64,000 nt of DNA, taken from the NCBI RefSeq assembly GCF_001013475.1, contig NZ_JZEF01000002.1, positions 188,785 through 252,784 on the forward strand. The letters run 5' to 3'. Origin of the DNA: Xanthomonas arboricola pv. juglandis. Its GTDB lineage: Bacteria > Pseudomonadota > Gammaproteobacteria > Xanthomonadales > Xanthomonadaceae. This document shows positions 1 through 64,000 of this stretch, piece by piece. Below the pieces are notes generated by a model. That model did not search any database. It had not been told where the DNA came from and was given only the letters and a program-made list of their open reading frames with translations. The position numbers were made by a program, and so were the translations under genes. Positions within the stretch are counted from its first letter, which is position 1, and every line of letters starts with the position of its first letter.

Positions 1-3000
1 GTGCCATAGCGGATCTGCGCCTGTACCGCACCGCGCATCGAACGGCTCAGCAAGGTCTGCGGGTAGCTGGGCATGACCAGATCGGGCATCAGGTACTCGA
101 ACATCGAGCCGCTCCACGACAGCAGCGTGGGCTCGGCGCCGGTGTCGGTGAGCGTGCGGCCGAGTGCGAACCAGCTCTCCTGCGGCAACTTGCCCTGGGC
201 GATCGCCACGAAGATGCCCAGGCGCGCTTCGGAGGCGAGCAGATCGTAATGGCCGCTATCCAGGCGCTGGTCGTCGACGTTGTAGCCGATCGACAGCAAC
301 TGCTGGGCGGGGTTGTAGAGGAAGTCGTAGTCCAGCTGCGCCAGCTGCCCGGCGATATGCGCAAGCCGTTGCAGCTCCTGCACGCGTTTGGCGGCCCAGG
401 TCTGCACGCCGGGTGCGTGGTCGCTGACGGCGAGTTGCCGCAGCGTGGCGACCGTGGCGCCAGGGGGCGGCGTCGCGTGCGCATCGGTACCGGCAAGCGT
501 GGTTGCGCAATGGCCCACTTCGGCCAGGGCCGCCTCGCAGCTGTCGATCAAGCGTTGCGGCCACGGCTCGTCGTCGTCGCTGTCCGGCATCAGCGCCAGG
601 ATCGTGTGGCTCTGCGCCAGCAGCAGGCGTAGCGCTTGGTCGGCCTGGTGCAGGCTCGGCGCGGGCTGGCTGCGGATGCTCTGCAAGCTCTGCGACATTG
701 CGTCCAGCGCATTGGCGGCGGCGTCGCTGCGTGTCTGCGCTCGCGATGCCAGCACGCCCAGGGTGTCGGCCAGCCCATCGAACACCGCCATCGCCACCGC
801 CGGCGCATCCACCAGTGCCAGCAGGCCTTGCCGCAGCGTCAGCAGATGCCCGACCAGGTTGCCGCTGTCCACGGTGGAGACGTAGCGCGGCAACAACGGC
901 ACCAGCGTTTCGGTGCGGTACCAGTTGTAGAAATGGCCGCGATAGCGCGGCAGCGCTTCCAGCGTGGTCAGCGTATTGGCCACGCGGGTCATCACGCCGG
1001 CCACCGTCAGATAGCCCAGATCGTAGGCGGCCAGATTGACCAGCAGGCCCAGCCCGATATTGGTCGGCGAGGTGCGGTTGGCCACCACCGTGACCGGGTA
1101 TTCCTGCACGTTGTCCGGTGGCAGCCAGTGGTGCTGCGCGGTGCAATGGCTTTCGAAGAACGCCCAGGTGCGCCGCGACAATCCGCCGAGGAAAGCGCGT
1201 TGTTCCTGCGACAACTGCGCTACCGGTGCGGCGGGTTGTTCGCCCAGCCAGGCCATCAGCCAGGGCGCGGCCATCCACGCCAGCCCCAGCGGCAATGCCG
1301 TCCATAGCGCCAACGGCGCCCACCATGCCACCGCGGCGATCGCCAATGCCGCGCTGCACGCGGCGCCGGCCATCAACTGTTGCTCGGCATTGCCGCTGCG
1401 CGCGCTGCGTTCCACTTCGCTGGATGGCGCCCACTGCAGCAGATGGCGCCGGGTGATCGACATCCGCACCAGCGTGCGGGCGATGGCGGCCAGCTGCATC
1501 CCTGCTTCGAACGGCAGGCATGCCAGCACCACGCCGGTGCGCAGCAGGTGCTGACGCAGCCCCACACCGACCTGGCGCGCGTGATGACGCAGCCCCAGAC
1601 CCTCGGGCGGATGCGCCAGCGCATACAGCGCCGAACACAGCCCTGGCAGCAGCCATAGCACCAGCAGCCACAGCGTCCAGCGCAATGGCGTGGGCGAACA
1701 CAACCAGCCGATCAGCAACAGACTCAGCGCGGCCGGAGCCACCAGGCTGCGGCGCAGGTTGTCCAGCAGCTTGCCGCGCGACAACCACGACAAGGGATTG
1801 CGCGTGCGCCGGCCACCCCGGTCGGGCACCCACGGCAGCAACCACGGCAGCAACTGCCAGTCGCCACGCACCCAGCGCGCGTGCCGCTTGGCATCGGTGG
1901 CATAGCGTTGCGGGTGGCGCTCGTACAGGCGCACGTCGCTGAGCAAACCGGCGCGCACATAGCAGCCTTCCAGCAGGTCATGGCTGAGCACGCGGTTATC
2001 GGGGAAGCGGCCGGCCAGCACCTGCTCGAAGGTGGCCACGGCATAGATGCCCTTGCCGATGAAGGAGCCTTCGCCGAACAGATCCTGATACACGTCCGAG
2101 ACCACACGCGTGTACGGGTCGATGCCCGGCTCGATGCCGAACATGCGCGCAAACCGCGACTCGCCGCCCTCGCTCATGCCGGTGCCCAGGCCCGGCTGCA
2201 GAATGCCGTAACCGGCCTCGACGATCTGCCCGGCCGCATCCATGCGCGGCACATTCAACGGATGCGACATCGCCCCGACCAGCGCGCGTGCCGCATCGCG
2301 CGGCAGGTGGGTGTCGCTGTCGAGCGTGATCACATAACGCACCTGCACCAGCGCGGCGACATCGCCTTGCACCTGCAGGAATTCGTGGGCTGCCTGCAGC
2401 GGCGCAGCGTCGGCGCAGAGCAGGCGGTTGAGCGCTTCGAGCTTGCCGCGCTTGCGCTCTGCGCCCATCCAGCAGCCTTCGCCCGCGTTCCACTGGCGTG
2501 CGCGATGCAGCAGAAAGAAACGATCGCCGTGGGCATCGGCATAGGCTGCATTGAGCCGGTCGATATGCTGCGCCGCATGTGCCACCAATGCCATGTCGCC
2601 AGGCAACAGCGCTTGCGCGGCATCGAGAAAATCGGTGAGCAGCGCGAAGTACAACTGTTCGTCGCGGTTGGCCAGGTAATGCACCTCCAAGGCGCCGACC
2701 AGCTCGTCGATGGCCTCGTGACTGGCCAGCATGCTCGGCATCACCACCAGCGTGCGGCAATCGGGCGTGATGCCGGCACGCAGGTCCATGCGCGGCAACG
2801 GATGCGGGCGCACCCATAGCGTTGCCACCCAGTTGACCAGGGCAATGCCCAGCTCGCTGGCGGCCAGCAGCGCGATGCCAGCGGTGATCCACCACAGCGC
2901 CGGCGGCAGTGCGCTCACGCCCTGCAGCAGCACGCCGCTCCACAGCACGGCGATCACGGCGATCGGAAGCAGATACACCGGCAGCGCCACGCGTCGCGCG

Positions 3001-4250
3001 CGTGGGCGCGGTGGTATCGGTGTGCCGGCTGCGGCCGGGTCGCGCAATGCCGCGCGCAGCAGCGGCAATCCCGCATCCACCAGGTAATAGCCCACGTGGC
3101 CGGCCACCGGCATCGCGGCATCTGCGTGCGCCGCCAGCTGCAGCACCGCCTCGGCCACGTCCGGCTCGTCGCGCTCCAGGCGCTGCGCCAGCTGTTCCAC
3201 CACATGCCGGTAGCTATCGCGGGTGTGGAAATCCATGCGCGCATACACGTCGGCCGGATCCTTGCGCAAGGTCTGCTCGACCACGCTCATGGCCTCGACG
3301 AAATCGCGCCAATCCATGTCGTCCAGAAACCGCAGGCTGCCGATGCTGTTGCTGATCGCCACCTGCTCGGCCGCCTGGCGTTGGCTTTCGGCGTGCACCA
3401 GGCCTTCCACGCTGTGGCCCTCGCTTGCCAGCCATTGCTCCACCCAGGCGCTGGCCATCGACAACACCGGCCCACGGCCCTGGATGCCGCGCGTCAGCTC
3501 GGCCACGAACGCACCGGTGGCCGGTGGCTGCGAGCGCGCCAGATCGGCCACCACCACCACCACGTCCTTGGGTTGCGCCGCCGCCGTGGCGTTGAGCAAC
3601 GCGGCCCAATGCGCGGCCAGGCGGGTGTCGCGCCCGTCGTGCATGATGTCCTCGGCAATGCGGCGCAGATTGTCGATCAGCGCCAGCCGCAACATGATCG
3701 GAATCGCCCACAGCTCGCCGAGCTTGAGCGGCGCCACCTGTTGGTAGGCGGCGATGAAACGGCTCAGCGTGATCGCATCCACGCGCCCGTCGCCATGCGC
3801 CACCACCTGCAAGCCCAGCTCGTAGACGCGCGGCAGGCCCACCGACGTTGGCGTGCGCAGACGCGGTAATTGCCGGCTATATCCGGGCGGAAGATGCTGT
3901 CGCGCCAGGCGCATCTGCTCTTCCACCAGATAATAGTTGTCCAATAACCACTCGCCGGCCGGATGCAGGCGCAAGCCATCGGCAGACATTTCGGCCAATC
4001 GCGCTGCGGCCGTGCCGAGCGAGCGCTCGTTGAATTTGAGTTGCGACAGCAGCAGCTCGCGGGTTGGCCCGGTATAGAGCACATGCGCCTGCGCCAGGCT
4101 TTGCCCCAGCGCCTCCATCTGCTCGTCGCCAAGCAAGGCCGCACCTTCAGGCACGGCATCGCGCACCGACGGATGCTGCAGGGTTGCTGCTGGCTGCGTA
4201 ATCGACCGCCACCAGAGGGAGAACGCAGAAGCCTTCCGCTGTGGCGGCAT
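1..4250 (-). CDS. ndvB: Cyclic beta-1,2-glucan synthase, NdvB type (3' end outside window)
   Basis: One open frame of about 1416 codons runs off the left edge without a stop, so only the N-terminal half is present. The glycosyltransferase core carries DSDTHLPRDAA near residue 644, preceded by VRYVITL and followed by GEGSFIGKGIYAV and a DRGGRRTRNPLSW segment. Hydrophobic segments follow. Near residue 1379 SWSGSMFEYLMP begins the glucoamylase-like domain typical of NdvB. Family members make periplasmic cyclic glucans in the inner membrane and finish with GH94 phosphorylase-like modules, which must lie beyond the edge. The start MPPQRKASAF is the first ATG in frame before the conserved region; no good ribosome site precedes it, so the start is uncertain. 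Confidence 0.9.
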   Translation of the reverse strand, partial: MPPQRKASAFSLWWRSITQPAATLQHPSVRDAVPEGAALLGDEQMEALGQSLAQAHVLYTGPTRELLLSQLKFNERSLGTAAARLAEMSADGLRLHPAGEWLLDNYYLVEEQMRLARQHLPPGYSRQLPRLRTPTSVGLPRVYELGLQVVAHGDGRVDAITLSRFIAAYQQVAPLKLGELWAIPIMLRLALIDNLRRIAEDIMHDGRDTRLAAHWAALLNATAAAQPKDVVVVVADLARSQPPATGAFVAELTRGIQGRGPVLSMASAWVEQWLASEGHSVEGLVHAESQRQAAEQVAISNSIGSLRFLDDMDWRDFVEAMSVVEQTLRKDPADVYARMDFHTRDSYRHVVEQLAQRLERDEPDVAEAVLQLAAHADAAMPVAGHVGYYLVDAGLPLLRAALRDPAAAGTPIPPRPRARRVALPVYLLPIAVIAVLWSGVLLQGVSALPPALWWITAGIALLAASELGIALVNWVATLWVRPHPLPRMDLRAGITPDCRTLVVMPSMLASHEAIDELVGALEVHYLANRDEQLYFALLTDFLDAAQALLPGDMALVAHAAQHIDRLNAAYADAHGDRFFLLHRARQWNAGEGCWMGAERKRGKLEALNRLLCADAAPLQAAHEFLQVQGDVAALVQVRYVITLDSDTHLPRDAARALVGAMSHPLNVPRMDAAGQIVEAGYGILQPGLGTGMSEGGESRFARMFGIEPGIDPYTRVVSDVYQDLFGEGSFIGKGIYAVATFEQVLAGRFPDNRVLSHDLLEGCYVRAGLLSDVRLYERHPQRYATDAKRHARWVRGDWQLLPWLLPWVPDRGGRRTRNPLSWLSRGKLLDNLRRSLVAPAALSLLLIGWLCSPTPLRWTLWLLVLWLLPGLCSALYALAHPPEGLGLRHHARQVGVGLRQHLLRTGVVLACLPFEAGMQLAAIARTLVRMSITRRHLLQWAPSSEVERSARSGNAEQQLMAGAACSAALAIAAVAWWAPLALWTALPLGLAWMAAPWLMAWLGEQPAAPVAQLSQEQRAFLGGLSRRTWAFFESHCTAQHHWLPPDNVQEYPVTVVANRTSPTNIGLGLLVNLAAYDLGYLTVAGVMTRVANTLTTLEALPRYRGHFYNWYRTETLVPLLPRYVSTVDSGNLVGHLLTLRQGLLALVDAPAVAMAVFDGLADTLGVLASRAQTRSDAAANALDAMSQSLQSIRSQPAPSLHQADQALRLLLAQSHTILALMPDSDDDEPWPQRLIDSCEAALAEVGHCATTLAGTDAHATPPPGATVATLRQLAVSDHAPGVQTWAAKRVQELQRLAHIAGQLAQLDYDFLYNPAQQLLSIGYNVDDQRLDSGHYDLLASEARLGIFVAIAQGKLPQESWFALGRTLTDTGAEPTLLSWSGSMFEYLMPDLVMPSYPQTLLSRSMRGAVQAQIRYG

Positions 4251-4383
4251 CGAGACATGACCTGTGCAGCATATGCGCCGCTAGAGGTTGTGATCATGCG
4301 CGCCGGCATGGTGGCGCACGTGAAGGCAGCCCGCTTCATCGCGATGGTTTCTCCCTGGCACGCGCTAGTGGCAGTGGCGCTGG

Positions 4384-4835
4384 CTAGTTCTTCGCACAGG
4401 AGACTCCATCTGCCGCACACATCACGTCATCGATCCAGGTGACATATCGCGAGATGCGGACGTTATAGACCAGTTGCCCATAGAAACCGGCCTCTAGCGC
4501 GTGTTCCGGAACTGCGGTGATCCATGATCCCACCCGATAAGTCGCCAGGCGCCCTGAGCTTGCACCACGAGCGGGCCGCCGCTGTCACCGCCTCCCAATA
4601 CACCTTCGAGGGGCAGCCCCTGTGCAGGGGGATCGAAGCGATACCAGAGATAGCGGTCGTTCGCTCCCGTAATGGCGTTGTAGGCCCGCCTCAATGCGCC
4701 ACGATGTGGAGAGCCGGGAATCTGCCCCTCGATGCCATTGCCGGTTGCCCCCTTCCTACAAACATGGCGACTTCGGTGACCTCATCGCCGCCTCGATACT
4801 TCTATCGCGGCGTCCCATTCAACCCCTGCCATCCG
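4384..4835 (-). pseudogene. Degraded trypsin-like serine protease
   Basis: Pieces of one chymotrypsin-fold protease lie in different frames. From the 5' side: VEWDAAI (probably the catalytic Asp region), then KYRGGDEVTEVAMFVGRG in another frame, then GNGIEGQIPGSPHRGALRRAY through GGGDSGGPLV with the catalytic Ser, then ITAVPEHALEAGFYGQLVY to YVTWIDDVMCA and a stop. Shifts are needed near 4805, 4757 and 4522. The His region and signal peptide are missing: the remnant stops where the blaI promoter begins. I infer a dead relic truncated by an earlier rearrangement. Confidence 0.75.
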
Positions 4836-4842
4836 ACCTATT

Positions 4843-4885
4843 GACTACAGTTGTCGTCACGCTTACGGTAGCGACAACTGTAGTC
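4843..4885. promoter_or_regulatory. BlaI-type operator, nested inverted repeat
   Basis: GACTACAGTTGTCG (4843-4856) is repeated as its exact reverse complement CGACAACTGTAGTC at 4872-4885, separated by 15 bases. Each arm is itself close to a palindrome around ACA-TTGT, resembling the TACA/TGTA half-sites bound by BlaI/MecI repressors. It ends 12 bases before the repressor start codon, so autorepression of the blaI-M56 operon is likely. Confidence 0.8.
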
Positions 4886-4897
4886 ATGGAGAGCGGC

Positions 4898-5284
4898 ATG
4901 CGTGGCAAGACCATCGGGGACCAGGAGCTGGCCCTGTTGCAACACATCGAAGAACAACGGCAGGCCAGTGTCGGCGAAGTGGCGGCCGCGTTCGGTGAGC
5001 CGCGTGGGCTGGCGCGCTCGACCGTGCTGACCATGATGGAGCGCTTGCGCGCCAAGGGCTTCCTGCGCCGCGAGCAGGTGGACGGCATGTACCGCTACAG
5101 CGCCACCAGCGGGCAGGACGCGGTCGTGCGCTCGGCGGTGGGGCAGTTCGTGGAAAAGACCTTGCAGGGCTCGGTGTCGCCGTTCGTGGCGTGGATGTCG
5201 CAGCGCGCCAAGGTCAGCGACAGCGAGCTGGCCGAGCTCGAAGCCCTGGTCGCCAAGCTGCAGTCGCAGCGCAAGGAGGATTGA
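4898..5284 (+). CDS. BlaI/MecI/CopY family transcriptional repressor
   Basis: The protein begins MRGKTIGDQELALLQHIEEQ and has the winged-helix pattern of BlaI, with RSTVLTMMERLRAKGFLRRE as recognition helix and wing and a C-terminal dimerisation helix (128 residues, normal for the family). I chose ATG 4898 because GGAGAG lies just before it; ATG 4886 in the same frame is possible. Its stop is 3 bases before the M56 peptidase gene, which in this family is the membrane sensor that inactivates the repressor. The operator at 4843-4885 probably makes both genes self-regulated. The inducer is unknown; no beta-lactamase gene is adjacent. Confidence 0.92.
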   Translation: MRGKTIGDQELALLQHIEEQRQASVGEVAAAFGEPRGLARSTVLTMMERLRAKGFLRREQVDGMYRYSATSGQDAVVRSAVGQFVEKTLQGSVSPFVAWMSQRAKVSDSELAELEALVAKLQSQRKED

Positions 5285-5286
5285 GC

Positions 5287-7137
5287 ATGTCGCCGATGAT
5301 CGAAGCCTTGCTTTGGAGACTGGGTGCCACCAGCGTGCAGACCGCCGTGCTGGCGTTGGCGGTGTGGGCGCTGTGCCGCAGCGTGCGGCGACTGCCGGCC
5401 ACCACGCAGACCTGGCTGTGGTGGCTGGTGGGAGTGCAGGCGGTGGTCGGCCTGCTGTGGAACGCGCCGCTGCAGTTGCCGGTGTTGCCCGCAGCCACGC
5501 CCACGCCCGCCTTGATTGCCGGCGACAGCCTGGCGCCGATGGTGATGGCCAATGCCAGCGTATCCGGCGCCAGCGCGGTCGCCATTGCGGGCGCGGCAGA
5601 CGTGCTGCAGGGTGCAAGCGGTCCGTCCTGGGCGCTGTTGCTGGCCGCGTTGTGGGTTGCCGGCGTCGCAGTGATGGCGCTCGGCACAGTGCGCGCATAC
5701 CGACGCAGCCGCGCCCTGGTACGCGCTGCTGCACCGTGCACCGATCGTGCCCTGGCCGCCGCACTGCGCATGGCTGCAGAAGCGCATGGCCTGTCGCAGC
5801 CGCCGGAAATACGGTTGTCGCAGCAGATCGCCTCGCCGCAGTTGATCGGGCCCTGGCGCCCGGTCTTGCTGCTGCCCGCCGCCCGCCTGCCGCACATGGC
5901 CGACGACGATTTGGATATGGCGCTGACCCATGAACTGATCCACCTGCGCCGGCGCGATCTGTGGTGGGGCTTGCTGCCGTCGCTGGCCCAGCACCTGTTC
6001 TTCTTCCACCCGCTGGTGCATCTGGCCGCGCGCGAATACGCCACTGCCCGCGAGGCCGCCTGCGATGCCGCGGTGGTCGCAGGCCACCGTCATTGCCGCC
6101 ACGACTATGGCCGGCTGTTGCTGCAACTGGGCGTGGCACCGCGCCCGCACGGCGGCGTGGCCAGCGCCTCGCCGTCCTTCCTCAGCCTCAAACGGAGATT
6201 GCTCATGTTGCAGAACCCGACCTCGTTCCCGCGGTTTGGCGCGGCCCTGATCCTGGGCGCGGTGGCCATCACCGGCGTGCTGCCGCTGCGCCTGGTGGCG
6301 ATGCCCGCCGCGCCGGCTGTTGCTGCCGCATCAGCGGCCGCACCCGCCAAACCAGCTGCCGGCGTGTCCAGCACAGCGGCACCGGCCACTGCCGCCGCCG
6401 TCGCTGCAACTGCACCGGCAACTGCGGCAGCAACCGCCGCACCGGCAAACGCCGCCGCACCGGCTGCAGCGGCGTCATCCACCAGCCAGACCTTCACCAC
6501 CACCTCTACGCACGGCCAGATCAACCTGTCGCATGACCCCGACCGCGATGCCTACGTGCTGCTGCAGGGCAACGACAGCGTCATGAATGGCTCGGTGGAC
6601 GATCTCAAGCATGTGCGTCGTCTGGCCGGCAAGGATGGCCAGCTGATGTGGTTCCGCAAGGATGGCAAGCAGTACGTCGTGCGCGATCCCGACACCTTCA
6701 AGCGCCTGAATGCGGTGTATGCGCCAGTCACCAAATTGGGCCAGGCGCAGGGCGCGTTGGGCGAGCGCCAGGGCGAGCTCGGCGAGCAGCTGGGCGAGTT
6801 GGGTGCGCAGATGGGTGAGCTGGGTGCACGTGCTGCCGACGCGGCCGCAAAGCACGTCAATGCCTCCTTGCTCGACACCGATGCGCGCGCACAGCAGGCC
6901 GCCGAGCGTGCGGCGCGGGAAGCAGAACGCGCAGTACGCCAGGCCGAACAGGCCATGCAGCGCAGCGGCGCCCAACAGCGGATGCAGGCGCTGGCCAGGC
7001 AGCAGGCGGCGCTCGCCACCGAGCAGGCAGATCTGGCCAGCCAGCAGGCCGCCGCCAGCGTCCGTGCCGACAAGGAAGCCCAACGCATCATGCGCGAGGC
7101 GATCGCACAGGGGCTGGCCACGCGGATCGAGGGCTGA
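5287..7137 (+). CDS. M56 family (BlaR1-like) membrane metallopeptidase
   Basis: The N-terminal third has several hydrophobic segments, and the zinc motif HELIH (His215, Glu216, His219) sits in ALTHELIHLRRRDLW, as in BlaR1/MecR1. A further hydrophobic segment is followed by an alanine/proline-rich linker (about residues 335-400), a globular part, and a long charged helix with a heptad-like LGE(R/Q)QGEL repeat and Ala/Glu/Arg coiled coil to the end. There is no penicillin-binding sensor domain, so this is not a classical beta-lactam sensor. GGAGG precedes ATG 5287. With the upstream BlaI it forms a repressor-protease pair sensing an unknown envelope signal. Confidence 0.88.
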   Translation: MSPMIEALLWRLGATSVQTAVLALAVWALCRSVRRLPATTQTWLWWLVGVQAVVGLLWNAPLQLPVLPAATPTPALIAGDSLAPMVMANASVSGASAVAIAGAADVLQGASGPSWALLLAALWVAGVAVMALGTVRAYRRSRALVRAAAPCTDRALAAALRMAAEAHGLSQPPEIRLSQQIASPQLIGPWRPVLLLPAARLPHMADDDLDMALTHELIHLRRRDLWWGLLPSLAQHLFFFHPLVHLAAREYATAREAACDAAVVAGHRHCRHDYGRLLLQLGVAPRPHGGVASASPSFLSLKRRLLMLQNPTSFPRFGAALILGAVAITGVLPLRLVAMPAAPAVAAASAAAPAKPAAGVSSTAAPATAAAVAATAPATAAATAAPANAAAPAAAASSTSQTFTTTSTHGQINLSHDPDRDAYVLLQGNDSVMNGSVDDLKHVRRLAGKDGQLMWFRKDGKQYVVRDPDTFKRLNAVYAPVTKLGQAQGALGERQGELGEQLGELGAQMGELGARAADAAAKHVNASLLDTDARAQQAAERAAREAERAVRQAEQAMQRSGAQQRMQALARQQAALATEQADLASQQAAASVRADKEAQRIMREAIAQGLATRIEG

Positions 7138-7149
7138 TCGTCGCAGGCC

Positions 7150-7346
7150 GCTGCTCGTCGGGACTGTGCAGCACGCGCAGACGGCGAGCAGCTGGCGCCA
7201 TCTCGGCCGGAGGCAGTGACTGGCGTCAAACCGGCTCGGCGCCGCACGCGCCATGCAGGCACGTGCGGCGGGCGACACACCGCGCCGGTGATTCGGTGAC
7301 CCCGCTGCTCGCCGATACTGTGCAACAGGCGCAGACGGCGAGCAGA
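7150..7346 (+). repeat. Direct repeat of about 43 bp around a gene start
   Basis: A segment at 7150-7192 recurs at 7304-7346. Both begin GCTGCTCG, share ACTGTGCA in the middle and end GCGCAGACGGCGAGCAG; they differ at about six positions. Each copy can fold, since GCTGCTCG pairs with CGAGCAG(C). The second copy ends 2 bases before the start codon of the next gene, the first sits just after the M56 gene. The period is 154 bp. Confidence 0.8.
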
Positions 7347-7348
7347 CA

Positions 7349-8464
7349 ATGACGTACCGGGTGGTGGTGTTGGGGGGCTTCGGGCATTTCGGCGCGCGCA
7401 TCGTGCGGGCGCTGGCGGCAACGGCGCAACTGCGGGTGATCGCCGCCGGACGGCATCCCGGCGATGTGGCGGCCAGGTGGCCGGATGTGGCACCCGGTCG
7501 CATCGCGTGCTGTCGCCTGGATATCGACGCAAGCGATTTTGCCGCGCAACTGGCGGCCACTGCCGCCGATGCGGTGGTGCATACCGCAGGCCCGTTCCAG
7601 GGCCAGGATTACGCCGTGGCGCACACCTGCCTGCAGGCAGGCACTACATCGACCTGGCCGACGGCCGTGCGTTTCCCCACGGCAATGGATGCAGCGGCAA
7701 GGCAAGCGCAGCGTGCGGCCATCAGCGGCGCCAGCACCTTGCCCGCGCTGTCGAGCGCGGTCATCGATGCCTTGCTGCCGCGTTTTTCGGCGTTGCATGG
7801 CATCCGCATGGTCATCGCGCCCGCGCAAGGCACGCCGCTTGGCCTGGCCACCGTGCGTGCGGTGTTGTCGTACTGCGGCACGCCGTTCACATGGCTGCAT
7901 GAGGGCCGCTGGCAAACGGTGGTGGGCTGGGCCAGACCCACGCGCGTGCAGTTCGCGCAGCGCGCGCCGCGGCTTGCGTCGCCCTGCGATGTGCCCGATC
8001 ACGATCTGCTGCCACAGCGCTATCCCGGCGTGCAGAGCGTGCAGTTTCGCGCCGCGTTGGAGGTGCCGTTCCTGCAGCGCTGCCTGGCCGGTGTCGCCTG
8101 GTTGCGTCACCACGGTGTGCCATTGCCGATGGCGCGCCTGGCCGAGGTGTTTGCACGTGCGGCACGCTGGTTTGACCGCTTCGGCACCGACCTCGGTGGC
8201 ATGCGCGTGGAGCTGCGTGGCACAAGCCATCCGCAGACCGGCGATCCCCGGCCGCTGCGACTGCAGTGGGACCTCACCGCCGCGATGCTGCACGGCCCGG
8301 AGATTCCCTGCTTCGCCGCAATCCTGCTGGTGCGCAAGCTTGCCGCAGGGCAGGCGTTACCGATCGGCGCGCATGCCTGCATGGGCTTGTTGACCCTGGC
8401 CGAATTCGAGCAGGAGTTTGCAGCGTGGCAGATGGAGACCGAGGTGTCGGACGTGCGTGTGTGA
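7349..8464 (+). CDS. Saccharopine dehydrogenase-like NAD(P)-binding protein
   Basis: The N-terminus MTYRVVVLGGFGHFGARIVRAL is a Rossmann dinucleotide-binding motif, and VVHTAGPFQGQDY matches the saccharopine-dehydrogenase-like family. At residues 98-113 the frame reads TTSTWPTAVRFPT, but the +1 frame there reads RHYIDLADGRAFPHG, the motif these proteins normally have after LQAG. Two opposite single-base shifts, near 7637 and 7688, would explain this. The rest (ISGASTLPALSSAVID onward) is in frame. Activity may be lost or altered. The substrate is unknown and no partner gene is evident. Confidence 0.75.
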   Translation: MTYRVVVLGGFGHFGARIVRALAATAQLRVIAAGRHPGDVAARWPDVAPGRIACCRLDIDASDFAAQLAATAADAVVHTAGPFQGQDYAVAHTCLQAGTTSTWPTAVRFPTAMDAAARQAQRAAISGASTLPALSSAVIDALLPRFSALHGIRMVIAPAQGTPLGLATVRAVLSYCGTPFTWLHEGRWQTVVGWARPTRVQFAQRAPRLASPCDVPDHDLLPQRYPGVQSVQFRAALEVPFLQRCLAGVAWLRHHGVPLPMARLAEVFARAARWFDRFGTDLGGMRVELRGTSHPQTGDPRPLRLQWDLTAAMLHGPEIPCFAAILLVRKLAAGQALPIGAHACMGLLTLAEFEQEFAAWQMETEVSDVRV

Positions 8465-8557
8465 GGACACGCTGTGCACGACCGCCGCAGACGCACGAAT
8501 CACCACACTGTGCGCAACACCTAACACCAGTAAGTCACAACCAACGTGCAAGCGAGT

Positions 8558-8587
8558 AGAGCCCTCTCCCGAGGAGAGAGGGGCTTT
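8558..8587. terminator. Possible bidirectional hairpin terminator
   Basis: AGCCC-TCTC pairs with GAGA-GGGGCT around a short loop with small bulges, followed by TTTAGAG on the plus strand. It lies in the 219-base space between two convergent genes. No long T run is present, so termination is a guess. Confidence 0.4.
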
Positions 8588-8683
8588 AGAGCGCTGCGCG
8601 TCCATACACACGGCCAATGATCAGCTTGCAGTGCCGCAGCAGGTGTCGTTACACGCACAACAGATGGCCATACGCACTCAACT

Positions 8684-9472
8684 TCACACCTCGCGGAGCG
8701 TACGAAACGCATACATGTCGTTGAACGTGCAGAAGTGGAAACGCGGCACCGTGATCGGGCCGGCGGCAGCCAGCCGCTTCAGCCACACGCCCACCGCACC
8801 GTGGTAGGCCGCCTGTTCGTCGGCATCGAGCGTCTCGCACAGATAGGCCAGCGAGATGTGGAACCGGTAGTGGCTGTAGTCCGGGCTCTGCAGCAGCGTC
8901 AACGCCATCAGGCCCTTGCGCGCCGTCTCCAGCCGCTGCGCGGTGGCCGCATCGGCAGGCAGCAACGGAATGAGCAGATTGTCGTTGCTGCCGGTCATGG
9001 CCGCGGTGGGGTCGACCACAAACCGGCATGCCCCTAGCGGGGTGGTGTTGCGCTGCTGCAACCGCGACAGGAAGCTGGCGTTGATGTCGGCCAGCGCCGC
9101 ATCGCGCGCCAGATCGCTCGGCCACGGCCCGTGCGCGCGGTCGGTTTCATTGACCCCGCCCAGCAAGGTCACGTGATAGCTGCTGGGCGGCAGCACGGCG
9201 AGCTTGTCGGCAAAGCCGTGCTCGGGCAGCTCGCGGTAGATGTCCAGCACCCGGTCGAAGCTGGCGTAGCCATCGCCCTGCTGCTCGAGATGGCCGACAA
9301 ACGTGTTGCCGGCAAACGGCATCGGCCGCCTGGAGCGCAGGAACTTGCGGCCCACATCCGCAGGCGGCGCCGCACCGGCAAGCGAGGGTAGTGCGGTTGC
9401 CAGTAACGAGGCGCCGGCGGCGCCGGTGAGCAGACGACGGCGGCTGAAGGTGGTATCCAGACATGACGACAT
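8684..9472 (-). CDS. DUF1868 protein, 2H phosphoesterase fold, exported
   Basis: The N-terminus SRRRLLTGAAGASLL looks like a Tat-type signal. The two catalytic His motifs of the 2H phosphoesterase superfamily are visible: HVT at residues 100-102 in SSYHVTLLGG, and HIS at 205-207 in YRFHISLAYL. This pairing and the RELPEHGFADKLAVLPPSSYH context match DUF1868. The gene starts 10 bases after the TonB receptor stop, so the two are probably cotranscribed. A periplasmic phosphodiesterase acting on something taken up by the receptor is possible but is only inference. Confidence 0.85.
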   Translation of the reverse strand: MSSCLDTTFSRRRLLTGAAGASLLATALPSLAGAAPPADVGRKFLRSRRPMPFAGNTFVGHLEQQGDGYASFDRVLDIYRELPEHGFADKLAVLPPSSYHVTLLGGVNETDRAHGPWPSDLARDAALADINASFLSRLQQRNTTPLGACRFVVDPTAAMTGSNDNLLIPLLPADAATAQRLETARKGLMALTLLQSPDYSHYRFHISLAYLCETLDADEQAAYHGAVGVWLKRLAAAGPITVPRFHFCTFNDMYAFRTLREV

Positions 9473-9482
9473 GCTTAGCTCC

Positions 9483-12146
9483 TCAAAGTTTGACGTTGAC
9501 GCCGACCATCACGGTGGGGGCCATCTTCCAGGCCGATTGCACATACTCCTGATCGCGGCCGATGCGGTATTGGTAGCCCTGGCCAGCCAGGTTGAGCACG
9601 TCCAGGCTCAGCGACACCGCCGGGGACACGTCCCAGCCCAGTTTCAGATCGATGCGGTCCAGCGGCTGCTGGTAACGGTTGCGATAGAACTCCTGCAGGC
9701 TGCTGTAATTGGGAAAGCGGTCATCCCACAGCTCGCCGGTGCGGCTCCAGGCCAGCGCGGCGCGCAGCGGCCCACGGGCGTAATTCAGGGTCAGATTCCA
9801 CAACTGCCTGGGCTGCTGCGGCAGCACGTCCAGGGTGGTGCGGGTGCCATCGCCAAGCACCACCGGGTAGTCCACGTCCAGGAACGTGACATTGGCGGTC
9901 ACCGACAAGCCGGCCAGCGCGGGCAGCCACGGCCCCAGTTCCTTGATGGCCCCCAGCTCGGCGCCGCGCAGGCGCACCGGCCGGTCCACATTGCGCGGCT
10001 GGGTGACCAGCACCTGCTCGCCGTCGATGCTGTCCATCTGGCCGTAGCGGAAGATTTCATCGTCGATGGTCTTGTGGAACAGCGCGACCGACAGCAGGCT
10101 GCCGCCGTCGTCGAAGCTCCAGTCGTGGCCAAGGTCCAGGTTCTGCGAGCGGCGCGGCTGCAGGTCCGGGTTGCCCTGGTTGAGCGTGGGCGGTGTGCTG
10201 CCCAGCGTGAGCACGCCGCCGTTCAAGGCCATCTGGTCCAGGCGCGGGCGCCCGATCGAGCGCGAGACGCCAACGCGCAGCGTGCCGTTGGCGCTGGTCT
10301 GCAGTTGCCCGCTGAGCGATGGCAACCAGTTGCGGTAGGTGCGCACCGCGCCGACCGGTGTCCAGGTGGTTCCGCTCAGCTGCTGGCCGGCGCTGGCAAA
10401 GCGTGTCTGTTCCAGACGGATGCCGCCAGCCAGCAGCCAGCGTTCGCCGCGCCATTGCGCCTGGGCAAAGCCGGCGCGCACCTGTTCGTCGACGCCGTAG
10501 CTGCCGCTGTTCTGCGCGGTGGTGTCCACCACCCCGCGCGCCTGGCCGGCCAGGGCATCCCAGCGTGCATCGGCCAATGCCGGGTCGATGGTCATCATCT
10601 CCCTGTTGCAGCCCAGGGCGCAGGTCGGGCGGCCCAGCACGTCGGCCAATGTGTCAGGCAGGCCGTTCCAGGTAGTGCGCTGCACAGTGGTGCGCATATG
10701 CGTGCGGACCTGCCGCGCGCCCACGGCCAGCCCCAGCCCGCGGCTGTCCTCGTCCATGTTGCGACGCAGCTCCAGCTGCAGGTCGCCGACCCGTTCGGCG
10801 TAGCCGGTGCGCTCCTGCTGGTGATAGGCGTTGGGGTAGCGCGCCGGGTCGTCGGCCAGGGCCGGGTTCAAGGGCGTGAAAGCGGGCAGGGTGCCGCTCC
10901 AGTCGAACCCGTACCCCAGGCGATTTTGCTGGAAGCGGTCCCAGGTCTGCGGGTTGTCCACCGTGGCGCGCGAGGTGCTCGCGCGCAGCGCGGCGCGCCA
11001 CTGCGCCGGCAACTCGGCCAGCAGCTCGCCATTGATGCCCGTCAGTGCGCGCTTCCAGCGCAACTGCCCCAGTTCGACGTATTGATTGAGGTTGTCGAGC
11101 GTGCCGCTCTGCGCGCCGGTGCGGGTCAGGCGTGCGCTGTTCTGCACCTGGGCGTTCTGGGTATTGCGGTCCGAGGCCTCACGCTGGCGGAAGCTGTAGC
11201 CGGACACATGGCCGCTGAGCGGACCTTCCGGCTGCCAGTCCACGCGTGCGGTCAGGCCGCGCCGTTCGCGGGTGTTGGCGTAGTTGTACCAGCGCCGTTC
11301 GCCGGGAACCGCAGCGCCGGTGCCGCCGTAGGGCACCGGGTCGCGCGTGCCGTCGGCGGCGTACCAGTTCAAGCCGCCGCCGTTTTCCTGCTGCGGCACC
11401 GAGATCTCGCGCCGCCACTGGCTGGCAGCGCCCAGGAAGGCGAACTGCCCGTCGCGACCGAAGCGCTTGCCCCATTTCAGATCACCCTCGCCAACCGGCG
11501 AGCGGCCGCCGTAGCGGCTGCCCATCAGGTTGGCGCCGCCCTTGGCCGAAAAGGTGAGCAGGCCGTCCGGGCGGCCGAAGCCGGTGGCGGTGACCAGGTT
11601 CGTAACACCGCCGATCGCGCCGCCATCGTTTTCCGGCAGGAACGACTTCACCACATCGATGCGGTCGACAAAGTTGGCCGGCAGCACATCCATCATCGCC
11701 TGGCGGCTGCCGATGTCGTTGCTGGCAAAGGCAAAGCCGTCGATCAGCATGCTGTTGTAGTTGCCGTTGAGGCCGCGCACCGTCACGTAGCGCGGCTCGC
11801 CCTGGTACTCCACGGTGCTGACGCCGGTGACCCGGCGCAGCGCATCGCCCACATTGAAGTCCGCCAGCTGCCCGATGCTGTCGGCGGCGACCGAGTCCAC
11901 GACGGTGGGCGCGGCCTGTTTGGTGGCGATCGCGCGCGTGTTCTGCGACTGGAACGAGGTGCGCACCTGCACCGCATCCAGGGTATGCGGCGAGGCATCG
12001 GCGGGCGCCTCGGCGGCCTGCGCCGGCGCCTGCATCCAGCCCGCCACGGCCATGCCCAGCGCGAGCGACAATGTGCGACGCTGCGCGATGCAGGCCGGAC
12101 CGGGCAGACACAGGAAGCCACAGGGAAAGCGATGAAACAGACGCAT
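9483..12146 (-). CDS. TonB-dependent outer membrane receptor
   Basis: An 887-residue protein with a signal peptide, then a plug domain (GQLADFNVGDALRRVTGVSTVEYQGEPRYVTVRGLNGNYNS) and a beta barrel with repeated aromatic/alternating strands to the C-terminus. The last residue is Leu (VGVNVKL) rather than the usual Phe. ATG 12146 was chosen because it starts a plausible signal peptide; an upstream ATG at 12176 is in frame. The promoter region is shared with a divergent ROK regulator and contains a perfect palindrome. Such receptor/ROK pairs in Xanthomonas usually belong to carbohydrate uptake loci, which suggests a sugar ligand. Confidence 0.93.
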   Translation of the reverse strand: MRLFHRFPCGFLCLPGPACIAQRRTLSLALGMAVAGWMQAPAQAAEAPADASPHTLDAVQVRTSFQSQNTRAIATKQAAPTVVDSVAADSIGQLADFNVGDALRRVTGVSTVEYQGEPRYVTVRGLNGNYNSMLIDGFAFASNDIGSRQAMMDVLPANFVDRIDVVKSFLPENDGGAIGGVTNLVTATGFGRPDGLLTFSAKGGANLMGSRYGGRSPVGEGDLKWGKRFGRDGQFAFLGAASQWRREISVPQQENGGGLNWYAADGTRDPVPYGGTGAAVPGERRWYNYANTRERRGLTARVDWQPEGPLSGHVSGYSFRQREASDRNTQNAQVQNSARLTRTGAQSGTLDNLNQYVELGQLRWKRALTGINGELLAELPAQWRAALRASTSRATVDNPQTWDRFQQNRLGYGFDWSGTLPAFTPLNPALADDPARYPNAYHQQERTGYAERVGDLQLELRRNMDEDSRGLGLAVGARQVRTHMRTTVQRTTWNGLPDTLADVLGRPTCALGCNREMMTIDPALADARWDALAGQARGVVDTTAQNSGSYGVDEQVRAGFAQAQWRGERWLLAGGIRLEQTRFASAGQQLSGTTWTPVGAVRTYRNWLPSLSGQLQTSANGTLRVGVSRSIGRPRLDQMALNGGVLTLGSTPPTLNQGNPDLQPRRSQNLDLGHDWSFDDGGSLLSVALFHKTIDDEIFRYGQMDSIDGEQVLVTQPRNVDRPVRLRGAELGAIKELGPWLPALAGLSVTANVTFLDVDYPVVLGDGTRTTLDVLPQQPRQLWNLTLNYARGPLRAALAWSRTGELWDDRFPNYSSLQEFYRNRYQQPLDRIDLKLGWDVSPAVSLSLDVLNLAGQGYQYRIGRDQEYVQSAWKMAPTVMVGVNVKL

Positions 12147-12195
12147 GGCACGATCCGCACTGTCGGGCAGCCCCAACGTGGTGGCCGCAAGCCGA

Positions 12196-12218
12196 TTAAA
12201 TTAATCTGCTTAATTTAA
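12196..12218. promoter_or_regulatory. Perfect AT-rich inverted repeat, likely ROK operator
   Basis: TTAAATTAA (12196-12204) and TTAATTTAA (12210-12218) are exact reverse complements with a 5-base spacer, in otherwise very GC-rich DNA. It lies between the divergent TonB receptor and ROK genes and resembles the AT-rich NagC/Mlc-type sites of ROK repressors. Confidence 0.75.
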
Positions 12219-12251
12219 GCTTATGTGACACCCCCGGTTCTTTTGCCTTCC

Positions 12252-13409
12252 ATGTCTTCCTTCTTCGCCCACGCGGCCATTCGTTCGCATTACCGCCGTC
12301 GTAGCGACGGCCAGGCCGCCGGTTCCAGCGAGCGCGCGTTGCTGGATCTGATCCGCAGTGCCGGCCAGCTGGCGCGTGCGGATCTGCCGCGCGCCAGCGG
12401 GCTCAGCGTCCCCGGCACCAAGGGCATTATCGACCCGCTGGTCGCACACGGCCTGCTCCAGCTCGGCCCGTCGCTGCGCCGGGGCCGCGGCCAACCCAGC
12501 GTCGAGCTGAGTCTGGTGCCCGACTACGCATTCAGCGTGGGGGTCTCGTTGATGGTCGATGGCATCGCGGTGGTGCTGATCGACTTCGCCGGGCAGGTGC
12601 GCGGCATGCGCCAGCTCACGGCGTTCCCGCTGACGTTGGACCTGGTCGCGGCGCAGTTGCCGCACCTGGTGGAGCAGTTGCTGCAGGCGGCCGGTGTCGA
12701 CCGGCGGCGGCTGTTCGGGGTGGGCGTCAGCATGACCGGCCCGCGCATCGGCGATGGCACGCGGGTCAATCCGCCGCTCACGCTGGCCGCCGAGTGGATG
12801 CAGGTCGAGCTGGACCGCTTCATCGCCGAACGCCTGCAGTTGCCGGTCTGGATGGACAACGACGCCCATTGCGCCGCGCTGGCCGAGGCCTTGTACGGGG
12901 TCGGCCGCCAGTCGCCGGATCTGGTCTATCTGACCATCGCCGACGGGTTTGCCGCAGGCGTGATCGCCGCCGGCAGCGTGCACCGCGGCGCGCACGGCAA
13001 CGTGGGCGAACTGGGGCGCATCTCGGCCATCACCGGCAGTGCGCGGCCCACGCTGGAAAGCCTGCGCCAGGCGCTGGTCGCCGATGGGCATGCGCTGCCG
13101 GACCTGCACACCATGCTGCAGCACTACGATCCGGCATGGCTGCAGATCGAGGCCTGGCTGGATGCGGTGCAACCCACCGTGACCCTGGCGGTGGCGGCGA
13201 TCATCGCGTTGATCGACCCGCGCGTCATCGTCTTTGGCGCGCGCCTGCCGGCAGATCTTGCGCAGCGGCTGATCGCCCGCGTCGCCTTCGAGCCGGCGCC
13301 ACGGCGCGGCGTCGCATCGCCGTATCCGGCATTGCTGGTCGGGCAGGTGCAGGCACACGCCACGGTGCTGGGCGCGGCCATGCTGCCGTTCAAGGAAACG
13401 CTGTTCTAG
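12252..13409 (+). CDS. ROK family transcriptional regulator
   Basis: An N-terminal helix-turn-helix (ERALLDLIRSAGQLARADLPRASGLSVPG) is followed by an actin-like ROK fold: GVGVSMTGPRIGDG, VWMDNDAHCAALAEALYG and GAHGNVGELG. The cysteine-rich zinc motif that usually follows the last segment in ROK kinases is absent here, so this is probably a regulator without kinase activity. Start choice is weak: ATG 12252 gives MSSFFAHAAI; GTG 12225 would sit directly next to the palindrome. It probably controls the divergent receptor and itself. Confidence 0.85.
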   Translation: MSSFFAHAAIRSHYRRRSDGQAAGSSERALLDLIRSAGQLARADLPRASGLSVPGTKGIIDPLVAHGLLQLGPSLRRGRGQPSVELSLVPDYAFSVGVSLMVDGIAVVLIDFAGQVRGMRQLTAFPLTLDLVAAQLPHLVEQLLQAAGVDRRRLFGVGVSMTGPRIGDGTRVNPPLTLAAEWMQVELDRFIAERLQLPVWMDNDAHCAALAEALYGVGRQSPDLVYLTIADGFAAGVIAAGSVHRGAHGNVGELGRISAITGSARPTLESLRQALVADGHALPDLHTMLQHYDPAWLQIEAWLDAVQPTVTLAVAAIIALIDPRVIVFGARLPADLAQRLIARVAFEPAPRRGVASPYPALLVGQVQAHATVLGAAMLPFKETLF

Positions 13410-13462
13410 CGCAGGCGATGGACCAGCCGGCGTAGTGCGCCGGCGTTGCGGCGGGGCATCGT

Positions 13463-13487
13463 TTCGCATCGCGGCGGCATAGTTCGC
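13463..13487 (+). promoter_or_regulatory. PIP box (HrpX target) of avrBs2
   Basis: TTCGC at 13463-13467 and TTCGC at 13483-13487 are separated by exactly 15 bases, the canonical plant-inducible-promoter box. It lies 64 bases before the avrBs2 start. I see no exact YANNNT -10 element at the standard 30-32 base distance. Confidence 0.85.
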
Positions 13488-13551
13488 CTCGGTTGCGCAT
13501 TGTCATCTGCCAAGCGGTTTACTGGCCGCCCGCAGCGCTCTTGAGGTCGTC

Positions 13552-15708
13552 ATGCGTATTGCTCCCCTGCAACCCGCCGCCACGCCCACCACCGCGCTGG
13601 CCACACCGGCGCACACCAGCGCGATCACCCCGATGGAGGTGCCGCACGCGCCAGGCGGCAACCCGCCATTGCGCGCACGCCCGCGTCGCCAGGCCGCCGT
13701 GCTACCGCCGCTGGTGCCATTGGACGACAGCGCGATGACCGGCAAGCAGGCATTGGTGGCGCTGGACGGCGAGTTCTCCGAGCAGCGCCTGGCCGAAGTG
13801 CAGGCGCACCAGATCACCTTGCAGGCCGCGCAAAGCGCGCTGGCCAAGCAGCTGCCACAGGCCACTCCCGCACCCAAGCCCGACAGCATCGCGGCGCTCT
13901 TTGCCGCCGGAACGCTGCAGCCGGTGTATCTGGACACCGCCGCGTTCGACGAGATGACCGCCAGCTTGCCCGAGCACTCGCGTGCAGCGGCCGGCCCGGT
14001 GCTGGTCGATGCGCAGCAGGGCCGCATCGTCTTCGATCTGGGCCACGCGTTTGCGCCTGGCGATACCTTCAGCGATGCCGCACGCACCACATTGCGCAAG
14101 GCGTTGGATCTGCGCGCCCATGGGTTGGAAACACCGGGCTGGCTAAAGCCCGCCGCGCCCACGCCCGCGCAGCCGCGGCGCAAGTTGCAGCAGGCCGCGC
14201 GCTACCACGGCCACGAGGTGCCGGCGCGCGACGGCGGCGTAGCGTTCTTCAAGCGCAACGACCACCGTCTGGTGGCCGGCAAGGACGCCCTGCTGCGCAA
14301 GCACCGCAAGGAGCTCGTCCACGACGCGTATTTCCAGACGCCCAGCACGCGCGCGCTGGGCAAGGACGTGATGGCCCACCGGGGCCTGTTCAACAACCAC
14401 GCCGGCATCCCGGAAAACTCGCTGGCCGCCATCGATCGCGCTTACGAACACGGCTATCGCAACCTGGAACTGGATGTGGAGGTCAGCGCCGACGGCGTGC
14501 CGGTGCTGATGCACGACTTCAGCATCGGCCGCATGACCGACGACCCGCAGAACAGATTGGTCTCGCAGGTACCGTTCGCGCAGTTGCGCGAGATGCCGCT
14601 GGTGATCCGCAACCCGGTCGACGGCAACTTCGTCAAGACCGATCAGAGCATTGCCGCCGTGGAGCAGGCGCTGGAGCACGCGTTTCAGAAGCCGGAAGCG
14701 ATGTCGGTGGCACTGGATTGTAAGGAAGACACCGGCGAGGCGGTGGCGATGCTGCTGATGCGTCGGCCGGACCTGCGCCAGGGCGCCGCGATCAAGCTGT
14801 ATGCCAAGTACTACACAGGCGGCTTCGATCAGTTTCTGTCCAATCTGTACAAGCACTACCAGATCAATCCGCTGTACTCGCAGGACGCGCCCCGCCGTGC
14901 CGCGCTCGATCGCCTGCTGGCCAAGATCAACGTGGTGCCGGTCTTCAGCCAGGGCATGCTCGCCGACGCGCATCTGCGCGATTTCTTCCCGGGCAAGGAC
15001 GATGGCCCGGAGGGGCTCGCCGACACGGCGGTGCAGTGGCTGGAAAGCTGGAACCGGATGCGCCCGGTCATCGTGGAGGCGGTGCCCACCGATCAGCAAA
15101 GCGCTGCGGGCAAGGCCATGGAGCTGACACGCACGCGCCTGCGCCAGCCCGACTCGTCCTACGCGCAGGCGGCATTCTCGTCCAGCTACCGCTACGAGGA
15201 TTTCTCGCTGCCGCGCGCCAACCACGACAAGGACTATTACGTCTGGAGCAACTTCGGCGAGATGCATAAGCTCAGCGGCGAAGCCTTCGGCATCAAGCGC
15301 ACCACCGCCGGCGCCTTTCGCGACGCCGGTGAAAGCCTGCTGACCGACCGGCCCGAAGAAGAACTGCTCGCGCTGCTGGAAAACCGCACCCTGGCGCGCG
15401 GTCATACCGGCATGGAACTGGACCTGCCGCCAGAGACCCCCATCGACAGCGCACGCGATGCGGCGATCGTGGAGCAGCGCACCAGCGAATTCCTCGCCGC
15501 GTCCAGGCCTGCCGACCCGGCGCATATCGCGGCTGTGCGCGAAGGCCGGCTTCTGGATCGCTCGGCAGAACATCCGCACGATGCCGCCGCCAGGCAGGCG
15601 GTGGATGCACGCGCCGACACGCTGGGGCGGCTGACCGATCAGTACCGTGGCGCACCGGTGACCCATTACCTCAACGAGCAGGCCAAACAGATCGAGCCGG
15701 GCGAGTGA
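13552..15708 (+). CDS. avrBs2: Type III effector AvrBs2, glycerophosphodiesterase-like
   Basis: The 718-residue protein begins MRIAPLQPAA with the Ser/Pro/Ala-rich N-terminus of AvrBs2 and has its glycerophosphodiester phosphodiesterase motifs: AHRG (His276, Arg277), IPENS (Glu289), LELDVEV (Glu306, Asp308) and VLMHD (His321). Length and motif placement fit AvrBs2 of other Xanthomonas with a two-residue offset. All catalytic residues are intact, so the virulence activity is probably kept. GAGG precedes ATG 13552 and a perfect PIP box lies upstream, so HrpG/HrpX control and secretion by the Hrp system into plant cells are expected. Confidence 0.96.
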   Translation: MRIAPLQPAATPTTALATPAHTSAITPMEVPHAPGGNPPLRARPRRQAAVLPPLVPLDDSAMTGKQALVALDGEFSEQRLAEVQAHQITLQAAQSALAKQLPQATPAPKPDSIAALFAAGTLQPVYLDTAAFDEMTASLPEHSRAAAGPVLVDAQQGRIVFDLGHAFAPGDTFSDAARTTLRKALDLRAHGLETPGWLKPAAPTPAQPRRKLQQAARYHGHEVPARDGGVAFFKRNDHRLVAGKDALLRKHRKELVHDAYFQTPSTRALGKDVMAHRGLFNNHAGIPENSLAAIDRAYEHGYRNLELDVEVSADGVPVLMHDFSIGRMTDDPQNRLVSQVPFAQLREMPLVIRNPVDGNFVKTDQSIAAVEQALEHAFQKPEAMSVALDCKEDTGEAVAMLLMRRPDLRQGAAIKLYAKYYTGGFDQFLSNLYKHYQINPLYSQDAPRRAALDRLLAKINVVPVFSQGMLADAHLRDFFPGKDDGPEGLADTAVQWLESWNRMRPVIVEAVPTDQQSAAGKAMELTRTRLRQPDSSYAQAAFSSSYRYEDFSLPRANHDKDYYVWSNFGEMHKLSGEAFGIKRTTAGAFRDAGESLLTDRPEEELLALLENRTLARGHTGMELDLPPETPIDSARDAAIVEQRTSEFLAASRPADPAHIAAVREGRLLDRSAEHPHDAAARQAVDARADTLGRLTDQYRGAPVTHYLNEQAKQIEPGE

Positions 15709-15709
15709 T

Positions 15710-15734
15710 GCCGGCGCACTGATGCTGCGCCGGC
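15710..15734 (+). terminator. Hairpin after avrBs2
   Basis: GCCGGCGCA (15710-15718) pairs perfectly with TGCGCCGGC (15726-15734) around a 7-base loop, immediately after the avrBs2 stop codon. No T run follows on the plus strand. Confidence 0.5.
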
Positions 15735-15892
15735 GCGCGTGACTTGGCGGCTTGACCGCTCATGTGGCCGCCAATGGGTGGTGGCCTTGCAGTGTTGCCG
15801 GTGGACATCGCCTCTGCCGGCAAACTGCACTGGCGCGCGCACCCAGGATGCCCGCATTGCGCCACCACTGCGCGTGGTCCGCCGCTACGGCG

Positions 15893-17401
15893 CTACGGCG
15901 TCTCCAGCATCGGAATCACGTCACGGTCCTGCGCGTCCACTGCCACCAGGCGCTGCATCAGCAGCGACAGGGTCACCACGTCCTGGTGATTGTGCTCGGC
16001 CACGCGGCGCAGGTTGCGCGCGCTGCCGCCGCGCAGGTAGCTCAACCAGGCGGCCGGCGCTTCGGAGCCGGGCAGGTCGTCCTCGCGCACTACGCGCAGC
16101 AGCTGCCGTTCGATGGTGGCCAGCTTGCAGTTCTCCCAGGTGCCGCGATAGCGGCGCCGGGTGGGGAACAGCAGGTCCACATGATCCAGCGCAGAGATCG
16201 GGTCGCCGCGCCGCGCCAGCCGGTAGCGCGTCTTCAACAACGGCGCGTCGTAGCAGCGGCCGTTGTAGCTGGACAGCACCGTCTGCGGCGACAGCCAGCT
16301 GCGGAACAGATCCAGCATCGCGCTTTCGGCCGCCATCGTGGACATCATCAACTGACGCACGCGCAGCCCGCTGCCCTGCGTAGCGTCGGTGTACCAATCG
16401 GCCACGCCGATCATGAAGGCGCGCGTGCCGGTGCCGCCGGCCAGGCCGGTGGTTTCGGTATCGAAGAACAATAGATCCATCGGGTCCACCGCGTCCTCGC
16501 GCTTGGCGAACGCCAGCGACAGCGCCTGGCGCGGGATCGCCTGCGGCAGGAAGGCTTCGATCAGGTGCAGGCCGGGCGCGATCTCGTTGCCGGGCAGATG
16601 CCGATCGGTGGACGCCGCGCGCACCGGCGCGTGCGTCGAGACCGCGCGCTCGCGCAGGCCGATCATCTTGCGCAGGCCGGCGATATCGGTGCGGCGCTGC
16701 GGTGCCGGCAGTGATGTGGGCGCAGCCGGTGTCGCGCGCACAGCCGGCACGCGCGCTGCCGCATCGGCCGCCGCACCTGCCGGCTTGTGGCGCACATCGT
16801 GGTCCACCCAGGCAAACGCCGAGCTATCGCGCGCAGGCGCTGCAGCAACCGGTGCCTGCAGGGCGCGGCGCGTCATGGCCGGTGCGCTGGGCGGGGCACG
16901 CGGTGCACCGGCAGCCTCTGCGCTGCCGGGCTGCGTGCTTCGCACAGCCGCCTCGCGCGGCAAAGCGCGTGACCCAGACGCAGCAGCACCCGGCGCAGGC
17001 TGGCGTTGCGCGCGCGTCGGCATCGCCGCATCGTCCTTGCGCGCCGTGGGCGTCAGCCCGCCGACCTGGCGGCGCAGCAGGCGCAAGCGTTCTGCGCTCA
17101 CCCCAGGATCGCTGCCAGGCACCGGCGCTGCCAGCGCACGCATTGGCTGCGCCGCCGCAGGCATGTCACCTGCGGCACGCGTGCGCGCATCGCCTGCCAC
17201 TGCATCCGCACCGACTGCCTCGCCCGAGGTGCGCGCCACCGCCGCCGCGCGCAGCGGGTGGGCATCGGCCTGCGCATCGCGCGCAGCGGAAACATCCGCA
17301 CCATCCACTGCAGCGCCATCTGCAAGCGCCGCCGGCGCCGGCACATCGGCATGCCCGGCCTGACGCCGCAACAAGCGCAACCGGTCCGCACTCACGCTCA
17401 T
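15893..17401 (-). CDS. mrfB: MrfB-like (YprB) DnaQ-fold exonuclease
   Basis: The C-terminal half is a DEDD exonuclease: LLFFDTETTG (Asp314, Glu316), SYNGRCYDAPLL (Asp385) and EHNHQDVVTL (His470, Asp474). The N-terminal 270 residues are Ala/Arg/Pro-rich and look disordered. They contain a motif twice, SADRLRLLRRQAG at 4-16 and SAERLRLLRRQVG at 102-114. Its ATG overlaps the helicase stop by 4 bases (ATGA), so the two are translationally coupled. In Bacillus subtilis the equivalent MrfA-MrfB pair removes mitomycin C adducts independently of UvrABC; the same job is likely here. Confidence 0.85.
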   Translation of the reverse strand: MSVSADRLRLLRRQAGHADVPAPAALADGAAVDGADVSAARDAQADAHPLRAAAVARTSGEAVGADAVAGDARTRAAGDMPAAAQPMRALAAPVPGSDPGVSAERLRLLRRQVGGLTPTARKDDAAMPTRAQRQPAPGAAASGSRALPREAAVRSTQPGSAEAAGAPRAPPSAPAMTRRALQAPVAAAPARDSSAFAWVDHDVRHKPAGAAADAAARVPAVRATPAAPTSLPAPQRRTDIAGLRKMIGLRERAVSTHAPVRAASTDRHLPGNEIAPGLHLIEAFLPQAIPRQALSLAFAKREDAVDPMDLLFFDTETTGLAGGTGTRAFMIGVADWYTDATQGSGLRVRQLMMSTMAAESAMLDLFRSWLSPQTVLSSYNGRCYDAPLLKTRYRLARRGDPISALDHVDLLFPTRRRYRGTWENCKLATIERQLLRVVREDDLPGSEAPAAWLSYLRGGSARNLRRVAEHNHQDVVTLSLLMQRLVAVDAQDRDVIPMLETP

Positions 17402-19893
17402 GCAAGCACGTCCAGCGCCAGGTCATCGTCCACCTGGGTGGCATGCCGCAACGGCGCATCCGCATCGAACAACAGCGCCAGCACGGTCAAGGCCAGCGAC
17501 TTGGGCGACTCGCCCTTGCCTTCCTCATGCGCGGCCAGCACCGGGCCCACGCAGGCCGGGCAGCCGGCGCTGCAGTCGCAACGCCGCACCAGCTCGTCGG
17601 CGCGCTGCAGCAGCTCGGCCTGGCGCAGCCACAGCGGCTCGCTCAGGCCCACCCCGCCGGGGAAGTTGTCGTACAGATACACCGTGGGCACGAAGGCCTG
17701 CTGCAATTCCACCGCGCCTTCTTCGCCCTCGTCCACGCCGCGCAGCTGCCCGCGCCCGGTCTGGTCGGCCACCGCAAACCACGCGCCGTCGCCATTGCCC
17801 ACCGCTTTTTGCAGGTCGCGCGCATCGGCCATCACTGCCACCGTGGCCACCACGTGCAGCGCATAGGCCGCACCCAGGAACCCATCCAGCGCATCCTGCT
17901 TGGAGGCGAACGCCTTGCCCAACGTGGCCTGCGGCAACTGCCACCACACCGCAGTGGTGTGCAGTTCCTGGTCGGGCAGATTGACCGGCCCGTAGCCGAT
18001 GTTCTCGTGCGTGTAATAGCGGATCTTCTTGTAGCCGGACACGCGCCGCACCACATGCACCTCGCCGTGATGCGAGTCGCCGCGCCCGGCCACGCCGCCG
18101 TCGAAGCGGTCCAGCACCTTCAGCTTGGTGTAGTCGATGCTGTCGGTGTAGTAGTCCACATGCGTGCGCGTGACATAGGCCTTGCGGCCTTCCCAGTCCA
18201 GCCGCTCCACCTGGTACGGCGTGCTCTGCACCATGTGGATGGCGCCTTCGTACAAGGTCAGCGCCGCGGCCGAATAATCCACCTCGGCGATGATCTGCTG
18301 CTTGCCGTCGCTCTTGTCCACCACCACGAAGTTGCCGTCGGCCACCGAGCGCAGGCTCACCGCATTGGCCGGGTAGCTGTCGGCGATCCACTCCCAGCGG
18401 TCGCCTTCCTGGTGGATCACTTCGCTCTCGGCCAGCGCTTCCAGGAACACCAGCGGGTCGATCGGCCCGAACGGTTCGCTGGCAATGAACGGCAGCTCGA
18501 ATGCCGCGCAGCGGATGTGGTCGAACAGGATCAGCGGCTGGTCCGGCGCAATGCGCGCATGTTCGGGCGAGGCATCGGCAAAGAAATCCGGGTGCCGCAC
18601 CACGTACTGGTCCAGCGGCTGCGAACTGGCCACCAGCACGCCCAGCGCCGGTTGCTGGCGGCGCCCGGCGCGGCCGAAGCGCTGCCAGGTCGCCGCCACG
18701 CTGCCGGGGTAGCCGTTGAGGATCACCACATCCAGCGCGCCGATATCCACGCCCAGCTCCAGCGCCGAGGTGGACACGATGCCGTCGATATTGCCGGCGC
18801 GCATCGCGCGCTCCACCTCGCGCCGCTCGGTGGGCAGGTAGCCGCCGCGGTACGCACGGATGCGTGGCGGCTTGCGCGGGTCGTGGTCGAAGATGTCCTT
18901 CAGGTACTTGGTCAGCACCTCCACCATCAGGCGCGTCTGCGCGAACACCAGCGTCTTCAGGCCGCTCTTGATCGCAATGCGTGCGATGCGGTTGCTCTGC
19001 GAGCGTGCCGATGCGCGCAGCCCCAAATCCGCATTGACCACCGGCGGGTTCCACAGCAGCACGTGCTTGTCGCCGGTGGGCGCGCCGGATTCGGTGATCG
19101 CATGCACCTGCTCTTCGATCAGGGCCTGCGCGTGCGCATGCGGGTTGCCGATGGTGGCCGAGCACAGGATGAACTGCGGGTTGGCGCCATAGAACGCGCA
19201 GATGCGCTTGAGCCGGCGCAGCACATTGGTAACGTGGCTGCCGAACACGCCGCGGTAGGTGTGGATCTCGTCGATCACCACATAGCGCAGGTTCTCGAAG
19301 AACTGCGCCCACTTGGTGTGATGCGGCAGGATCGCCTGGTGCAGCATGTCCGGGTTGCTCACCACGATGTCGCCATGCAGGCGGATCGCCTGGCGCGCAT
19401 CGCCGGGCGTATCGCCGTCGAAGGTGAAGGCCTTCACCCCCAGCTCGCCGGCGCGGTTCAACTCCAGCAGCTCGGCCACCTGGTCCTGCGCCAGCGCCTT
19501 GGTCGGGAACAGGTACAGCGCCTTGGCCCCGGAGCTCATCGCCGCGCTCACCACCGGCAGCGTGTAGCACAGCGATTTGCCCGACGCGGTGGGCGTCACG
19601 ATCGCCACATGTTCGCCGCGTTGGGTGGCTGCCCAGGCATCGGCCTGGTGGCTGTAGAGCTGGCTGATGCCGCGCGCGCGCAAGGCGTCGGCCAGCGCGG
19701 CCGGCACGTCGGCGGGAATCGGCGCATAACGGCCGTCGCGCCCGGGCAGGGTAAAGCTGCCGGTGATGCGGTCGTGGTAACGCCGTTCCAGGCGTTCGGT
19801 GAGCAGTGCGCCATCGCGGCTGGGCCGGCCATCGGTGGTGGCCAGCGCGCGCTCGGCGGTTTCGGTGCGGGGAGCGAGGGCAAACGGAGGCAT
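17398..19893 (-). CDS. mrfA: MrfA-like (YprA) DEAD/DEAH-box repair helicase with DUF1998
   Basis: An 831-residue superfamily 2 helicase: YSHQADAW (Q-like), TPTASGKS (motif I), PTKALAQDQ (Ia), VVSNPDML, VIDEIH (II), CSATIGNP (III), then STSALELGVDIG and RFGRAGRR in the second RecA domain. The C-terminal region has the four-cysteine cluster CDCSAGCPAC of DUF1998, which in MrfA binds zinc. I chose ATG 19893 because GGGAG lies 8 bases upstream; frames further upstream lack a ribosome site. It is cotranscribed with the MrfB-like exonuclease by an ATGA overlap. Confidence 0.9.
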   Translation of the reverse strand: MPPFALAPRTETAERALATTDGRPSRDGALLTERLERRYHDRITGSFTLPGRDGRYAPIPADVPAALADALRARGISQLYSHQADAWAATQRGEHVAIVTPTASGKSLCYTLPVVSAAMSSGAKALYLFPTKALAQDQVAELLELNRAGELGVKAFTFDGDTPGDARQAIRLHGDIVVSNPDMLHQAILPHHTKWAQFFENLRYVVIDEIHTYRGVFGSHVTNVLRRLKRICAFYGANPQFILCSATIGNPHAHAQALIEEQVHAITESGAPTGDKHVLLWNPPVVNADLGLRASARSQSNRIARIAIKSGLKTLVFAQTRLMVEVLTKYLKDIFDHDPRKPPRIRAYRGGYLPTERREVERAMRAGNIDGIVSTSALELGVDIGALDVVILNGYPGSVAATWQRFGRAGRRQQPALGVLVASSQPLDQYVVRHPDFFADASPEHARIAPDQPLILFDHIRCAAFELPFIASEPFGPIDPLVFLEALAESEVIHQEGDRWEWIADSYPANAVSLRSVADGNFVVVDKSDGKQQIIAEVDYSAAALTLYEGAIHMVQSTPYQVERLDWEGRKAYVTRTHVDYYTDSIDYTKLKVLDRFDGGVAGRGDSHHGEVHVVRRVSGYKKIRYYTHENIGYGPVNLPDQELHTTAVWWQLPQATLGKAFASKQDALDGFLGAAYALHVVATVAVMADARDLQKAVGNGDGAWFAVADQTGRGQLRGVDEGEEGAVELQQAFVPTVYLYDNFPGGVGLSEPLWLRQAELLQRADELVRRCDCSAGCPACVGPVLAAHEEGKGESPKSLALTVLALLFDADAPLRHATQVDDDLALDVLA

Positions 19894-20066
19894 ACGGCGG
19901 CTCCCAAAGAGGGGCATGAGACAGGGGAGGTGTCTCAGGGTATGAGACCAGCGCCGAACCAGCGAGCCTGTGTCACTGAGCGGATTCAGCAAGCCGGGTA
20001 TTCTATTGCCTCCACCGCGTCACCGTTGCCTTGCACGCTGTGGCTCCCCCATCTCGAAGAACCGCC

Positions 20067-20729
20067 GTGCCCGTTTCTCCCAGCCTCACCGCGCCGCACT
20101 ACAAGACCCGTTCCGCCCGCCGTGCCGATGTGATCGTGCATGCCGCCGGCCTGTTCCTGGCCATCGTCGGCGGCGCCTGGATGGTCTGGCGCGCGCATGC
20201 CAACCAAACCATGCTGCTGGCCACCTGCGTCTACGCGCTGGGGCTGCTGGTGATGTTCGGCTGCTCGGCGGCGTACAACTTCGCCCCGCCGCAACGCCAG
20301 CCGATGCTGCGCAAGTTCGACCACGCCGGCATTTTCGTGATGATTGCCGGCTCCTACACCCCGTTCCTGCTGGTCGCCCTCGACGGCACCTGGCGCTGGG
20401 CGATGATCCTGGGCGTGTGGGGTGTGGCCTTGTTCGGCGTGTTCGCCAAGCTGTTCCTGCCCGGCATCGCCAAGGGCTTCTGGGTGGTGATCTACCTGTT
20501 GCTGGGCTGGGCGGGCATCGTGGTGATCAAGCCACTGCTCGCCGGCCTGGACAGCACGGTGCTGTGGCTGATCGCCGCCGGCGGCGCGTTCTACACCGTG
20601 GGCGTCACCTTCTACGTGCGCAAGTCGCTGGTCTACAACCGCGCCATCTGGCACGCCCACGTGCTGGGCGGCGCGCTCTCGCACTGGTGCGCAATCTGGT
20701 TGTGCCTGCAGCCGTTGGGCGGGGTGTAG
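20067..20729 (+). CDS. Hemolysin III family membrane protein
   Basis: Seven hydrophobic segments and family motifs are visible: VIVHAAGLFLAI, FGCSAAYNF, RKFDHAGIFVMIAGSYTPF and IWHAHVLGGALSHW. These His/Asp/Ser positions are the conserved metal-binding set of the hemolysin III/PAQR superfamily. GTG 20067 is preceded by GAAGAA; TTG 20031 is an alternative. It is divergent from mrfA with a 173-base gap. Despite the name, such proteins are probably membrane hydrolases and toxicity should not be assumed. Confidence 0.88.
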   Translation: MPVSPSLTAPHYKTRSARRADVIVHAAGLFLAIVGGAWMVWRAHANQTMLLATCVYALGLLVMFGCSAAYNFAPPQRQPMLRKFDHAGIFVMIAGSYTPFLLVALDGTWRWAMILGVWGVALFGVFAKLFLPGIAKGFWVVIYLLLGWAGIVVIKPLLAGLDSTVLWLIAAGGAFYTVGVTFYVRKSLVYNRAIWHAHVLGGALSHWCAIWLCLQPLGGV

Positions 20730-20760
20730 CCTCGCCCGGCACAGCCGACTTGCCCCACCC

Positions 20761-20784
20761 GCAGTGATACTTTAGTGTCACTGC
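20761..20784. promoter_or_regulatory. Palindromic operator of the toxin-antitoxin operon
   Basis: GCAGTGATAC (20761-20770) and GTGTCACTGC (20775-20784) match as an inverted repeat in 9 of 10 positions with a 4-base centre. The right arm ends at the antitoxin start codon, so the transcript is nearly leaderless and binding of the antitoxin here would block expression. Confidence 0.75.
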
Positions 20785-21042
20785 ATGCGCACAGAACTTG
20801 TCACCACGCTCAAGCGGCAGGCCACCGAGCTCCTCGCAGATGTCGAGCGCGACAAGGAGCCGATCCTGATCACCCAGCATGGCCTGCCCAGCGCATACCT
20901 GGTGGACGTCGCCAGCTATGAACGCATGCAACAGCGCATGGCGATCCTCGAAGGAATTGCCCGTGGTGAAATGGCGGTAGCCGAAGGCCGCAGCCTGAGC
21001 CACGAGCAAGCCAAACAACGCCTGGCGCGATGGCTGAAATAG
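20785..21042 (+). CDS. Phd/YefM family antitoxin
   Basis: The 85-residue protein has the Phd/YefM DNA-binding fold: TLKRQATELLADVERDKEPILITQHGLPSAYLVDVASYERM. The C-terminal third is charged and probably wraps the toxin. It overlaps the toxin start by 13 bases. No ribosome site precedes it, and the palindrome ends at its first base, so autoregulation is likely. Confidence 0.9.
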   Translation: MRTELVTTLKRQATELLADVERDKEPILITQHGLPSAYLVDVASYERMQQRMAILEGIARGEMAVAEGRSLSHEQAKQRLARWLK

Positions 21043-21329
21043 TCTGGTCTGAGCCGGCAGTGGCCGACCTGGACGCGATTGCCGACTACATTGCGCTTGA
21101 GGACGCTGCCGCCGCAGCGGCACTGGTGAGACGGGTGTTTGCGCATGTCGAGCAATTGGCCGAACACCCGGAGAGTGGAAGCCGGCCGCAGGAGCTCAAG
21201 CGCTCCCGCTACCGTCAAATCGTCGAGCCACCTTGCCGCGTGTTCTACCGTGTGGACGGGCAACGCGTTGTCGTGGTTCACGTGATGCGCTCGGAGCGGT
21301 TACTTCGGAAGAATCGTCTTTCGCGCTGA
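21030..21329 (+). CDS. RelE/ParE family toxin
   Basis: The 99-residue protein matches ParE-type toxins: WSEPAVADLDAIADYIALEDAAAAAALVRRVFAHVEQLAEHPESGSRPQEL, then CRVFYRVDGQRVVVVHVMRSERLL. The basic C-terminus is intact. In this family the target is gyrase (ParE) or ribosome-bound mRNA (RelE); the sequence looks nearer ParE. The gene overlaps the antitoxin, the normal order for Phd/ParE pairs. Confidence 0.9.
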   Translation: MAEIVWSEPAVADLDAIADYIALEDAAAAAALVRRVFAHVEQLAEHPESGSRPQELKRSRYRQIVEPPCRVFYRVDGQRVVVVHVMRSERLLRKNRLSR

Positions 21330-21447
21330 CAGGCGCGTCCATCTTCCAACTGCATCGCATTGCACACGCGTTGCGGCGCATGCGCCCACACCGCGCGCAG
21401 GCACGGCTTACAGCGCCACCCGCTCAATTAAAAAGCGGCTCACACCC

Positions 21448-21969
21448 TCACAGCTTGGTCTTCATCACCGCTTCGAACGCCGCATCCGGCGCGATGCTGT
21501 CGGAGAGCACGACCACCGAATGCAACGTGCCCTTTGCCTGCACGTTGTATTCAAAGCCCACCGGCTTGCCGCCGCGGCTGAACACCTCGATCTCGCTGTA
21601 CTCACCGAGCCGGCCTTCATAACTCTCGCGCTCCAGCCCGTGCTCCTTGGCAAAGGTGCCGGCGGCGCTGCGTGCGCCCTCCCACACCGCGTCTTCGTAG
21701 CTCATCGGCTGCAGCAGGCTGATCATGTGGGTCGCGCAGGCGTTGGTGCTGGTCACGCCATAGCCATCGACCTCGCCCAGCAACGGGATCTTGCGGACAT
21801 CGCGTTTGGGCGTGGCGGTGACGGTGCAGCCAAGCTGCTGCAGCTCGGCAAGGGTGAAGTGCTCGGACTCCGGGCGCGGCGCGCTGGGGGTGGCCGTGCC
21901 ACCGTTGCAGGCAGACAGCAGGCCCAGACAGGCGAGCGGCAGGAAGCGGCGTAGAGAAACGTGCGACAA
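21448..21969 (-). CDS. Putative lipoprotein of unknown function
   Basis: The signal sequence RRFLPLACLGLLSACNGG ends in a clear lipobox (LLSAC), so the mature protein is probably lipid-anchored. The remaining 145 residues (EHFTLAELQQLGCTVTATPKRD to AAFEAVMKTKL) match no family I recognise. I chose TTG 21969 because AAGGA precedes it at a good distance and it directly starts the signal peptide; longer in-frame starts add a non-signal extension. Confidence 0.75.
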   Translation of the reverse strand: MSHVSLRRFLPLACLGLLSACNGGTATPSAPRPESEHFTLAELQQLGCTVTATPKRDVRKIPLLGEVDGYGVTSTNACATHMISLLQPMSYEDAVWEGARSAAGTFAKEHGLERESYEGRLGEYSEIEVFSRGGKPVGFEYNVQAKGTLHSVVVLSDSIAPDAAFEAVMKTKL

Positions 21970-22138
21970 CGGTGACGTCCTTGTAGTGAATGGAAGAGCG
22001 GCGCGGCTGCCCTCGACATCGGCGCGCAACATGCCGTCAACGCGTCACGCAATCGCCCAGGTCGGGGCAGCCAGGGCGCGCGAGGGTAGCGCGTCAGGCG
22101 TCAACGCATGCTGAGAGCCATCAACCACGCCGCCGCGC

Positions 22139-22474
22139 TCATTCCGGCATCACCATGCGGATCGCGCGCGTGCCGATCTCTGCACCGGTAACTGCGTCGA
22201 TGGCAACCGGCTGCAGCTCGGTGCCGGTTTCCGCATCCAGAAAACGTAGCAACTTGCCCTCGCCACGGTGTTTGCGGCCCCACGCGCCGATCATGAACAG
22301 CACCGGCAGGTAGTCGCGCCCTGCCTGGGTCAGCACGTACTCCTCGCGCGGCGGGCGGGTGGAATACAGGCGCTTTTCCAGCAGCCGCTCCTCGGTCAGC
22401 GTCGCCAGCCGCTTGGTCAGCATGGTCGGGGCAATCCCCAGGCTCTGCCGGAACTGATCGAAGCGGGTCAGCCC
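22139..22474 (-). pseudogene. HxlR family regulator lacking its 5' end
   Basis: GLTRFDQFRQSLGIAPTMLTKRLATLTEERLLEKRLYSTRPPREEYVLTQAGRDYLPVL is the second half of an HxlR winged helix. The usual first part, a Cys-containing segment with VGDRWTLLILRDAFxG, is missing: upstream of Gly the frame runs antisense through the neighbouring YCII gene. A fresh ATG at 22492 could still make a 117-residue protein without the first helices, which would not be expected to bind DNA normally. Confidence 0.8.
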
Positions 22475-22733
22475 GGACTTTCTGGCCACCATGTCGGATC
22501 AGGAAAAAGCCCTGATGCAGCAGCATGCCGCGTTTCTGGACCAGCGCCTGGCCGAGGGAATCCTGCTGGCGCATGGCCCGGTCATCGATGAAACCGGCGG
22601 CTTTGGTCTGTCGCTGTATCAGATTGCCGACGACCAGGACATTGCCGCCATCACCGCACAAGACCCGATCATCAAACACGGGGTCGGGCAGTATGCGCAT
22701 TACCCCATGCTGCATTTGAAGGCGCGCGGATAA
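22473..22733 (+). pseudogene. YCII-domain protein lacking its 5' end
   Basis: PDFLATMSDQEKALMQQHAAFLDQRLAEGILLAHGPVIDETGGFGLSLYQIAD is a YciI-like (YCII) protein, but the first strand of about 15 residues is missing. The frame upstream of PDFL reads into the antisense of the HxlR gene. Translation from ATG 22491 could yield an 80-residue product. The junction with the HxlR relic is at about 22470-22478. Confidence 0.75.
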
Positions 22734-22892
22734 ACGCCGCGCTGCAGGCGGCACGCTCAAATCGTCATCGCAGCAGCACGTTGCGGTGGCGAGCGTGCGC
22801 CGCGCTTGCAGCAAGCCATGGCGGCCGCAGGCGGGCTGCGCTCAGGCCACGCTGTCAGTAGCCAGTCTTTCGAATGGGGCGGGCGAGCGCTC

Positions 22893-23996
22893 TCACCGCA
22901 CCGGCACCCGCGCGCTGGCCCCCAAGCCACGCTTGGGAAACGCCGCCTCCACCGGCGCACGCCGCTGCACCCACATGTCGCCCATCATCCGGTCCAGCCC
23001 GCGGTCCAGGCCGGTGACCAGCCCCGCGCCCGGGGTGAAGGTCAGCTCGCCAAAGAAGACCTGGCCATGCTGGATGTACCAGTCCACCCGCACGTAGTCG
23101 AAGTCGCCGGCCAGCTGTTGGCTCAGGCCCAGCGCCTGCTCCAGCAGCGCGGGCGCGCAGGGCGGGGTGCGCCCGTCGTCGCGGATGCGGTGGAAGGCCG
23201 TGTGCAGGTTGTTCACGAAGAAGGTCATCGCCAGCTTGGGCGTGTCGAAGCGCCCGTAGATCACCTGCAGCACGTACTGGAAACTGCCATCGGCCTGCCG
23301 GAACATGTGGAACTTGTAGTCCACCGGCACCTGCTGCGCATCGCCGATGTACTGCTCCACCAAAATGCGCGGCGGAATATCGCGGTAATGGATCTCGCGC
23401 ACCTTGTCGGAGAAGTCGGTCTGCAGCCATTGGCCGCAGCGCTCGATGATGCGGCGCTTCTGCTGCGCGTCCGGCTCATCGCGCACCACCTCCACCATCG
23501 CCGCGCCATGGTTGGCCTTGATCACGGTCTGCCGCCACTGCGGCAGGCGCAGCAGCTCCTGCGGGTCGGTGCTGTCCAGCAGCAGCGGGATCAGGTGCGC
23601 CTCGCCGATCCTGGCCGCCACATACGGGCGCACCGCAAACTTGTCCGCCAGCCGCCGGTACAGCGGGTAATCGCCGTGCACGCACTTGCGGTAGAGGACC
23701 TTCTCGTTGAAGCACTTGGGCGCGTACAGATCCGGCAGCCGGCCGAAGGTGTGCAGGTAGTACAGCCGGTCCTGGTGCCGCCAGGGCAGGGTGCGCAGCA
23801 GGCCGCGCGCGCCCTTGCGCAGCAGGCGCTTGAGGCTGATGGCGTCGGTGGCCGGCGCAGCTGCGCCAGGCAATGCGGCCGGGCGGGCGTCGCCTGCAAA
23901 CCGCGTCAACCCCGGCAGCAGCGCAGCCCACGGCTCACCTGCTGCCCCAACCCGCGCTCCCAGCGGCTGCGTCTGCAGCCCCATCCCGTTGTCCAT
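22893..23996 (-). CDS. TupA-like ATP-grasp protein
   Basis: The family core is visible: PWRHQDRLYYLHTFGRLPDLYAPKCFNEKVLYRK, KFAVRPYVAARIGEAHLIPLL, VIKANHGAAM, RILVEQYIGDAQQVPVDYKFHMF and DFDYVRVDWYIQHGQVFFGELTFTPGAG. ATP-grasp proteins of this group (TupA-like) join amino acids to sugars or are found in polysaccharide clusters. No glycan genes are next to it here. ATG 23996 has GAGGGA upstream. The first 60 residues are Ala/Gly/Pro-rich and probably flexible. Confidence 0.85.
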   Translation of the reverse strand: MDNGMGLQTQPLGARVGAAGEPWAALLPGLTRFAGDARPAALPGAAAPATDAISLKRLLRKGARGLLRTLPWRHQDRLYYLHTFGRLPDLYAPKCFNEKVLYRKCVHGDYPLYRRLADKFAVRPYVAARIGEAHLIPLLLDSTDPQELLRLPQWRQTVIKANHGAAMVEVVRDEPDAQQKRRIIERCGQWLQTDFSDKVREIHYRDIPPRILVEQYIGDAQQVPVDYKFHMFRQADGSFQYVLQVIYGRFDTPKLAMTFFVNNLHTAFHRIRDDGRTPPCAPALLEQALGLSQQLAGDFDYVRVDWYIQHGQVFFGELTFTPGAGLVTGLDRGLDRMMGDMWVQRRAPVEAAFPKRGLGASARVPVR

Positions 23997-24440
23997 CGCC
24001 AGATCCCTCTTCTTGTCGTTTAGTGAGACGCAAGTCACAATTAAGTGTGATGCTAGTCACGGTATACGGGAAAAGTAAGAAGAGGGTTGCGAAACGTCTC
24101 AAGCAGACCGATTTCGCAAAGATCAGTGCGTTTTAGGGCTTGAAGACGGGCTTGGCGGCTGCTGTTGCGTCCGCTTTGCTGCGTTGCGGCAGCCGCGCGA
24201 GCCAGGACGACGCAGCCACGGCCGGGCGCCGCTTGGGCACAGCGCCGGTCAGGGGCGTAGGCGGAGGTCGCGTAACTCAAATGGCGGCGTGTGCGCTGCG
24301 CCACGATGGGGAGGTGCACCCAGGGGGAAGCGCCAGGCGTTGAATGCCAGCGCAGGCCCGCACTCAGGGGACGCAGTCGCATCGCCGCCCAGGATCGAGC
24401 AATATCAGGCGATACCACTGCAGCCCGCAACGGATGGCCC
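23997..24440. other. Gene-free stretch between divergent genes
   Basis: The first 120 bases next to the ATP-grasp gene are AT-rich for this genome and probably hold its promoter. The rest is GC-rich with short open frames on both strands that show no coding pattern or ribosome site. I see no RNA gene or repeat. Confidence 0.5.
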
Positions 24441-25154
24441 ATGCACGTCACCAAATTCCTGGCCCTGGCAGCGCTGTGCCTTGCGCTTGCCGCCTGCGCA
24501 GACACAGACCAGCCCGCACAAGCCGATAAGGCGCCCACATCGGCGCAGGCAGCAGCCAGCCCCGCCACCGCAGATGGCAACGCCGCCGCACTGCCGCCCG
24601 CCCAGGCGGCCAACAGCCATCCGCCTTCGGTCAGCCAGCAGGCAAGGCGCTATCTCTGCCCGCAGGGCCCCAATGCCTGCCCGGCCGGTGGGCCATTGAT
24701 CGCCAACTCCGATGCAGAGGCGCAGTGGCTGCTGCGCCACGGCTACCCGACGGAACACGAACTGGCCCGGTTGGAAACCCTGACGCTGGACCAGCTCAAG
24801 GCCGAGTCGCAGGCAGGCAACCAGCCCGCAACGGTGATCTACGGCAAAAAGACCGCACTGGCGGGCCGTTTTTATCAGGGCATCGGCATCCTGCGGCGGG
24901 CCGCGGTGGCGGGGAACCTGTATGCGTACTACGGGCTGTCGGACGTGTACGTCAGCGACACCGCAAACAAGAACCTGGTCGACAGCCTGGCCTACCTGCG
25001 TCTGGCCTATCTGCTGGGCGATGCAAAAGCCTCGGCCGTCATCGCATCGCGTGGCCTGAGCAGTGTTGAAAACGTCGTTGCCGACGAGCGCGCCGCGTCC
25101 CTGCACAAGACGTTTTCCAAGTATCAGCGCCCCTCGCCACGGCCGCTGGAATAA
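24441..25154 (+). CDS. Putative lipoprotein with helical repeat-like tail
   Basis: The 237-residue protein starts MHVTKFLALAALCLALAAC, a type II signal with lipobox (LAAC). An Ala/Pro/Gln-rich spacer follows, then RRYLCPQGPNACPAGGPLI and a region rich in Ala/Tyr/Leu helices (GILRRAAVAGNLYAYYGLSDVYV, YLRLAYLLGDAKASAVIASRGL) reminiscent of Sel1-like repeats. Function unknown. It converges on the LysR gene with a 10-base gap. Confidence 0.8.
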   Translation: MHVTKFLALAALCLALAACADTDQPAQADKAPTSAQAAASPATADGNAAALPPAQAANSHPPSVSQQARRYLCPQGPNACPAGGPLIANSDAEAQWLLRHGYPTEHELARLETLTLDQLKAESQAGNQPATVIYGKKTALAGRFYQGIGILRRAAVAGNLYAYYGLSDVYVSDTANKNLVDSLAYLRLAYLLGDAKASAVIASRGLSSVENVVADERAASLHKTFSKYQRPSPRPLE

Positions 25155-25164
25155 CGCCGGGCGA

Positions 25165-26058
25165 TCAGCCCCCCACATTCAGTTGCGGAATCTTCGCAAA
25201 CGCCTCGGCAATAAAATCCATAAACACGATCGCGCGCTTCGGCATCAGCCGGTTGGCCGCATACAGGATGTGCATGGGCACCGCAGGTGCGGAGAATTCG
25301 CCCAGCACGATTTGCAGCTGCCCGGCCTTGAGCCCCTGCTCGAACAACCACTCCGGCCCCTGCCCGATGCCCAGGCCCGCACTCACCGACTCGCGCGCGG
25401 CCTCCGGCGAATTGACCCGGATCCGGCCGGACACCGGCACTTCCACATCCTTGAAACGCCAGGTCGCCCCGGAGGCCAGCAGGGTGTACAGCACGCAATC
25501 GTGCTGGCGCAGGTCCTCGGGCACGCGGGGCACGCCGCGCTCGGCAAGATAGGCATTGCTTGCCACGCACACGCGCTTGAACGTGCCGATCCGCCGTGCG
25601 CGTAGCGCACTGTTTTCCAGGTGGCCGATGCGGATGGCGAGTTCCGCGCCCTCGTCGAGCAGATTGACGAAGCGGTCGTTGATCTGCAGATCCAGCTGCA
25701 GGCCCGGAAAGCGCCGCAAAAACTCCGGCACCAGCGGCATCACATAGTGGTGCGACAGCGCCGTGGGGCAGGCCACCCGCAGCAAGCCGGACGGCTGCAC
25801 GTTGTCGTGCAGCGCCATCTCCGACTCGCCCACCGCATCCAGGATGCGGCGCACTTCCGCGTAGTAGCGCTCTCCCTCCGGTGTCAGCACCAGCTTGCGG
25901 GTGGAGCGGTTGAGCAGCCGGGTGTGCAGGTGCTCTTCCAGCGCTGCCACGTGGCGGCTGACATTGGGTTGGCCCAGGCCCAGGTCGCGCCCGGCCGCAG
26001 AAAAGCTGCCGGTTTCCACCGCACGCGCAAAGCAGGTCATCAGCAGAAACCGGTCCAT
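25165..26058 (-). CDS. LysR family transcriptional regulator
   Basis: The N-terminal helix-turn-helix reads FARAVETGSFSAAGRDLGLGQPNVSRHVAALEEHLHTRLLNRSTRKLVLTPEG, typical of the AaeR/DmlR-like LysR group, followed by the effector domain (GLLRVACPTALSHHYVMPLVPEFLRRFPGLQLDL). GGAG precedes ATG 26058. It is divergent from a short-chain dehydrogenase and a perfect palindrome lies 12 bases upstream of its start, so it probably controls that gene. Confidence 0.92.
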   Translation of the reverse strand: MDRFLLMTCFARAVETGSFSAAGRDLGLGQPNVSRHVAALEEHLHTRLLNRSTRKLVLTPEGERYYAEVRRILDAVGESEMALHDNVQPSGLLRVACPTALSHHYVMPLVPEFLRRFPGLQLDLQINDRFVNLLDEGAELAIRIGHLENSALRARRIGTFKRVCVASNAYLAERGVPRVPEDLRQHDCVLYTLLASGATWRFKDVEVPVSGRIRVNSPEAARESVSAGLGIGQGPEWLFEQGLKAGQLQIVLGEFSAPAVPMHILYAANRLMPKRAIVFMDFIAEAFAKIPQLNVGG

Positions 26059-26069
26059 CGCCCACTCCC

Positions 26070-26092
26070 ATTCATGCGCAGAACGCATGAAT
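26070..26092. promoter_or_regulatory. Perfect 9-bp inverted repeat, likely LysR site
   Basis: ATTCATGCG (26070-26078) and CGCATGAAT (26084-26092) are exact reverse complements with a 5-base spacer, between the divergent LysR and SDR genes. The symmetry and size fit a LysR recognition site. Confidence 0.7.
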
Positions 26093-26196
26093 GGTATGTG
26101 CCGGCGCGGTCTTCCGCCACATTGGGCATGGGCGCACGCTGCACCCCATGAAGGCCGGCCACGCGCGGCGGGCCTGCCACCTCCCAGGAGCACCCC

Positions 26197-26949
26197 ATGT
26201 CCCGTCTAGCAGGCAAACGCACCCTCATCACCGGCGGCACCAGCGGTATTGGCCTGGAGACCGCCCGCCAGTTCCTGGCCGAAGGCGCCCGCGTCATCGT
26301 CACCGGCAACAACCCCGAGTCCATCGCCAGCGCCAAGGCCGCACTGGGTGCCGAGGTGCTGGTGCTGCGGGCCGATTCGGCCAGCGTTGCCGCGCAGCAG
26401 CAGCTGGCGCAGGCGGTGCAGGCGCATTACGGCCAGCTCGACATCGCCTTCCTCAATGCCGGCGTGTCGGTGTGGGCGCCGATCGAAGACTGGACCGAGC
26501 AGGCCTTCGACGCCTCCTTCGCCATCAACGTCAAAGGCCCGTACTTCCTTATGCAGGCGCTGCTGCCGGTGTTCGCCAACCGCGCCGCAGTGGTGCTCAA
26601 CACCTCCATCAACGCGCATGTGGGCGCGGCCCGCTCATCGGTGTATGCGGCCACCAAGGCGGCGTTCCTGAGCATGGCCAGGACCCTCTCCAGCGAACTG
26701 CTGGCGCGCGGCATCCGCCTCAACGCGGTCAGCCCCGGCCCGGTGGAAACCCCGCTCTACGACAAGCTCGGCATCCCCGACGCATACCGCGACCAGGTCA
26801 ACCAGGACATCGCCGCCACCATCCCCCTCGGCCGCTTCGGCACCCCGGACGAAGTGGCCAAGGCCGTGCTGTACCTGGCCTCGGACGAATCCCGCTGGAC
26901 GGTGGGCTCGGAACTCATCGTCGACGGCGGCCGCACGCTCAACGGCTGA
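26197..26949 (+). CDS. Short-chain dehydrogenase/reductase
   Basis: A classical SDR of 250 residues: cofactor motif TGGTSGIG (12-19), LNAG, catalytic Ser in NTSINAH, YAATK, and the C-terminal [19 protein letters not shown] ending. TGNNPES after the second strand suggests NADP preference. AGGAG precedes ATG 26197. Substrate unknown; regulation by the divergent LysR is likely. Confidence 0.92.
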
Positions 26950-27088
26950 GCGTTTCGAAGGCAGTGGCAGGCGAACGGCCACGCCCACACACCCTTCAGG
27001 CGCGACACCGAGCGCCGCAGCGTGGGTCCACGTTGCGGCGCAAGTGCAGCGACTCAATAATGCGCACGCCCTCTTCAGCGGATGACAC

Positions 27089-27565
27089 GTGCGCGCTTTA
27101 TTCGTCTATGCCGCTGTCCCCGCGATCCTGCTAACAGCAATGGCAACCGCCCACGCGGCCCCTGCCGCTGAGTTATGCGAGGTCTTGCGCGCCTTTGTCG
27201 GTGCAGTACAGCCGGGCCAGGTGCGTAGTTTTGCGTTCCACACCTCATGGGGAACCAACTTCAAGCATGCGCAAGAGCAGGCGCTTTCCGCCAAACGGTG
27301 TGAGCACGGTGGGGACCCCGCCGCGCAGGCCGTCTGCGCCTACCTGATGCAGCATGGGCAAACAGAGCTTGCAGACGCCACGGTAATGGACTCGGTGGCC
27401 TGCCTATCGAGCGGCACCACATTTGACAGCAGCGTGAGACTGCATCACGCCGAGCTGTCCTTTCGTCATGAGGCCATCAACGCAGGCGCGACGGTCACAG
27501 TCACCTTTGGCGAAGAGACGGAACAGGGCGGCAGGGTGTTTCGACTTCAGGCAGAAGGCGACTAG
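27089..27565 (+). CDS. Small secreted protein of unknown function
   Basis: GTG 27089 starts an apparent signal peptide (MRALFVYAAVPAILLTAMATAHA). The mature part of about 135 residues has four Cys (AELCEVL, KRCEHGG, VCAYLMQ, SVACLSS), fitting a periplasmic or secreted protein with two disulfides. No family recognised. No strong ribosome site, so the start is tentative. Confidence 0.6.
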   Translation: MRALFVYAAVPAILLTAMATAHAAPAAELCEVLRAFVGAVQPGQVRSFAFHTSWGTNFKHAQEQALSAKRCEHGGDPAAQAVCAYLMQHGQTELADATVMDSVACLSSGTTFDSSVRLHHAELSFRHEAINAGATVTVTFGEETEQGGRVFRLQAEGD

Positions 27566-27709
27566 CGCCGCCCTACATTTGCTCAGAGGCGCAACGCGCG
27601 TCGAGATACCAAGCAATCGCTCACTAACCACGCGTGCGGTTGCGTCATGCGGCTATGGAAGGTCCGCATCCGGGCACGTGCTACCGGCGCAACACGCCGG
27701 CATGCCGCG

Positions 27710-28036
27710 TCAATGAATCCGCAACGCCGCAACCTTGCCGCCCACCAGCTGGAACACATGCTCCAGCTGCAGCGGGCTCTGCGGGAAATCGCCGGACACC
27801 TGCGCGGTCACACTCACTTGCTCGCCCTGGGTGTGCACGCCAACCGGCACCGCACGATACGGCGTGGTGGCCTGCGCCTGTGCCAGCCAGGCCGCAATGG
27901 CGGCAGCGCCACGGTGCTGGCGGTGCTCGTCGTGCACCACCGCATCGTCGGCCAGGTGCGGCAGCAGCTCCGTGGCATCGCCGGCGTTGCTGGCGGTAAA
28001 AAAGCAGGCAATGGCGGCGGGCAGGGCAAGCGACAT
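27710..28036 (-). CDS. SnoaL-like (NTF2 fold) protein
   Basis: The 108-residue protein has the SnoaL pattern: FFTASNAGDATELLPHLADDAVVHDEHRQHRGAAAIAAWLAQA, then HVFQLVGGKVAALRIH. Such small proteins are cyclases, isomerases or orphan binding proteins. It is divergent from an HxlR regulator with an 88-base gap, a common arrangement in which HxlR controls the neighbour. Confidence 0.85.
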   Translation of the reverse strand: MSLALPAAIACFFTASNAGDATELLPHLADDAVVHDEHRQHRGAAAIAAWLAQAQATTPYRAVPVGVHTQGEQVSVTAQVSGDFPQSPLQLEHVFQLVGGKVAALRIH

Positions 28037-28124
28037 GGCGGCGGTGCTCGGTGGAAACGGTATGCCATGATCGGCAGCGGCATCACCTGCCGCAAGAACG
28101 CACGCAAAGGTAAGTCACGCACCC

Positions 28125-28466
28125 ATGGGAAAGCCGCACACCCCGGACACCGCCGCGTGCGATGTCGAAGCCCTGCTCAAACTCATCGAAGGCCGCTGGA
28201 AACTGCTGCTGCTGTTCCACCTGTTCGACGGCAAGGTGCAGCGCTACTCGGACCTGGAGCGGCTGATTCCCGCCATCTCGCAGAAGATGCTGGCCCAACA
28301 GCTACGCCAGCTAGAACGTGATGGCCTGGTGCTGCGCACCGTCTACGCGCAGGTACCGCCGCAGGTGGATTACCGCCTCACACCATGGGGCCTGGCATTG
28401 TGTCCTGCATTGAATGAATTTCTAGACTTCGTGAGTTCGTCGACGACGCAGTTTTTGTCACGATAA
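28125..28466 (+). CDS. HxlR family regulator with altered C-terminus
   Basis: The HxlR core is complete: ALLKLIEGRWKLLLLFHLFDGKVQRYSDLERLIPAISQKMLAQQLRQLERDGLVLRTVYAQVPPQVDYRLTPWGLALCPALNEFL. After LNEFLDF the sequence becomes AT-rich and the protein ends SSSTTQFLSR, unlike normal tails. I infer that the accessory segment to the right inserted or recombined in the last 15 codons; the DNA-binding domain should still work. Confidence 0.8.
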   Translation: MGKPHTPDTAACDVEALLKLIEGRWKLLLLFHLFDGKVQRYSDLERLIPAISQKMLAQQLRQLERDGLVLRTVYAQVPPQVDYRLTPWGLALCPALNEFLDFVSSSTTQFLSR

Positions 28467-28559
28467 TAATATTTAGAAATGCAGTCACACGCTTTCAAAG
28501 TTGATAAAAGTTCTAGTCACGGTAATTGGTCGAAGCAGCCGATCCGCGATGGTCGGCCA

Positions 28560-28584
28560 GCGGAACTGCTAAATAGCAGCTCCG
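28560..28584. terminator. Hairpin downstream of the DUF262 gene
   Basis: GCGGAACTGCTA and TAGCAGCTCCGC pair in 11 of 12 positions with a 1- or 2-base tip. It lies 18 bases past the stop codon of the minus-strand DUF262 gene. There is no T run, so it may be an RNA-stabilising hairpin. Confidence 0.5.
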
Positions 28585-28602
28585 CTGATAGAGGTTCACC
28601 CC

Positions 28603-30498
28603 TCAAACCATGACGCTCTTGAGGGTCCCAGAGCTCCAAAGGTCAGCGGCAACCGCCTGATACATATTGGTTCGGGCATCAATGATGAGCGGGTCCACGT
28701 AGTCATGAGCAGTGAGCGGCACCCCAGAGGTGGAGGTATAGCGAATGATGTTCGGATTGTTCAGGTAGAAGGATTTTGTCAGGCTCTGCGCAAGCACATT
28801 TTCGGAGGCATACCTTGTCAATTTTTCTGTGTATTTCATTGACTTCAGCGACCTGTTCTTTCCTCGGGGAAGAAGGATAAGGCCGCCAATCATTGAACGG
28901 CGAGTTTGGTAGTCGCTCGTGCTGGCAAAAGAGGTGCCGCCAGCTGCGATGATTTCAGCCGCAGTTTCTGCCATCGGGACAGGAAGTAAATGCTCCACGT
29001 CAAAAGTTCTGCTTCCAACAGTTCTATCAGCGTACGCGCTAAAGCCGACGGCACCAGTAATGCCTATCCCGCGCTCTAGAGAATCGGCGAGCCGCGCCAT
29101 CAGGTGCAGCAAATCTTGCTTCTTTGTTTGATCAAAATTTACCAATTTCAGATTGACGACGTAATCGCCAGTGGCAATCTTTGCGTCAATTAACGCAGAA
29201 AGAGCAGAGCTGTCGAGATCGCGCATCTCTAAAGCAAGATCAAAGATGATGTCACGCACGTTGTCGTAAGTATTCTCCTTTCCTTGACATGCTCTCGCTG
29301 TGGCAAGATGGTCTAGAACATAAGAAATGCATTTTATTTTTCGCTTAACATCATCCTCAATATCGCTTGGCTTGATAGCGGAAAGGATCGCCATCGTCTG
29401 CAGCGTTAGCGAACGGGCACCGTTGTAAAAAACGTGACGGTACTCATGATCGTAGCTCTCTTCATATTTTTTGATCCGTTGATAAATTTCGGCGTAGAAA
29501 GGTATTTCTCGCGTCATCAGCCGATAATAGTCATCGCCATTCTTCAGGCAGAGCGAAGACTTGTTATCCATGACCCATCGATGGTAACTGTCACCTATGA
29601 TTTCGAAATCGGCTGGCGCATCGCCACGATTCTTACCGCGAATCGTTTTTGCAAAGCGTGCGCGAAGCCAAGTCTTGAAAAAGTTTGAGTCTTCGTCGCT
29701 GCCGATTTCTTGCAGAACGCGGATAACCCCTATCCAAGCTGCATGTGCCTGCTTGTTCTCGTAATCGACCGATATTCCTGACAGCAGGAATCCCTTAAGT
29801 AGATCAATCGGAGTAAGCTTCAGACCTCGGTCGTTCATAGTCACGAAGACGCGATGCCCATCTTGTTCCTTCGGCACACCAATTTCGAAAAGGCACACGC
29901 GTTCGGTTATGAAGTCTGCCAAGTGCGGGATCAGGTTGTTACTACTAATTGTGTCAGAAATCATGCTGGGAATGCCTTGGTATAGTTCCCATAGCCGCTT
30001 GGTTCCCGGATCAATATTAAGTATCGAGTCGACCGCCTCGGTGAGTTCTTCATCGTTCAAAGCGTGGTTTAACAAAATGTCAAATAGTTGTCGCCGATTG
30101 ACATCCATTTCAAGATTAAACTGACTTGTGCCGGCAATGCGCCGCCTAATCGCTTCCTCGACTGGAGACATGCCAAGTGCAGGATTTTTAGAAGCCACTC
30201 GATCGAGATAGCTCATTAGAAGAAGAAGCGTTGTCACCCGCTGCTGTCCATCAATTATAGCCTTAGCGCCATGCCCTGCATCGGTAGTGATGATGGTGCC
30301 AAGAAAGTAAACGGGGTAACCAAGAACCTCGGTCCGACTGTCGGTGTTTTTCCAAGAGGCAGCGAACGATTCCTGGATATCCGTCAAAAGATCCGTTAGA
30401 TGCTTTAGCTCCCATTTGTAATCGCGCTGGAAGGTAGGTAACGAGAATTTCTGACGCAAGCACTCGTTCACGGTTTTTCTATCGAATGTAATTTGCAT
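28603..30498 (-). CDS. DUF262/DUF1524 protein, GmrSD-like nuclease
   Basis: The N-terminal DUF262 (GmrS-like, ParB-fold NTPase) has PTFQRDYKWE, AIIDGQQRVTTLLLL and FVTMNDRGLKLTPIDLLKGFLL. The C-terminal DUF1524 (GmrD-like HNH) has TFDVEHLLPVP; the following segment reads SMIGGLILLPRGKNRSLKS, where families usually have GNL, so one conserved Asn is Gly here. At 631 residues both halves are in one chain. Related proteins cut modified phage DNA. Codon use and GC content (about 45 percent) differ sharply from the surroundings, so recent transfer is likely. It stands alone, without modification genes. Confidence 0.88.
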   Translation of the reverse strand: MQITFDRKTVNECLRQKFSLPTFQRDYKWELKHLTDLLTDIQESFAASWKNTDSRTEVLGYPVYFLGTIITTDAGHGAKAIIDGQQRVTTLLLLMSYLDRVASKNPALGMSPVEEAIRRRIAGTSQFNLEMDVNRRQLFDILLNHALNDEELTEAVDSILNIDPGTKRLWELYQGIPSMISDTISSNNLIPHLADFITERVCLFEIGVPKEQDGHRVFVTMNDRGLKLTPIDLLKGFLLSGISVDYENKQAHAAWIGVIRVLQEIGSDEDSNFFKTWLRARFAKTIRGKNRGDAPADFEIIGDSYHRWVMDNKSSLCLKNGDDYYRLMTREIPFYAEIYQRIKKYEESYDHEYRHVFYNGARSLTLQTMAILSAIKPSDIEDDVKRKIKCISYVLDHLATARACQGKENTYDNVRDIIFDLALEMRDLDSSALSALIDAKIATGDYVVNLKLVNFDQTKKQDLLHLMARLADSLERGIGITGAVGFSAYADRTVGSRTFDVEHLLPVPMAETAAEIIAAGGTSFASTSDYQTRRSMIGGLILLPRGKNRSLKSMKYTEKLTRYASENVLAQSLTKSFYLNNPNIIRYTSTSGVPLTAHDYVDPLIIDARTNMYQAVAADLWSSGTLKSVMV

Positions 30499-30629
30499 CG
30501 TCTCGCTATCCTTGGCTAAAAGTAAAATCTGTTTGATTCAGTAATCTCGTGTCAATGTGGCACGCATTGCTCTGAAGCAGGAAACGGCGCATCAGTGAAG
30601 GCCAAGCTCTGCAACTTGGTCAGCTTCAC

Positions 30630-31076
30630 TTAACCATCCCGACAGCGCTGCCACCCACCCGCAGCAGCCGAAACCTGCTCCCATCCATTCCGTAGCCGCT
30701 TCATCGCTTGCCCAGCCACGCACGTATAGCCAAGCTGTTTGGCCTCTGTAGTGCCCAGTCCCGGCAGCAAGATGATCGAATCCGATGGAGCGGGACGCCC
30801 CTGGCTACGTGCCTCATTACGAAGGGTCATGTTCTCGATGCCCTGGCAGTAACGCACCATGCCCGGGTGCGGGTGCGCGCGGTATTGCTCGCAATTGAAG
30901 GGCGTGGTGTCGCGCGCCATGGAGTTGTACGGCTGCCGCGTTGGCGGGATGTACTTGCTGTTCGCCTTACCTGCGGCTGAGCGCATGCTCTGCGCCGCCA
31001 CGCCTTGTCCGTACGCAAGCAAGCACAGCGTTGTTAGTGCCAGCACGACACGGTGCGCGTTGATGACCCTGTCCAT
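30630..31076 (-). CDS. Small exported protein of unknown function
   Basis: A signal peptide (VVLALTTLCLLAYGQGVAAQS) is followed by about 115 residues with Cys pairs (FNCEQY, VRYCQG, YTCVAG, WQRCRDG). I recognise no family. The ribosome site is a run of nine G six bases before ATG 31076, a possible phase-variable tract. Confidence 0.7.
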   Translation of the reverse strand: MDRVINAHRVVLALTTLCLLAYGQGVAAQSMRSAAGKANSKYIPPTRQPYNSMARDTTPFNCEQYRAHPHPGMVRYCQGIENMTLRNEARSQGRPAPSDSIILLPGLGTTEAKQLGYTCVAGQAMKRLRNGWEQVSAAAGGWQRCRDG

Positions 31077-31082
31077 GGTGTT

Positions 31083-31091
31083 CCCCCCCCC
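31083..31091 (-). promoter_or_regulatory. G9 tract as ribosome binding site
   Basis: Nine consecutive C on the plus strand read as G9 on the minus strand, with AACACC between it and ATG 31076. It is the only purine-rich element near the start, so slippage could change Shine-Dalgarno spacing and translation. Confidence 0.55.
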
Positions 31092-31206
31092 TTTGACGCA
31101 CCGATCCTAGCCTACGTTGTTGAGACGTGGGTGGTTCAGTCCGCTTAGTATTCGGGGCGCTGTCTTTGGGTGCGTTTTTTTCCCAATGCACACAAGGATG
31201 GTGCCG

Positions 31207-31428
31207 CTACTTCGCGCTGCCTAGATCACTGAGCACATCATCCACCTGCTCGGCCAAGTGCTGCAGGCAATGGGCCCATTGCTGTAGTGGAATTGTTGGC
31301 GTCCAAAGCGTGGCTTCGTCGCGGGTACGTGGTGTGGCCAGGGTAGCGAGCAGGCGCAGTTGGTCGCGTACGCGCAGCAGGTGGTATTGCGTGCCTTCGG
31401 ACATCCAGTAACCGGGTTCGTTGTGCAT
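31207..31428 (-). CDS. Small protein downstream of a C4-like antisense RNA
   Basis: The 73-residue protein MHNEPGYWMSEGTQYHLLRVRDQLRLLATLATPRT... to VDDVLSDLGSAK looks helical and acidic at the C-terminus; I do not recognise its family. I chose ATG 31428 because AAGGAG precedes it at 7 bases. Its leader has the same structure as that of symE and it is oriented away from symE, so it is the second output of a paired RNA-controlled locus. Confidence 0.65.
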   Translation of the reverse strand: MHNEPGYWMSEGTQYHLLRVRDQLRLLATLATPRTRDEATLWTPTIPLQQWAHCLQHLAEQVDDVLSDLGSAK

Positions 31429-31429
31429 G

Positions 31430-31530
31430 CCGCTCTCCTTGCCGTGAGGCAGCTCCCGCTGCACAACGCAGCGGGATGCCGGGAGGCTAGAAACCGCACA
31501 CAGCCGGCGGGCTTATTCCCCTTGCGGGTG
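31430..31530 (-). ncRNA. Structured mRNA leader, target of the minus-strand antisense RNA
   Basis: Read on the minus strand it contains CCCGCCGG, CTGTGTG (31503-31497), GGTTTCTAGCCTCC (31495-31482), then a perfect hairpin CCCGCTGC-gttgt-GCAGCGGG and the AAGGAG ribosome site of the downstream gene. The equivalent symE leader has CCCGTCGC-gtcgt-GCGACGGG at the same place, so stem bases have changed in pairs. CTGTGTG and GTTTCTAG are complementary to the short RNA encoded at 31649-31591. Confidence 0.75.
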
Positions 31531-31590
31531 TTGTATTCGCCGCCCTCCCGGCGTAGGAACGCCGAGCAGTGCCAGGCCAGATGGCCGAGC

Positions 31591-31649
31591 ACAAAAAACC
31601 CACCAAAACTCGGAGGTGGGTACCGCTGTGTGGTGAGTTTCTAGGCTCC
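31591..31649 (-). ncRNA. C4-like antisense RNA, minus-strand copy
   Basis: The minus strand reads GGAGCCTAGAAACTC, ACCACACAGCGG, then the hairpin ACCCACC-tccgagtttt-GGTGGGT followed by TTTTTG, an intrinsic terminator. CTAGAAAC and CACACAG are complementary to the downstream leader at 31482-31503. The layout of short terminated RNA, complementary leader and ORF on one transcript matches the phage P1/P7 C4 antisense RNA. Confidence 0.7.
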
Positions 31650-31656
31650 GGATGGA

Positions 31657-31685
31657 AGTGTGCGGGTGGCGCAGGGCAGGGTCAA
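31657..31685 (-). promoter_or_regulatory. Candidate promoter of the minus-strand C4-like RNA
   Basis: TTGACC (31685-31680) and CACACT (31662-31657) are 17 bases apart, placing a start near 31649, exactly where the conserved RNA begins. The -10 match is poor. Confidence 0.4.
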
Positions 31686-31774
31686 GCTGAGTCGACTGTC
31701 CGAGTGCGGAGAAGCCGCCTGCATAAAAGAACTTTTTGGCTAAGCGCAGCACTGCAATGAGTCGCTGCAACCAG

Positions 31775-31803
31775 TTGACACACTACCCAACGCGTAGCAA
31801 TCT
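31775..31803 (+). promoter_or_regulatory. Candidate promoter of the plus-strand C4-like RNA
   Basis: A consensus TTGACA (31775-31780) is followed after 17 bases by CAATCT (31798-31803). A start about 7 bases later coincides with the first conserved base of the RNA (31812). The geometry mirrors the minus-strand copy. Confidence 0.5.
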
Positions 31804-31811
31804 CGCTGCAA

Positions 31812-31871
31812 GGAGCCTAGAAACTCCTCACACAGCGGCACCCACCTCCGTCAAACCGGTGGGTTTTTTGT
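31812..31871 (+). ncRNA. C4-like antisense RNA, plus-strand copy upstream of symE
   Basis: Reads GGAGCCTAGAAACTC, CTCACACAGCGG, then ACCCACC-tccgtcaaacc-GGTGGGT with TTTTTG, a strong intrinsic terminator. CTAGAAAC and CACACAG are complementary to GTTTCTAG and CTGTGTG in the symE leader (31958-31979). It differs from the minus-strand copy mainly in loop bases, as expected for a conserved RNA. Confidence 0.72.
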
Positions 31872-31939
31872 GCCTGCAGTTTCTTGCATGCGTAATCGGC
31901 GTGACACTTGCGTCGAAAAGCGTCTAATGCGAATCCCTT

Positions 31940-32032
31940 TGGGAAAACGCCCGCCGTCTGTGTGTGGTTTCTAGCCTCCCGACATCCCGTCGCGTCGTGC
32001 GACGGGGCCTGTTCGTCAAGGAGGGCTTTGCC
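31940..32032 (+). ncRNA. Structured leader of symE
   Basis: Contains CCCGCCG, CTGTGTG, TGGTTTCTAGCCTCC, the perfect hairpin CCCGTCGC-gtcgt-GCGACGGG and then AAGGAGG 8 bases before the symE ATG. One frame is open through the whole leader and across the symE start (PAVCVWFLASRHPVASCDGA), and a similar peptide (PAGCVRFLASRHPAALCSGS) is open in the other leader. A translated leader like P1 icd is therefore possible. Confidence 0.72.
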
Positions 32033-32455
32033 ATGCGTCGGTCCACGTCCAGTCCCAAGCCATCGCGCAAGCGCGCCACGGCACCACCGCCTACCGAAGT
32101 CGTCTGGCGCTCGCTGGATCCCTCGATCCAGCCGCGGCGCTACCTCGAGCGCACGCCCATCCCCGAAGCTCGCGCCGAACCCCACACACCACGACGGCCC
32201 GGCCGCCCGCGTGCGCCGCAGCAGTGCACCGTCGGCTATGGGTACTATCCCGACAGTCACCAGCGCATTCCCACCCTGCGCCTACGCGGCCGCTGGCTGG
32301 AACAATTGGGCTTTGCCATCGGCAGCAAGCTGCACATCCGCCAGCGCGATGGCGAGCTGGTCATCAGCGTTGTAAGACCCACGCTGATTACGCCGCAGCG
32401 CATGTGCGCACCACATGTGCCCGGCCCGTTGCTGGAGACGTCGCATGATGAGTGA
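32033..32455 (+). CDS. symE: SymE-like toxin
   Basis: The C-terminal part CTVGYGYYPDSHQRIPTLRLRGRWLEQLGFAIGSKLHIRQRDGELVI matches the SymE toxin family, an AbrB-like fold; the N-terminal 60 residues are basic and Pro/Arg-rich. In Escherichia coli SymE is controlled by the cis-encoded SymR antisense RNA. Here no SymR-like gene is seen. The structured leader and upstream C4-like RNA probably replace it. AAGGAGG lies before ATG 32033. Its 3' end overlaps a sigma factor frame. Confidence 0.8.
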   Translation: MRRSTSSPKPSRKRATAPPPTEVVWRSLDPSIQPRRYLERTPIPEARAEPHTPRRPGRPRAPQQCTVGYGYYPDSHQRIPTLRLRGRWLEQLGFAIGSKLHIRQRDGELVISVVRPTLITPQRMCAPHVPGPLLETSHDE

Positions 32456-33185
32456 GGGCATGACCGGCGCGTCGCATGCAGACCGCCACGGTGTCATCGA
32501 CCAGGTGATCGCGGCACGCGCATACGCCGCAAGCGCGGTGCCGGTTGAGCGATACGGCAGCCGCCCGTGGCGCCACCGCAGCGCCTACGCCGTGCGCGAG
32601 TTGCCGGCCCGCGCGCCCATGGCGGGCATCTACGCGCTTGGCCGCTTCACCACGCGCTGGCAGGTGCGCGAGGAGCCCGCGCCAGCCAGGGAGCGCTTCG
32701 ACCAGGCCGTGGTGCAGCTGCAGGCGGAGCTGCTCACCTACATGCGGCGGCGTCTGCGCGACCCGCACACCGCCGCCGACCTCGCCCAGGAAGCGCTGCT
32801 GCGCCTGCTGGCCTACCGCGACACGCCAGACATCCACAGCTACAAGCTGCTGCTGTACCGCATCGCCCACAACGTGGTGCTGGAGCATTGGCGCACGCGC
32901 CACCGCAGGCACGCCTCCCGCCATGTGCCGCTGGAGGGCAGCGAACCGCTCGCCGCCGCCGGCACGGCGGTGGACCAGCTGGTGGACGCCCGCCGCACCC
33001 TGCAGTACCTGCACACCCGCACGCTGCCCGCGCTGCCGCCCAAGTGCCGCCAGGCCTTCATGCTCAACCGCTTCCACGGCCTCACCTACCCGGAAGTCGC
33101 CGCCGTCATGGGCATCTCGGTCAAGATGGTGGAAAAGCACATCAGCCGCGCCCTGGCCGCCTGCCGCGCGGCGGTGAGCGAGTAA
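32445..33185 (+). CDS. ECF sigma factor, FecI-like
   Basis: Sigma region 2 (FDQAVVQLQAELLTYMRRRLRDPHTAADLAQEALLRLLAYRDTPDIHSYKLLLYRIAHNVVLEHWR) and region 4 (LPPKCRQAFMLNRFHGLTYPEVAAVMGISVKMVEKHISRALAACRAAV) are complete. The usual FecR anti-sigma factor and TonB receptor do not follow. ATG 32445 overlaps symE by 11 bases and has GGAG 7 bases upstream, giving an 80-residue extension unlike known FecI proteins. A start near 32667 (GTG) would give a normal length. Either way, the junction with symE looks recent. Confidence 0.8.
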   Translation: MMSEGMTGASHADRHGVIDQVIAARAYAASAVPVERYGSRPWRHRSAYAVRELPARAPMAGIYALGRFTTRWQVREEPAPARERFDQAVVQLQAELLTYMRRRLRDPHTAADLAQEALLRLLAYRDTPDIHSYKLLLYRIAHNVVLEHWRTRHRRHASRHVPLEGSEPLAAAGTAVDQLVDARRTLQYLHTRTLPALPPKCRQAFMLNRFHGLTYPEVAAVMGISVKMVEKHISRALAACRAAVSE

Positions 33186-33422
33186 CGCCAGGGCAATGCA
33201 CCGTGCAGGTGGCGGTGCGTCACGACCAGCGGGCACTGCCAGGATTCATCGCACCTAGGTATTCGGCTAAGTTAGCAGCGGTTGTGGCACGCGGCCCTAC
33301 GGATCACAAGTAGGTGACGCTCATTCAACCAGAGGTCGCGAGGAAATCCGCTCGAGGCACGATTGGGAGCGAAATCTCGATTATTCAAAGTATTGATTAT
33401 TAGGTTGAGATAGCAGAACGAT

Positions 33423-33842
33423 ATGCTGAAAAATGTAAAGTTCCCACTCCTATACATAGTTGAGCTATTGATATGGCTGCCGTTGCTCATCTCGTTTTAT
33501 GTTACGTCCACGTTCCTTGCAGCCAAACCCATCGCTACTCTCGATCTTCAAGGTAAATCCTTACCAGCCGGCTGGGAGGCTGCAGTTCCGAGTCACGGTA
33601 AATTCTTGCAGGGCTATCTCATCTCCAATCATCCTGCCGCCTTCGGCTGTAGCGCAGTGATCATGGTTGGCCTGGCGCTCTTGCTTTACCGTGTTAACCG
33701 GGCACAGACGGTGCAACGTGCTGCAGCTGGCAGCCGTAGCAACCGCTCCCACTTGATAGCGAATGGTCTTGTTTTCGCAACGCTGGCGCTGATCGCCTAT
33801 GTACTACTGACGCGGGTTTTGGTCGGCGTCAGCGCGGTCTAA
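33423..33842 (+). CDS. Small membrane protein of unknown function
   Basis: The 139-residue protein has three hydrophobic stretches (LLYIVELLIWLPLLISFYVTS, AFGCSAVIMVGLALLLYRV and NGLVFATLALIAYVLLTRVLVGV) and a polar loop with AVPSHGKFLQGYLISNHPA. No family recognised. It lies in the lower-GC accessory stretch; the 237 bases before it hold no gene I can support. Confidence 0.65.
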   Translation: MLKNVKFPLLYIVELLIWLPLLISFYVTSTFLAAKPIATLDLQGKSLPAGWEAAVPSHGKFLQGYLISNHPAAFGCSAVIMVGLALLLYRVNRAQTVQRAAAGSRSNRSHLIANGLVFATLALIAYVLLTRVLVGVSAV

Positions 33843-33979
33843 CTGCACCGGGATCAGAGCAGTGCCTTGCCGCCCCGTGCTCCAGGTTGGCTCTGAGTTG
33901 GTCTTCAACGGGCCGCAACCCGTCGTGGACTTCGTCTATGTGCTGGCATCTCCATGCCTGCTGAGCAGCAGTGCGTCGC

Positions 33980-34004
33980 TTCGGATACACAATCGCCCAT
34001 TCGC
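33980..34004 (+). promoter_or_regulatory. PIP box of candidate effector gene
   Basis: TTCGG (33980-33984) and TTCGC (34000-34004) are separated by exactly 15 bases, fitting TTCGB-N15-TTCGB. TCTACT, one change from TATACT, follows 32 bases later at 34037, the expected distance for HrpX promoters. Confidence 0.75.
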
Positions 34005-34075
34005 GTGTGCTTGCGCAGTGCCGGGGTAAGCCCTGGTCTACTTGCCGCCCGGCATTGGCGTCTCAGGAAAAAGCG

Positions 34076-34975
34076 ATGGGCAACTGTTTTTCAAACAATG
34101 TCAGTAGCACGCATGCGCATGTGACCTACGCGCAGCACGAACCCACGCCCCAGGCGACGCCGCAGCGGCCGACGCCATCCACACCCTTGCCGGATCAGTC
34201 GCCACTGCAGGGCCTGCAGCGCCGCTCGCCGCGCCCGTCGCGCCCGACAACTCCATCACGGCCAACGTCACGGCCAACTACATCGCGATCAACGACGTCA
34301 CAGCCAACGCGGCCACAGCGCTCGGGCGTGGAAACTCGCATGCTGTTGCAGATGCAGGGGATGGCGCACGCGTTGCTCAATCAGATTGGTCCCATCCTCA
34401 ACAATGAAGCGCTCCGTGCCGAACACAAATCAGCGCTTAGGCTGCTCAAGCACATGAGTGACTGCGCACTCGGAAAACGGGCCGTTGGCGGTAGCGACGA
34501 TATTGCTGAAAGAATTGAGCAGATCCAGAACCGGATCGCGAATCATTATGCGAACCCGGACGCAGCTGCGCCGCCTGTCGAGGGCATCGAGCAATACGCG
34601 GGCCGCGCCACGTTCAAAAAGATGCGGCAACTTGCGGCGGATGTCGATCTTGAGATCCAGGTGGCCAAGGCAGGGGGCGATGAAAAGTTCCTGCGGTTCA
34701 AGGAGGGCCTGGTCCTCGATCGAGACGTGGCAGCGCAGGCTGCGAACCTGGTGTCCGGAGTCGAGGAGACCTACGACGCGCCGAGCGAAGAACATGGAAG
34801 ACGCATACAGAATCTTCTTAGAAAGCTTACGGAGGGAGCGGCCCTGTCAGGGGGACTCTTGGACATCGTCTGGCCGTTGCGCAAAGACCCGGTTGCATTG
34901 GCCGGCGCACTGCACACGCTGGTCAGGCGGTACCCGACATTGGGAAATAACCCGAACTGGAAGAAATCCGATTAA
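34076..34975 (+). CDS. Candidate lipidated type III effector, family unknown
   Basis: The 299-residue protein begins MGNCFSNN: Gly2 and Cys4 form a eukaryotic myristoylation/palmitoylation signal as in several plant-pathogen effectors. Residues 20-85 are rich in Pro, Ser, Thr and Arg (PSRPTTPSRPTSRPTTSR), typical of secreted N-termini. The C-terminal 210 residues are mostly helical (MLLQMQGMAHALLNQIGPILNN, DIAERIEQIQNRIANHY, FKKMRQLAADVDLEIQVAKAGG) and match no effector family I know. AGGAAA precedes ATG 34076 and a PIP box with a -10-like element lies upstream. I infer HrpX-controlled secretion and targeting to the host plasma membrane. Confidence 0.75.
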   Translation: MGNCFSNNVSSTHAHVTYAQHEPTPQATPQRPTPSTPLPDQSPLQGLQRRSPRPSRPTTPSRPTSRPTTSRSTTSQPTRPQRSGVETRMLLQMQGMAHALLNQIGPILNNEALRAEHKSALRLLKHMSDCALGKRAVGGSDDIAERIEQIQNRIANHYANPDAAAPPVEGIEQYAGRATFKKMRQLAADVDLEIQVAKAGGDEKFLRFKEGLVLDRDVAAQAANLVSGVEETYDAPSEEHGRRIQNLLRKLTEGAALSGGLLDIVWPLRKDPVALAGALHTLVRRYPTLGNNPNWKKSD

Positions 34976-35187
34976 GCGAGCCGTGCACCAGCTGCACGAG
35001 CCCGTTCACAAGTGGCACCTATCGCGGTAACCAAAAAGTGACTGCGGGCAGGTGGTTCCGTTTCGGAACATATGACCGCAGACGCGTAGCAGCGCGCATG
35101 GGGTTCAGCTATCGGGCAGGGGCCACCCTATGCTGCGCGCCCAGCGGGACATTTCGGCCACCCGGCCGGCGCCGCAGCGGAGGTTTC

Positions 35188-37272
35188 ATGCAACGCCTGC
35201 TCCTTGTTTCCAGCCTGCTGGTGGCCCTGTGTGCCTGCAGCGACAAATCCGCACAGCACGCCACGCCTGCCGGCGCTGCCACCGCAGCGCCCGCCAAGAC
35301 CGCTGCGCCGCCCGAGTTGCTCACCCGCGAGGCGCTGTTTGGCGCCGCCGAGAAGGTGCACGTGCTGGTGAGCCCGGACGGCGCGTACATCAGTTGGGTG
35401 GCGCCGCTAAAGGGCGTACCCAATCTGTGGGTGGCGCCGATCGACGCGCCCGACAAGGCGCGCGCGGTCACCCAGGACAGCGGGCGCGGCATCAGCGAGT
35501 ATTCCTGGAGCTACCGTGCCGGCACGCTGCTGTACAAGCGCGACCAGGGCGGGGATGAAAACTTCCACCTGTATGCGCTGAACCTGGCCGACGGCAGCAG
35601 CAAGGCCCTGACCCCGTTCGACAAGACCCGTGTGGAGCTGTACGGCCTGAGCGCGCAGCACCCGGATCAGCTCATGGTCGGCATCAACAACCGCGACGCG
35701 AAGTGGCACGACCTGTATCGCGTGGATCTGGCCATCGGCCAACGCACGCTGGTGGAGAAGAACACCCAACACATCGAAACCTATCTGCTCGATGGTGACT
35801 TGCAGCTGCGCTACGCAACACGCGTCACCGAAGACGGTGGGGTTGAGGTGCTTGCCCGCCAGGGCAGCGCCTGGAAAACGCTGGAACGCGTTCCGTTCGA
35901 AGATGTCTTGACCACCGAAGTGGTGGGCCTGAGCAACGATGGCAACACGCTGTACCTGCGCGACTCGCGCAACCGCGACACCGCCGCGCTGTACGCGGTG
36001 GACACCGCCACCCACGCGCGCACGCTGCTCACAGAAGACGCGCGCGCCGATGTGGACAGCGTGCTGAAAGATCCAACCACCGGTGCCGTGCAGGCCGCCT
36101 CGGTGGAGTACCTGCGCCGGGAATGGACCGTGCTGGACAAGGGCATCGCCAAGGACCTGCAGGCCTTGAAGGCGCTGGGCCCGGGCGATGCAAAGGTGGA
36201 AGCACGCACCCAGGACGATGCCACCTGGATCGTGAGCTATTCGGCTGCAGAAACGCCGCTGCGCTACTACCGCTACGACCGCGCCACGGCCAAGCTGACC
36301 AAGCTGTTTTCTGCGTATCCCGCCCTGGAAGGCAAGCCGCTGGTGCCGAGCTGGCCGCAGACGCTGACTGCGCGCGACGGGCTGCGTCTGGTGAGCTACC
36401 TCACCCTGCCGGCCGATGCGGACGCCAACCACGATGGCAAGGCCGACAAGCCGGTGCCGCTGGTGGTGTTCGTGCATGGCGGCCCCTGGCTGCGTGACAG
36501 CTACAACAGCTACGGCGCTTATACGCAATGGTTCGCCAACCGCGGCTACGCGGTGCTGGCGGTGAACTACCGCGGCTCCACCGGCTTCGGCAAGGCCTTC
36601 ACCAATGCCGGCAACGGCGAGTGGGCCGGCAAGATGCACGACGATCTGCTCGACGCGGTGCAGTGGGCGGTCGCCCAGGGCGTCACCACGCCGGACAACG
36701 TGGCCATCATGGGCGGCAGCTACGGCGGTTACGCCAGCTTGGTGGGGCTGACCTTCACCCCGGACACCTTCAAGTGCGCGGTGGACATCGTGGGCCCGGC
36801 CAACCTCAACACGCTGCTGGCCACCATCCCGCCGTACTGGACGGGGTTCTACAAGCAGGCGATCAAACGCATGGGCGACCCGGCCACCGCGCAGGGCAAG
36901 CAGTGGCTCACCGAACGCTCGCCGGTGACGCATGTGGACAAGATCCGCAGGCCGCTGCTGATCGGCCAGGGCGCCAACGACCCACGCACCAACCGCGCCG
37001 AGAGCGAGCAGATCGTCAACGCGATGACGGCCAAGAACATCCCGGTGACCTACGTACTGTTCCCGGACGAAGGCCACGGCTTCAAGCGCCCGGAAAACAG
37101 CAAAGCCTTCAACGCGGTGGCCGAAACCTTCCTGGGCCAGTGCCTGGGCGGCCGCGTGCAACCCATCGGCAGCGACCTCACCGGCTCCAGCATCACCGTG
37201 CCCGCCGGCGCCGAGCAGATCAATGGCCTTGCCGATGCATTGAAGACGCATACGCAGGCGATCCGGAATTAG
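35188..37272 (+). CDS. S9 family prolyl oligopeptidase-like lipoprotein peptidase
   Basis: The 694-residue protein starts with a lipoprotein signal (LLVSSLLVALCACSDK). A beta-propeller region (about 45-410) precedes an alpha/beta hydrolase domain with HGGPW, the nucleophile GGSYGG (Ser511), acid GANDPR (Asp598) and DEGHGF (His630). This is the acylaminoacyl peptidase/DPP-IV-like S9 layout. GGAGG precedes ATG 35188. Likely an envelope peptidase that degrades short peptides. Confidence 0.92.
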   Translation: MQRLLLVSSLLVALCACSDKSAQHATPAGAATAAPAKTAAPPELLTREALFGAAEKVHVLVSPDGAYISWVAPLKGVPNLWVAPIDAPDKARAVTQDSGRGISEYSWSYRAGTLLYKRDQGGDENFHLYALNLADGSSKALTPFDKTRVELYGLSAQHPDQLMVGINNRDAKWHDLYRVDLAIGQRTLVEKNTQHIETYLLDGDLQLRYATRVTEDGGVEVLARQGSAWKTLERVPFEDVLTTEVVGLSNDGNTLYLRDSRNRDTAALYAVDTATHARTLLTEDARADVDSVLKDPTTGAVQAASVEYLRREWTVLDKGIAKDLQALKALGPGDAKVEARTQDDATWIVSYSAAETPLRYYRYDRATAKLTKLFSAYPALEGKPLVPSWPQTLTARDGLRLVSYLTLPADADANHDGKADKPVPLVVFVHGGPWLRDSYNSYGAYTQWFANRGYAVLAVNYRGSTGFGKAFTNAGNGEWAGKMHDDLLDAVQWAVAQGVTTPDNVAIMGGSYGGYASLVGLTFTPDTFKCAVDIVGPANLNTLLATIPPYWTGFYKQAIKRMGDPATAQGKQWLTERSPVTHVDKIRRPLLIGQGANDPRTNRAESEQIVNAMTAKNIPVTYVLFPDEGHGFKRPENSKAFNAVAETFLGQCLGGRVQPIGSDLTGSSITVPAGAEQINGLADALKTHTQAIRN

Positions 37273-37347
37273 CCTGCGGGTGAGGGTGCCGGCTGGGAGT
37301 TGGTGCGGTATAGCCACCCAGCCGGCAGCGCCTAACCCTGTGTTGCC

Positions 37348-37755
37348 TCACTGCAGCGTTGCGTGGATGGCCGCTGCAGTGGGTGCATAGGGCGAGGGCG
37401 GCTGGCGCGCGGCGTTTTGCGTACCGAACGAAGCGAGCAGGAAGAGCAGCCCCAACACGGCCGGTACCGCGCCCTTGGGCTTGCGCACACCCAGATGCGC
37501 CATGCCCGACAACAGCAGGTGGTAGAACATGCCGGCGTAGGCCAGATCGCTCAACGCGGTGTTGAAGCGCCACACAATCGCCACCGGGCCCAGGATCTTG
37601 ATGACGATCATCCATGGCACCAGTAACGGTGCCGAATACCCCAGCTCGGCCTGCGCCTTGCGCACGAACTCGCCCTTGGCCAGATACATGCCGGCAGAGG
37701 CCAGGTACAACAGGCACAGCAGGGCGGTACTGATCCAGTAAATAGAAATGCTCAT
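37348..37755 (-). CDS. DoxX-like family membrane protein
   Basis: Four hydrophobic helices and the pattern YWISTALLCLLYLASAGMYLAKGEFVRKAQAELGYSAPLLVPWMIVIKILGPVAIVW match DoxX-like proteins. It is divergent from an HxlR regulator 92 bases away, which probably controls it. Confidence 0.85.
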   Translation of the reverse strand: MSISIYWISTALLCLLYLASAGMYLAKGEFVRKAQAELGYSAPLLVPWMIVIKILGPVAIVWRFNTALSDLAYAGMFYHLLLSGMAHLGVRKPKGAVPAVLGLLFLLASFGTQNAARQPPSPYAPTAAAIHATLQ

Positions 37756-37847
37756 GCTGTTTGCCAGTTAATATTTAAATGCAACCGGCCATCAGAATGT
37801 CGCCTAAGATACCGATTGAAAAGTAGGATGAATTACCAGGGCCTAGT

Positions 37848-38225
37848 ATGAAAAAGCAGACCATTGAGGACGGCGAGCGCAACATGCACGAACAGATGCG
37901 CCGTGCATTTGCGTTGCTGTCAGGTAAATGGAAACTGGAAATCATGTGGCTGCTCAATCAGCGCGTGTATCGCTTTGGCGAGCTGCGCAAGGCCATCCCC
38001 GGCGTTACCCAACACATGCTCACCGCGCAATTGCGCGAGCTGGAAGCAGATGGCCTGGTCACGCGCACCGTGTTTGCGCAGGTGCCACCGCGCGTGGAAT
38101 ACGCCATCACGCCAAAGGCGCGCGGACTGGGCCCAACGATGGAGGCGCTGACCGCGTGGTGGCAGCAACATGGCGACAGCGTTGCAAAGCGGCCCGCTGC
38201 ACGCGGCCGCAAGCCCAGCGTTTAG
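37848..38225 (+). CDS. HxlR family transcriptional regulator
   Basis: A complete HxlR winged helix: AFALLSGKWKLEIMWLLNQRVYRFGELRKAIPGVTQHMLTAQLRELEADGLVTRTVFAQVPPRVEYAITPKARGLGPTMEALTAWWQQH. The conserved N-terminal Cys of HypR/HxlR redox sensors is absent. Likely regulates the divergent DoxX-like gene. Confidence 0.9.
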   Translation: MKKQTIEDGERNMHEQMRRAFALLSGKWKLEIMWLLNQRVYRFGELRKAIPGVTQHMLTAQLRELEADGLVTRTVFAQVPPRVEYAITPKARGLGPTMEALTAWWQQHGDSVAKRPAARGRKPSV

Positions 38226-38344
38226 GACGCACGCCCGGGAGTGCGTTGTGCGCGTGCACGTGGCTTGATCATTGTTGCGGCGACGTGCAAACAATCCTGG
38301 CCGTCAGCCTGGTAAATCAAAAACGATTTACAAACCCAAAAACG

Positions 38345-38373
38345 CCAACGCCCCGATCAGGTCGGGGCGTTGG
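38345..38373 (-). terminator. Intrinsic terminator downstream of the CsbD gene
   Basis: CCAACGCCCCGA and TCGGGGCGTTGG form a perfect 12-bp stem with a 5-base loop. On the minus strand it is followed by CGTTTTTGGGTTTG. It can serve the minus-strand CsbD gene and perhaps also the plus-strand HxlR gene. Confidence 0.75.
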
Positions 38374-38492
38374 TGCGATCTCTCGCCGAAGTGGGGTATA
38401 GCGTCTGCATCGTCAAACCTGACGCCTGACGGCCAATTCACTGCTTCAGCGCGGCGGGCGTAATGCCTGCCTACGTTGCTGACTTGCCAGCG

Positions 38493-38684
38493 TTACTTGG
38501 CGGCGTCGCGCACTTTGTCGGCGACCTGGCCAGCCTTGTTCTGCACCTTGCCGACATTCTTTTCGGCAGCGCCTTCCAGCTCGGTGCTCTTGTCGCCGGT
38601 GACACGGCCAACGGTTTCCTTGATGGAACCCTTGACCTGCTTGGCGGTACCTTCGATACGGTTCTTGTCCACGGGGTGCCTCAT
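38493..38684 (-). CDS. CsbD-like stress protein
   Basis: The 63-residue protein KNRIEGTAKQVKGSIKETVGRVTGDKSTELEGAAEKNVGKVQNKAGQVADKVRDAAK is a typical CsbD family member: small, highly charged, of unknown molecular role, induced by general stress in other bacteria. GTG 38672 (VDKNRIEG) is an alternative start. Confidence 0.88.
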   Translation of the reverse strand: MRHPVDKNRIEGTAKQVKGSIKETVGRVTGDKSTELEGAAEKNVGKVQNKAGQVADKVRDAAK

Positions 38685-38874
38685 ACGGTTGGGGATGTTG
38701 CGGCCCAGTCTGTACCCGCAGGACGTGAGTGCGACGTGGGCATGCCGTCATCCCCGCGTCAGCACGCCCAGCTGGCGCGCGCAGCGCCACCGCGGGGCAC
38801 GCGCGCGTCTGCACGGCTTGCTGAGGTCGCTGCGTGCCACAATGCGCGCACTTTCCGCCAGGCAATGCCGTCAC

Positions 38875-41130
38875 GTGAGCACACAGCGCCCCGCCATCGA
38901 GTCCGCCGGCCTGGAGTTTCTTGCGGGGGGCGGCGAGATGGGCGCGTTGATGCGCGCACACGACTGGGCCACTACGCCGCTGGGGGCGCCGGAGACCTGG
39001 CCGCAGTCGCTGCGTTCGTCGTTGTCGGTGGTGCTCAACTCCACCCTGCTCGGTGCGGTGCTGTGGGGGCCGGAGCTGCGCCTGCTCTACAACGACGTGT
39101 ACGTGCAATCGATGGGCGACCGTCATCCGCAGGCGCTGGGCCAGCCGGTGACCGAGGTATGGAAGGAAACCTACGCGCCCATCGCACAGGACTTCGCCCG
39201 GGTGATGCAAACCGGTGAGGGCTTCGGCCAGGGGGTCATCGCCTTGCCGATGCTGCGCAACGGCGTCAACGAGATGACCTACTGGAATGCCACCGCCTCG
39301 CCGATCCGCGGCGAAGACGGCAGCATCGTGGGGCTGATGAATATCGCCATCGAAACCACCGCGCAGGTGGCGGCCGACCGCAACCGCGACATCCAGCACG
39401 CGATGCTGAGCAACGAGAACACCCACCTGGTGCACGAGGTGGTCAACCGCACCAGCGAGCGCGATCGCGCGCTGGAGGCGGAAACCGTGGCGCGCCGCAA
39501 TGCCGAGCGCGTGCAGCTGGCGCTGGCGGCCGGGGCGATCATCGGCACCTGGATCTGGGACCTGCCCACCGACGCGTTTTCGGTGGACGAGGCGTTTGCG
39601 CAGAACTTCGGCTTCGATCCGTCCACCAGCCGCACCGGCCTGTCGCTGGAGCAGGTGATCCAGACCGTGCACCCGGACGACCGCGAGGGGCTGCGCGCGG
39701 CCATTGGCGAAGCGCTCGCCCGTGGCGGTGCCTACGCGCACCAGTACCGGGTCAAGCGGCGCGACGGAAAGTATTACTGGCTGGAAGCCAACGGCCGGGT
39801 CGAAAAGGGCGCCGATGGCACGCCGCTGCGCTTTCCCGGCGTGCTGCTGGACATTGAGGCGCGCCACGCGCTGTCGGAAGAGCGCGACCGCGCGCTGGCG
39901 GCACTGCGCGAGCTGAGCGACACGCTGGAGCAGCGGGTCACCGAGCGCACGCGCGAGCTGATGACGGTGGAAGAGGCGCTGCGCCAATCGCAGAAGATGG
40001 AAGCGGTGGGGCAGCTCACCGGCGGGCTGGCGCACGACTTCAACAATCTATTGGCGGGCATTTCCGGCGCGCTGGAGCTGATGAGCCTGCGCATCGAACA
40101 AGGCCGCTTCCGCGACCTGGAGCGCTACGTGGCCACCGCGCAGGGCGCCACCACGCGCGCGGCTGCGCTGACCCACCGGCTGCTGGCATTTGCGCGGCGG
40201 CAGACGCTGTTGCCCAAGCCGACCAACGTCAACCGGCTGGTGGTGGACATGCTGGAGCTGATCCAGCGCACGGTGGGCCCGGGGATCTGCGTGGAAAACC
40301 TTGCCGCGGCCGAACTGTGGCTGGCGCTGGTGGATGCGCCGCAGCTGGAGAACGCGCTGCTCAACCTGTGCATCAACGCGCGCGATGCGATGCCCGACGG
40401 CGGGCGCCTGTGCGTGCAGACCAGCAACCGCCGGATCGACCGCGAGATGGGCCAGCAGCTGGGCATGCCGGAAGGCTACTACCTGTCGCTGTGCGTGAGC
40501 GATACCGGCACCGGCATGCCGCCGGATGTGGTGGCGCGCGCGTTCGATCCGTTCTTCACCACCAAGCCGATCGGCGAGGGCACCGGCCTGGGCCTGTCGA
40601 TGATCTACGGGTTTGCCAAGCAATCCGGCGGGCAGGTGCGCATCCATTCGGAAGTGGGCAAGGGCTCGACGGTGTGCATTTACCTGCCGCGGCATGCCGG
40701 TGCCGACGACAGCAGCGACGGCGGTGCCGCCACGCTGGAACTGGCGCCCTCGCTGGCCGGCGAAACCGTATTGATCGTCGACGACGAACCGTCCATCCGC
40801 CTGCTGTTTACCGAGGTGCTGGAAGAGCTGGGCTACACCGTGCTGGAAGCCGGCGACAGCGCCACCGGGCTGGGTATCCTGCAGTCGCCGGCGCGCATCG
40901 ACCTGCTGATCAGCGACGTGGGCCTGCCCGGCGGCATGAACGGCCGGCAGATGGCCGATGCCGCGCGCGTGGGCCGGCCCAGGCTCAAGGTGCTGTTCAT
41001 CACCGGCTTTGCCGAACACGCGCAGTTGAACGACCGCCACCTGGAACCGGGCATGGCGGTGCTGGCCAAGCCGTTCAGCGTCAGCCTGCTGGCGGCGCGG
41101 GTCAAGGAGATGATTGCGAGCGAGTGCTGA
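38875..41130 (+). CDS. Hybrid sensor histidine kinase with PAS and receiver domains
   Basis: The order is: an N-terminal GAF/PAS-like region (WATTPLGAPETWPQSLRSSLSVVLNS), a PAS-type domain around residues 210-340 (GTWIWDLPTDAF, VHPDDREGLRAAI), a coiled coil, then an HWE-like dimerisation helix with QLTGGLAHDFNNLL (His387), the kinase domain (NLCINARDAMPDGG, DTGTGMPPDV, GEGTGLGLSMIYG) and a C-terminal receiver (LIVDDEP, Asp681 in LLISDVGLPGG). No transmembrane segment is seen, so it is cytoplasmic. GTG 38875 is preferred by similarity of the start region; ATG 38842 is possible. Confidence 0.9.
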   Translation: MSTQRPAIESAGLEFLAGGGEMGALMRAHDWATTPLGAPETWPQSLRSSLSVVLNSTLLGAVLWGPELRLLYNDVYVQSMGDRHPQALGQPVTEVWKETYAPIAQDFARVMQTGEGFGQGVIALPMLRNGVNEMTYWNATASPIRGEDGSIVGLMNIAIETTAQVAADRNRDIQHAMLSNENTHLVHEVVNRTSERDRALEAETVARRNAERVQLALAAGAIIGTWIWDLPTDAFSVDEAFAQNFGFDPSTSRTGLSLEQVIQTVHPDDREGLRAAIGEALARGGAYAHQYRVKRRDGKYYWLEANGRVEKGADGTPLRFPGVLLDIEARHALSEERDRALAALRELSDTLEQRVTERTRELMTVEEALRQSQKMEAVGQLTGGLAHDFNNLLAGISGALELMSLRIEQGRFRDLERYVATAQGATTRAAALTHRLLAFARRQTLLPKPTNVNRLVVDMLELIQRTVGPGICVENLAAAELWLALVDAPQLENALLNLCINARDAMPDGGRLCVQTSNRRIDREMGQQLGMPEGYYLSLCVSDTGTGMPPDVVARAFDPFFTTKPIGEGTGLGLSMIYGFAKQSGGQVRIHSEVGKGSTVCIYLPRHAGADDSSDGGAATLELAPSLAGETVLIVDDEPSIRLLFTEVLEELGYTVLEAGDSATGLGILQSPARIDLLISDVGLPGGMNGRQMADAARVGRPRLKVLFITGFAEHAQLNDRHLEPGMAVLAKPFSVSLLAARVKEMIASEC

Positions 41131-41194
41131 GTGCTGGCGCTGCGCCTGCGCCTGTGCCGGTCAGGGCAGGTGCGTTGCGGCAACCGGGCCGGCC

Positions 41195-42382
41195 TCACTC
41201 CACGCTGGCGGCGACCAGCCGTTGCCAGAGCGCGGCGTTGGCCGCGTGGTCCGGCTCCAGCGTGGACAGCACGCCCAGCGCATGCTCCTCCTGCTCGGCG
41301 CCGTGGCGGGCGAGCATGGCCAGCGCGGCGGCCAGCCGGCCGTAACGCAGCGCCATGCCGAGCGAGCTGGTGAGCAGGGTGGTGTCGTGCTCGGGGCGTT
41401 GCTCGTCCAGCGCGGTGCCCAGCGCGGCCGGCAGGTCCCAGGTGGTGGCAATGGTCTTGGCGACGGCGGCGGTGTGGCGCTCGACCAGCGCGGCGGCCAC
41501 TTCCAGGCTGTAGGGCAGGCTCGGGCGCTCGGCGTAGGCATCGCGCAGCACGCGCAGGATCACCACCGCACCCAGGCCTTGCAGCAGGCCGGCCAGTTGT
41601 GCCGACAAGGTGTCGCCACCGCGCTCGCGCATGTAGGCCGCCGCGGCGGCGGCGGTCCGCAGGGCGTAGTCCCACACCGCCGCCGGCAGGCGCGCGTAGA
41701 GCCCGCCCTCCAGGCTCAGCACCGGCTGCATCACCGCGGCGGCAACGATCTGGCGCACGCCCTCGGTGCCGATATGCACCACGGCCCGCTCCAGGCTTTC
41801 CAGCGGGCCGCCCTGCGGGCGATACAGCGCGCTGTTGGCGATGCGCAGCAGGTTGGCGGCCAGCGCCGGGTCCTGCGCGATGATCGCGGCGATGCCGCGG
41901 CCGGAAGCATCCGGGTCGTTGACCGCGCGCATCAGCTGCGGCAACAACTGCGGGCGGCGCGGCAACAGCTGCGGACGCAGGTCCACGTGGTCGAGCGCAG
42001 CGCCCACCGCCGCCAGCACCGCGGCCTGGGCCGGGTCGGTCGGCAGGTAGCCGTCGGCCAGCGCCGGGGTGGACATCACCGCGGCATACATGCGGCGCAG
42101 CAGCGGCTGCATCGGTGGCGGCCCGGACGGCAAGGGCTGTGCTGCAGCGGCGGCATGCGCCTGGGCCTGCGGCGGCGGCGGCACCTGCTCAGCCGCCGGC
42201 TGCGGCACGTGCGGCGCCGCTGCGGCATGCGTGACGGTGGCAGACGCGGCAGAGGCAGCCGTGCGGCGGCGTGCGATGCCAATGGCGCCCGCCACGCGCG
42301 CGCGCCAGGGCCGGATACCGGCAATGACCTGCTGCACTGCAGCGATGAGTAGGGTGTCTTCAAGTTGACCGCTGCGCTGCAC
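41195..42382 (-). CDS. HDOD domain signalling protein
   Basis: The C-terminal 270 residues match HDOD: LMRAVNDPDASGRGIAAIIAQDPALAANLLRIANSALY, ESLERAVVHIGTEGVRQIVAA, LLQGLGAVVILRVL and VERHTAAVAKTIATTWDLPAAL. An Ala/Pro-rich linker follows a short N-terminal helix. HDOD proteins lack the HD metal site and work in signalling. It converges on the hybrid kinase gene, which may be functionally linked. Start is GTG 42382. Confidence 0.85.
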   Translation of the reverse strand: MQRSGQLEDTLLIAAVQQVIAGIRPWRARVAGAIGIARRRTAASAASATVTHAAAAPHVPQPAAEQVPPPPQAQAHAAAAAQPLPSGPPPMQPLLRRMYAAVMSTPALADGYLPTDPAQAAVLAAVGAALDHVDLRPQLLPRRPQLLPQLMRAVNDPDASGRGIAAIIAQDPALAANLLRIANSALYRPQGGPLESLERAVVHIGTEGVRQIVAAAVMQPVLSLEGGLYARLPAAVWDYALRTAAAAAAYMRERGGDTLSAQLAGLLQGLGAVVILRVLRDAYAERPSLPYSLEVAAALVERHTAAVAKTIATTWDLPAALGTALDEQRPEHDTTLLTSSLGMALRYGRLAAALAMLARHGAEQEEHALGVLSTLEPDHAANAALWQRLVAASVE

Positions 42383-42490
42383 GTGGCGCTAACGCCGCAG
42401 GCCGCACTATGCGTCACCAGCTGTGCAGCCCTAGAGCATCTAGGCAGCTTAAAGGGTGCAGGCATCCGCAGTTGGACCACTTTCGATACG

Positions 42491-42517
42491 AAGACACCGC
42501 GCACTGCGCGGTGTCTT
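42491..42517 (-). terminator. Strong perfect hairpin
   Basis: AAGACACCGCGCA and TGCGCGGTGTCTT form a perfect 13-bp stem around one central base. It lies 65 bases past the emfourin stop on the minus strand and 109 bases upstream of the HDOD start. It could end the protease operon; there is no clear T run. Confidence 0.55.
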
Positions 42518-42581
42518 CGTTTGTGGATGGCGATGGGTACGCGCGCTGTATCGTTTGCGGCGGCATTGCGGCACAAACGCG

Positions 42582-42893
42582 CTACAGCGTGCCCTGTTTC
42601 CACAGCCGCACGATCGCGGCCGGTGCATGTTCTTCGGGGATGCGCAGCGGTTCGCTGGCACCGTCCCAGGCAATGCTGAAATAACGGCGGTCGCCGCCAC
42701 CGGCCTGCGGGCGCGGCAGCGCATGCACCAGGCACTGGTCCAGCAAGGTGCGCAGCTGCAGGCGCTGCGCCTCGTCCAGGTCATCCATCACCAGCTGGCG
42801 TTCGCGCCGCATGGCGGGGAAGGCGGCGACCCCGCCTTCGCGTGCCAGCCGCAAGGTCACGCCTGCATCCACCGGTGGACGCTGTGGACTCAT
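42582..42893 (-). CDS. Emfourin-like inhibitor of the M4 protease
   Basis: The 103-residue protein (VTLRLAREGGVAAFPAMRRERQLVMDDLDEAQRLQLRTLLDQCL to RYFSIAWDGASEPLRIPEEHAPAAIVRLWKQGTL) fits the emfourin family of protealysin inhibitors, which are encoded right after the protease. Its ATG overlaps the protease stop by 4 bases (ATGA). It probably keeps the enzyme inactive in the cell. Confidence 0.8.
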   Translation of the reverse strand: MSPQRPPVDAGVTLRLAREGGVAAFPAMRRERQLVMDDLDEAQRLQLRTLLDQCLVHALPRPQAGGGDRRYFSIAWDGASEPLRIPEEHAPAAIVRLWKQGTL

Positions 42894-43960
42894 GCCAGCA
42901 CGCCCACGTCGCGCCAGGCCTGTTGCACCGCGGTTGCCTCGGCACTGCCGGCGCCGTAGTCCGCACCGGCAATGCTGACGGTGAGCGCGGCAAAGGTGGC
43001 GAAGTCCGCGCCGGCGGCCAGGTCGCCGCCGCTGAGCGCGCGGTACCAGATGCGCCCGGCCTTCTCCCAGGCGTAGCCACCGATGGCCACGGCCGCGCGA
43101 TAGAACGCGTGATTGGGAATGCCGGAGTTGTAGTGCACGCCGCCATCGTCCTCTTGTGTGTCGACGTAGCCGGCCATGCTGGCCGGTTGCGGATCCTTGC
43201 CCAGGGCCGGGTCATCGTACGCCGTGCCGGGCGCGCGCATCGAGCGCAGGCCCACGCCGTTGATGCCGGGCATCAACAAGCCGGCGCCGATGATCCAGTC
43301 CGCCTCGCTTGCCTGCTGCTGCAACGTGTACTGCTTGATCAATACGCCGAACACATCCGACAGCGACTCGTTCAAGGCACCGGACTGGCCCTGGTAGATC
43401 AGGTTGGCGGTGCGCTCGGTCACGCCGTGGGTCAGCTCGTGGCCCACCACGTCGATGGCGATGGTGAAGCGGTTGAAGACCTCGCCATCGCCATCGCCGA
43501 ACACCATCTGCTCGCCGTTCCAGAACGCGTTGTCGTAGCCACGCTCGTAATGCACGGTGCCGATCAACGGCATGCCGTCGCCGTCGATGGAATTGCGCCC
43601 GTATACCGTCTGGAAGAAGTCGTGCGTGGCGCCGAGATAATCGTAGGCCTCGGTCACCGCCACATCGTCGGTGGCGGCAGCGCCTTCGGCACGCACCAGC
43701 GTGCCGGGCAGCGCGGTGCCTTGTTGGGCGTCGTAGATCTGCCGCTGCACGGCTTGCGCGGTGGGGGCGCTGGCAGCATCGGCGGCCAGCGCATGGGCCC
43801 GTGCGAGCAGGCCGAGCGCGCGCTGCTGGCGCAGCTGCGCGGTGATCTGCCGCGACAGCAGCGCGCACTGGCGTGCACGCTCGGGTGCCGCCCGGGCCAC
43901 ATGGTCCAGCAGGTACGGCGGCAGGATGCCGGCACGGCGTGGCGTGACGAATGCAGACAT
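42890..43960 (-). CDS. M4 metallopeptidase, protealysin type
   Basis: Zinc site HELTH (residues 174-178), third ligand Glu198 in NESLSD and catalytic His276 in GGVHYNSGIPNHAFY are all present. The short propeptide contains ILPPYLL, the PPL-type motif of protealysin precursors, and there is no signal peptide, as in that group. Protealysin-like enzymes are cytoplasmic or released and help bacteria enter eukaryotic cells. Paired with an emfourin gene in one operon. Confidence 0.93.
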   Translation of the reverse strand: MSAFVTPRRAGILPPYLLDHVARAAPERARQCALLSRQITAQLRQQRALGLLARAHALAADAASAPTAQAVQRQIYDAQQGTALPGTLVRAEGAAATDDVAVTEAYDYLGATHDFFQTVYGRNSIDGDGMPLIGTVHYERGYDNAFWNGEQMVFGDGDGEVFNRFTIAIDVVGHELTHGVTERTANLIYQGQSGALNESLSDVFGVLIKQYTLQQQASEADWIIGAGLLMPGINGVGLRSMRAPGTAYDDPALGKDPQPASMAGYVDTQEDDGGVHYNSGIPNHAFYRAAVAIGGYAWEKAGRIWYRALSGGDLAAGADFATFAALTVSIAGADYGAGSAEATAVQQAWRDVGVLA

Positions 43961-44070
43961 AAGCGACCTCCACGATGGGCTGCGTCTGTGACTATGCCGA
44001 GGCTGGCTTTAGGAATTCGTTAGGCCAGTGCACGGTGCGCCGCACGCAGGCATCGCGATAGGCCTGGCGT

Positions 44071-44727
44071 TCATTCCAGCTGCGACAAGGCCTGCTGGAT
44101 CGGCGTCTGCCCGTCGATGAAGCCCACCGTCTTGCCGATGGTGGCCGGCATGGCCAATGCCGCGGCGATGACCTGCGCCACGTTGGCGCGCGACACGCCG
44201 CCATCGGCATCGCTGCCCGGATCGCGGGTGATGCGGCCGCTTGGCGGCTCCTGCGTGAGCCGCCCCGGCCCCAGCACGGTCCAGTCCAGCGGGGTGGTGC
44301 GCAGCTGCGCATCGGCGGCGGCCTTGGCCTGCGCGTAGGCGAAGAAGCCATCGTCCGGGCCGATGCCGTGTTCCAGCCCGGCACCGAGATAGGACACCAT
44401 CACGTAGCGGCGCACGCGTGCCTGCGCGGCGGCATGCATCGACCGGATCGCCGCATCGCGGTCCACCGCGTAGGTGCGCGCCGCATTGCCGCCACCGGCG
44501 CCGGCCGACCACACCACCGCATCGTGGCCGGCCAGTTGCGCGGCGATGGCATCGGTGTCGGCATGTTCGATATCGAACACCTGCGGGGTGGCGCCGTCGG
44601 CAATCACATCGTCTGCGTGCGCAGGATTGCGAAACAGCGCGCTGACCGAGTGCCCACCGCGCACCAGCAACGGCGTCAGCAGACGCGCGACCTTGCCATG
44701 GCCACCGATCACGACGATACGCGACAT
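44071..44727 (-). CDS. Atypical SDR, NAD(P)-binding protein
   Basis: MSRIVVIGGHGKVARLLTPLLVRGGHSVSALFRNP is a Rossmann start with GGHGKVA. AVVWSAGAGGGNAARTYAVDRDAAIRSMHAA and YVMVSYLGAG match the YwnB/HSCARG-like atypical SDR group, lacking YxxxK. TGGAGG is just before ATG 44727. Substrate unknown. Confidence 0.88.
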   Translation of the reverse strand: MSRIVVIGGHGKVARLLTPLLVRGGHSVSALFRNPAHADDVIADGATPQVFDIEHADTDAIAAQLAGHDAVVWSAGAGGGNAARTYAVDRDAAIRSMHAAAQARVRRYVMVSYLGAGLEHGIGPDDGFFAYAQAKAAADAQLRTTPLDWTVLGPGRLTQEPPSGRITRDPGSDADGGVSRANVAQVIAAALAMPATIGKTVGFIDGQTPIQQALSQLE

Positions 44728-45050
44728 TCCAACCTCCAAGACGGTGCGCCATCACGGCGCGGGCTGCACGCATCCTCGCCAACCTGGCGCTAAGGCAGCG
44801 TGGATAGGCGTGGAGAGGCGCTCCGCATGCGCATGCACTTGCAGGTGCGTGGATTCGATGCAGCGTGTGCTTGCGTAGTGCGGCGCCATGGCGATCGCCC
44901 CGTGCATCACGCGAGCAGGCGCGTGCGATGCACCGCATCGACCGGGCGGCATCGCGCAGCCTTGCCGGCATCCTCGTCACCGGCATGCAAGGCGCAGATG
45001 CACCACCTGCCTGCCGCACATCTGGGACACTACGCGCCACAACGTCCGGA
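44728..45050. other. Gene-free intergenic stretch between divergent genes
   Basis: I see only short frames without ribosome sites or codon bias, and no repeat, RNA or strong palindrome. Confidence 0.5.
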
Positions 45051-45506
45051 ATGCCTATGTCCAACTCAATCGATACCGACCTACGTCCACGCGTTGGCTG
45101 CGGCGCGTTCATCCGCCGCGCCGATGGCCGCCTGCTGCTGGTGCAGCGCGGGCGTGCGCCCGAGCAAGGCCATTGGGGCCTGCCCGGCGGCAAGGTGGAC
45201 TGGATGGAAACGGTGGAACACGCGGTGGTGCGCGAAGTGCTGGAAGAAACCGGCCTGCACGTGCAGCTGCAAGGCGTGCTGTGCATCGTCAGCTACTTCG
45301 AGCCGGACCTGACGCCGCCGCAGCATTGGGTCGCGCCGGTGTATCTGGCCGCGATCCAGGGCCGCGAGCACGCCGAGCGCCGCGAGCCCGAGGCGATCGC
45401 CGACATCGGCTGGTTCGCACTGGACGCACTGCCGTCGCCGCTGACCACCTCCACGTTGCAGGCGTTGCAGCACCTGCCAACTGCGGCGTCGGCACCTGCC
45501 GCCTGA
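45051..45506 (+). CDS. NUDIX hydrolase
   Basis: The Nudix box is complete: GGKVDWMETVEHAVVREVLEETGL, matching GX5EX7REUXEEXGU. The 151-residue protein also has RVGCGAFIRRADGRLLLVQRGRAPEQGHWGLPGG. It probably hydrolyses a nucleoside diphosphate derivative (MutT-like or ADP-sugar); specificity cannot be read from the sequence. ATG 45057 is an equally possible start. Confidence 0.92.
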   Translation: MPMSNSIDTDLRPRVGCGAFIRRADGRLLLVQRGRAPEQGHWGLPGGKVDWMETVEHAVVREVLEETGLHVQLQGVLCIVSYFEPDLTPPQHWVAPVYLAAIQGREHAERREPEAIADIGWFALDALPSPLTTSTLQALQHLPTAASAPAA

Positions 45507-45817
45507 GTGCGATGCATCAATGCCGCTGGACTAGGTGCCGGCGGCGATGCACCGGCATGCGCAGTGTTGGTGGTGATGCTTGCGGGACCGCGATGTTCGC
45601 GCGGATGCACAGCGACACATGCGCTGCCTGCGATGCCGACCGCTTGCGAACGCTTGATGCGATGGCCTGATTGCACGCTGCGGTGTGCGTAGTTGCAGCA
45701 TTTGCGGTACATCGCGTCGTTACATGCAACGCGCGTGTCTGCACGACTTCCTGCACATCATCTGCGCCGTCCGCTGGCGCTATCCTCGCTGGTTCGACTT
45801 GCCTGGGAGGGCACTGC
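45507..45817. other. Gene-free intergenic stretch before the esterase
   Basis: No coding frame with a ribosome site and no recognisable element apart from the GGGAGGG ribosome site of the next gene near its end. Confidence 0.5.
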
Positions 45818-46954
45818 ATGACACGTCATTGGTTGAACAAGACGCTGGCGCTCGCGTTGATCTGTACCGCGTGCAGCGTGCACGCAACCGCCGCCGAGCC
45901 GGCACCACCGGCGACCGCATCGGCCCGCGATGGCATCCGGCATGTGCCCGCATTCGACCTGCCGGTGTCGGAATATCTGAGCCCGGCCGCGCGTGCGCAT
46001 ATGGCCGCCGGGGTGGCCCGCGCCGATCCGTTGGACAAGGCCGACAACGCCACCTTGCTCAAGCAATTGCCGAGCATCCGCGCCGACACCGAGCGTTGGG
46101 CCAAAGGCGTGATTGCGCAGCTGCGTACGCGCTACGCGGTGGAGATCACGCCCGAAACCTGGAACGGTGTGCCGGTGCTGCGGGTGGAGCCGCGCACGCG
46201 CACACCCGAGCAGGCCAAGCGCATGTTGATCGAACTGCATGGCGGTAGCTTCGTGATGGGCAGCGCGGCCTCGTTCGGCTTGATGGAAGCCATTCCGCTG
46301 GCGGCGATGACCGGCATGACCGTGGTCGCGGTGGATTACCGCATGGGGCCCGAGCACCATTTCCCGGCTGCCAGCGAGGATGTGGCGGCGGTGTATCGCG
46401 CCGCGCTCAAGACCTATCCGCCAGAGCGCATCGGCCTGTTCGGTTGTTCGGCAGGCGGGGTGCTCACCGGTGAATCGCTGGCGTGGTTTGCCAAGGAGAA
46501 GCTGCCGATGCCGGCGGCGGCCGGGCTGTTCTGCGCCGCAGGTGATGCGCGCTACCGCGGCGATTCGCGCATTGTGGTGGCGGCAGTCAACGATGCCTTG
46601 TTGCCGGACAAGGCCGGTGCGTTGCCGATCTGGGAAGACCTGTACTACGGCGACAACGTGGACTTTCACGATCCGCTGGTGTCGCCGGTGTTTTCCGATG
46701 CGGTGCTGCAGCAGTTCCCGCCAACGCTGTTTCTCACCGCCACGCGTGCTGCCGAGCTGAGCAATGCCGCCTACACGCATGCGCGCCTGGTGGATCTGGG
46801 CCGCGAATCGGATCTGCATGTGTGGGATGGGCTGGGGCACGCCTTCCACCTCACCAGCGCACTGCCGGAGAGCCAGCAGGCGCTGCGGGTGGCCGCGCGT
46901 TTCTTCAGCAAGCACCTGGGCCTGCCGCCGCCGCCGCTGGCTGCACCACGCTAA
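45818..46954 (+). CDS. Exported alpha/beta hydrolase, HSL-like esterase
   Basis: Signal peptide LALALICTACSVHATAAEP, then the HSL-like features: oxyanion motif LHGGSF (variant of HGGG), VAVDYRMGPEHHFPAASED, nucleophile GCSAGG and a C-terminal LGHAF His. Where the catalytic Asp is expected the sequence reads TATRAAELSNAAY, so the acid may be Glu. GGGAGGG precedes ATG 45818. Likely a periplasmic carboxylesterase. Confidence 0.85.
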   Translation: MTRHWLNKTLALALICTACSVHATAAEPAPPATASARDGIRHVPAFDLPVSEYLSPAARAHMAAGVARADPLDKADNATLLKQLPSIRADTERWAKGVIAQLRTRYAVEITPETWNGVPVLRVEPRTRTPEQAKRMLIELHGGSFVMGSAASFGLMEAIPLAAMTGMTVVAVDYRMGPEHHFPAASEDVAAVYRAALKTYPPERIGLFGCSAGGVLTGESLAWFAKEKLPMPAAAGLFCAAGDARYRGDSRIVVAAVNDALLPDKAGALPIWEDLYYGDNVDFHDPLVSPVFSDAVLQQFPPTLFLTATRAAELSNAAYTHARLVDLGRESDLHVWDGLGHAFHLTSALPESQQALRVAARFFSKHLGLPPPPLAAPR

Positions 46955-47056
46955 CGCCACGCTGACACCGGCTAGGCGCGGCGCTTACATCCTCTGACCT
47001 AGGTTGAGGCCGACTGGCGTTGCACATGCAACGCCGCTGTTGATCAGGAGAATCGA

Positions 47057-47455
47057 ATGAGTCTGCAAATTCCTCAGGGTGCGTTGGTGGTGGTGGCCGA
47101 TGGCGGTGAAGCGCGCTGGTTCACCAACACCGGCAACGAAGCCAAGGTGGTGCTGCGCCAGCACGCGCGCACCGACGTGCAGAACGTCGACGACGATGGC
47201 CCGGCCGGCAAGGCGCCGCAGGATCTCAGCGAGGCGGACATGGACGAAATGACCTTTGCCAAGCAGCTGTCGCATGCATTGAACGATGGTGCGCTGAAGC
47301 ACGAGTACACGCATCTGGTGCTGGTGGCCGACCCGACCACGCTGGGCCGCGTTCGCCCGTTGCTGCACAAGGAAACGCAACAACGCCTGGTCGGCGATCT
47401 GGCCAAGGATCTGACCAACCTGCCGCTGGAAGAGATCCAGCGCGCATTGTCGTAA
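47057..47455 (+). CDS. Host attachment family protein
   Basis: The 132-residue protein matches the Host_attach family (PF10116): VVVADGGEARWFTNTG at the start, then HEYTHLVLVADPTTLGRVRPLLHKETQQRLVGDLAKDLTNLPLEEIQRAL. The fold resembles eRF1 domain 1. Named from an Agrobacterium attachment mutant; real role unknown. AGGAG precedes ATG 47057. A thioredoxin-like gene follows after 21 bases. Confidence 0.85.
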   Translation: MSLQIPQGALVVVADGGEARWFTNTGNEAKVVLRQHARTDVQNVDDDGPAGKAPQDLSEADMDEMTFAKQLSHALNDGALKHEYTHLVLVADPTTLGRVRPLLHKETQQRLVGDLAKDLTNLPLEEIQRALS

Positions 47456-47476
47456 GCACAACGGAGCGGTCAGACG

Positions 47477-47812
47477 ATGGGGTTTGTTCGCGACTACGCC
47501 ACCCAGGCGCCCGAACGTAGCGATGTGGATGCACAGGCCGGTCTGCAGGTGCTGGAGTTCGGTACCGACTGGTGCGGCCACTGCATCGCCGCCCAGCCGC
47601 TGTTGCAGAAATTGCTGGGTGGCGTTGCGGCGCTCGACTACCGCAAGGTCGAAGATGGAAAAGGGCGGCCCTTGGGCCGCTCTTTTCGTGTCAAGTTGTG
47701 GCCGACCATCATCCTGCTGCGCGACGGTGTGGAAGTTGCGCGCGCAGTGCGCCCGCAGACGCGCGAGGATCTGCAACCGCTGCTGTCGCAGCTGGGTGAG
47801 GAACTGGTGTGA
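47477..47812 (+). CDS. Thioredoxin-like protein
   Basis: The active site CGHC (FGTDWCGHCIAAQPLLQKLL) and SFRVKLWPTIILLRDGVEVARAVRPQTREDL with the cis-Pro of WPT define a thioredoxin. CGHC is the PDI-type variant and suggests a more oxidising redox potential. There is no signal peptide, so it is cytoplasmic. Cotranscribed with the host-attachment-family gene. Confidence 0.9.
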   Translation: MGFVRDYATQAPERSDVDAQAGLQVLEFGTDWCGHCIAAQPLLQKLLGGVAALDYRKVEDGKGRPLGRSFRVKLWPTIILLRDGVEVARAVRPQTREDLQPLLSQLGEELV

Positions 47813-48171
47813 GCATGCACCGCACCTGATCGATGGCGCGCAAGGCGGCAGGCAAATGTGCGGTGCACCGAGGGCGCGATGTGCGCGCCGAATGCTCCAC
47901 ATGCCTTGAAACAAGCGGTTTTTCGCAGTGCCGCCGTATCGCGGCTGCAGCGATCTGCGCGCTGTAGTAACATAACGGGCTGATCAAGCCCTTGGGCATT
48001 GCCCATCCCTTGGTTGTCTGTCCCGCAGCGTCGCTGAGTCCACGCGGCCGTCCGGGAATGCCTCCGGCGTCATCTCGGTGCATGTGCCATTGCCATGCCT
48101 GCCTGATGCGCCGTGTCCTGTGCGTTGCCAGGGCGAGCGGGCAGCGATGGCCGCACACGGAGACGAAACAC
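47813..48171 (+). other. Long leader region of the MFS gene
   Basis: Two adjacent small hairpins are visible at about 47975-48005: GGGC-tgatcaa-GCCC and GGGC-att-GCCC. A weak -10-like TAGTAACAT lies before them. The rest is GC-rich without a supported gene. A regulatory leader is possible, but I recognise no riboswitch class. Confidence 0.35.
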
Positions 48172-49662
48172 ATGCACGATACCCGCACGATTGCCTCGCA
48201 CTTCGGTTGGTTCAAGCGCCGCCGCCAACTGCAACTGGCCGAGGTCACCGTGGTGGATCGCGGCATGCTGCGCAAGGCCGTGGGCGCCGCCGCATTGGGT
48301 AATGCGATGGAGTGGTTCGACTTCGGCGTGTACGGCTATCTGGCGGTGACCCTGGGGCAGGTGTTCTTCCCGGCCAGTAATCCCACCGCGCAGCTGATCG
48401 CCACTTTTGCCACCTTCACCGTTGCGTTTCTGGTGCGGCCGATCGGCGGGCTGGTGTTCGGCCCGCTCGGCGACCGCTATGGGCGGCAGAAGGTGCTGGC
48501 GGCGACCATGATCCTGATGGCGCTGGGCACCTTCAGCATCGGCCTGATTCCGTCCTACGCCAGGATCGGTCTGTGGGCACCGGCGCTGCTGTTGCTGGCG
48601 CGGCTGTTGCAGGGGTTCTCCACCGGCGGCGAATACGGCGGCGCGGCGACCTTCATTGCCGAATACGCCACCGACCGCAATCGCGGATTGATGGGCAGCT
48701 GGCTGGAATTTGGCACCCTGGGCGGCTACATCGCCGGCGCCGCCACGGTGACGGCGCTGCACATGACGGTGACCCAGGCACAGATGCTCGATTGGGGCTG
48801 GCGGGTGCCGTTCCTGATTGCCGGCCCGTTGGGGCTGCTGGGCCTGTACATGCGCATGAAACTGGAAGAAACCCCCGCATTTCGCGCCTATACCGAGCAA
48901 TCCGAACAACGCGAACGCGCAACCGCCGCGCAGGGCCTGCTGACCATGCTGCGCCTGCATTGGCCGCAATTGCTCAAGTGCGTGGGTCTGGTGCTGGTCT
49001 TCAACGTCACCGACTACATGCTGCTGACCTACATGCCCAGCTATCTCAGCGTCACCATGGGCTATGCGGAGAGCAAGGGCCTGTTGCTGATCATCCTGGT
49101 GATGCTGGTGATGATGCCGCTCAACATCGTCGGCGGCCTGTTCAGCGACAGGCTGGGACGCCGGCCGATGATCATCGGCGCCTGCATCGCGTTGTTCGCG
49201 CTGGCCATCCCCTGCCTGCTGCTGATCGGCAGCGGCCATGACGGGCTGATCTTCGCCGGCCTGATGCTGCTCGGTCTGGCGCTGGTGTGCTTCACCAGTT
49301 CGATGCCGTCCACGTTGCCGGCGCTGTTCTACACCCCGGTGCGCTACAGCGCGTTGTCGATCGCCTTCAACGTGTCGGTGTCGTTGTTCGGCGGCACCAC
49401 GCCGCTGGTCACCGCCTGGTTGGTGGAGCGCAGCGGCGACCCGCTGGTGCCGGCCTACTACCTGATGGGTGCGGCGGCGATCGGCCTGGTGACCATGCTG
49501 TTCGTGCGCGAAACTGCCGGCCTGCCGCTGCGCGGCTCGCCGCCGGCGGTGGCCAGCGATGCCGAGGCGCGCGCCTTGCTGCGCGGCGACAGCCCGGTGA
49601 CGGTGGATGCGCAACTGCCCGGCAGCATGCCGCCTGCCATGGGCCAGCCGCGCACCGCATGA
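48172..49662 (+). CDS. MFS transporter, metabolite:H+ symporter (ProP-like)
   Basis: Twelve hydrophobic segments and the MHS signature: AAALGNAMEWFDFGVYGYLAVTLGQVFFP, FLVRPIGGLVFGPLGDRYGRQKVL, RLLQGFSTGGEYGGAATFIAEY. The 496-residue length fits ProP/ShiA/citrate symporters. The C-terminal 40 residues are a soluble tail without the ProP coiled coil. ATG 48172 was chosen because the cytoplasmic N-terminus starts there and GGAG precedes it. Substrate not predictable; ProP-like compatible solute or carboxylate uptake. Confidence 0.88.
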   Translation: MHDTRTIASHFGWFKRRRQLQLAEVTVVDRGMLRKAVGAAALGNAMEWFDFGVYGYLAVTLGQVFFPASNPTAQLIATFATFTVAFLVRPIGGLVFGPLGDRYGRQKVLAATMILMALGTFSIGLIPSYARIGLWAPALLLLARLLQGFSTGGEYGGAATFIAEYATDRNRGLMGSWLEFGTLGGYIAGAATVTALHMTVTQAQMLDWGWRVPFLIAGPLGLLGLYMRMKLEETPAFRAYTEQSEQRERATAAQGLLTMLRLHWPQLLKCVGLVLVFNVTDYMLLTYMPSYLSVTMGYAESKGLLLIILVMLVMMPLNIVGGLFSDRLGRRPMIIGACIALFALAIPCLLLIGSGHDGLIFAGLMLLGLALVCFTSSMPSTLPALFYTPVRYSALSIAFNVSVSLFGGTTPLVTAWLVERSGDPLVPAYYLMGAAAIGLVTMLFVRETAGLPLRGSPPAVASDAEARALLRGDSPVTVDAQLPGSMPPAMGQPRTA

Positions 49663-49799
49663 GCGGATTCGGCCCGCCCGACCCGACCCACCAGGTGGCG
49701 CTCGGGCAGGACAGTGGGGAGGCCAGGCCACATGGCCCGACACCTGCGCAGCCACCATGTTGCGACCTTGCCAGCGGGCACCGGTGACATCGGCCGCCG

Positions 49800-50273
49800 C
49801 TAGCGCGGCGCGCGACCGCCGCTGTCGGGCAGCTCGGGGCTGCGCATGTCGGCCGACGGCATGCCTTGGCCGGTTTCCGCATAGCGCTTGAGGCTGCTGC
49901 CCAGAAAGAAGCGCCAGCCGCGGGCGCAGGCTTCCTTGCAGGGCGAGTCGCGATAGCCGGAGTGTTCGAACTCCACCCGTGTGCCCTGGCTGGTGGAATG
50001 CAAATCGAAGCGCATCACCGTGCCCTTCCAGGCGTCGGTGTCGAGCATGTTGGAAGCGTGACAGCGCCAGCGCACCAGACGGTAGTCGGCACCGTCGTCG
50101 ATGCTCAACTCCACTCGCCAGCCCTGCCGGCTCCAGTCCAGCCGCACCCGGTCCTCGACCAGGCTCACCTCGCGCGTCCACCAGCAAGCCAGCTGCATGG
50201 GCTCGGACAACGCGACGCAGACCACTTCCGGCGCGGCCGCGATAACGACGCTGTGGCGGATCTCACGATTCAT
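49800..50273 (-). CDS. SRPBCC (AHSA1-like) domain protein
   Basis: The 157-residue protein shows REIRHSVVIAAAPEVVCVALSEPMQLACWWTREVSLVEDRVRLDW, RVELSIDDGADYRLVRWRC and FFLGSSLKRYAETGQGMP, the AHSA1/START-like helix-grip pattern. ATG 50273 begins the first strand; further upstream starts add non-conserved sequence. Function unknown, likely small-molecule binding. Confidence 0.82.
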   Translation of the reverse strand: MNREIRHSVVIAAAPEVVCVALSEPMQLACWWTREVSLVEDRVRLDWSRQGWRVELSIDDGADYRLVRWRCHASNMLDTDAWKGTVMRFDLHSTSQGTRVEFEHSGYRDSPCKEACARGWRFFLGSSLKRYAETGQGMPSADMRSPELPDSGGRAPR

Positions 50274-50420
50274 CTGACCAGCTTGGCTGCGTGAATCTCG
50301 ATGATCGCGCATTTTGCCGGCCAGTTGCAGAAGGATGTTGTCGACGGCCGAGGCCGCTCGGCCGGCGCTCACACGGTGCTGGGTACCATCGACGCAAGCC
50401 CCCAACGACGAAGAGCAGGC

Positions 50421-51239
50421 ATGACGACGCTTCCGATCCCGGTGATGGACGTTGCCGCGCAACGCGATCTGGCCACCGCGCACGCGCTGTTGGAAAACCC
50501 CGGCGTGGCCGCCCGATTGGCCAATGCAATGGGCGCGCCGATCGAGAGCCTGATCAGCCGAAGGCTGCCGAAGCTGGTCACCCGCAGCATCGACGGCGTG
50601 ACCCGCCGCGCGCTGCAGGTGGCGATGAAATCGGCATTACTGAGCCTGCGCGGCACGACCGATCTGCAGCAGCCTGCGTCCACCGCACGCCACACCATGG
50701 CGGTGGCTGTCGCCGGTGGTGCGGGTGGATTCTTCGGCCTGCCCGGGCTGTTGGTGGAGCTGCCGGTGACCACCACGGTGATGCTGCGCTCCATCGCCGA
50801 TATCGCCCGTTCCGAAGGCGAATCGCTGCACGATCCGGACACCGCGCTGGCCTGTCTGGAAGTGCTGGCGCATGGCGGGCGCAGTGTCAGCGACGACGGC
50901 GCCGAATCGGGCTACTTCGCGGTGCGCGCTGCAATGGCGCAACAACTCAGCGCTGCGGCGCATTACGTTGCCGCACACGGGTTTGCCAGCAAGGGCGCGC
51001 CGGTGCTGGTGTCGCTGGTGTCGCGCGTTGCGGCCAAGTTCTCGGTCAATGTCGGCGAAAAACTCGCCGTGCAGGCGGTGCCGCTGGTCGGTGCGGTGAG
51101 CGGCGCAACCCTCAATACGGTGTTCATGCGCCACTTCCAGGCGATGGCGCGCGGGCACTTCATCGTGCGCCGGCTGGAGCGGCGCTATGGCGAGGATGCG
51201 GTGCGACGCGCGTATGACGCATTGCCGGCGGCGCGTTGA
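50421..51239 (+). CDS. EcsC family protein
   Basis: The 272-residue protein matches EcsC: AVAVAGGAGGFFGLPGLLVELPVTTTVMLRSIADIARSEGESL, SKGAPVLVSLVSRVAAKFSVNVGEKLAVQAVPLVGAVSGATLNTVFMRHFQAMARGHFIVRRLERRYG. Role unknown outside an old link to ABC transport in Bacillus. AAGAG precedes ATG 50421. Confidence 0.88.
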   Translation: MTTLPIPVMDVAAQRDLATAHALLENPGVAARLANAMGAPIESLISRRLPKLVTRSIDGVTRRALQVAMKSALLSLRGTTDLQQPASTARHTMAVAVAGGAGGFFGLPGLLVELPVTTTVMLRSIADIARSEGESLHDPDTALACLEVLAHGGRSVSDDGAESGYFAVRAAMAQQLSAAAHYVAAHGFASKGAPVLVSLVSRVAAKFSVNVGEKLAVQAVPLVGAVSGATLNTVFMRHFQAMARGHFIVRRLERRYGEDAVRRAYDALPAAR

Positions 51240-51440
51240 ACCTAACGCCCCGCGGTGCCGCGCATTTGCGGCGGGCAAGCTGCAAGCGCCATCCAGGCAA
51301 CCTGCAAGCATCCACGGAATTTGCAGGCCTGCGTTGATGCACGCGCATGCGGGCGCGGCGCTGCATCGATGCCGTCGTGCGCACTGCGCAATGTCGCTTG
51401 CGCGCGCGACAATCGGGTTCGCTCTTCCTGGATGTCTTCC

Positions 51441-52085
51441 ATGACCAAACCCTTTTCGCCAGCCTCCGCACGCAACCGCGACCCGATCCTGGAGGTGTTG
51501 CAACGGCACTTTGCCGACCGCCGCAATGTGCTGGAAATCGGCGCCGGGACCGGGCAGCACGCGGTGCATTTTGCGGCGGCGATGCCGTGGTTGCGCTGGC
51601 AGGCCAGCGATCATGCCGACCATCTGCCGGGCATGACGCAGTGGCTGGACGAGGCGGCACTGCCGAATACGCCGCCACCGATTGCATTGCAGGCGGTGCT
51701 GACGCCGACACCGGGCCTGGCGCCCACGCCGCCATTGCCGCCTGCGCAGGCGGGCGAGCCTGCCGGCTACGACGCGGTCTACAGCGCCAATACCTTGCAC
51801 ATCATGGGCTGGCCGCAGGTACAGGCGTTGTTTGCGGGGCTGCCGGCGGTGATGGCACCGGATGCGTTGCTGGTGGTGTACGGGCCGTTCAACCGCGATG
51901 GCCAATTCACCAGCCAGAGCAATCGCGCGTTCGATACGATGTTGCGCGAGCGCGATGCCGCATCGGGCATTCGCGATGCCGAAGCGGTGGATGCACTGGC
52001 GGCGTCGGTGGGCTTGCAGTTGCTCGACGATGTGGCGTTGCCGGCGAACAACTGTTGCCGGGTGTGGTCGCGTCAGTCGCGTTGA
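51441..52085 (+). CDS. DUF938 SAM-dependent methyltransferase
   Basis: SPASARNRDPILEVLQRHF, VLEIGAGTGQHAVHFA (SAM motif I), WQASDHADHLPGM and YDAVYSANTLHIMGW, then YGPFNRDGQFTSQSNRAFD are the DUF938 pattern. 214 residues, complete. ATG 51432 is an alternative start. The substrate is not known for the family. Confidence 0.88.
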   Translation: MTKPFSPASARNRDPILEVLQRHFADRRNVLEIGAGTGQHAVHFAAAMPWLRWQASDHADHLPGMTQWLDEAALPNTPPPIALQAVLTPTPGLAPTPPLPPAQAGEPAGYDAVYSANTLHIMGWPQVQALFAGLPAVMAPDALLVVYGPFNRDGQFTSQSNRAFDTMLRERDAASGIRDAEAVDALAASVGLQLLDDVALPANNCCRVWSRQSR

Positions 52086-52209
52086 GTTTGTCGCCAAGAC
52101 GTTGCCGATGTTGCAGCACTGCTGTTTTCCAGTGCGGTGGAGTGCCAAAGCCCTGTCTGACAGCGCACCGCACGCGAGCCTGCGCTGATGTGGCAGTGCA
52201 CTGCCGCAG

Positions 52210-53958
52210 TCAGCGCCTGCGTCGTTCCAGCCACCACAGTGCTGCGGCCAGCGTGAGCCAGGCCAGCAGCCAGGGCCAGCGGGCGCCGGGTTGCGCTGTT
52301 GGCGCGCCGACGCTTGCGGGAGCGTCGACGGTGGCCATCGCAACGGTGGCGTCGCGGGTCTGCTGGGTGTGCAGCGCGGGGGCATCGCCGGGCGCGCGGA
52401 CATAGAGCCAGCGCTGTTCGGTGCCGGTCTGCAGACGATGCCAGCCTGCGGCGGCCGGCCAGTAGGCGGCGCAGGCCCGGGTGCCGCTGGCCGGATCGAT
52501 CAGCAGCGCCTGGGGCGTACCCGTAGGGCCGACGACGTCTGCGTCTGCGGCGACGCCGCACAGCGTCATGCGTTGCTGCGACCAGCCAGTCTGCACCGCA
52601 GCCGGCGCGTTGCCGCCCGCGCGGGCGACAGCGCTCACCAGCTGCGCCCACAGCGCGGCATGCAGGTCGCTGCGGCCGGCCAGGACCAGGGCAAAACTGT
52701 CTTCGATCAGGCCGATGCCGATGCGGCCGCGGCCTTGCGGCCGCCACCAGCCCAATGCGCTGCCGTCGTCTGCGCGTGCGGCGATCACGGCATCGGCCTG
52801 TTGCGGCTGCAGGGTGCGGCGTTGCAGGGGCGGCAGTGGCGCGGCGTCGGCCGGCGCTGCGGCTGCGTCGATGGCGCCGGGCGATGCCAGTGAGCGCGGC
52901 GCGGCGACCGCGGCGCCGGTGCTGCCGCCTGTCACGGCCAGGCCCAGCTCGCCGAGCGCGGCGCGGGCGGCAGCATCCAGGGGGCCGTCGGTGCGCACCA
53001 GCACGCCCAGACCGCGGCCGATCGCGGCGCGTACGCCCTGGCGCTGCGCGTTGCCCAGGGCGACCAGGCGGCGCTGGTCGATGACCAGCAGGTCCAGCAC
53101 ATCCAGGCTGGCGGCATCCAGCGCAGCGCCCTCGCCCAGTTGCACGCCGGGGCCGACGGCGATCTGGCTGCGCACCTGCATGCCGGCATCGTTGGCCCAG
53201 CGGCGCAGGTATTTCAGTTCCGGCTGCGGCGCGCCGGCCAGCAACAGCACGCGTGCGGACGGCACCGCGGCGATCAGCACCGGCACGCGGCCGCGTTCGG
53301 CGCCTGCGCCATCGCGCAGGCGCAGCGCGAACAGCACCTGCCCCGGTGCGCGCGCCTGGCCACGCAGCTGCACCTGGCCGGCCGCATCGGTGGCGGCGGT
53401 GTCGGCCACCTGCCCGGCGGGATCCAGCAGCTCCACCCGCGCGCCCGGCAGGCCCTGCACGCGCGCGCTGATGGCGATGCGTTCGCCGGGTGCGGCCGGC
53501 GGCGGCGTGGAGACGGCGACCAGACCGGTCGGCACCGGAGCCAGCGCCAGCCGCACAGGGATACGCAGCCCGTCGCGGTCGCGCGCCGGCAGGCCGCTGC
53601 CATGCACGACCAGCGCGGTGGTGCCGGGCGCGCGCCGCAACGCGGTGGCCAGGTCCGGTACGCGTGCCACGCCCGGCAAGGCGGGCGCCTCGGGCAGGGC
53701 GACCCACGGCGCAGCAGTCGGGCGAACCTGGTCTGCCTGGGTGCCCGCGGTGGCGACATGCAGTTCGCTCGTACTGCCGGCCCGCGGCGGCGGCAGCAGC
53801 ACCGGGTAGAGCAGGCCGGCCAGGAGCGGTTGGGCGGCGAGCAACAGCCACAGCCGCGCGCGTGGTTGCCGGGCATGTGCGCGCAGCAGCCGGAACCAGC
53901 TCAGCATCACCAGCAGCAACAAGGCACTGCCGACCAGCCAGGGCAGCGCGAGCGTCAT
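52210..53958 (-). CDS. Membrane protein of a MoxR-type operon
   Basis: 582 residues: two N-terminal membrane segments (LPWLVGSALLLLVMLSWF, LWLLLAAQPLLAGLLYPVLL), a long extracytoplasmic part with a glutamine-amidotransferase-like or vWA-like alpha/beta core (VLLLAGAPQPELKYLRRWAND, LDLLVIDQRRLVALG, GLGVLVRTDG) and a C-terminal anchor (WPWLLAWLTLAAALWWLERRRR). This layout is typical of the last gene of MoxR/DUF58/DUF4175 clusters. The start at 53958 overlaps a mini-ORF by ATGA. The upstream genes of the operon are lost, so expression is doubtful. Confidence 0.75.
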   Translation of the reverse strand: MTLALPWLVGSALLLLVMLSWFRLLRAHARQPRARLWLLLAAQPLLAGLLYPVLLPPPRAGSTSELHVATAGTQADQVRPTAAPWVALPEAPALPGVARVPDLATALRRAPGTTALVVHGSGLPARDRDGLRIPVRLALAPVPTGLVAVSTPPPAAPGERIAISARVQGLPGARVELLDPAGQVADTAATDAAGQVQLRGQARAPGQVLFALRLRDGAGAERGRVPVLIAAVPSARVLLLAGAPQPELKYLRRWANDAGMQVRSQIAVGPGVQLGEGAALDAASLDVLDLLVIDQRRLVALGNAQRQGVRAAIGRGLGVLVRTDGPLDAAARAALGELGLAVTGGSTGAAVAAPRSLASPGAIDAAAAPADAAPLPPLQRRTLQPQQADAVIAARADDGSALGWWRPQGRGRIGIGLIEDSFALVLAGRSDLHAALWAQLVSAVARAGGNAPAAVQTGWSQQRMTLCGVAADADVVGPTGTPQALLIDPASGTRACAAYWPAAAGWHRLQTGTEQRWLYVRAPGDAPALHTQQTRDATVAMATVDAPASVGAPTAQPGARWPWLLAWLTLAAALWWLERRRR

Positions 53959-54065
53959 GCCTGCGGCTCCGTTTGCGTGCATCCAGCCCGCCGTGGCCCC
54001 ACGTGGCGGGTCGCCGCGCGGCGCACGCTGCCGCGTGCGGTCAACCGGGGCGGTGGCAGCATCAT
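53955..54065 (-). CDS. 36-codon ORF coupled on both sides
   Basis: MMLPPPRLTARGSVRRAATRH to TQTEPQA sits exactly between two genes and overlaps each by ATGA. The start resembles a Tat-like N-terminus (LTARGSVRRAA), so it may be the relic of an internally deleted gene of the MoxR operon rather than a functional peptide. Confidence 0.4.
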   Translation of the reverse strand: MMLPPPRLTARGSVRRAATRHVGPRRAGCTQTEPQA

Positions 54066-54778
54066 GGTTGCGGCTCCTGGCGCAGGGCATCCAGATAGCG
54101 CTGGCCGCGCGCGTCGGCAGGGGCGCGGCGGTGCAGCGGGGCCGGCGGGGCGAACAGCGTGCGCCAGACCTGGGCGCGCAGCTGGGCGCGGCAGCTGGCG
54201 CAGTCGGGTTCGGCGCGCAGGGTTTCCACCGCCGCGGCCAGGCCCCGCGGATCCTGCAGGCGCTCCTGCTGGGTCTGCAGCCACTGCGCGTAGCGGGCCA
54301 GGGTGGCGTCGGGTACCGGGGCCTGCTCGCCGAGGGCGTCCCACAACTGCAACGCCGACGGGTCCGGATCCGGGCGGCTGTCCAGGCCGGCGGCACGGTC
54401 GCCCAGGCCGGCGCGGTCGCCGCTCAGGCGGCGGCCGGGGTCGATCGGCGGCAGCTGCGTGCCGACCCGCGCCAGGTAGATGCGTTCGGCCTGCTGCACC
54501 TGCTTGATGAAGCCCAGCGCCTTGTTGGCAAACGGCAACGCACGCTCCGGGTGGCCCTGGCGCAGCTCGCCCTCGGACTGCCACATCTGGTCCAGCGCGG
54601 CGCGCAGCAACGCGCGGGTCTGCGGGTCGAGCAGGGTGGCGGCTTCGGCGTGGTCGTGGGTGTGCCCGAACTCGGACAGCACGTCCTGCGCCTGGCCGAA
54701 GCCGCCGCGCTCCGGCGCCCCGTCGCCATGCGCATGGTCGTGGTCGTCCAGCCCGGCAGCGCCGGCCTCCGCTCTGTC
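54062..54778 (-). pseudogene. C-terminal fragment of a DUF4175-like protein
   Basis: The frame EAGAAGLDDHDHAHGDGAPERGGFGQAQDVLSEFGHTHDH, ATLLDPQTRALLRAALDQMWQSEGELRQGHPERALPFANKALGFIKQVQQAERIYLARVGTQLPPID to EPQP is the end of the large DUF4175 membrane protein found in MoxR clusters. The N-terminal 500 or more residues and the membrane segments are gone; upstream of about 54778 the sequence becomes a piece of an epoxide hydrolase. An internal ATG at 54682 could still give 206 residues. Confidence 0.75.
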
Positions 54779-54963
54779 GCACGCCAGTCGTAGCCAGACT
54801 GCCAGCGGTCCACCAGGCGCCGGATGCGCTCGCTCTGTGGGCCTTGGCTGTGGTCCTCCACGGTTTCCCTACTTGGCCACCGCGTTTGCCTAAGCCGGTG
54901 TGCGAGGTCATCCAGCTCTGCCTGTGCAACCTGGATGTGGAACGCTGCAATGCCATCGCGCAT
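54779..54963 (-). pseudogene. N-terminal fragment of an epoxide hydrolase
   Basis: IAAFHIQVAQAELDDLAHRLRQTRWPSRETVEDHSQGPQSERIRRLVDRWQSGYDWRATE is the EHN domain of microsomal-type epoxide hydrolases. After residue 63 it runs into another frame of the DUF4175 fragment, so the catalytic domain is lost. It starts 1 base after the NmrA-like gene stop; the two were an operon. Confidence 0.8.
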
Positions 54964-54964
54964 C

Positions 54965-55879
54965 TCAAGACTCCCGTACATAGGTGTTGGCCAGTGTCTG
55001 GCGGGCTGTTTGCCAGGAGCGCGCACCGTAGCGATCGTTATCCAGTGGGACCAATTTGCCGCGCCCGCTCATCATGTCGCGCAGGTATTGCATGCCCTGC
55101 CAGGGAGGGAAGGGATCATCGCTTGCGGGCGTGAGTGCACGCACCGCACTGATGATTGCCGACATCGTCCCGAGCCCGCCCGGCCTGAGCGTGCGATAGC
55201 GCTGCCCGGTGAGTTGGGTGAGCAGTTGCGCGATGTCGTTGGGCGAAATGCTGTTGCCGGCAATGCGCAGGTCCCGTGGGGCCGTGGAATCCAGTGCGGC
55301 CGCCGCCGTGTAGCTGGCGACGTCATCTTTGGCGGTGAAATCGAGCTGCTGATGTGCGTCGCCAAAATGCATGACGCGACGGCCCGGCACCACGAGGCGC
55401 GCACTGCCCTCAAGAAGCTCAAGAAAACCGCCGCACAGAACCGAGGTGGCCGCGATCGGCGCGGCATCCAGCTGGTCTCTAAACCGGCGCCGGAAATCCA
55501 GGTTTCGATTGTCGCCCGGCCGCGTCTTCGTATAGTCCAGCGAGAAATCAGACGGGATGAAGCGAGGCACGCCGGCGCTGACCGCTGCATGCAACAGCTT
55601 TCCCTGTTGACCCAGCATGACGTCTTCCAGGCCGTTGAGCGCGGAAACGACGCATGCCGCATTCCCGACCGCTTCACGCAATGAGTTGGCGTCTTCCATC
55701 TCGACGTAGCGGATCGTGATGTTCCTGCGTTGCAGGGCCGCAGTACGGTCCTTGCCTGCGCCTTGCCGAACAAGCGCAACCACCGCGGCGCCCTGGTCCT
55801 GCAGGACAAAGACGATGCGGCAACCCAGGTCGCCGGTGGCGCCTGCAACAACGATTGGGGATCTCACATCTGACGTCAT
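54965..55879 (-). CDS. NmrA-like NAD(P)-binding protein
   Basis: VVAGATGDLGCRIVFVLQDQGAAVVALVRQG is the dinucleotide-binding start; VVSALNGLEDVMLGQQGKLLHAAVSAGVPRFIPSDFSLDYTKTRPGDN is characteristic of NmrA/isoflavone-reductase-like proteins. The 304 residues are complete. AGAGG precedes ATG 55879. Divergent from a TetR regulator with a perfect palindrome between them, so TetR control is likely. Confidence 0.88.
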   Translation of the reverse strand: MTSDVRSPIVVAGATGDLGCRIVFVLQDQGAAVVALVRQGAGKDRTAALQRRNITIRYVEMEDANSLREAVGNAACVVSALNGLEDVMLGQQGKLLHAAVSAGVPRFIPSDFSLDYTKTRPGDNRNLDFRRRFRDQLDAAPIAATSVLCGGFLELLEGSARLVVPGRRVMHFGDAHQQLDFTAKDDVASYTAAAALDSTAPRDLRIAGNSISPNDIAQLLTQLTGQRYRTLRPGGLGTMSAIISAVRALTPASDDPFPPWQGMQYLRDMMSGRGKLVPLDNDRYGARSWQTARQTLANTYVRES

Positions 55880-56001
55880 GACTTGCCTCTCGCTTGGGTC
55901 TTTTGCGCCAACGACGGCAACGGGAACTGCAACAGAAGATGCAGGCTGTCTGTCACGCAGCACCCAGGCCATTCGCCGGCTTGGCAGACCACGCAGCGAA
56001 T

Positions 56002-56023
56002 AACTGAACGATAACGTTCAGTT
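56002..56023. promoter_or_regulatory. Perfect inverted repeat, TetR operator
   Basis: AACTGAACG and CGTTCAGTT are exact reverse complements with a 4-base centre. It lies between the divergent NmrA-like and TetR genes, 35 bases before the TetR start. Confidence 0.8.
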
Positions 56024-56057
56024 GATGGCAATGCAAGCGGCGTGTAAGTTTTCGTGC

Positions 56058-56699
56058 ATGAAAGCGGTCAAGCAAAAATCAAAAGGCGGACGGCCGCCAC
56101 TCGATAAGGCGGGTGATGTCGAACGGCGCTTACTCGATGCGGCACTGCAACTCTTCCTGGAACGCGGGTTCGAGCACACCTCGTGCGAGGACATCGCGCG
56201 GCTGGCAGGCGCGGGCAAGGCAAGCCTTTACGCGCGCTATGCCAACAAAGACGCCATCTTTGAGGCGGTGGTCCGTCGCGATGTCGACACCCAGCCGCTG
56301 CCTGCCGCAGCCAGCGTGCCCATGGATCTGGAGGGGCGCCTGAGACACGCAGGACAAGGGATACTTGCGCATGCATTACAGCCCCAGACGGTGGCCATGA
56401 TGCGCCTGGTCGTCGGCACCTCCATTCGCGCGCCAGCGCTTGCCGCTGAAGTCAACCGTATCGGCTGGGAGGGCGGGCTGCGGCGGGTGCAGATGACGAT
56501 CCTGGACGGCCCGGATCAACCGGCCAATCCATCTGCGTTGGCAAGCCACTTCGTCGACCTGGTGTTCGCGCCGCATCAACTGCGCGCGCTGCTGGGCGAG
56601 CACCCGGATGACCTGATCGCCACCGCATCGGCGCGTGTGGAGTGGGCGCTTGCACTTCTCAAGGATGCTGGCCAGCTGGAGACCGGAAGTCCTCAGTAA
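56058..56699 (+). CDS. TetR family transcriptional regulator
   Basis: The HTH domain is LLDAALQLFLERGFEHTSCEDIARLAGAGKASLYARYANKDAIFEAVV; the C-terminal domain is the AefR-like type (MMRLVVGTSIRAPALAAEVNRIGWEGG). ATG 56058 was chosen because a basic arm (KAVKQKSKGGRPPLDK) precedes the HTH; an in-frame TTG at 56022 overlaps the operator. It probably represses itself and the NmrA/epoxide hydrolase operon. Confidence 0.9.
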   Translation: MKAVKQKSKGGRPPLDKAGDVERRLLDAALQLFLERGFEHTSCEDIARLAGAGKASLYARYANKDAIFEAVVRRDVDTQPLPAAASVPMDLEGRLRHAGQGILAHALQPQTVAMMRLVVGTSIRAPALAAEVNRIGWEGGLRRVQMTILDGPDQPANPSALASHFVDLVFAPHQLRALLGEHPDDLIATASARVEWALALLKDAGQLETGSPQ

Positions 56700-56848
56700 C
56701 ACCCTTGAGTTGCGGGAATCCTTGAACAACGCAGCGGAACGCCGCGACTTGATGGCGTATTCGGCGGTGTCTCTGGCACGCGCATGTTGTCCCTGCTCGC
56801 AGCAGCGACGTGGGACTTCTCAGTGCTGTGGCATCGTGAGGTGGCGGA

Positions 56849-57103
56849 TCACTTTTTGAAGTCGGTAGGGCGTTCCAGCTGGTAGATCGCTTCACCCAGG
56901 TCGTCCAGCTTGCTGGCAATGATGGCCTGCGCATCGTAGACGCCCCGATTGTAGAAATAGGCCCCCACTTCTTCGGCGAAGAAATCCAGCAGAAACTCCG
57001 CATCGAAGCGGCCGATCTGCTGCTTCAGTTCCTCGCTGAAATACAGCTGGATCTTGCGGGTGATCGCCGCCCGCTCGCCTTCGGTGAATTTGATCTCGGT
57101 CAT
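56849..57103 (-). CDS. DUF2164 family protein
   Basis: The 84-residue protein KFTEGERAAITRKIQLYFSEELKQQIGRFDAEFLLDFFAEEVGAYFYNRGVYDAQAII matches DUF2164, a small protein of unknown role common in proteobacteria. No membrane segment. Confidence 0.85.
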   Translation of the reverse strand: MTEIKFTEGERAAITRKIQLYFSEELKQQIGRFDAEFLLDFFAEEVGAYFYNRGVYDAQAIIASKLDDLGEAIYQLERPTDFKK

Positions 57104-57191
57104 GGATGCTCTGGTTGGCTCAACTACGATATCGGGGCGATGGCTGGCGGTTGAACCCAAGCGCTTGCCTGGTCGGCGTCGAGATGAAGGG

Positions 57192-57578
57192 TCAGATGGC
57201 AACCGGCCAACCGGAAGGCCTGCCTGCCCGAAGGTAGTCAAGGTATTCGGACTCGGCAATCCCGAGGTTGGTCCAGCGCGTAGGGTCCGCCGCCAGGAAT
57301 GTGCTGGCATACGTCACGGCAGCAGCAGCGTCCGCAAAGATGGCGGCAGGGGCACAGGGTCCGTCTGGCTCGAAATATGCGAAGTCATACAGATCCGAAT
57401 AGTCTTCGCTGCCAACGTCCTTGACGTCATACACCCATACCTCGATGCAATTGTTTGCCGGCCGTAACTCGACATGGCGAATGTATGCTGCATCGACTGG
57501 ACTTTTTCCGAGGAACTGCTCGACCGACCTGCTGCGCCGCAATGTGGCTGCAAGATCGATCGCTGAAAGATGTCGCAT
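57192..57578 (-). CDS. Hypothetical acidic protein
   Basis: The 128-residue protein (RSVEQFLGKSPVDAAYIRHVELRPANNCIEVWVYDVKDVGSEDYSDLYDFAYFEPD) is acidic and rich in aromatic residues, as are many immunity proteins, but I recognise no family. No adjacent toxin is visible, so an orphan immunity gene is only a guess. Confidence 0.6.
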   Translation of the reverse strand: MRHLSAIDLAATLRRSRSVEQFLGKSPVDAAYIRHVELRPANNCIEVWVYDVKDVGSEDYSDLYDFAYFEPDGPCAPAAIFADAAAAVTYASTFLAADPTRWTNLGIAESEYLDYLRAGRPSGWPVAI

Positions 57579-57657
57579 ACAGGCTCCCTGCCTTCAAACT
57601 GCCGCTGCTCCTCAAATAAACGAGCCGCGCCGCGATGCGGCGTCGGCTCGCCCGTGT

Positions 57658-58149
57658 TCACTTGGACTGACTTGCCGCGCGTTTGAAATACGCCGTGCGC
57701 ATCACCGGGTTGCCGTCCTTGAAGTACGCTTCAATCTCGGTCATGACCTTGCCGTCGGCACTGACCGTATAGGTGCGTGTGGATGCCGGGACACCTTGAT
57801 ACATCAACTGCATCACCAGCACGCCGGGCTCGGGCATTTTGACTGCGGCGCGATCCACCAGGTAGGTACCCGAGGCCTTGCCCGGTGTGCCGTCCAGCAA
57901 CAGCGTGGATTGCGCCTGCAGCGTCTTGTTGTCGTGTTCGATGATCTCGGCGCTGGTGGCCCACTTGTTGCCTGGAACCTGTTTGAACTCCAGGACAACA
58001 CGTTTGGGTCGTGCAGCCGGTGGCATCGGCAGGCTGCTGGTATCCAGCAGCCAGGTTCCGACCAGTGGCGATGGCGCGGTTGGCGCGGAGAAGGCGGGTG
58101 TGGCCTGCAACATGACGGCAGCCACCAGTGCAACACATGCGGTCTTCAT
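57658..58149 (-). CDS. Secreted lipocalin-like protein of unknown function
   Basis: Signal peptide MKTACVALVAAVMLQATPAFSA, then SPLVGTWLLDTSSLP and alternating strands (VVLEFKQVPGNKWATSAEIIEHDNKTLQAQST, TRTYTVSADGKVMTEIEAYFKDGNPVMRTAYFKR). This fits a small beta-barrel (lipocalin-like) fold in the periplasm. GGGAG precedes ATG 58149. Confidence 0.75.
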   Translation of the reverse strand: MKTACVALVAAVMLQATPAFSAPTAPSPLVGTWLLDTSSLPMPPAARPKRVVLEFKQVPGNKWATSAEIIEHDNKTLQAQSTLLLDGTPGKASGTYLVDRAAVKMPEPGVLVMQLMYQGVPASTRTYTVSADGKVMTEIEAYFKDGNPVMRTAYFKRAASQSK

Positions 58150-58373
58150 GTGAACTCCCTGATCGATATGTGATCCCTGTGGGCAGTCAGGCGACTGCTT
58201 GCAAGGCATTGCGCGTAGAGATCGACTTCCCGTAGACCGTCCCACTCCGGCCCGAGGGCGATACTCACCGCTGCCCGGTGGTGAGTCAACTGACGGCAGG
58301 ATGTGGCTGCTGGCGCAGTTCTCGTCGCTCTGCAGACCATCATTGATTGCACAATCAGCCGTGGTCACAAACA

Positions 58374-58399
58374 AAGACACCCGCACGGGGCGGGTGTCT
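58374..58399 (-). terminator. Intrinsic terminator of fbp
   Basis: On the minus strand GACACCCGC pairs with GCGGGTGTC, followed by TTTGTTTG, about 38 bases after the fbp stop. Confidence 0.75.
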
Positions 58400-58437
58400 G
58401 GCATGCGTCAGCGCGGCGTGTGGCTTGCGCCGAAAGT

Positions 58438-59454
58438 TCAGCCCTGCGCCTTGTCGAACTCCACGTGATAGCGCGTGGCCTCGTTCACTTCGTTCTTCGA
58501 CCCCAGAAACACCGGCACGCGCTGATGCAGCTGCGTCGGCTGGAGGTCCAGGATGCGCTCGCGCCCGGTGGTGGCCGCGCCGCCGGCCTGCTCCACCAGC
58601 ATGCTCATCGGGTTGGCTTCGTACATCAGGCGCAGCTTGCCCGGCTTGGACGCGTCCTTCTTGTCCCAGGGGTAGATGAAGATGCCGCCGCGGGTGAGGA
58701 TGCGGTGCACGTCGGCGACCATGCTGGCGATCCAGCGCATGTTGAAGTCCTTGCCGCGGGTGCCGTCCTTGCCGGCCAGCAGGTCGCTGACATAGGACTG
58801 CATGGCCGGTTCCCAATGGCGCTGGTTGGACATGTTGATGGCGTATTCGGCGGTGTCCTCGGGCACGCGCATGTTGGCCTGGGTCAGCAGGAAGCTGCCT
58901 TCCTCGCGCTCCAGGGTGAAGGCGTGGGTGCCGTGGCCGAGCGTGAGCACCAGCATCGTGCTGGGGCCGTAGATGCAGTAGCCGGCGGCAACCTGCTGGG
59001 TGCCCGGCTGCAGGAAGTGCTCGTCGCCGGGCTTTTCGGTGCCCTTGGGCGCGCGCAGCACCGAGAAGATGGTGCCCACCGAGACGTTGACGTCGATGTT
59101 GGAGCTGCCGTCCAGCGGATCGAACAGCAGCAGGAAGTCGCCGCTGGGGTACTGGTCGGGCACCGGCTGGCTGTGATCCATTTCTTCCGACGCGCACGCG
59201 GCCAGGTGGCCGCCCCAGGCATTGGCTTCGAGCAGGATGTCGTTGCTGAGCACGTCGAGCTTCTTCTGCGCCTCGCCCTGCACGTTGCCGGTGCCGGCAT
59301 CGCCAAGCACGCCACCCAGGGCGCCCTTGCTCACGGCGATGGAAATGCGCTTGCAGGCGCGCGAGACGATGGTGATCAGCTGGCGCAATTCCGGGTCGAT
59401 ACGGCCGGCGTGTTGCTCTTCGATCAGGAAGCGGGTCAGCGAGGGACGCGACAT
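58438..59454 (-). CDS. fbp: Fructose-1,6-bisphosphatase class I
   Basis: The active-site sequence [23 protein letters not shown] is present, with EEMDHSQ before it and [38 protein letters not shown] near the end. Hydrolyses fructose-1,6-bisphosphate in gluconeogenesis. 338 residues, normal for Xanthomonas Fbp, from ATG 59454 ([10 protein letters not shown]). Own terminator downstream. Confidence 0.97.
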
Positions 59455-59646
59455 GGGAGCGGGCAGCCTGTGTAGGAAGTGGTCTGCCATTGTCGCCATT
59501 GCGCCGTTAGATTTCGATCACTGGATGCGCGTTTTGCAGCAAACCTGATCGAACATGCGCGAATGTGTTGCCCAAGACTAGGTCTACCGACGTGTACCAC
59601 GCGGGCCTTGGCGCAGCTCTGCACACGCGTAGGGCGGCGAACACGC

Positions 59647-59681
59647 ATAAAAAAACCGGGAGGCTGGCGCGCTCCCGGTCT
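59647..59681 (-). terminator. Intrinsic terminator of tyrB
   Basis: On the minus strand ACCGGGAG pairs with CTCCCGGT around a loop and is followed by TTTTTTATG, about 40 bases past the tyrB stop. Confidence 0.85.
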
Positions 59682-59720
59682 GCAGGCGTCGGCCGCGGTG
59701 GCCGATCGCGATGCGCTCGC

Positions 59721-60923
59721 TTACATGCGGCTGACGGTGGCCACGGCCTGTGCCACGTAGTCCAGGTTGCGCTGGCTCAGCGCGGCCACGCAGATACGGC
59801 CGGTGCCGACGGCGTAGATCGCGAATTCCTCGCGCAGGCGGTCTACCTGGGTCCTGGTCAGGCCCGAGTACGAGAACATGCCGGCCTGGCGCTGGATGAA
59901 CTCGAACTCCGGCGCGCCCAGCGTGGCCAGCTTGGCCACCAGGCCCGCACGCAGGGCGTGGATGCGCTCGCGCATCTCGGTGAGCTCCTGCTCCCACAGA
60001 TCGCGCAGCTCCGGGCTGGTCAGCACGCCGGCCACCAATGCGGCGCCATGCGTGGACGGGCTGGAGTAGATCGTGCGGATGATGCGCTTGACCTGCGACT
60101 GCACGGCCTTGGCTTCGGCCGCGGTGGCCGAGACCACCGACAGCGCGCCCACGCGCTCGCCATACAGCGAGAACGACTTGGAGTACGAGCTGGCGACCAC
60201 GTAGCTGTCGATGCCTTCGGCAGCGAGCAGGCGCACCGCATACGCATCGGCCTCGATGCCCTTGTCAAAGCCCTGGTAGGCGATGTCGACGAACGGGAAC
60301 AGGTTGCGTTCCTTCAACAGCCCGGCAACCTGCTTCCACTGCTCCTTGCTCAGGTCCGCGCCGGTCGGGTTGTGGCAGCAGGCGTGCAGCAGCACCACGG
60401 TGCCCGGTTCGAGTTTTGCCAGGTCGGCGAGCATGCCGTCGAAGTTCAGCCCATGGCTGGCGGCATCGAAATAGGTGTAGTCCACGACCTCGAAGCCGGC
60501 CGCGCCGAACACCGCGCGATGGTTTTCCCAGCTCGGGTTGCTGATGGCGATGGTGGAGGTGGGCAGCAGCTTCTTGAGCAGGTCCGCGCCCACGCGCAAG
60601 GCGCCGCTGCCGCCGACGGTCTGCGAGGTCGCCACGCGGCCGGAGGCCACCAGCGCCGACTCGGCGCCGAACAGCAGCTCCTGGGTGGCCTTGTCGTAGG
60701 CGGCCAGGCCGTCGATGGGCAGGTAGCCGCGCGGTTTGGCGTCCAGCGCGAGCTGCTGCTCGATCTTGTGCACGGCGCGCAACAGCGGGATGCGCCCGTT
60801 TTCGTCGTAATAGATGCCCACGCCCAGGTTGACCTTGTTGGGGCGGCTGTCGGCGTTGTAGGCCTCGGTCAGGCCCAGGATGGGGTCGCCTGGAACCTGT
60901 TCCACGTTTGCAAAGAAGGACAC
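59721..60923 (-). CDS. tyrB: Aromatic amino acid aminotransferase
   Basis: A class I PLP aminotransferase of 400 residues: FANVEQVPGDPILGLTEAYNADSRPNKVNLGVGIYYDENG, CCHNPTG (Asn185), FVDIAYQGFD and the PLP lysine in SYSKSFSLYGERVG (Lys249). It is of the AspC/TyrB subgroup, and transfers amino groups between aromatic amino acids or aspartate and 2-oxoglutarate. GTG 60923 gives the standard N-terminus; an overlapping ATG is out of frame. Confidence 0.94.
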   Translation of the reverse strand: MSFFANVEQVPGDPILGLTEAYNADSRPNKVNLGVGIYYDENGRIPLLRAVHKIEQQLALDAKPRGYLPIDGLAAYDKATQELLFGAESALVASGRVATSQTVGGSGALRVGADLLKKLLPTSTIAISNPSWENHRAVFGAAGFEVVDYTYFDAASHGLNFDGMLADLAKLEPGTVVLLHACCHNPTGADLSKEQWKQVAGLLKERNLFPFVDIAYQGFDKGIEADAYAVRLLAAEGIDSYVVASSYSKSFSLYGERVGALSVVSATAAEAKAVQSQVKRIIRTIYSSPSTHGAALVAGVLTSPELRDLWEQELTEMRERIHALRAGLVAKLATLGAPEFEFIQRQAGMFSYSGLTRTQVDRLREEFAIYAVGTGRICVAALSQRNLDYVAQAVATVSRM

Positions 60924-61080
60924 GGCATGACTCGCTGAAGGACGAAAGAGTGAGGGACTTCCGGGATGTTCGGCCGCGGCTGGGCCAAACCACTTCATCG
61001 TAGCAGCCCATGGCCGGCGTAGCATGCTTCGTTCCGTACGCAACGATGCGGCCACAGTACGGATGAGGGACACTACGCCC

Positions 61081-63219
61081 ATGCCCAGACTTACCTTGTT
61101 GGCCGCCGCCTGCGGCCTGTTCGCCACGAGCGCCGCACCGCCCGTCCTGGCCGCCGATCCGGCGCCGCCCGCCTCCACACCGATCCAGCGATTGCCCACC
61201 GTGCAGGTGGACGCCGCACGCGTGCGCGGGGTGGACGACTTCGACCTGCCGGCCTCGTTCACCGTGGTGGCAGCCGACGACGACAATCGCCGCGGCGCGC
61301 AGGTGTCCGAACTGCTGGACGGCATCCCCGGCCTGGTGGCGCGCGATCGCCAGAACTACGCGCAGGACACCCAACTGTCGATCCGCGGCTTCGGTGCGCG
61401 TTCCACCTTCGGCGTGCGCGGCGTGCGCCTGCTGGTCGACGGTATCCCGGCCAGCATGCCCGATGGCCAGGGCCAGCTCTCGCACTTCAACGTGCTGGGC
61501 GCCGAGCGGGTGGAAGTGCTGCGCGGGCCGTTTTCGGCGCTGTACGGCAACTCCTCCGGCGGTGTGCTGCAGCTGTGGAGCGCCGACGGCAAGCCGGGCG
61601 ACCCGTGGCGGCTGCGCGCCACCTACGGCAGCAATGCCACCGTCAACACGGGTGCGCAATTGCTCGGCCAGCAGGGCGCGGTGCACTACAACCTGGCCGC
61701 CAATCATTTCGAAACCGACGGCTTCCGCGCCCATAGCCGCGCAAAGCGCGATTCGGTCAACGCCAAGCTCGGCTTCGATCTGGCCGAAGGCCGCCGGCTG
61801 GACCTGGTGCTCAATTACCTGGACGCACCGGATGCGCAGGATCCGCTCGGTTTGACCCGCGCCCAGTTCACTGCCGACCCGGCGCAGGCCACGTCGGTGG
61901 CCACCCAGTTCAACACCCGCAAATCGGTGCGCCAATCGCAGGCCGGCGCCATCTTCACCCAGCAGTTGGACAGCCAGACGCTGCGGCTGATGGCCTACGG
62001 CGGGCAGCGCAGCGTGGAGCAGTTCCTGGCGATCCCGGTGGCGGTGCAGCGCAATCCGCTGCACTCGGGCGGGGTGATCGATCTGGACAGCAATTACGAA
62101 GGTGCCGACGCGCGTTGGGCCTGGCAAGGCGAGGCCCTGGGCCGGCCCCTGCAGCTGACCGTGGGCGCAAACGTGGATCGTCAACGCCAGCACCGCACCG
62201 GTTACGAGAATTTCGTCGGCGATACGCTGGGCGTGCAGGGCGCGCTGCGCCGCAACCAGCGCGACCAGGTCGAGAACGTGGACCAGTTTGCGCAGGCCTG
62301 GTGGCAATGGAGCCCGCGCTGGTCGGCCTTGCTGGGCGTGCGCCATAGCCAAGTGCGCTTCGACTCGGACGACCACTACATCGTCGGGCGCAATCCCGAC
62401 GACAGCGGCCAACGCGATTATTCGGCGACCACGCCGGTGGCCGGCATCGTGTTCCGTGCCGCCGACGATCTGCGTTTCTACGCCTCGGTGGGACGCGGGT
62501 TCGAAACGCCCACCTTCAACGAGCTGGGCTATCGCAGCGACGGCGGCGCCGGCCTGGCGCTGGATCTGGGCGCGGCGACCAGCCGCAATTATGAGATCGG
62601 CAGCAAGTGGCGCGCACAAAGCGGCGCAGCAGTGGAAGTGGCGCTGTTCCGCGCCGACACCGACGACGAACTGGCGGTGGCCAGCAACACCAACGGCCGC
62701 AGCACCTACCGCAACATCGGCGCCACCCGCCGCCAGGGCGCGGAGCTGAGCTGGAATCAGCCGGTGGGCACCACCCAGCAGCTGCAGCTGGCCTGTACCT
62801 TCGTCGATGCCACCGTGCGCGATGGCTACCTCACCTGCGCCAGCAGCGGCTGCGCCACGCCCACCGCGCCGGTGGCCAGCGGCGCGCGCCTGCCGGGCGT
62901 GCCGCGTCAGCAGCTGTTCGCGCGCTGGCAGTGGCAGCCGCTGCAATGGCAGTTCGCCGCCGAAACGGTGGCCTCCGACGCCACCGTGGTCAACGACTTG
63001 GCCAGCGAGCGTGCGCCCGGCTACGCGCTGGTCAACCTGGAAGCGTCCCGGCGCTGGACCACCACGCTGGGCGGGCTGCGCACCTTCGCCCGCATCGACA
63101 ATGCGCTGGACCGGCACTACATCGGCTCGGTGATCGTCAACGACGCCAACGGGCGCTATTACGAACCCGGTCCGGACCGCACCTACACGGTCGGCCTGCA
63201 ATGGGATTTCGGCGGCTGA
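61081..63219 (+). CDS. TonB-dependent receptor
   Basis: 712 residues: signal peptide, plug (LPTVQVDAARVRGVDDFDLPASFTVV, GAQVSELLDGIPGLVARDRQNYAQDTQLSIRGFGARSTFGVRGVRLLVDGIPASMPDGQGQLSHFNVLGAERVEVLRGPFSALYGNSSGGV) and a barrel ending DRTYTVGLQWDFGG. The plug is like siderophore or metal receptors (FecA/OprC-like) rather than the long carbohydrate receptors. ATG 61081 starts the signal peptide. Divergent from tyrB. Its 3' end is duplicated downstream. Confidence 0.93.
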   Translation: MPRLTLLAAACGLFATSAAPPVLAADPAPPASTPIQRLPTVQVDAARVRGVDDFDLPASFTVVAADDDNRRGAQVSELLDGIPGLVARDRQNYAQDTQLSIRGFGARSTFGVRGVRLLVDGIPASMPDGQGQLSHFNVLGAERVEVLRGPFSALYGNSSGGVLQLWSADGKPGDPWRLRATYGSNATVNTGAQLLGQQGAVHYNLAANHFETDGFRAHSRAKRDSVNAKLGFDLAEGRRLDLVLNYLDAPDAQDPLGLTRAQFTADPAQATSVATQFNTRKSVRQSQAGAIFTQQLDSQTLRLMAYGGQRSVEQFLAIPVAVQRNPLHSGGVIDLDSNYEGADARWAWQGEALGRPLQLTVGANVDRQRQHRTGYENFVGDTLGVQGALRRNQRDQVENVDQFAQAWWQWSPRWSALLGVRHSQVRFDSDDHYIVGRNPDDSGQRDYSATTPVAGIVFRAADDLRFYASVGRGFETPTFNELGYRSDGGAGLALDLGAATSRNYEIGSKWRAQSGAAVEVALFRADTDDELAVASNTNGRSTYRNIGATRRQGAELSWNQPVGTTQQLQLACTFVDATVRDGYLTCASSGCATPTAPVASGARLPGVPRQQLFARWQWQPLQWQFAAETVASDATVVNDLASERAPGYALVNLEASRRWTTTLGGLRTFARIDNALDRHYIGSVIVNDANGRYYEPGPDRTYTVGLQWDFGG

Positions 63220-63427
63220 TCCGGCCGCAGGCGGTGCGCATGCAACGACACGCACCGCCCGTAGGAGCGCCCCGGGCGCGACGGAGCCATCACGTGGCGG
63301 CACAGCAGCGCGCGGATGCACCGCCAACACACAGTCCGACCGCAATGGGATTTTGGCGGCTGATCCGGCCGCAGGCGGCGCGCATGCAACAACGCGCACA
63401 CCGCCTGTAGGAGCGCACCCGGGCGCG
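63187..63427 (+). repeat. Duplicated 3' end of the TonB receptor gene
   Basis: About 95 bases at 63187-63280 recur at 63331-63427: both have GCAATGGGATTT(C/T)GGCGGC, TGATCCGGCCGCAGGCGG, GCGCATGCAAC and GTAGGAGCGC-CCCGGGCGCG. The first copy includes the last receptor codons (QWDFGG and stop); the second is out of context. The GTAGGAGCGC...GGGCGCG part resembles REP-like elements of Xanthomonas. Confidence 0.8.
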
Positions 63428-63876
63428 CCGCCGCCGCAAGGGTTGCCATCGACACGCCACACCAGGTCCCGCCATGATCCTCATCGATCGCGCCCACGCA
63501 GACCGGTTTCTCCTGCGCGAGGACAACCGCTCTGGCTGGACAGCAACTGCGCGATATCGGCGCAGCAGAGGGCAGGCGTGTTGCAGACAGGGCGCGCGGC
63601 AGGACGCGCGGGCGGAGGGGTGTGCGCATGCGTCAGGCCGAGATGCGGGCGGGAGCTGCGGGCTTGCACGCGAGCCTGTGCCACTCATGCACGAAATGGT
63701 GTGCGGCGACGAGAGCCTGAAGGCAAGTGCCGCTACCTGTGCGCGACAGCGTGCGCGTGTTGTCCTCGCACGTGCAGCAGCCGGCGTCGAGTCGCTGCGC
63801 CCCGAATCGGCCGGGCTGGTTGGCTTCTTGCGCGCGGGCGCGGTGCGGCGCCCGCGTGCGTGCGTGCCCGGCGCGC
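63428..63876. other. Gene-free stretch
   Basis: Several overlapping frames on both strands show no ribosome site, conserved motif or normal amino acid composition (very rich in Arg/Ala/Cys). I see nothing else in it. Confidence 0.5.
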
Positions 63877-64000
63877 TCAGCGGCGCGCCGGCAGGTGGAT
63901 GCCGGCGATCATGCAACGCACCGAGCCGCCGGCCAGCTCGATGCTGGGCACCGCCAGCGGCAGCAGGCGCGCACTGACGGCGATGCGCCGCTTCTGGGCG
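63877..64000 (-). CDS. C-terminus of an arginine-deiminase-fold enzyme (CtlX-like)
   Basis: The last 40 codons read AQKRRIAVSARLLPLAVPSIELAGGSVRCMIAGIHLPARR before the stop. SIELAGGSVRCMIAGIHLP matches the end of arginine deiminase/dimethylargininase-like amidinotransferases, where the Cys is the nucleophile in the GGG/S-x-RCM motif. The 5' part lies outside the window. Confidence 0.7.
   Translation of the reverse strand, partial: AQKRRIAVSARLLPLAVPSIELAGGSVRCMIAGIHLPARR

Follow-up and report, generated by a model that had tools for sequence, protein, structure and literature searches.

The C4 RNA of phage P1 is released through RNase P processing. In the P1 record, the elements run in the order a1, b1, c4, a2, b2, icd and ant; a1b1 comprises a hairpin followed by a tag that ends in CGG and then a terminator (TTTTTGTG), and in C4 an outer stem closes over two hairpins; the loop of the second hairpin holds one complement and the next junction the other. 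Rfam groups C4 (RF01695) and c4-a1b1 (RF03163) in clan CL00128, and c4-a1b1 is listed in the accessible part of PMC2864571. A comparable arrangement is described for IsrK of Salmonella Gifsy-1 (RF01394), where, according to the accessible text of PMC4825925, one promoter yields a short terminated RNA and a read-through mRNA, IsrK binds this mRNA and raises its translation, and a processed RNA of about 80 nt lies 3′ of IsrK. The authors likened the processed RNA to CI/seqA of phage P4, in which CI brings about termination through pairing with the upstream seqA; in an IsrK co-expression test, however, growth arrest was stronger, and a CI-like termination role of the processed RNA did not fit (PMC4825925, same portion).

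The small RNA sRNA-Xcc1 (RF02221) is described, in the portions of the literature available to us, as a virulence-linked or integron-cassette sRNA located 5′ of symE, with no mention of an upstream pairing partner or a C4-type layout. Northern blotting of the X. campestris RNA showed only one band, near 100 nt, and RACE gave a size of 88 nt (PMC2996969, in part). Of the cassettes in integrons of Xanthomonas, that of symE with sRNA-Xcc1 is the most widely spread, 'suggesting a divergent regulatory mechanism', and a gene cassette context is reported there for other symE/sRNA-Xcc1 copies (PMC12444791, in part). One Xylella strain holds seven sRNA-Xcc1 copies, treated as many-target sRNAs, and the table for another strain places C4, isrK and sRNA-Xcc1 side by side, with no relation drawn between them in the text available (PMC12189769, in part). 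In Escherichia coli, SymE is under the control of SymR, which lies opposite the 5′ end of symE (PMC1891008, in part). In the limited part of the literature naming sRNA-Xcc1 that was searched, no link of sRNA-Xcc1 or SymE to C4 was found.

The window analysed here is a stretch of 64,000 nt of Xanthomonas arboricola pv. juglandis (contig 2, positions 188785-252784; genome of 5.08 Mb). Two divergent arms meet in it, each comprising, in order, a promoter, a short terminator-ended RNA, a domain of about 85 nt, a hairpin, a Shine–Dalgarno sequence and an ORF (Table 1). In both arms, the short RNA presents block A in a hairpin loop followed by a 7-nt tag (block B), and complements to both blocks are present in the domain. 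On re-reading the sequence, the two short RNAs, leaders, terminators and stems were all found where the initial annotation had placed them.

Table 1. Features of the two arms (positions in the window; bits, covariance or profile model scores)
Feature	Position	Strand	Basis
Minus-arm -35, TTGACC	31680..31685	-	read from sequence; TTGAC motif position in relatives
Minus-arm -10, CACACT	31662-31657	-	spacing of 17 to -35
Minus-arm short RNA (a1b1-like)	31593..31649	-	sequence reading; comparison of units
Minus-arm block A, TAGAAAC	31643-31637	-	against GTTTCTA, 31494-31488
Minus-arm block B, CACACAG	31632-31626	-	against CTGTGTG, 31503-31497
Minus-arm sRNA-Xcc1/C4-like domain	31470..31552	-	RF02221, 80 bits; model R1, 83.7 bits
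Minus-arm leader hairpin, CCCGCTGC/GCAGCGGG	31455..31475	-	between domain and Shine–Dalgarno
Minus-arm Shine–Dalgarno, AAGGAG	31440-31435	-	sequence
Minus-arm cargo ORF, XAC0095 family, 73 aa from ATG	31207..31428	-	NF047335, 70.1 bits (cut-off 34), scored on the longer reading 31207-31464
Plus-arm -35, TTGACA	31775..31780	+	sequence; motif position in relatives
Plus-arm -10, CAATCT (by reading)	31798-31803	+	spacing of 17
Plus-arm short RNA (a1b1-like)	31812..31869	+	sequence; terminator scan; comparison of units
Plus-arm block A	31818-31824	+	against 31967-31973
Plus-arm block B	31829-31835	+	against 31958-31964
Plus-arm C4-like domain, decayed	31906..31996	+	R1, 27.0 bits (E 3e-5); RF02221, 17.5 bits (E 6.3)
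Plus-arm leader hairpin, CCCGTCGC/GCGACGGG	31986..32006	+	sequence
Plus-arm Shine–Dalgarno, AAGGAGGG	32018-32025	+	sequence
Plus-arm cargo ORF, SymE family, 140 aa	32033..32455	+	PF08845, 75.8 bits (cut-off 29)

The minus-arm short RNA consists of a GAG/CTC stem with block A in its loop, the tag CACACAG, CGG and the terminator CCCACC..GGTGGG followed by T6; its hairpin has three pairs only, which counts against the observation. The plus-arm short RNA has the hairpin GGAG-CCTAGAAA-CTCC, the same tag, CGG and a terminator with T6. A terminator scan listed the plus-arm terminator and missed the minus-arm one, because its loop is longer than the scan permits. A simple sigma-70 scan of 30900-32600 returned no promoter, and for the plus-arm -10 a motif-scoring script ranked AGCAAT at spacing 15 above CAATCT. 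The outer stem of the minus-arm domain is complete (9/9), with the tag complement lying in the P3 loop and the block A complement in the junction; in the plus arm, 6/9 outer-stem pairs remain, and both complements are retained. At 80 bits, the minus-arm leader belongs to RF02221 (membership, at least 53 bits), which the initial annotation had not noticed, and the plus-arm domain scores below that threshold and was picked up only by the broader model R1. Judged by its domain score above the PF08845 cut-off, the plus-arm protein is a relative of the SymE toxin.

The initial annotation had placed this architecture outside a prophage; units of this kind outside an obvious prophage are common. RF02221 exceeded its cut-off in seven copies in the genome of the window and matched 35/35 genomes of the genus (35 over cut-off, 1 to 13 copies each). 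Matches occurred in 98/297 genomes of the family sample (96 over cut-off), 50/299 of the order sample (44), 23/369 of the class sample (12) and 55/398 of the phylum sample (40), these samples overlapping in that 31/50 order matches are from the family, and 1/23 class and 4/55 phylum matches are from the order. From sequences at 160 listed RF02221 places, together with those supplied as loci, a core regex retrieved 203 distinct elements. Among 198 distinct upstream regions, TTGAC occurred 190 times 35-39 nt 5′ of the short-RNA hairpin, and the best two-hexamer promoter matches mostly reached 8-10/12, against 5-7 for shuffled sequences; the unit therefore appears to start at that hairpin. The short RNA thus seems to be the terminated product, with the gene relying on read-through unless an unseen promoter intervenes. 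Leader stems of at least 8 bp were found in 91/120 distinct sequences versus 16/120 shuffled ones, in keeping with the stems initially noted in the two leaders.

The complementarity of short RNA and leader within one transcript, as described in the initial annotation, is real. Both parts could be anchored in 186/203 elements, using GCGG with the terminator for the short RNA and the P3 hairpin for the target, with regexes that never compare tag with target, although the first base pair is fixed and the second limited while the others are free. Watson–Crick complementarity was 7/7 in 174 of these units, 6/7 in nine and 3-4/7 in three. The 186 units carry 37 distinct target tags, and all four bases occur at tag positions 3 to 7. 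Among 45 distinct tag/target combinations, 36 were perfect, and 43 when G–U pairs were counted, compared with a mean of 1.06 and a maximum of 6 over 2000 permutations, so the match exceeds chance. A further set, restricted to the 211/216 pairs that matched at 5/7 or better with the best target chosen, is biased towards matches, as are the sets derived from it; the 186-unit count involves no such choice. One unit (L158) shows a clear tag/target mismatch, and in a SymE unit of the window's own genome (L014; contig 2, 290324) the promoter and short-RNA region have been replaced, leaving the target tag unmatched.

Covariation in homologous loci supports the pairing as well. Of 28 dissimilar representatives, one with a misplaced anchor (L122) was excluded, and the other 27 were aligned with MAFFT, with the pairs between short RNA and domain written as pseudoknots. 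Two-sided changes occurred in 6/6 pairs of block A, with 100% of cells paired, and in 6/7 pairs of block B, with 95.2% paired, two units misaligned at block B being scored as broken; the outer stem was paired in 99.2% of cells. All five covariation measures lay above 500/500 shuffles. When the pairing was slid by one to three columns, the share of paired cells fell from 97.3% to at most 52.3%, a comparison that favours the unslid version in that the structure was written from one aligned sequence. In the same alignment material (A2), a hairpin of the CCGACGC/GCGTCGG type is visible by eye 5′ of the domain in several units; its 3′ strand is common with the outer stem, making the two mutually exclusive.

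Predicted duplex energies agree with specificity by tag. Within genomes, cognate pairs had a median of -31.2 kcal/mol (n=211) and pairs with different tags a median of -20.2 kcal/mol (n=720), and in 145/148 cases a domain paired best with its own short RNA or with one of the same tag, the units having been pre-selected for matching tags. For the two arms in the window, duplexes within and between arms ranged from -33.3 to -34.3 kcal/mol, which supports possible cross-pairing of the arms, in line with the cross-regulation considered in the initial annotation. Selection for distinct tags inside a genome was considered and dropped: same-tag pairs numbered 23/383 versus 20.4 permuted (core units, 16/316 versus 16.5), so no selection for separateness was seen. 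A further target of the window's tag elsewhere in the genome was likewise rejected: the pattern TAGAAA..CACACAG occurred at five sites, four being the two units on both strands and one a stray site on contig 1. The block A motif alone, with two mismatches, was not enriched (36 genome sites versus 33 for the reversed control). In a plasmid search, each of 12 records covered at most 13% of the query.

The initial annotation had recognized the architecture of P1/P7 C4, with the short RNA as the counterpart of C4. The C4-like layout stands, with two complementary blocks in one transcript, but the parts were assigned the wrong way round: by the order of elements in P1 and the matching folds, the counterpart of a1b1 is the short RNA, and that of C4 is the leader with its sRNA-Xcc1 domain. 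Like the P1/P7 system, the locus passes from an a1b1 element through a structured RNA with loop and junction complements to a gene. Unlike it, the window's type has no a2b2 copy at the ribosome site, the cargo is SymE or XAC0095 where P1 has icd-ant, several tags occur per genome, and the units stand head-to-head with one domain decayed. The search with the Rfam C4 model that had been suggested as a check, extended to c4-a1b1 and isrK, gave no match in 31000-32500, even at E ≤ 5, and because of this no membership of the C4 family is claimed. Judged by layout, the units are C4-type in having an upstream a1b1-like element with a terminator, a structured RNA with two complements and, by motif, one promoter; the second target, a2b2, at the cargo gene's ribosome site is absent from the window's type. 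Model R1 of the sRNA-Xcc1-like family did not detect P1 C4, a weak test in that its automatic structure holds only 12 base pairs. By covariance models, the likeness to P1 C4 is one of layout and fold, which gives no ground for claiming common descent.

More distant loci come closer to P1. Among 65 loci, mainly from other families but with a few from the same family or order (65/66, L269 lying too close to a contig end; L276 and L281 omitted), 48 had an upstream complement of at least 7 nt to the loop region of the domain (9.9 with swapped partners), and in 34 the ribosome site held a second copy in short-RNA sense (6.2 swapped). Their first ORFs (58/61 scanned, with non-ATG starts L288, L290 and L327 omitted and none called in five loci) included SymE 13, Bro-N 5, Rha 3, KilA-N 1 and P22_AR_N 1. 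A scan of IMG/VR found at least 120 stretches. Among the matches listed there, 72 of 82 gave usable units, several on near-duplicate contigs, with an upstream complement of at least 7 nt in 52 (swapped 11.6) and a ribosome-site copy in 47 (swapped 8.8). First ORFs of these phage units, again among the matches listed (66/68 scanned, two of L428 omitted; domain tallies overlap), carried P22_AR_C 15, Bro-N 10, KilA-N 9, ORF6N 8, Rha 7, AntA 7 and P22_AR_N 5, and none carried SymE.

Within 189 distinct units of the window's type, upstream pairing of at least 7 nt was found in 180; ribosome-site copies of the tag numbered 14, against 11.9 with swapped partners, and so showed no excess. The integron-like type had such a copy in 7/8 units, against 3.2 swapped, a figure raised by the repetition of tags. 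Near the Shine–Dalgarno sequence the tag is repeated in integron-like units L047-L050, L076, L078-L080 and L082 (9/211 units versus a permuted mean of 1.3). A GCGG/CCGC/GCGG arrangement, which could act as an antiterminator, is present in P1 and 33/66 distant loci; short RNAs of the window's type end in CCCACC/GGTGGG in its place in 157/171 distinct cases. Because the window's type has neither the ribosome-site copy nor this arrangement, the link to termination is weak. The label 'XAC0095-like' for a cluster of 96 units is based on one NCBIfam match, that of the window protein, and on BLAST linkage. In a cluster of 44 units, L009 and L061 among them, an ORF of about 89 aa comes after the leader, with a SymE-like ORF next in the two units inspected.

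The head-to-head locus, whole or partial, occurs in 11/35 genomes of the genus. Both arms share the tag CACACAG in five of them (G000, G001, G015, G006 by two domains, and G009 by two short RNAs) and CAGACAG in four (G002, G004 with one G–U, G021 and G031). In the remaining two, G003 and G020, the SymE arm carries CACGTAG; in the other arm of G020 the short RNA is altered and the ATG is missing from its usual position, though the domain still reaches 65.4 bits. Decay of the SymE-arm domain is seen in 9/9 loci with a shared tag (17-34 bits; outer stem 6-8/9; MFE -16 to -23), whereas the XAC0095-arm domain is intact in all 8 readable ones (81-84 bits, 9/9). Where the arms differ in tag, the SymE-arm domain is intact (66 and 67 bits, 9/9). 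Decay of the SymE-arm domain only with a shared tag is as predicted by one C4-like RNA acting in trans, suggesting that the RNA of the XAC0095 arm may serve both genes.

The layout, the pairing, the covariation, the shared tag, the asymmetric decay and the phage relatives are directly supported by these comparisons. Considering them, we propose, with a probability of about 0.58, that the locus consists of head-to-head C4-type RNA switch units on a SymE gene (plus strand) and an XAC0095-family gene (minus strand), in which the minus-arm RNA represses both genes via the terminator. Each promoter would yield a short a1b1-like RNA stopped at its own terminator, and read-through past this terminator would give the mRNA and, once processed, the C4-like RNA of about 85 nt (sRNA-Xcc1). 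The hairpin loop and junction of the latter may pair with the tag and loop of the short RNA. The intact minus-arm C4-like RNA would then act in trans on the nascent leaders of both arms and hold both genes low by promoting termination after the tag, as P4 CI does with seqA, while excess short RNA would titrate it. We infer processing in this genome, action in trans, termination and the direction of control. The discrete 88-nt sRNA-Xcc1 of X. campestris, as reported in the accessible source, is compatible with C4-like release by processing, and the seqA–CI RNA–seqC immunity system of P4, compared here by its description in part of PMC4825925 only, is alike in that a processed RNA pairs upstream in its own transcript. 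A translation switch was rejected for the window's type. In folding that models no pseudoknots, predicted exposure of the Shine–Dalgarno sequence with the target occupied moved from a median of 0.35 to 0.37, and among 192 leaders 7 gained and 16 lost more than 0.2. Since this type has neither a ribosome-site target nor a consistent Shine–Dalgarno effect, control of the terminator by the C4-like RNA is preferred.

The same pairing could be read from the side of the short RNA, which might act in trans as an antisense antitoxin, pairing with the leader and repressing the ORF, as in type I toxin–antitoxin systems. Its own promoter start and terminator end would suit that role, as would the fact that short RNA–leader pairing is the sole C4-type pairing remaining in the window's type; this is nevertheless unlikely, given that the upstream element in P1 and the phage relatives corresponds to a1b1, the partner of C4, and that IsrK, the only measured short RNA of such a layout, raises translation of the read-through mRNA, 139-fold in a fusion (PMC4825925, in part). 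IsrK itself offers a model of activation, in which the read-through mRNA would stay untranslated until opened in trans by the short RNA. The layout matches isrK-orf45-anrP as described in the accessible text, including complementarity of the short RNA to the processed RNA of about 80 nt just downstream, relatives carry ribosome-site copies, and a gain in exposure is predicted in 3/8 integron-type units. Furthermore, the co-expression result with IsrK takes weight from terminator control and adds it to this activation. IsrK differs, however, in controlling orf45-anrP, and the window's type shows neither a ribosome-site copy nor a consistent change in predicted exposure (pseudoknots not modelled), leaving activation of this kind rather improbable here.

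On another reading, sRNA-Xcc1 would be a virulence sRNA acting generally in trans on many mRNAs, and the upstream complement would be incidental. This reading has in its favour the dependence on HrpG/HrpX cited in the available part of PMC12444791 and the computed target lists in those of PMC2996969 and PMC12189769. It seems most improbable, because the loop has changed in concert with the neighbouring short RNA across 37 tags, which fixed distant targets would forbid. Alternatively, recombination between inverted repeats could by itself have given both arms the same tag, with no regulation of one arm by the other. In one genome (L345, G009), the spacer with the divergent promoters, which separates the two inverted repeats of the short RNA, is flipped relative to the window, which points to exchange between the arms and hence to a further way of equalizing tags, although an assembly error is conceivable in that sequence. 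More weight falls on such exchange because the head-to-head genomes are closely related and represent few independent events, namely one replacement and no fewer than one tag change affecting both arms. Recombination leaves unexplained, however, why SymE-arm decay is confined to shared-tag loci, and we regard it as a doubtful account. On terminator control by a shared C4-like RNA, the window's type, having no ribosome-site target, would be a C4-type switch acting solely via the short RNA and its terminator.

More broadly, and tentatively, phage-immunity RNAs may have been co-opted as barcoded channels serving toxin-like genes, with dozens of tags and several units per genome, one intact C4-like RNA here running two divergent genes. 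A phage-type dormancy RNA switch would thus be seen on back-to-back genes, one of them SymE-related, and the matching 'barcodes' covary across bacteria and phages. For sRNA-Xcc1, which has been handled as a virulence sRNA in Rfam family form, the comparisons supply a definite partner for pairing and make kinship with the immunity RNAs of phages likely. They also supply a probable regulator for many SymE genes found beyond E. coli; as in SymE–SymR, a SymE-family protein would be under RNA control, but with the partner RNA upstream in the same transcript instead of opposite the 5′ end of the gene. The covarying 7-nt tags form a natural collection of mutually distinct RNA switches, and the sharing of one RNA immunity group by neighbouring genes becomes testable.

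Some neighbouring features were also recorded. An ORF for an ECF-type sigma factor (32415-33185, plus strand) overlaps the end of symE, and a matching motif stands at the expected place in 7/11 head-to-head loci. A GmrSD-like protein (28603-30498, minus strand; PF03235, 101 bits) adjoins the locus, and the Xanthomonas sRNA sX2 (RF02222, 109.1 bits) lies at 42416-42520 on the plus strand.
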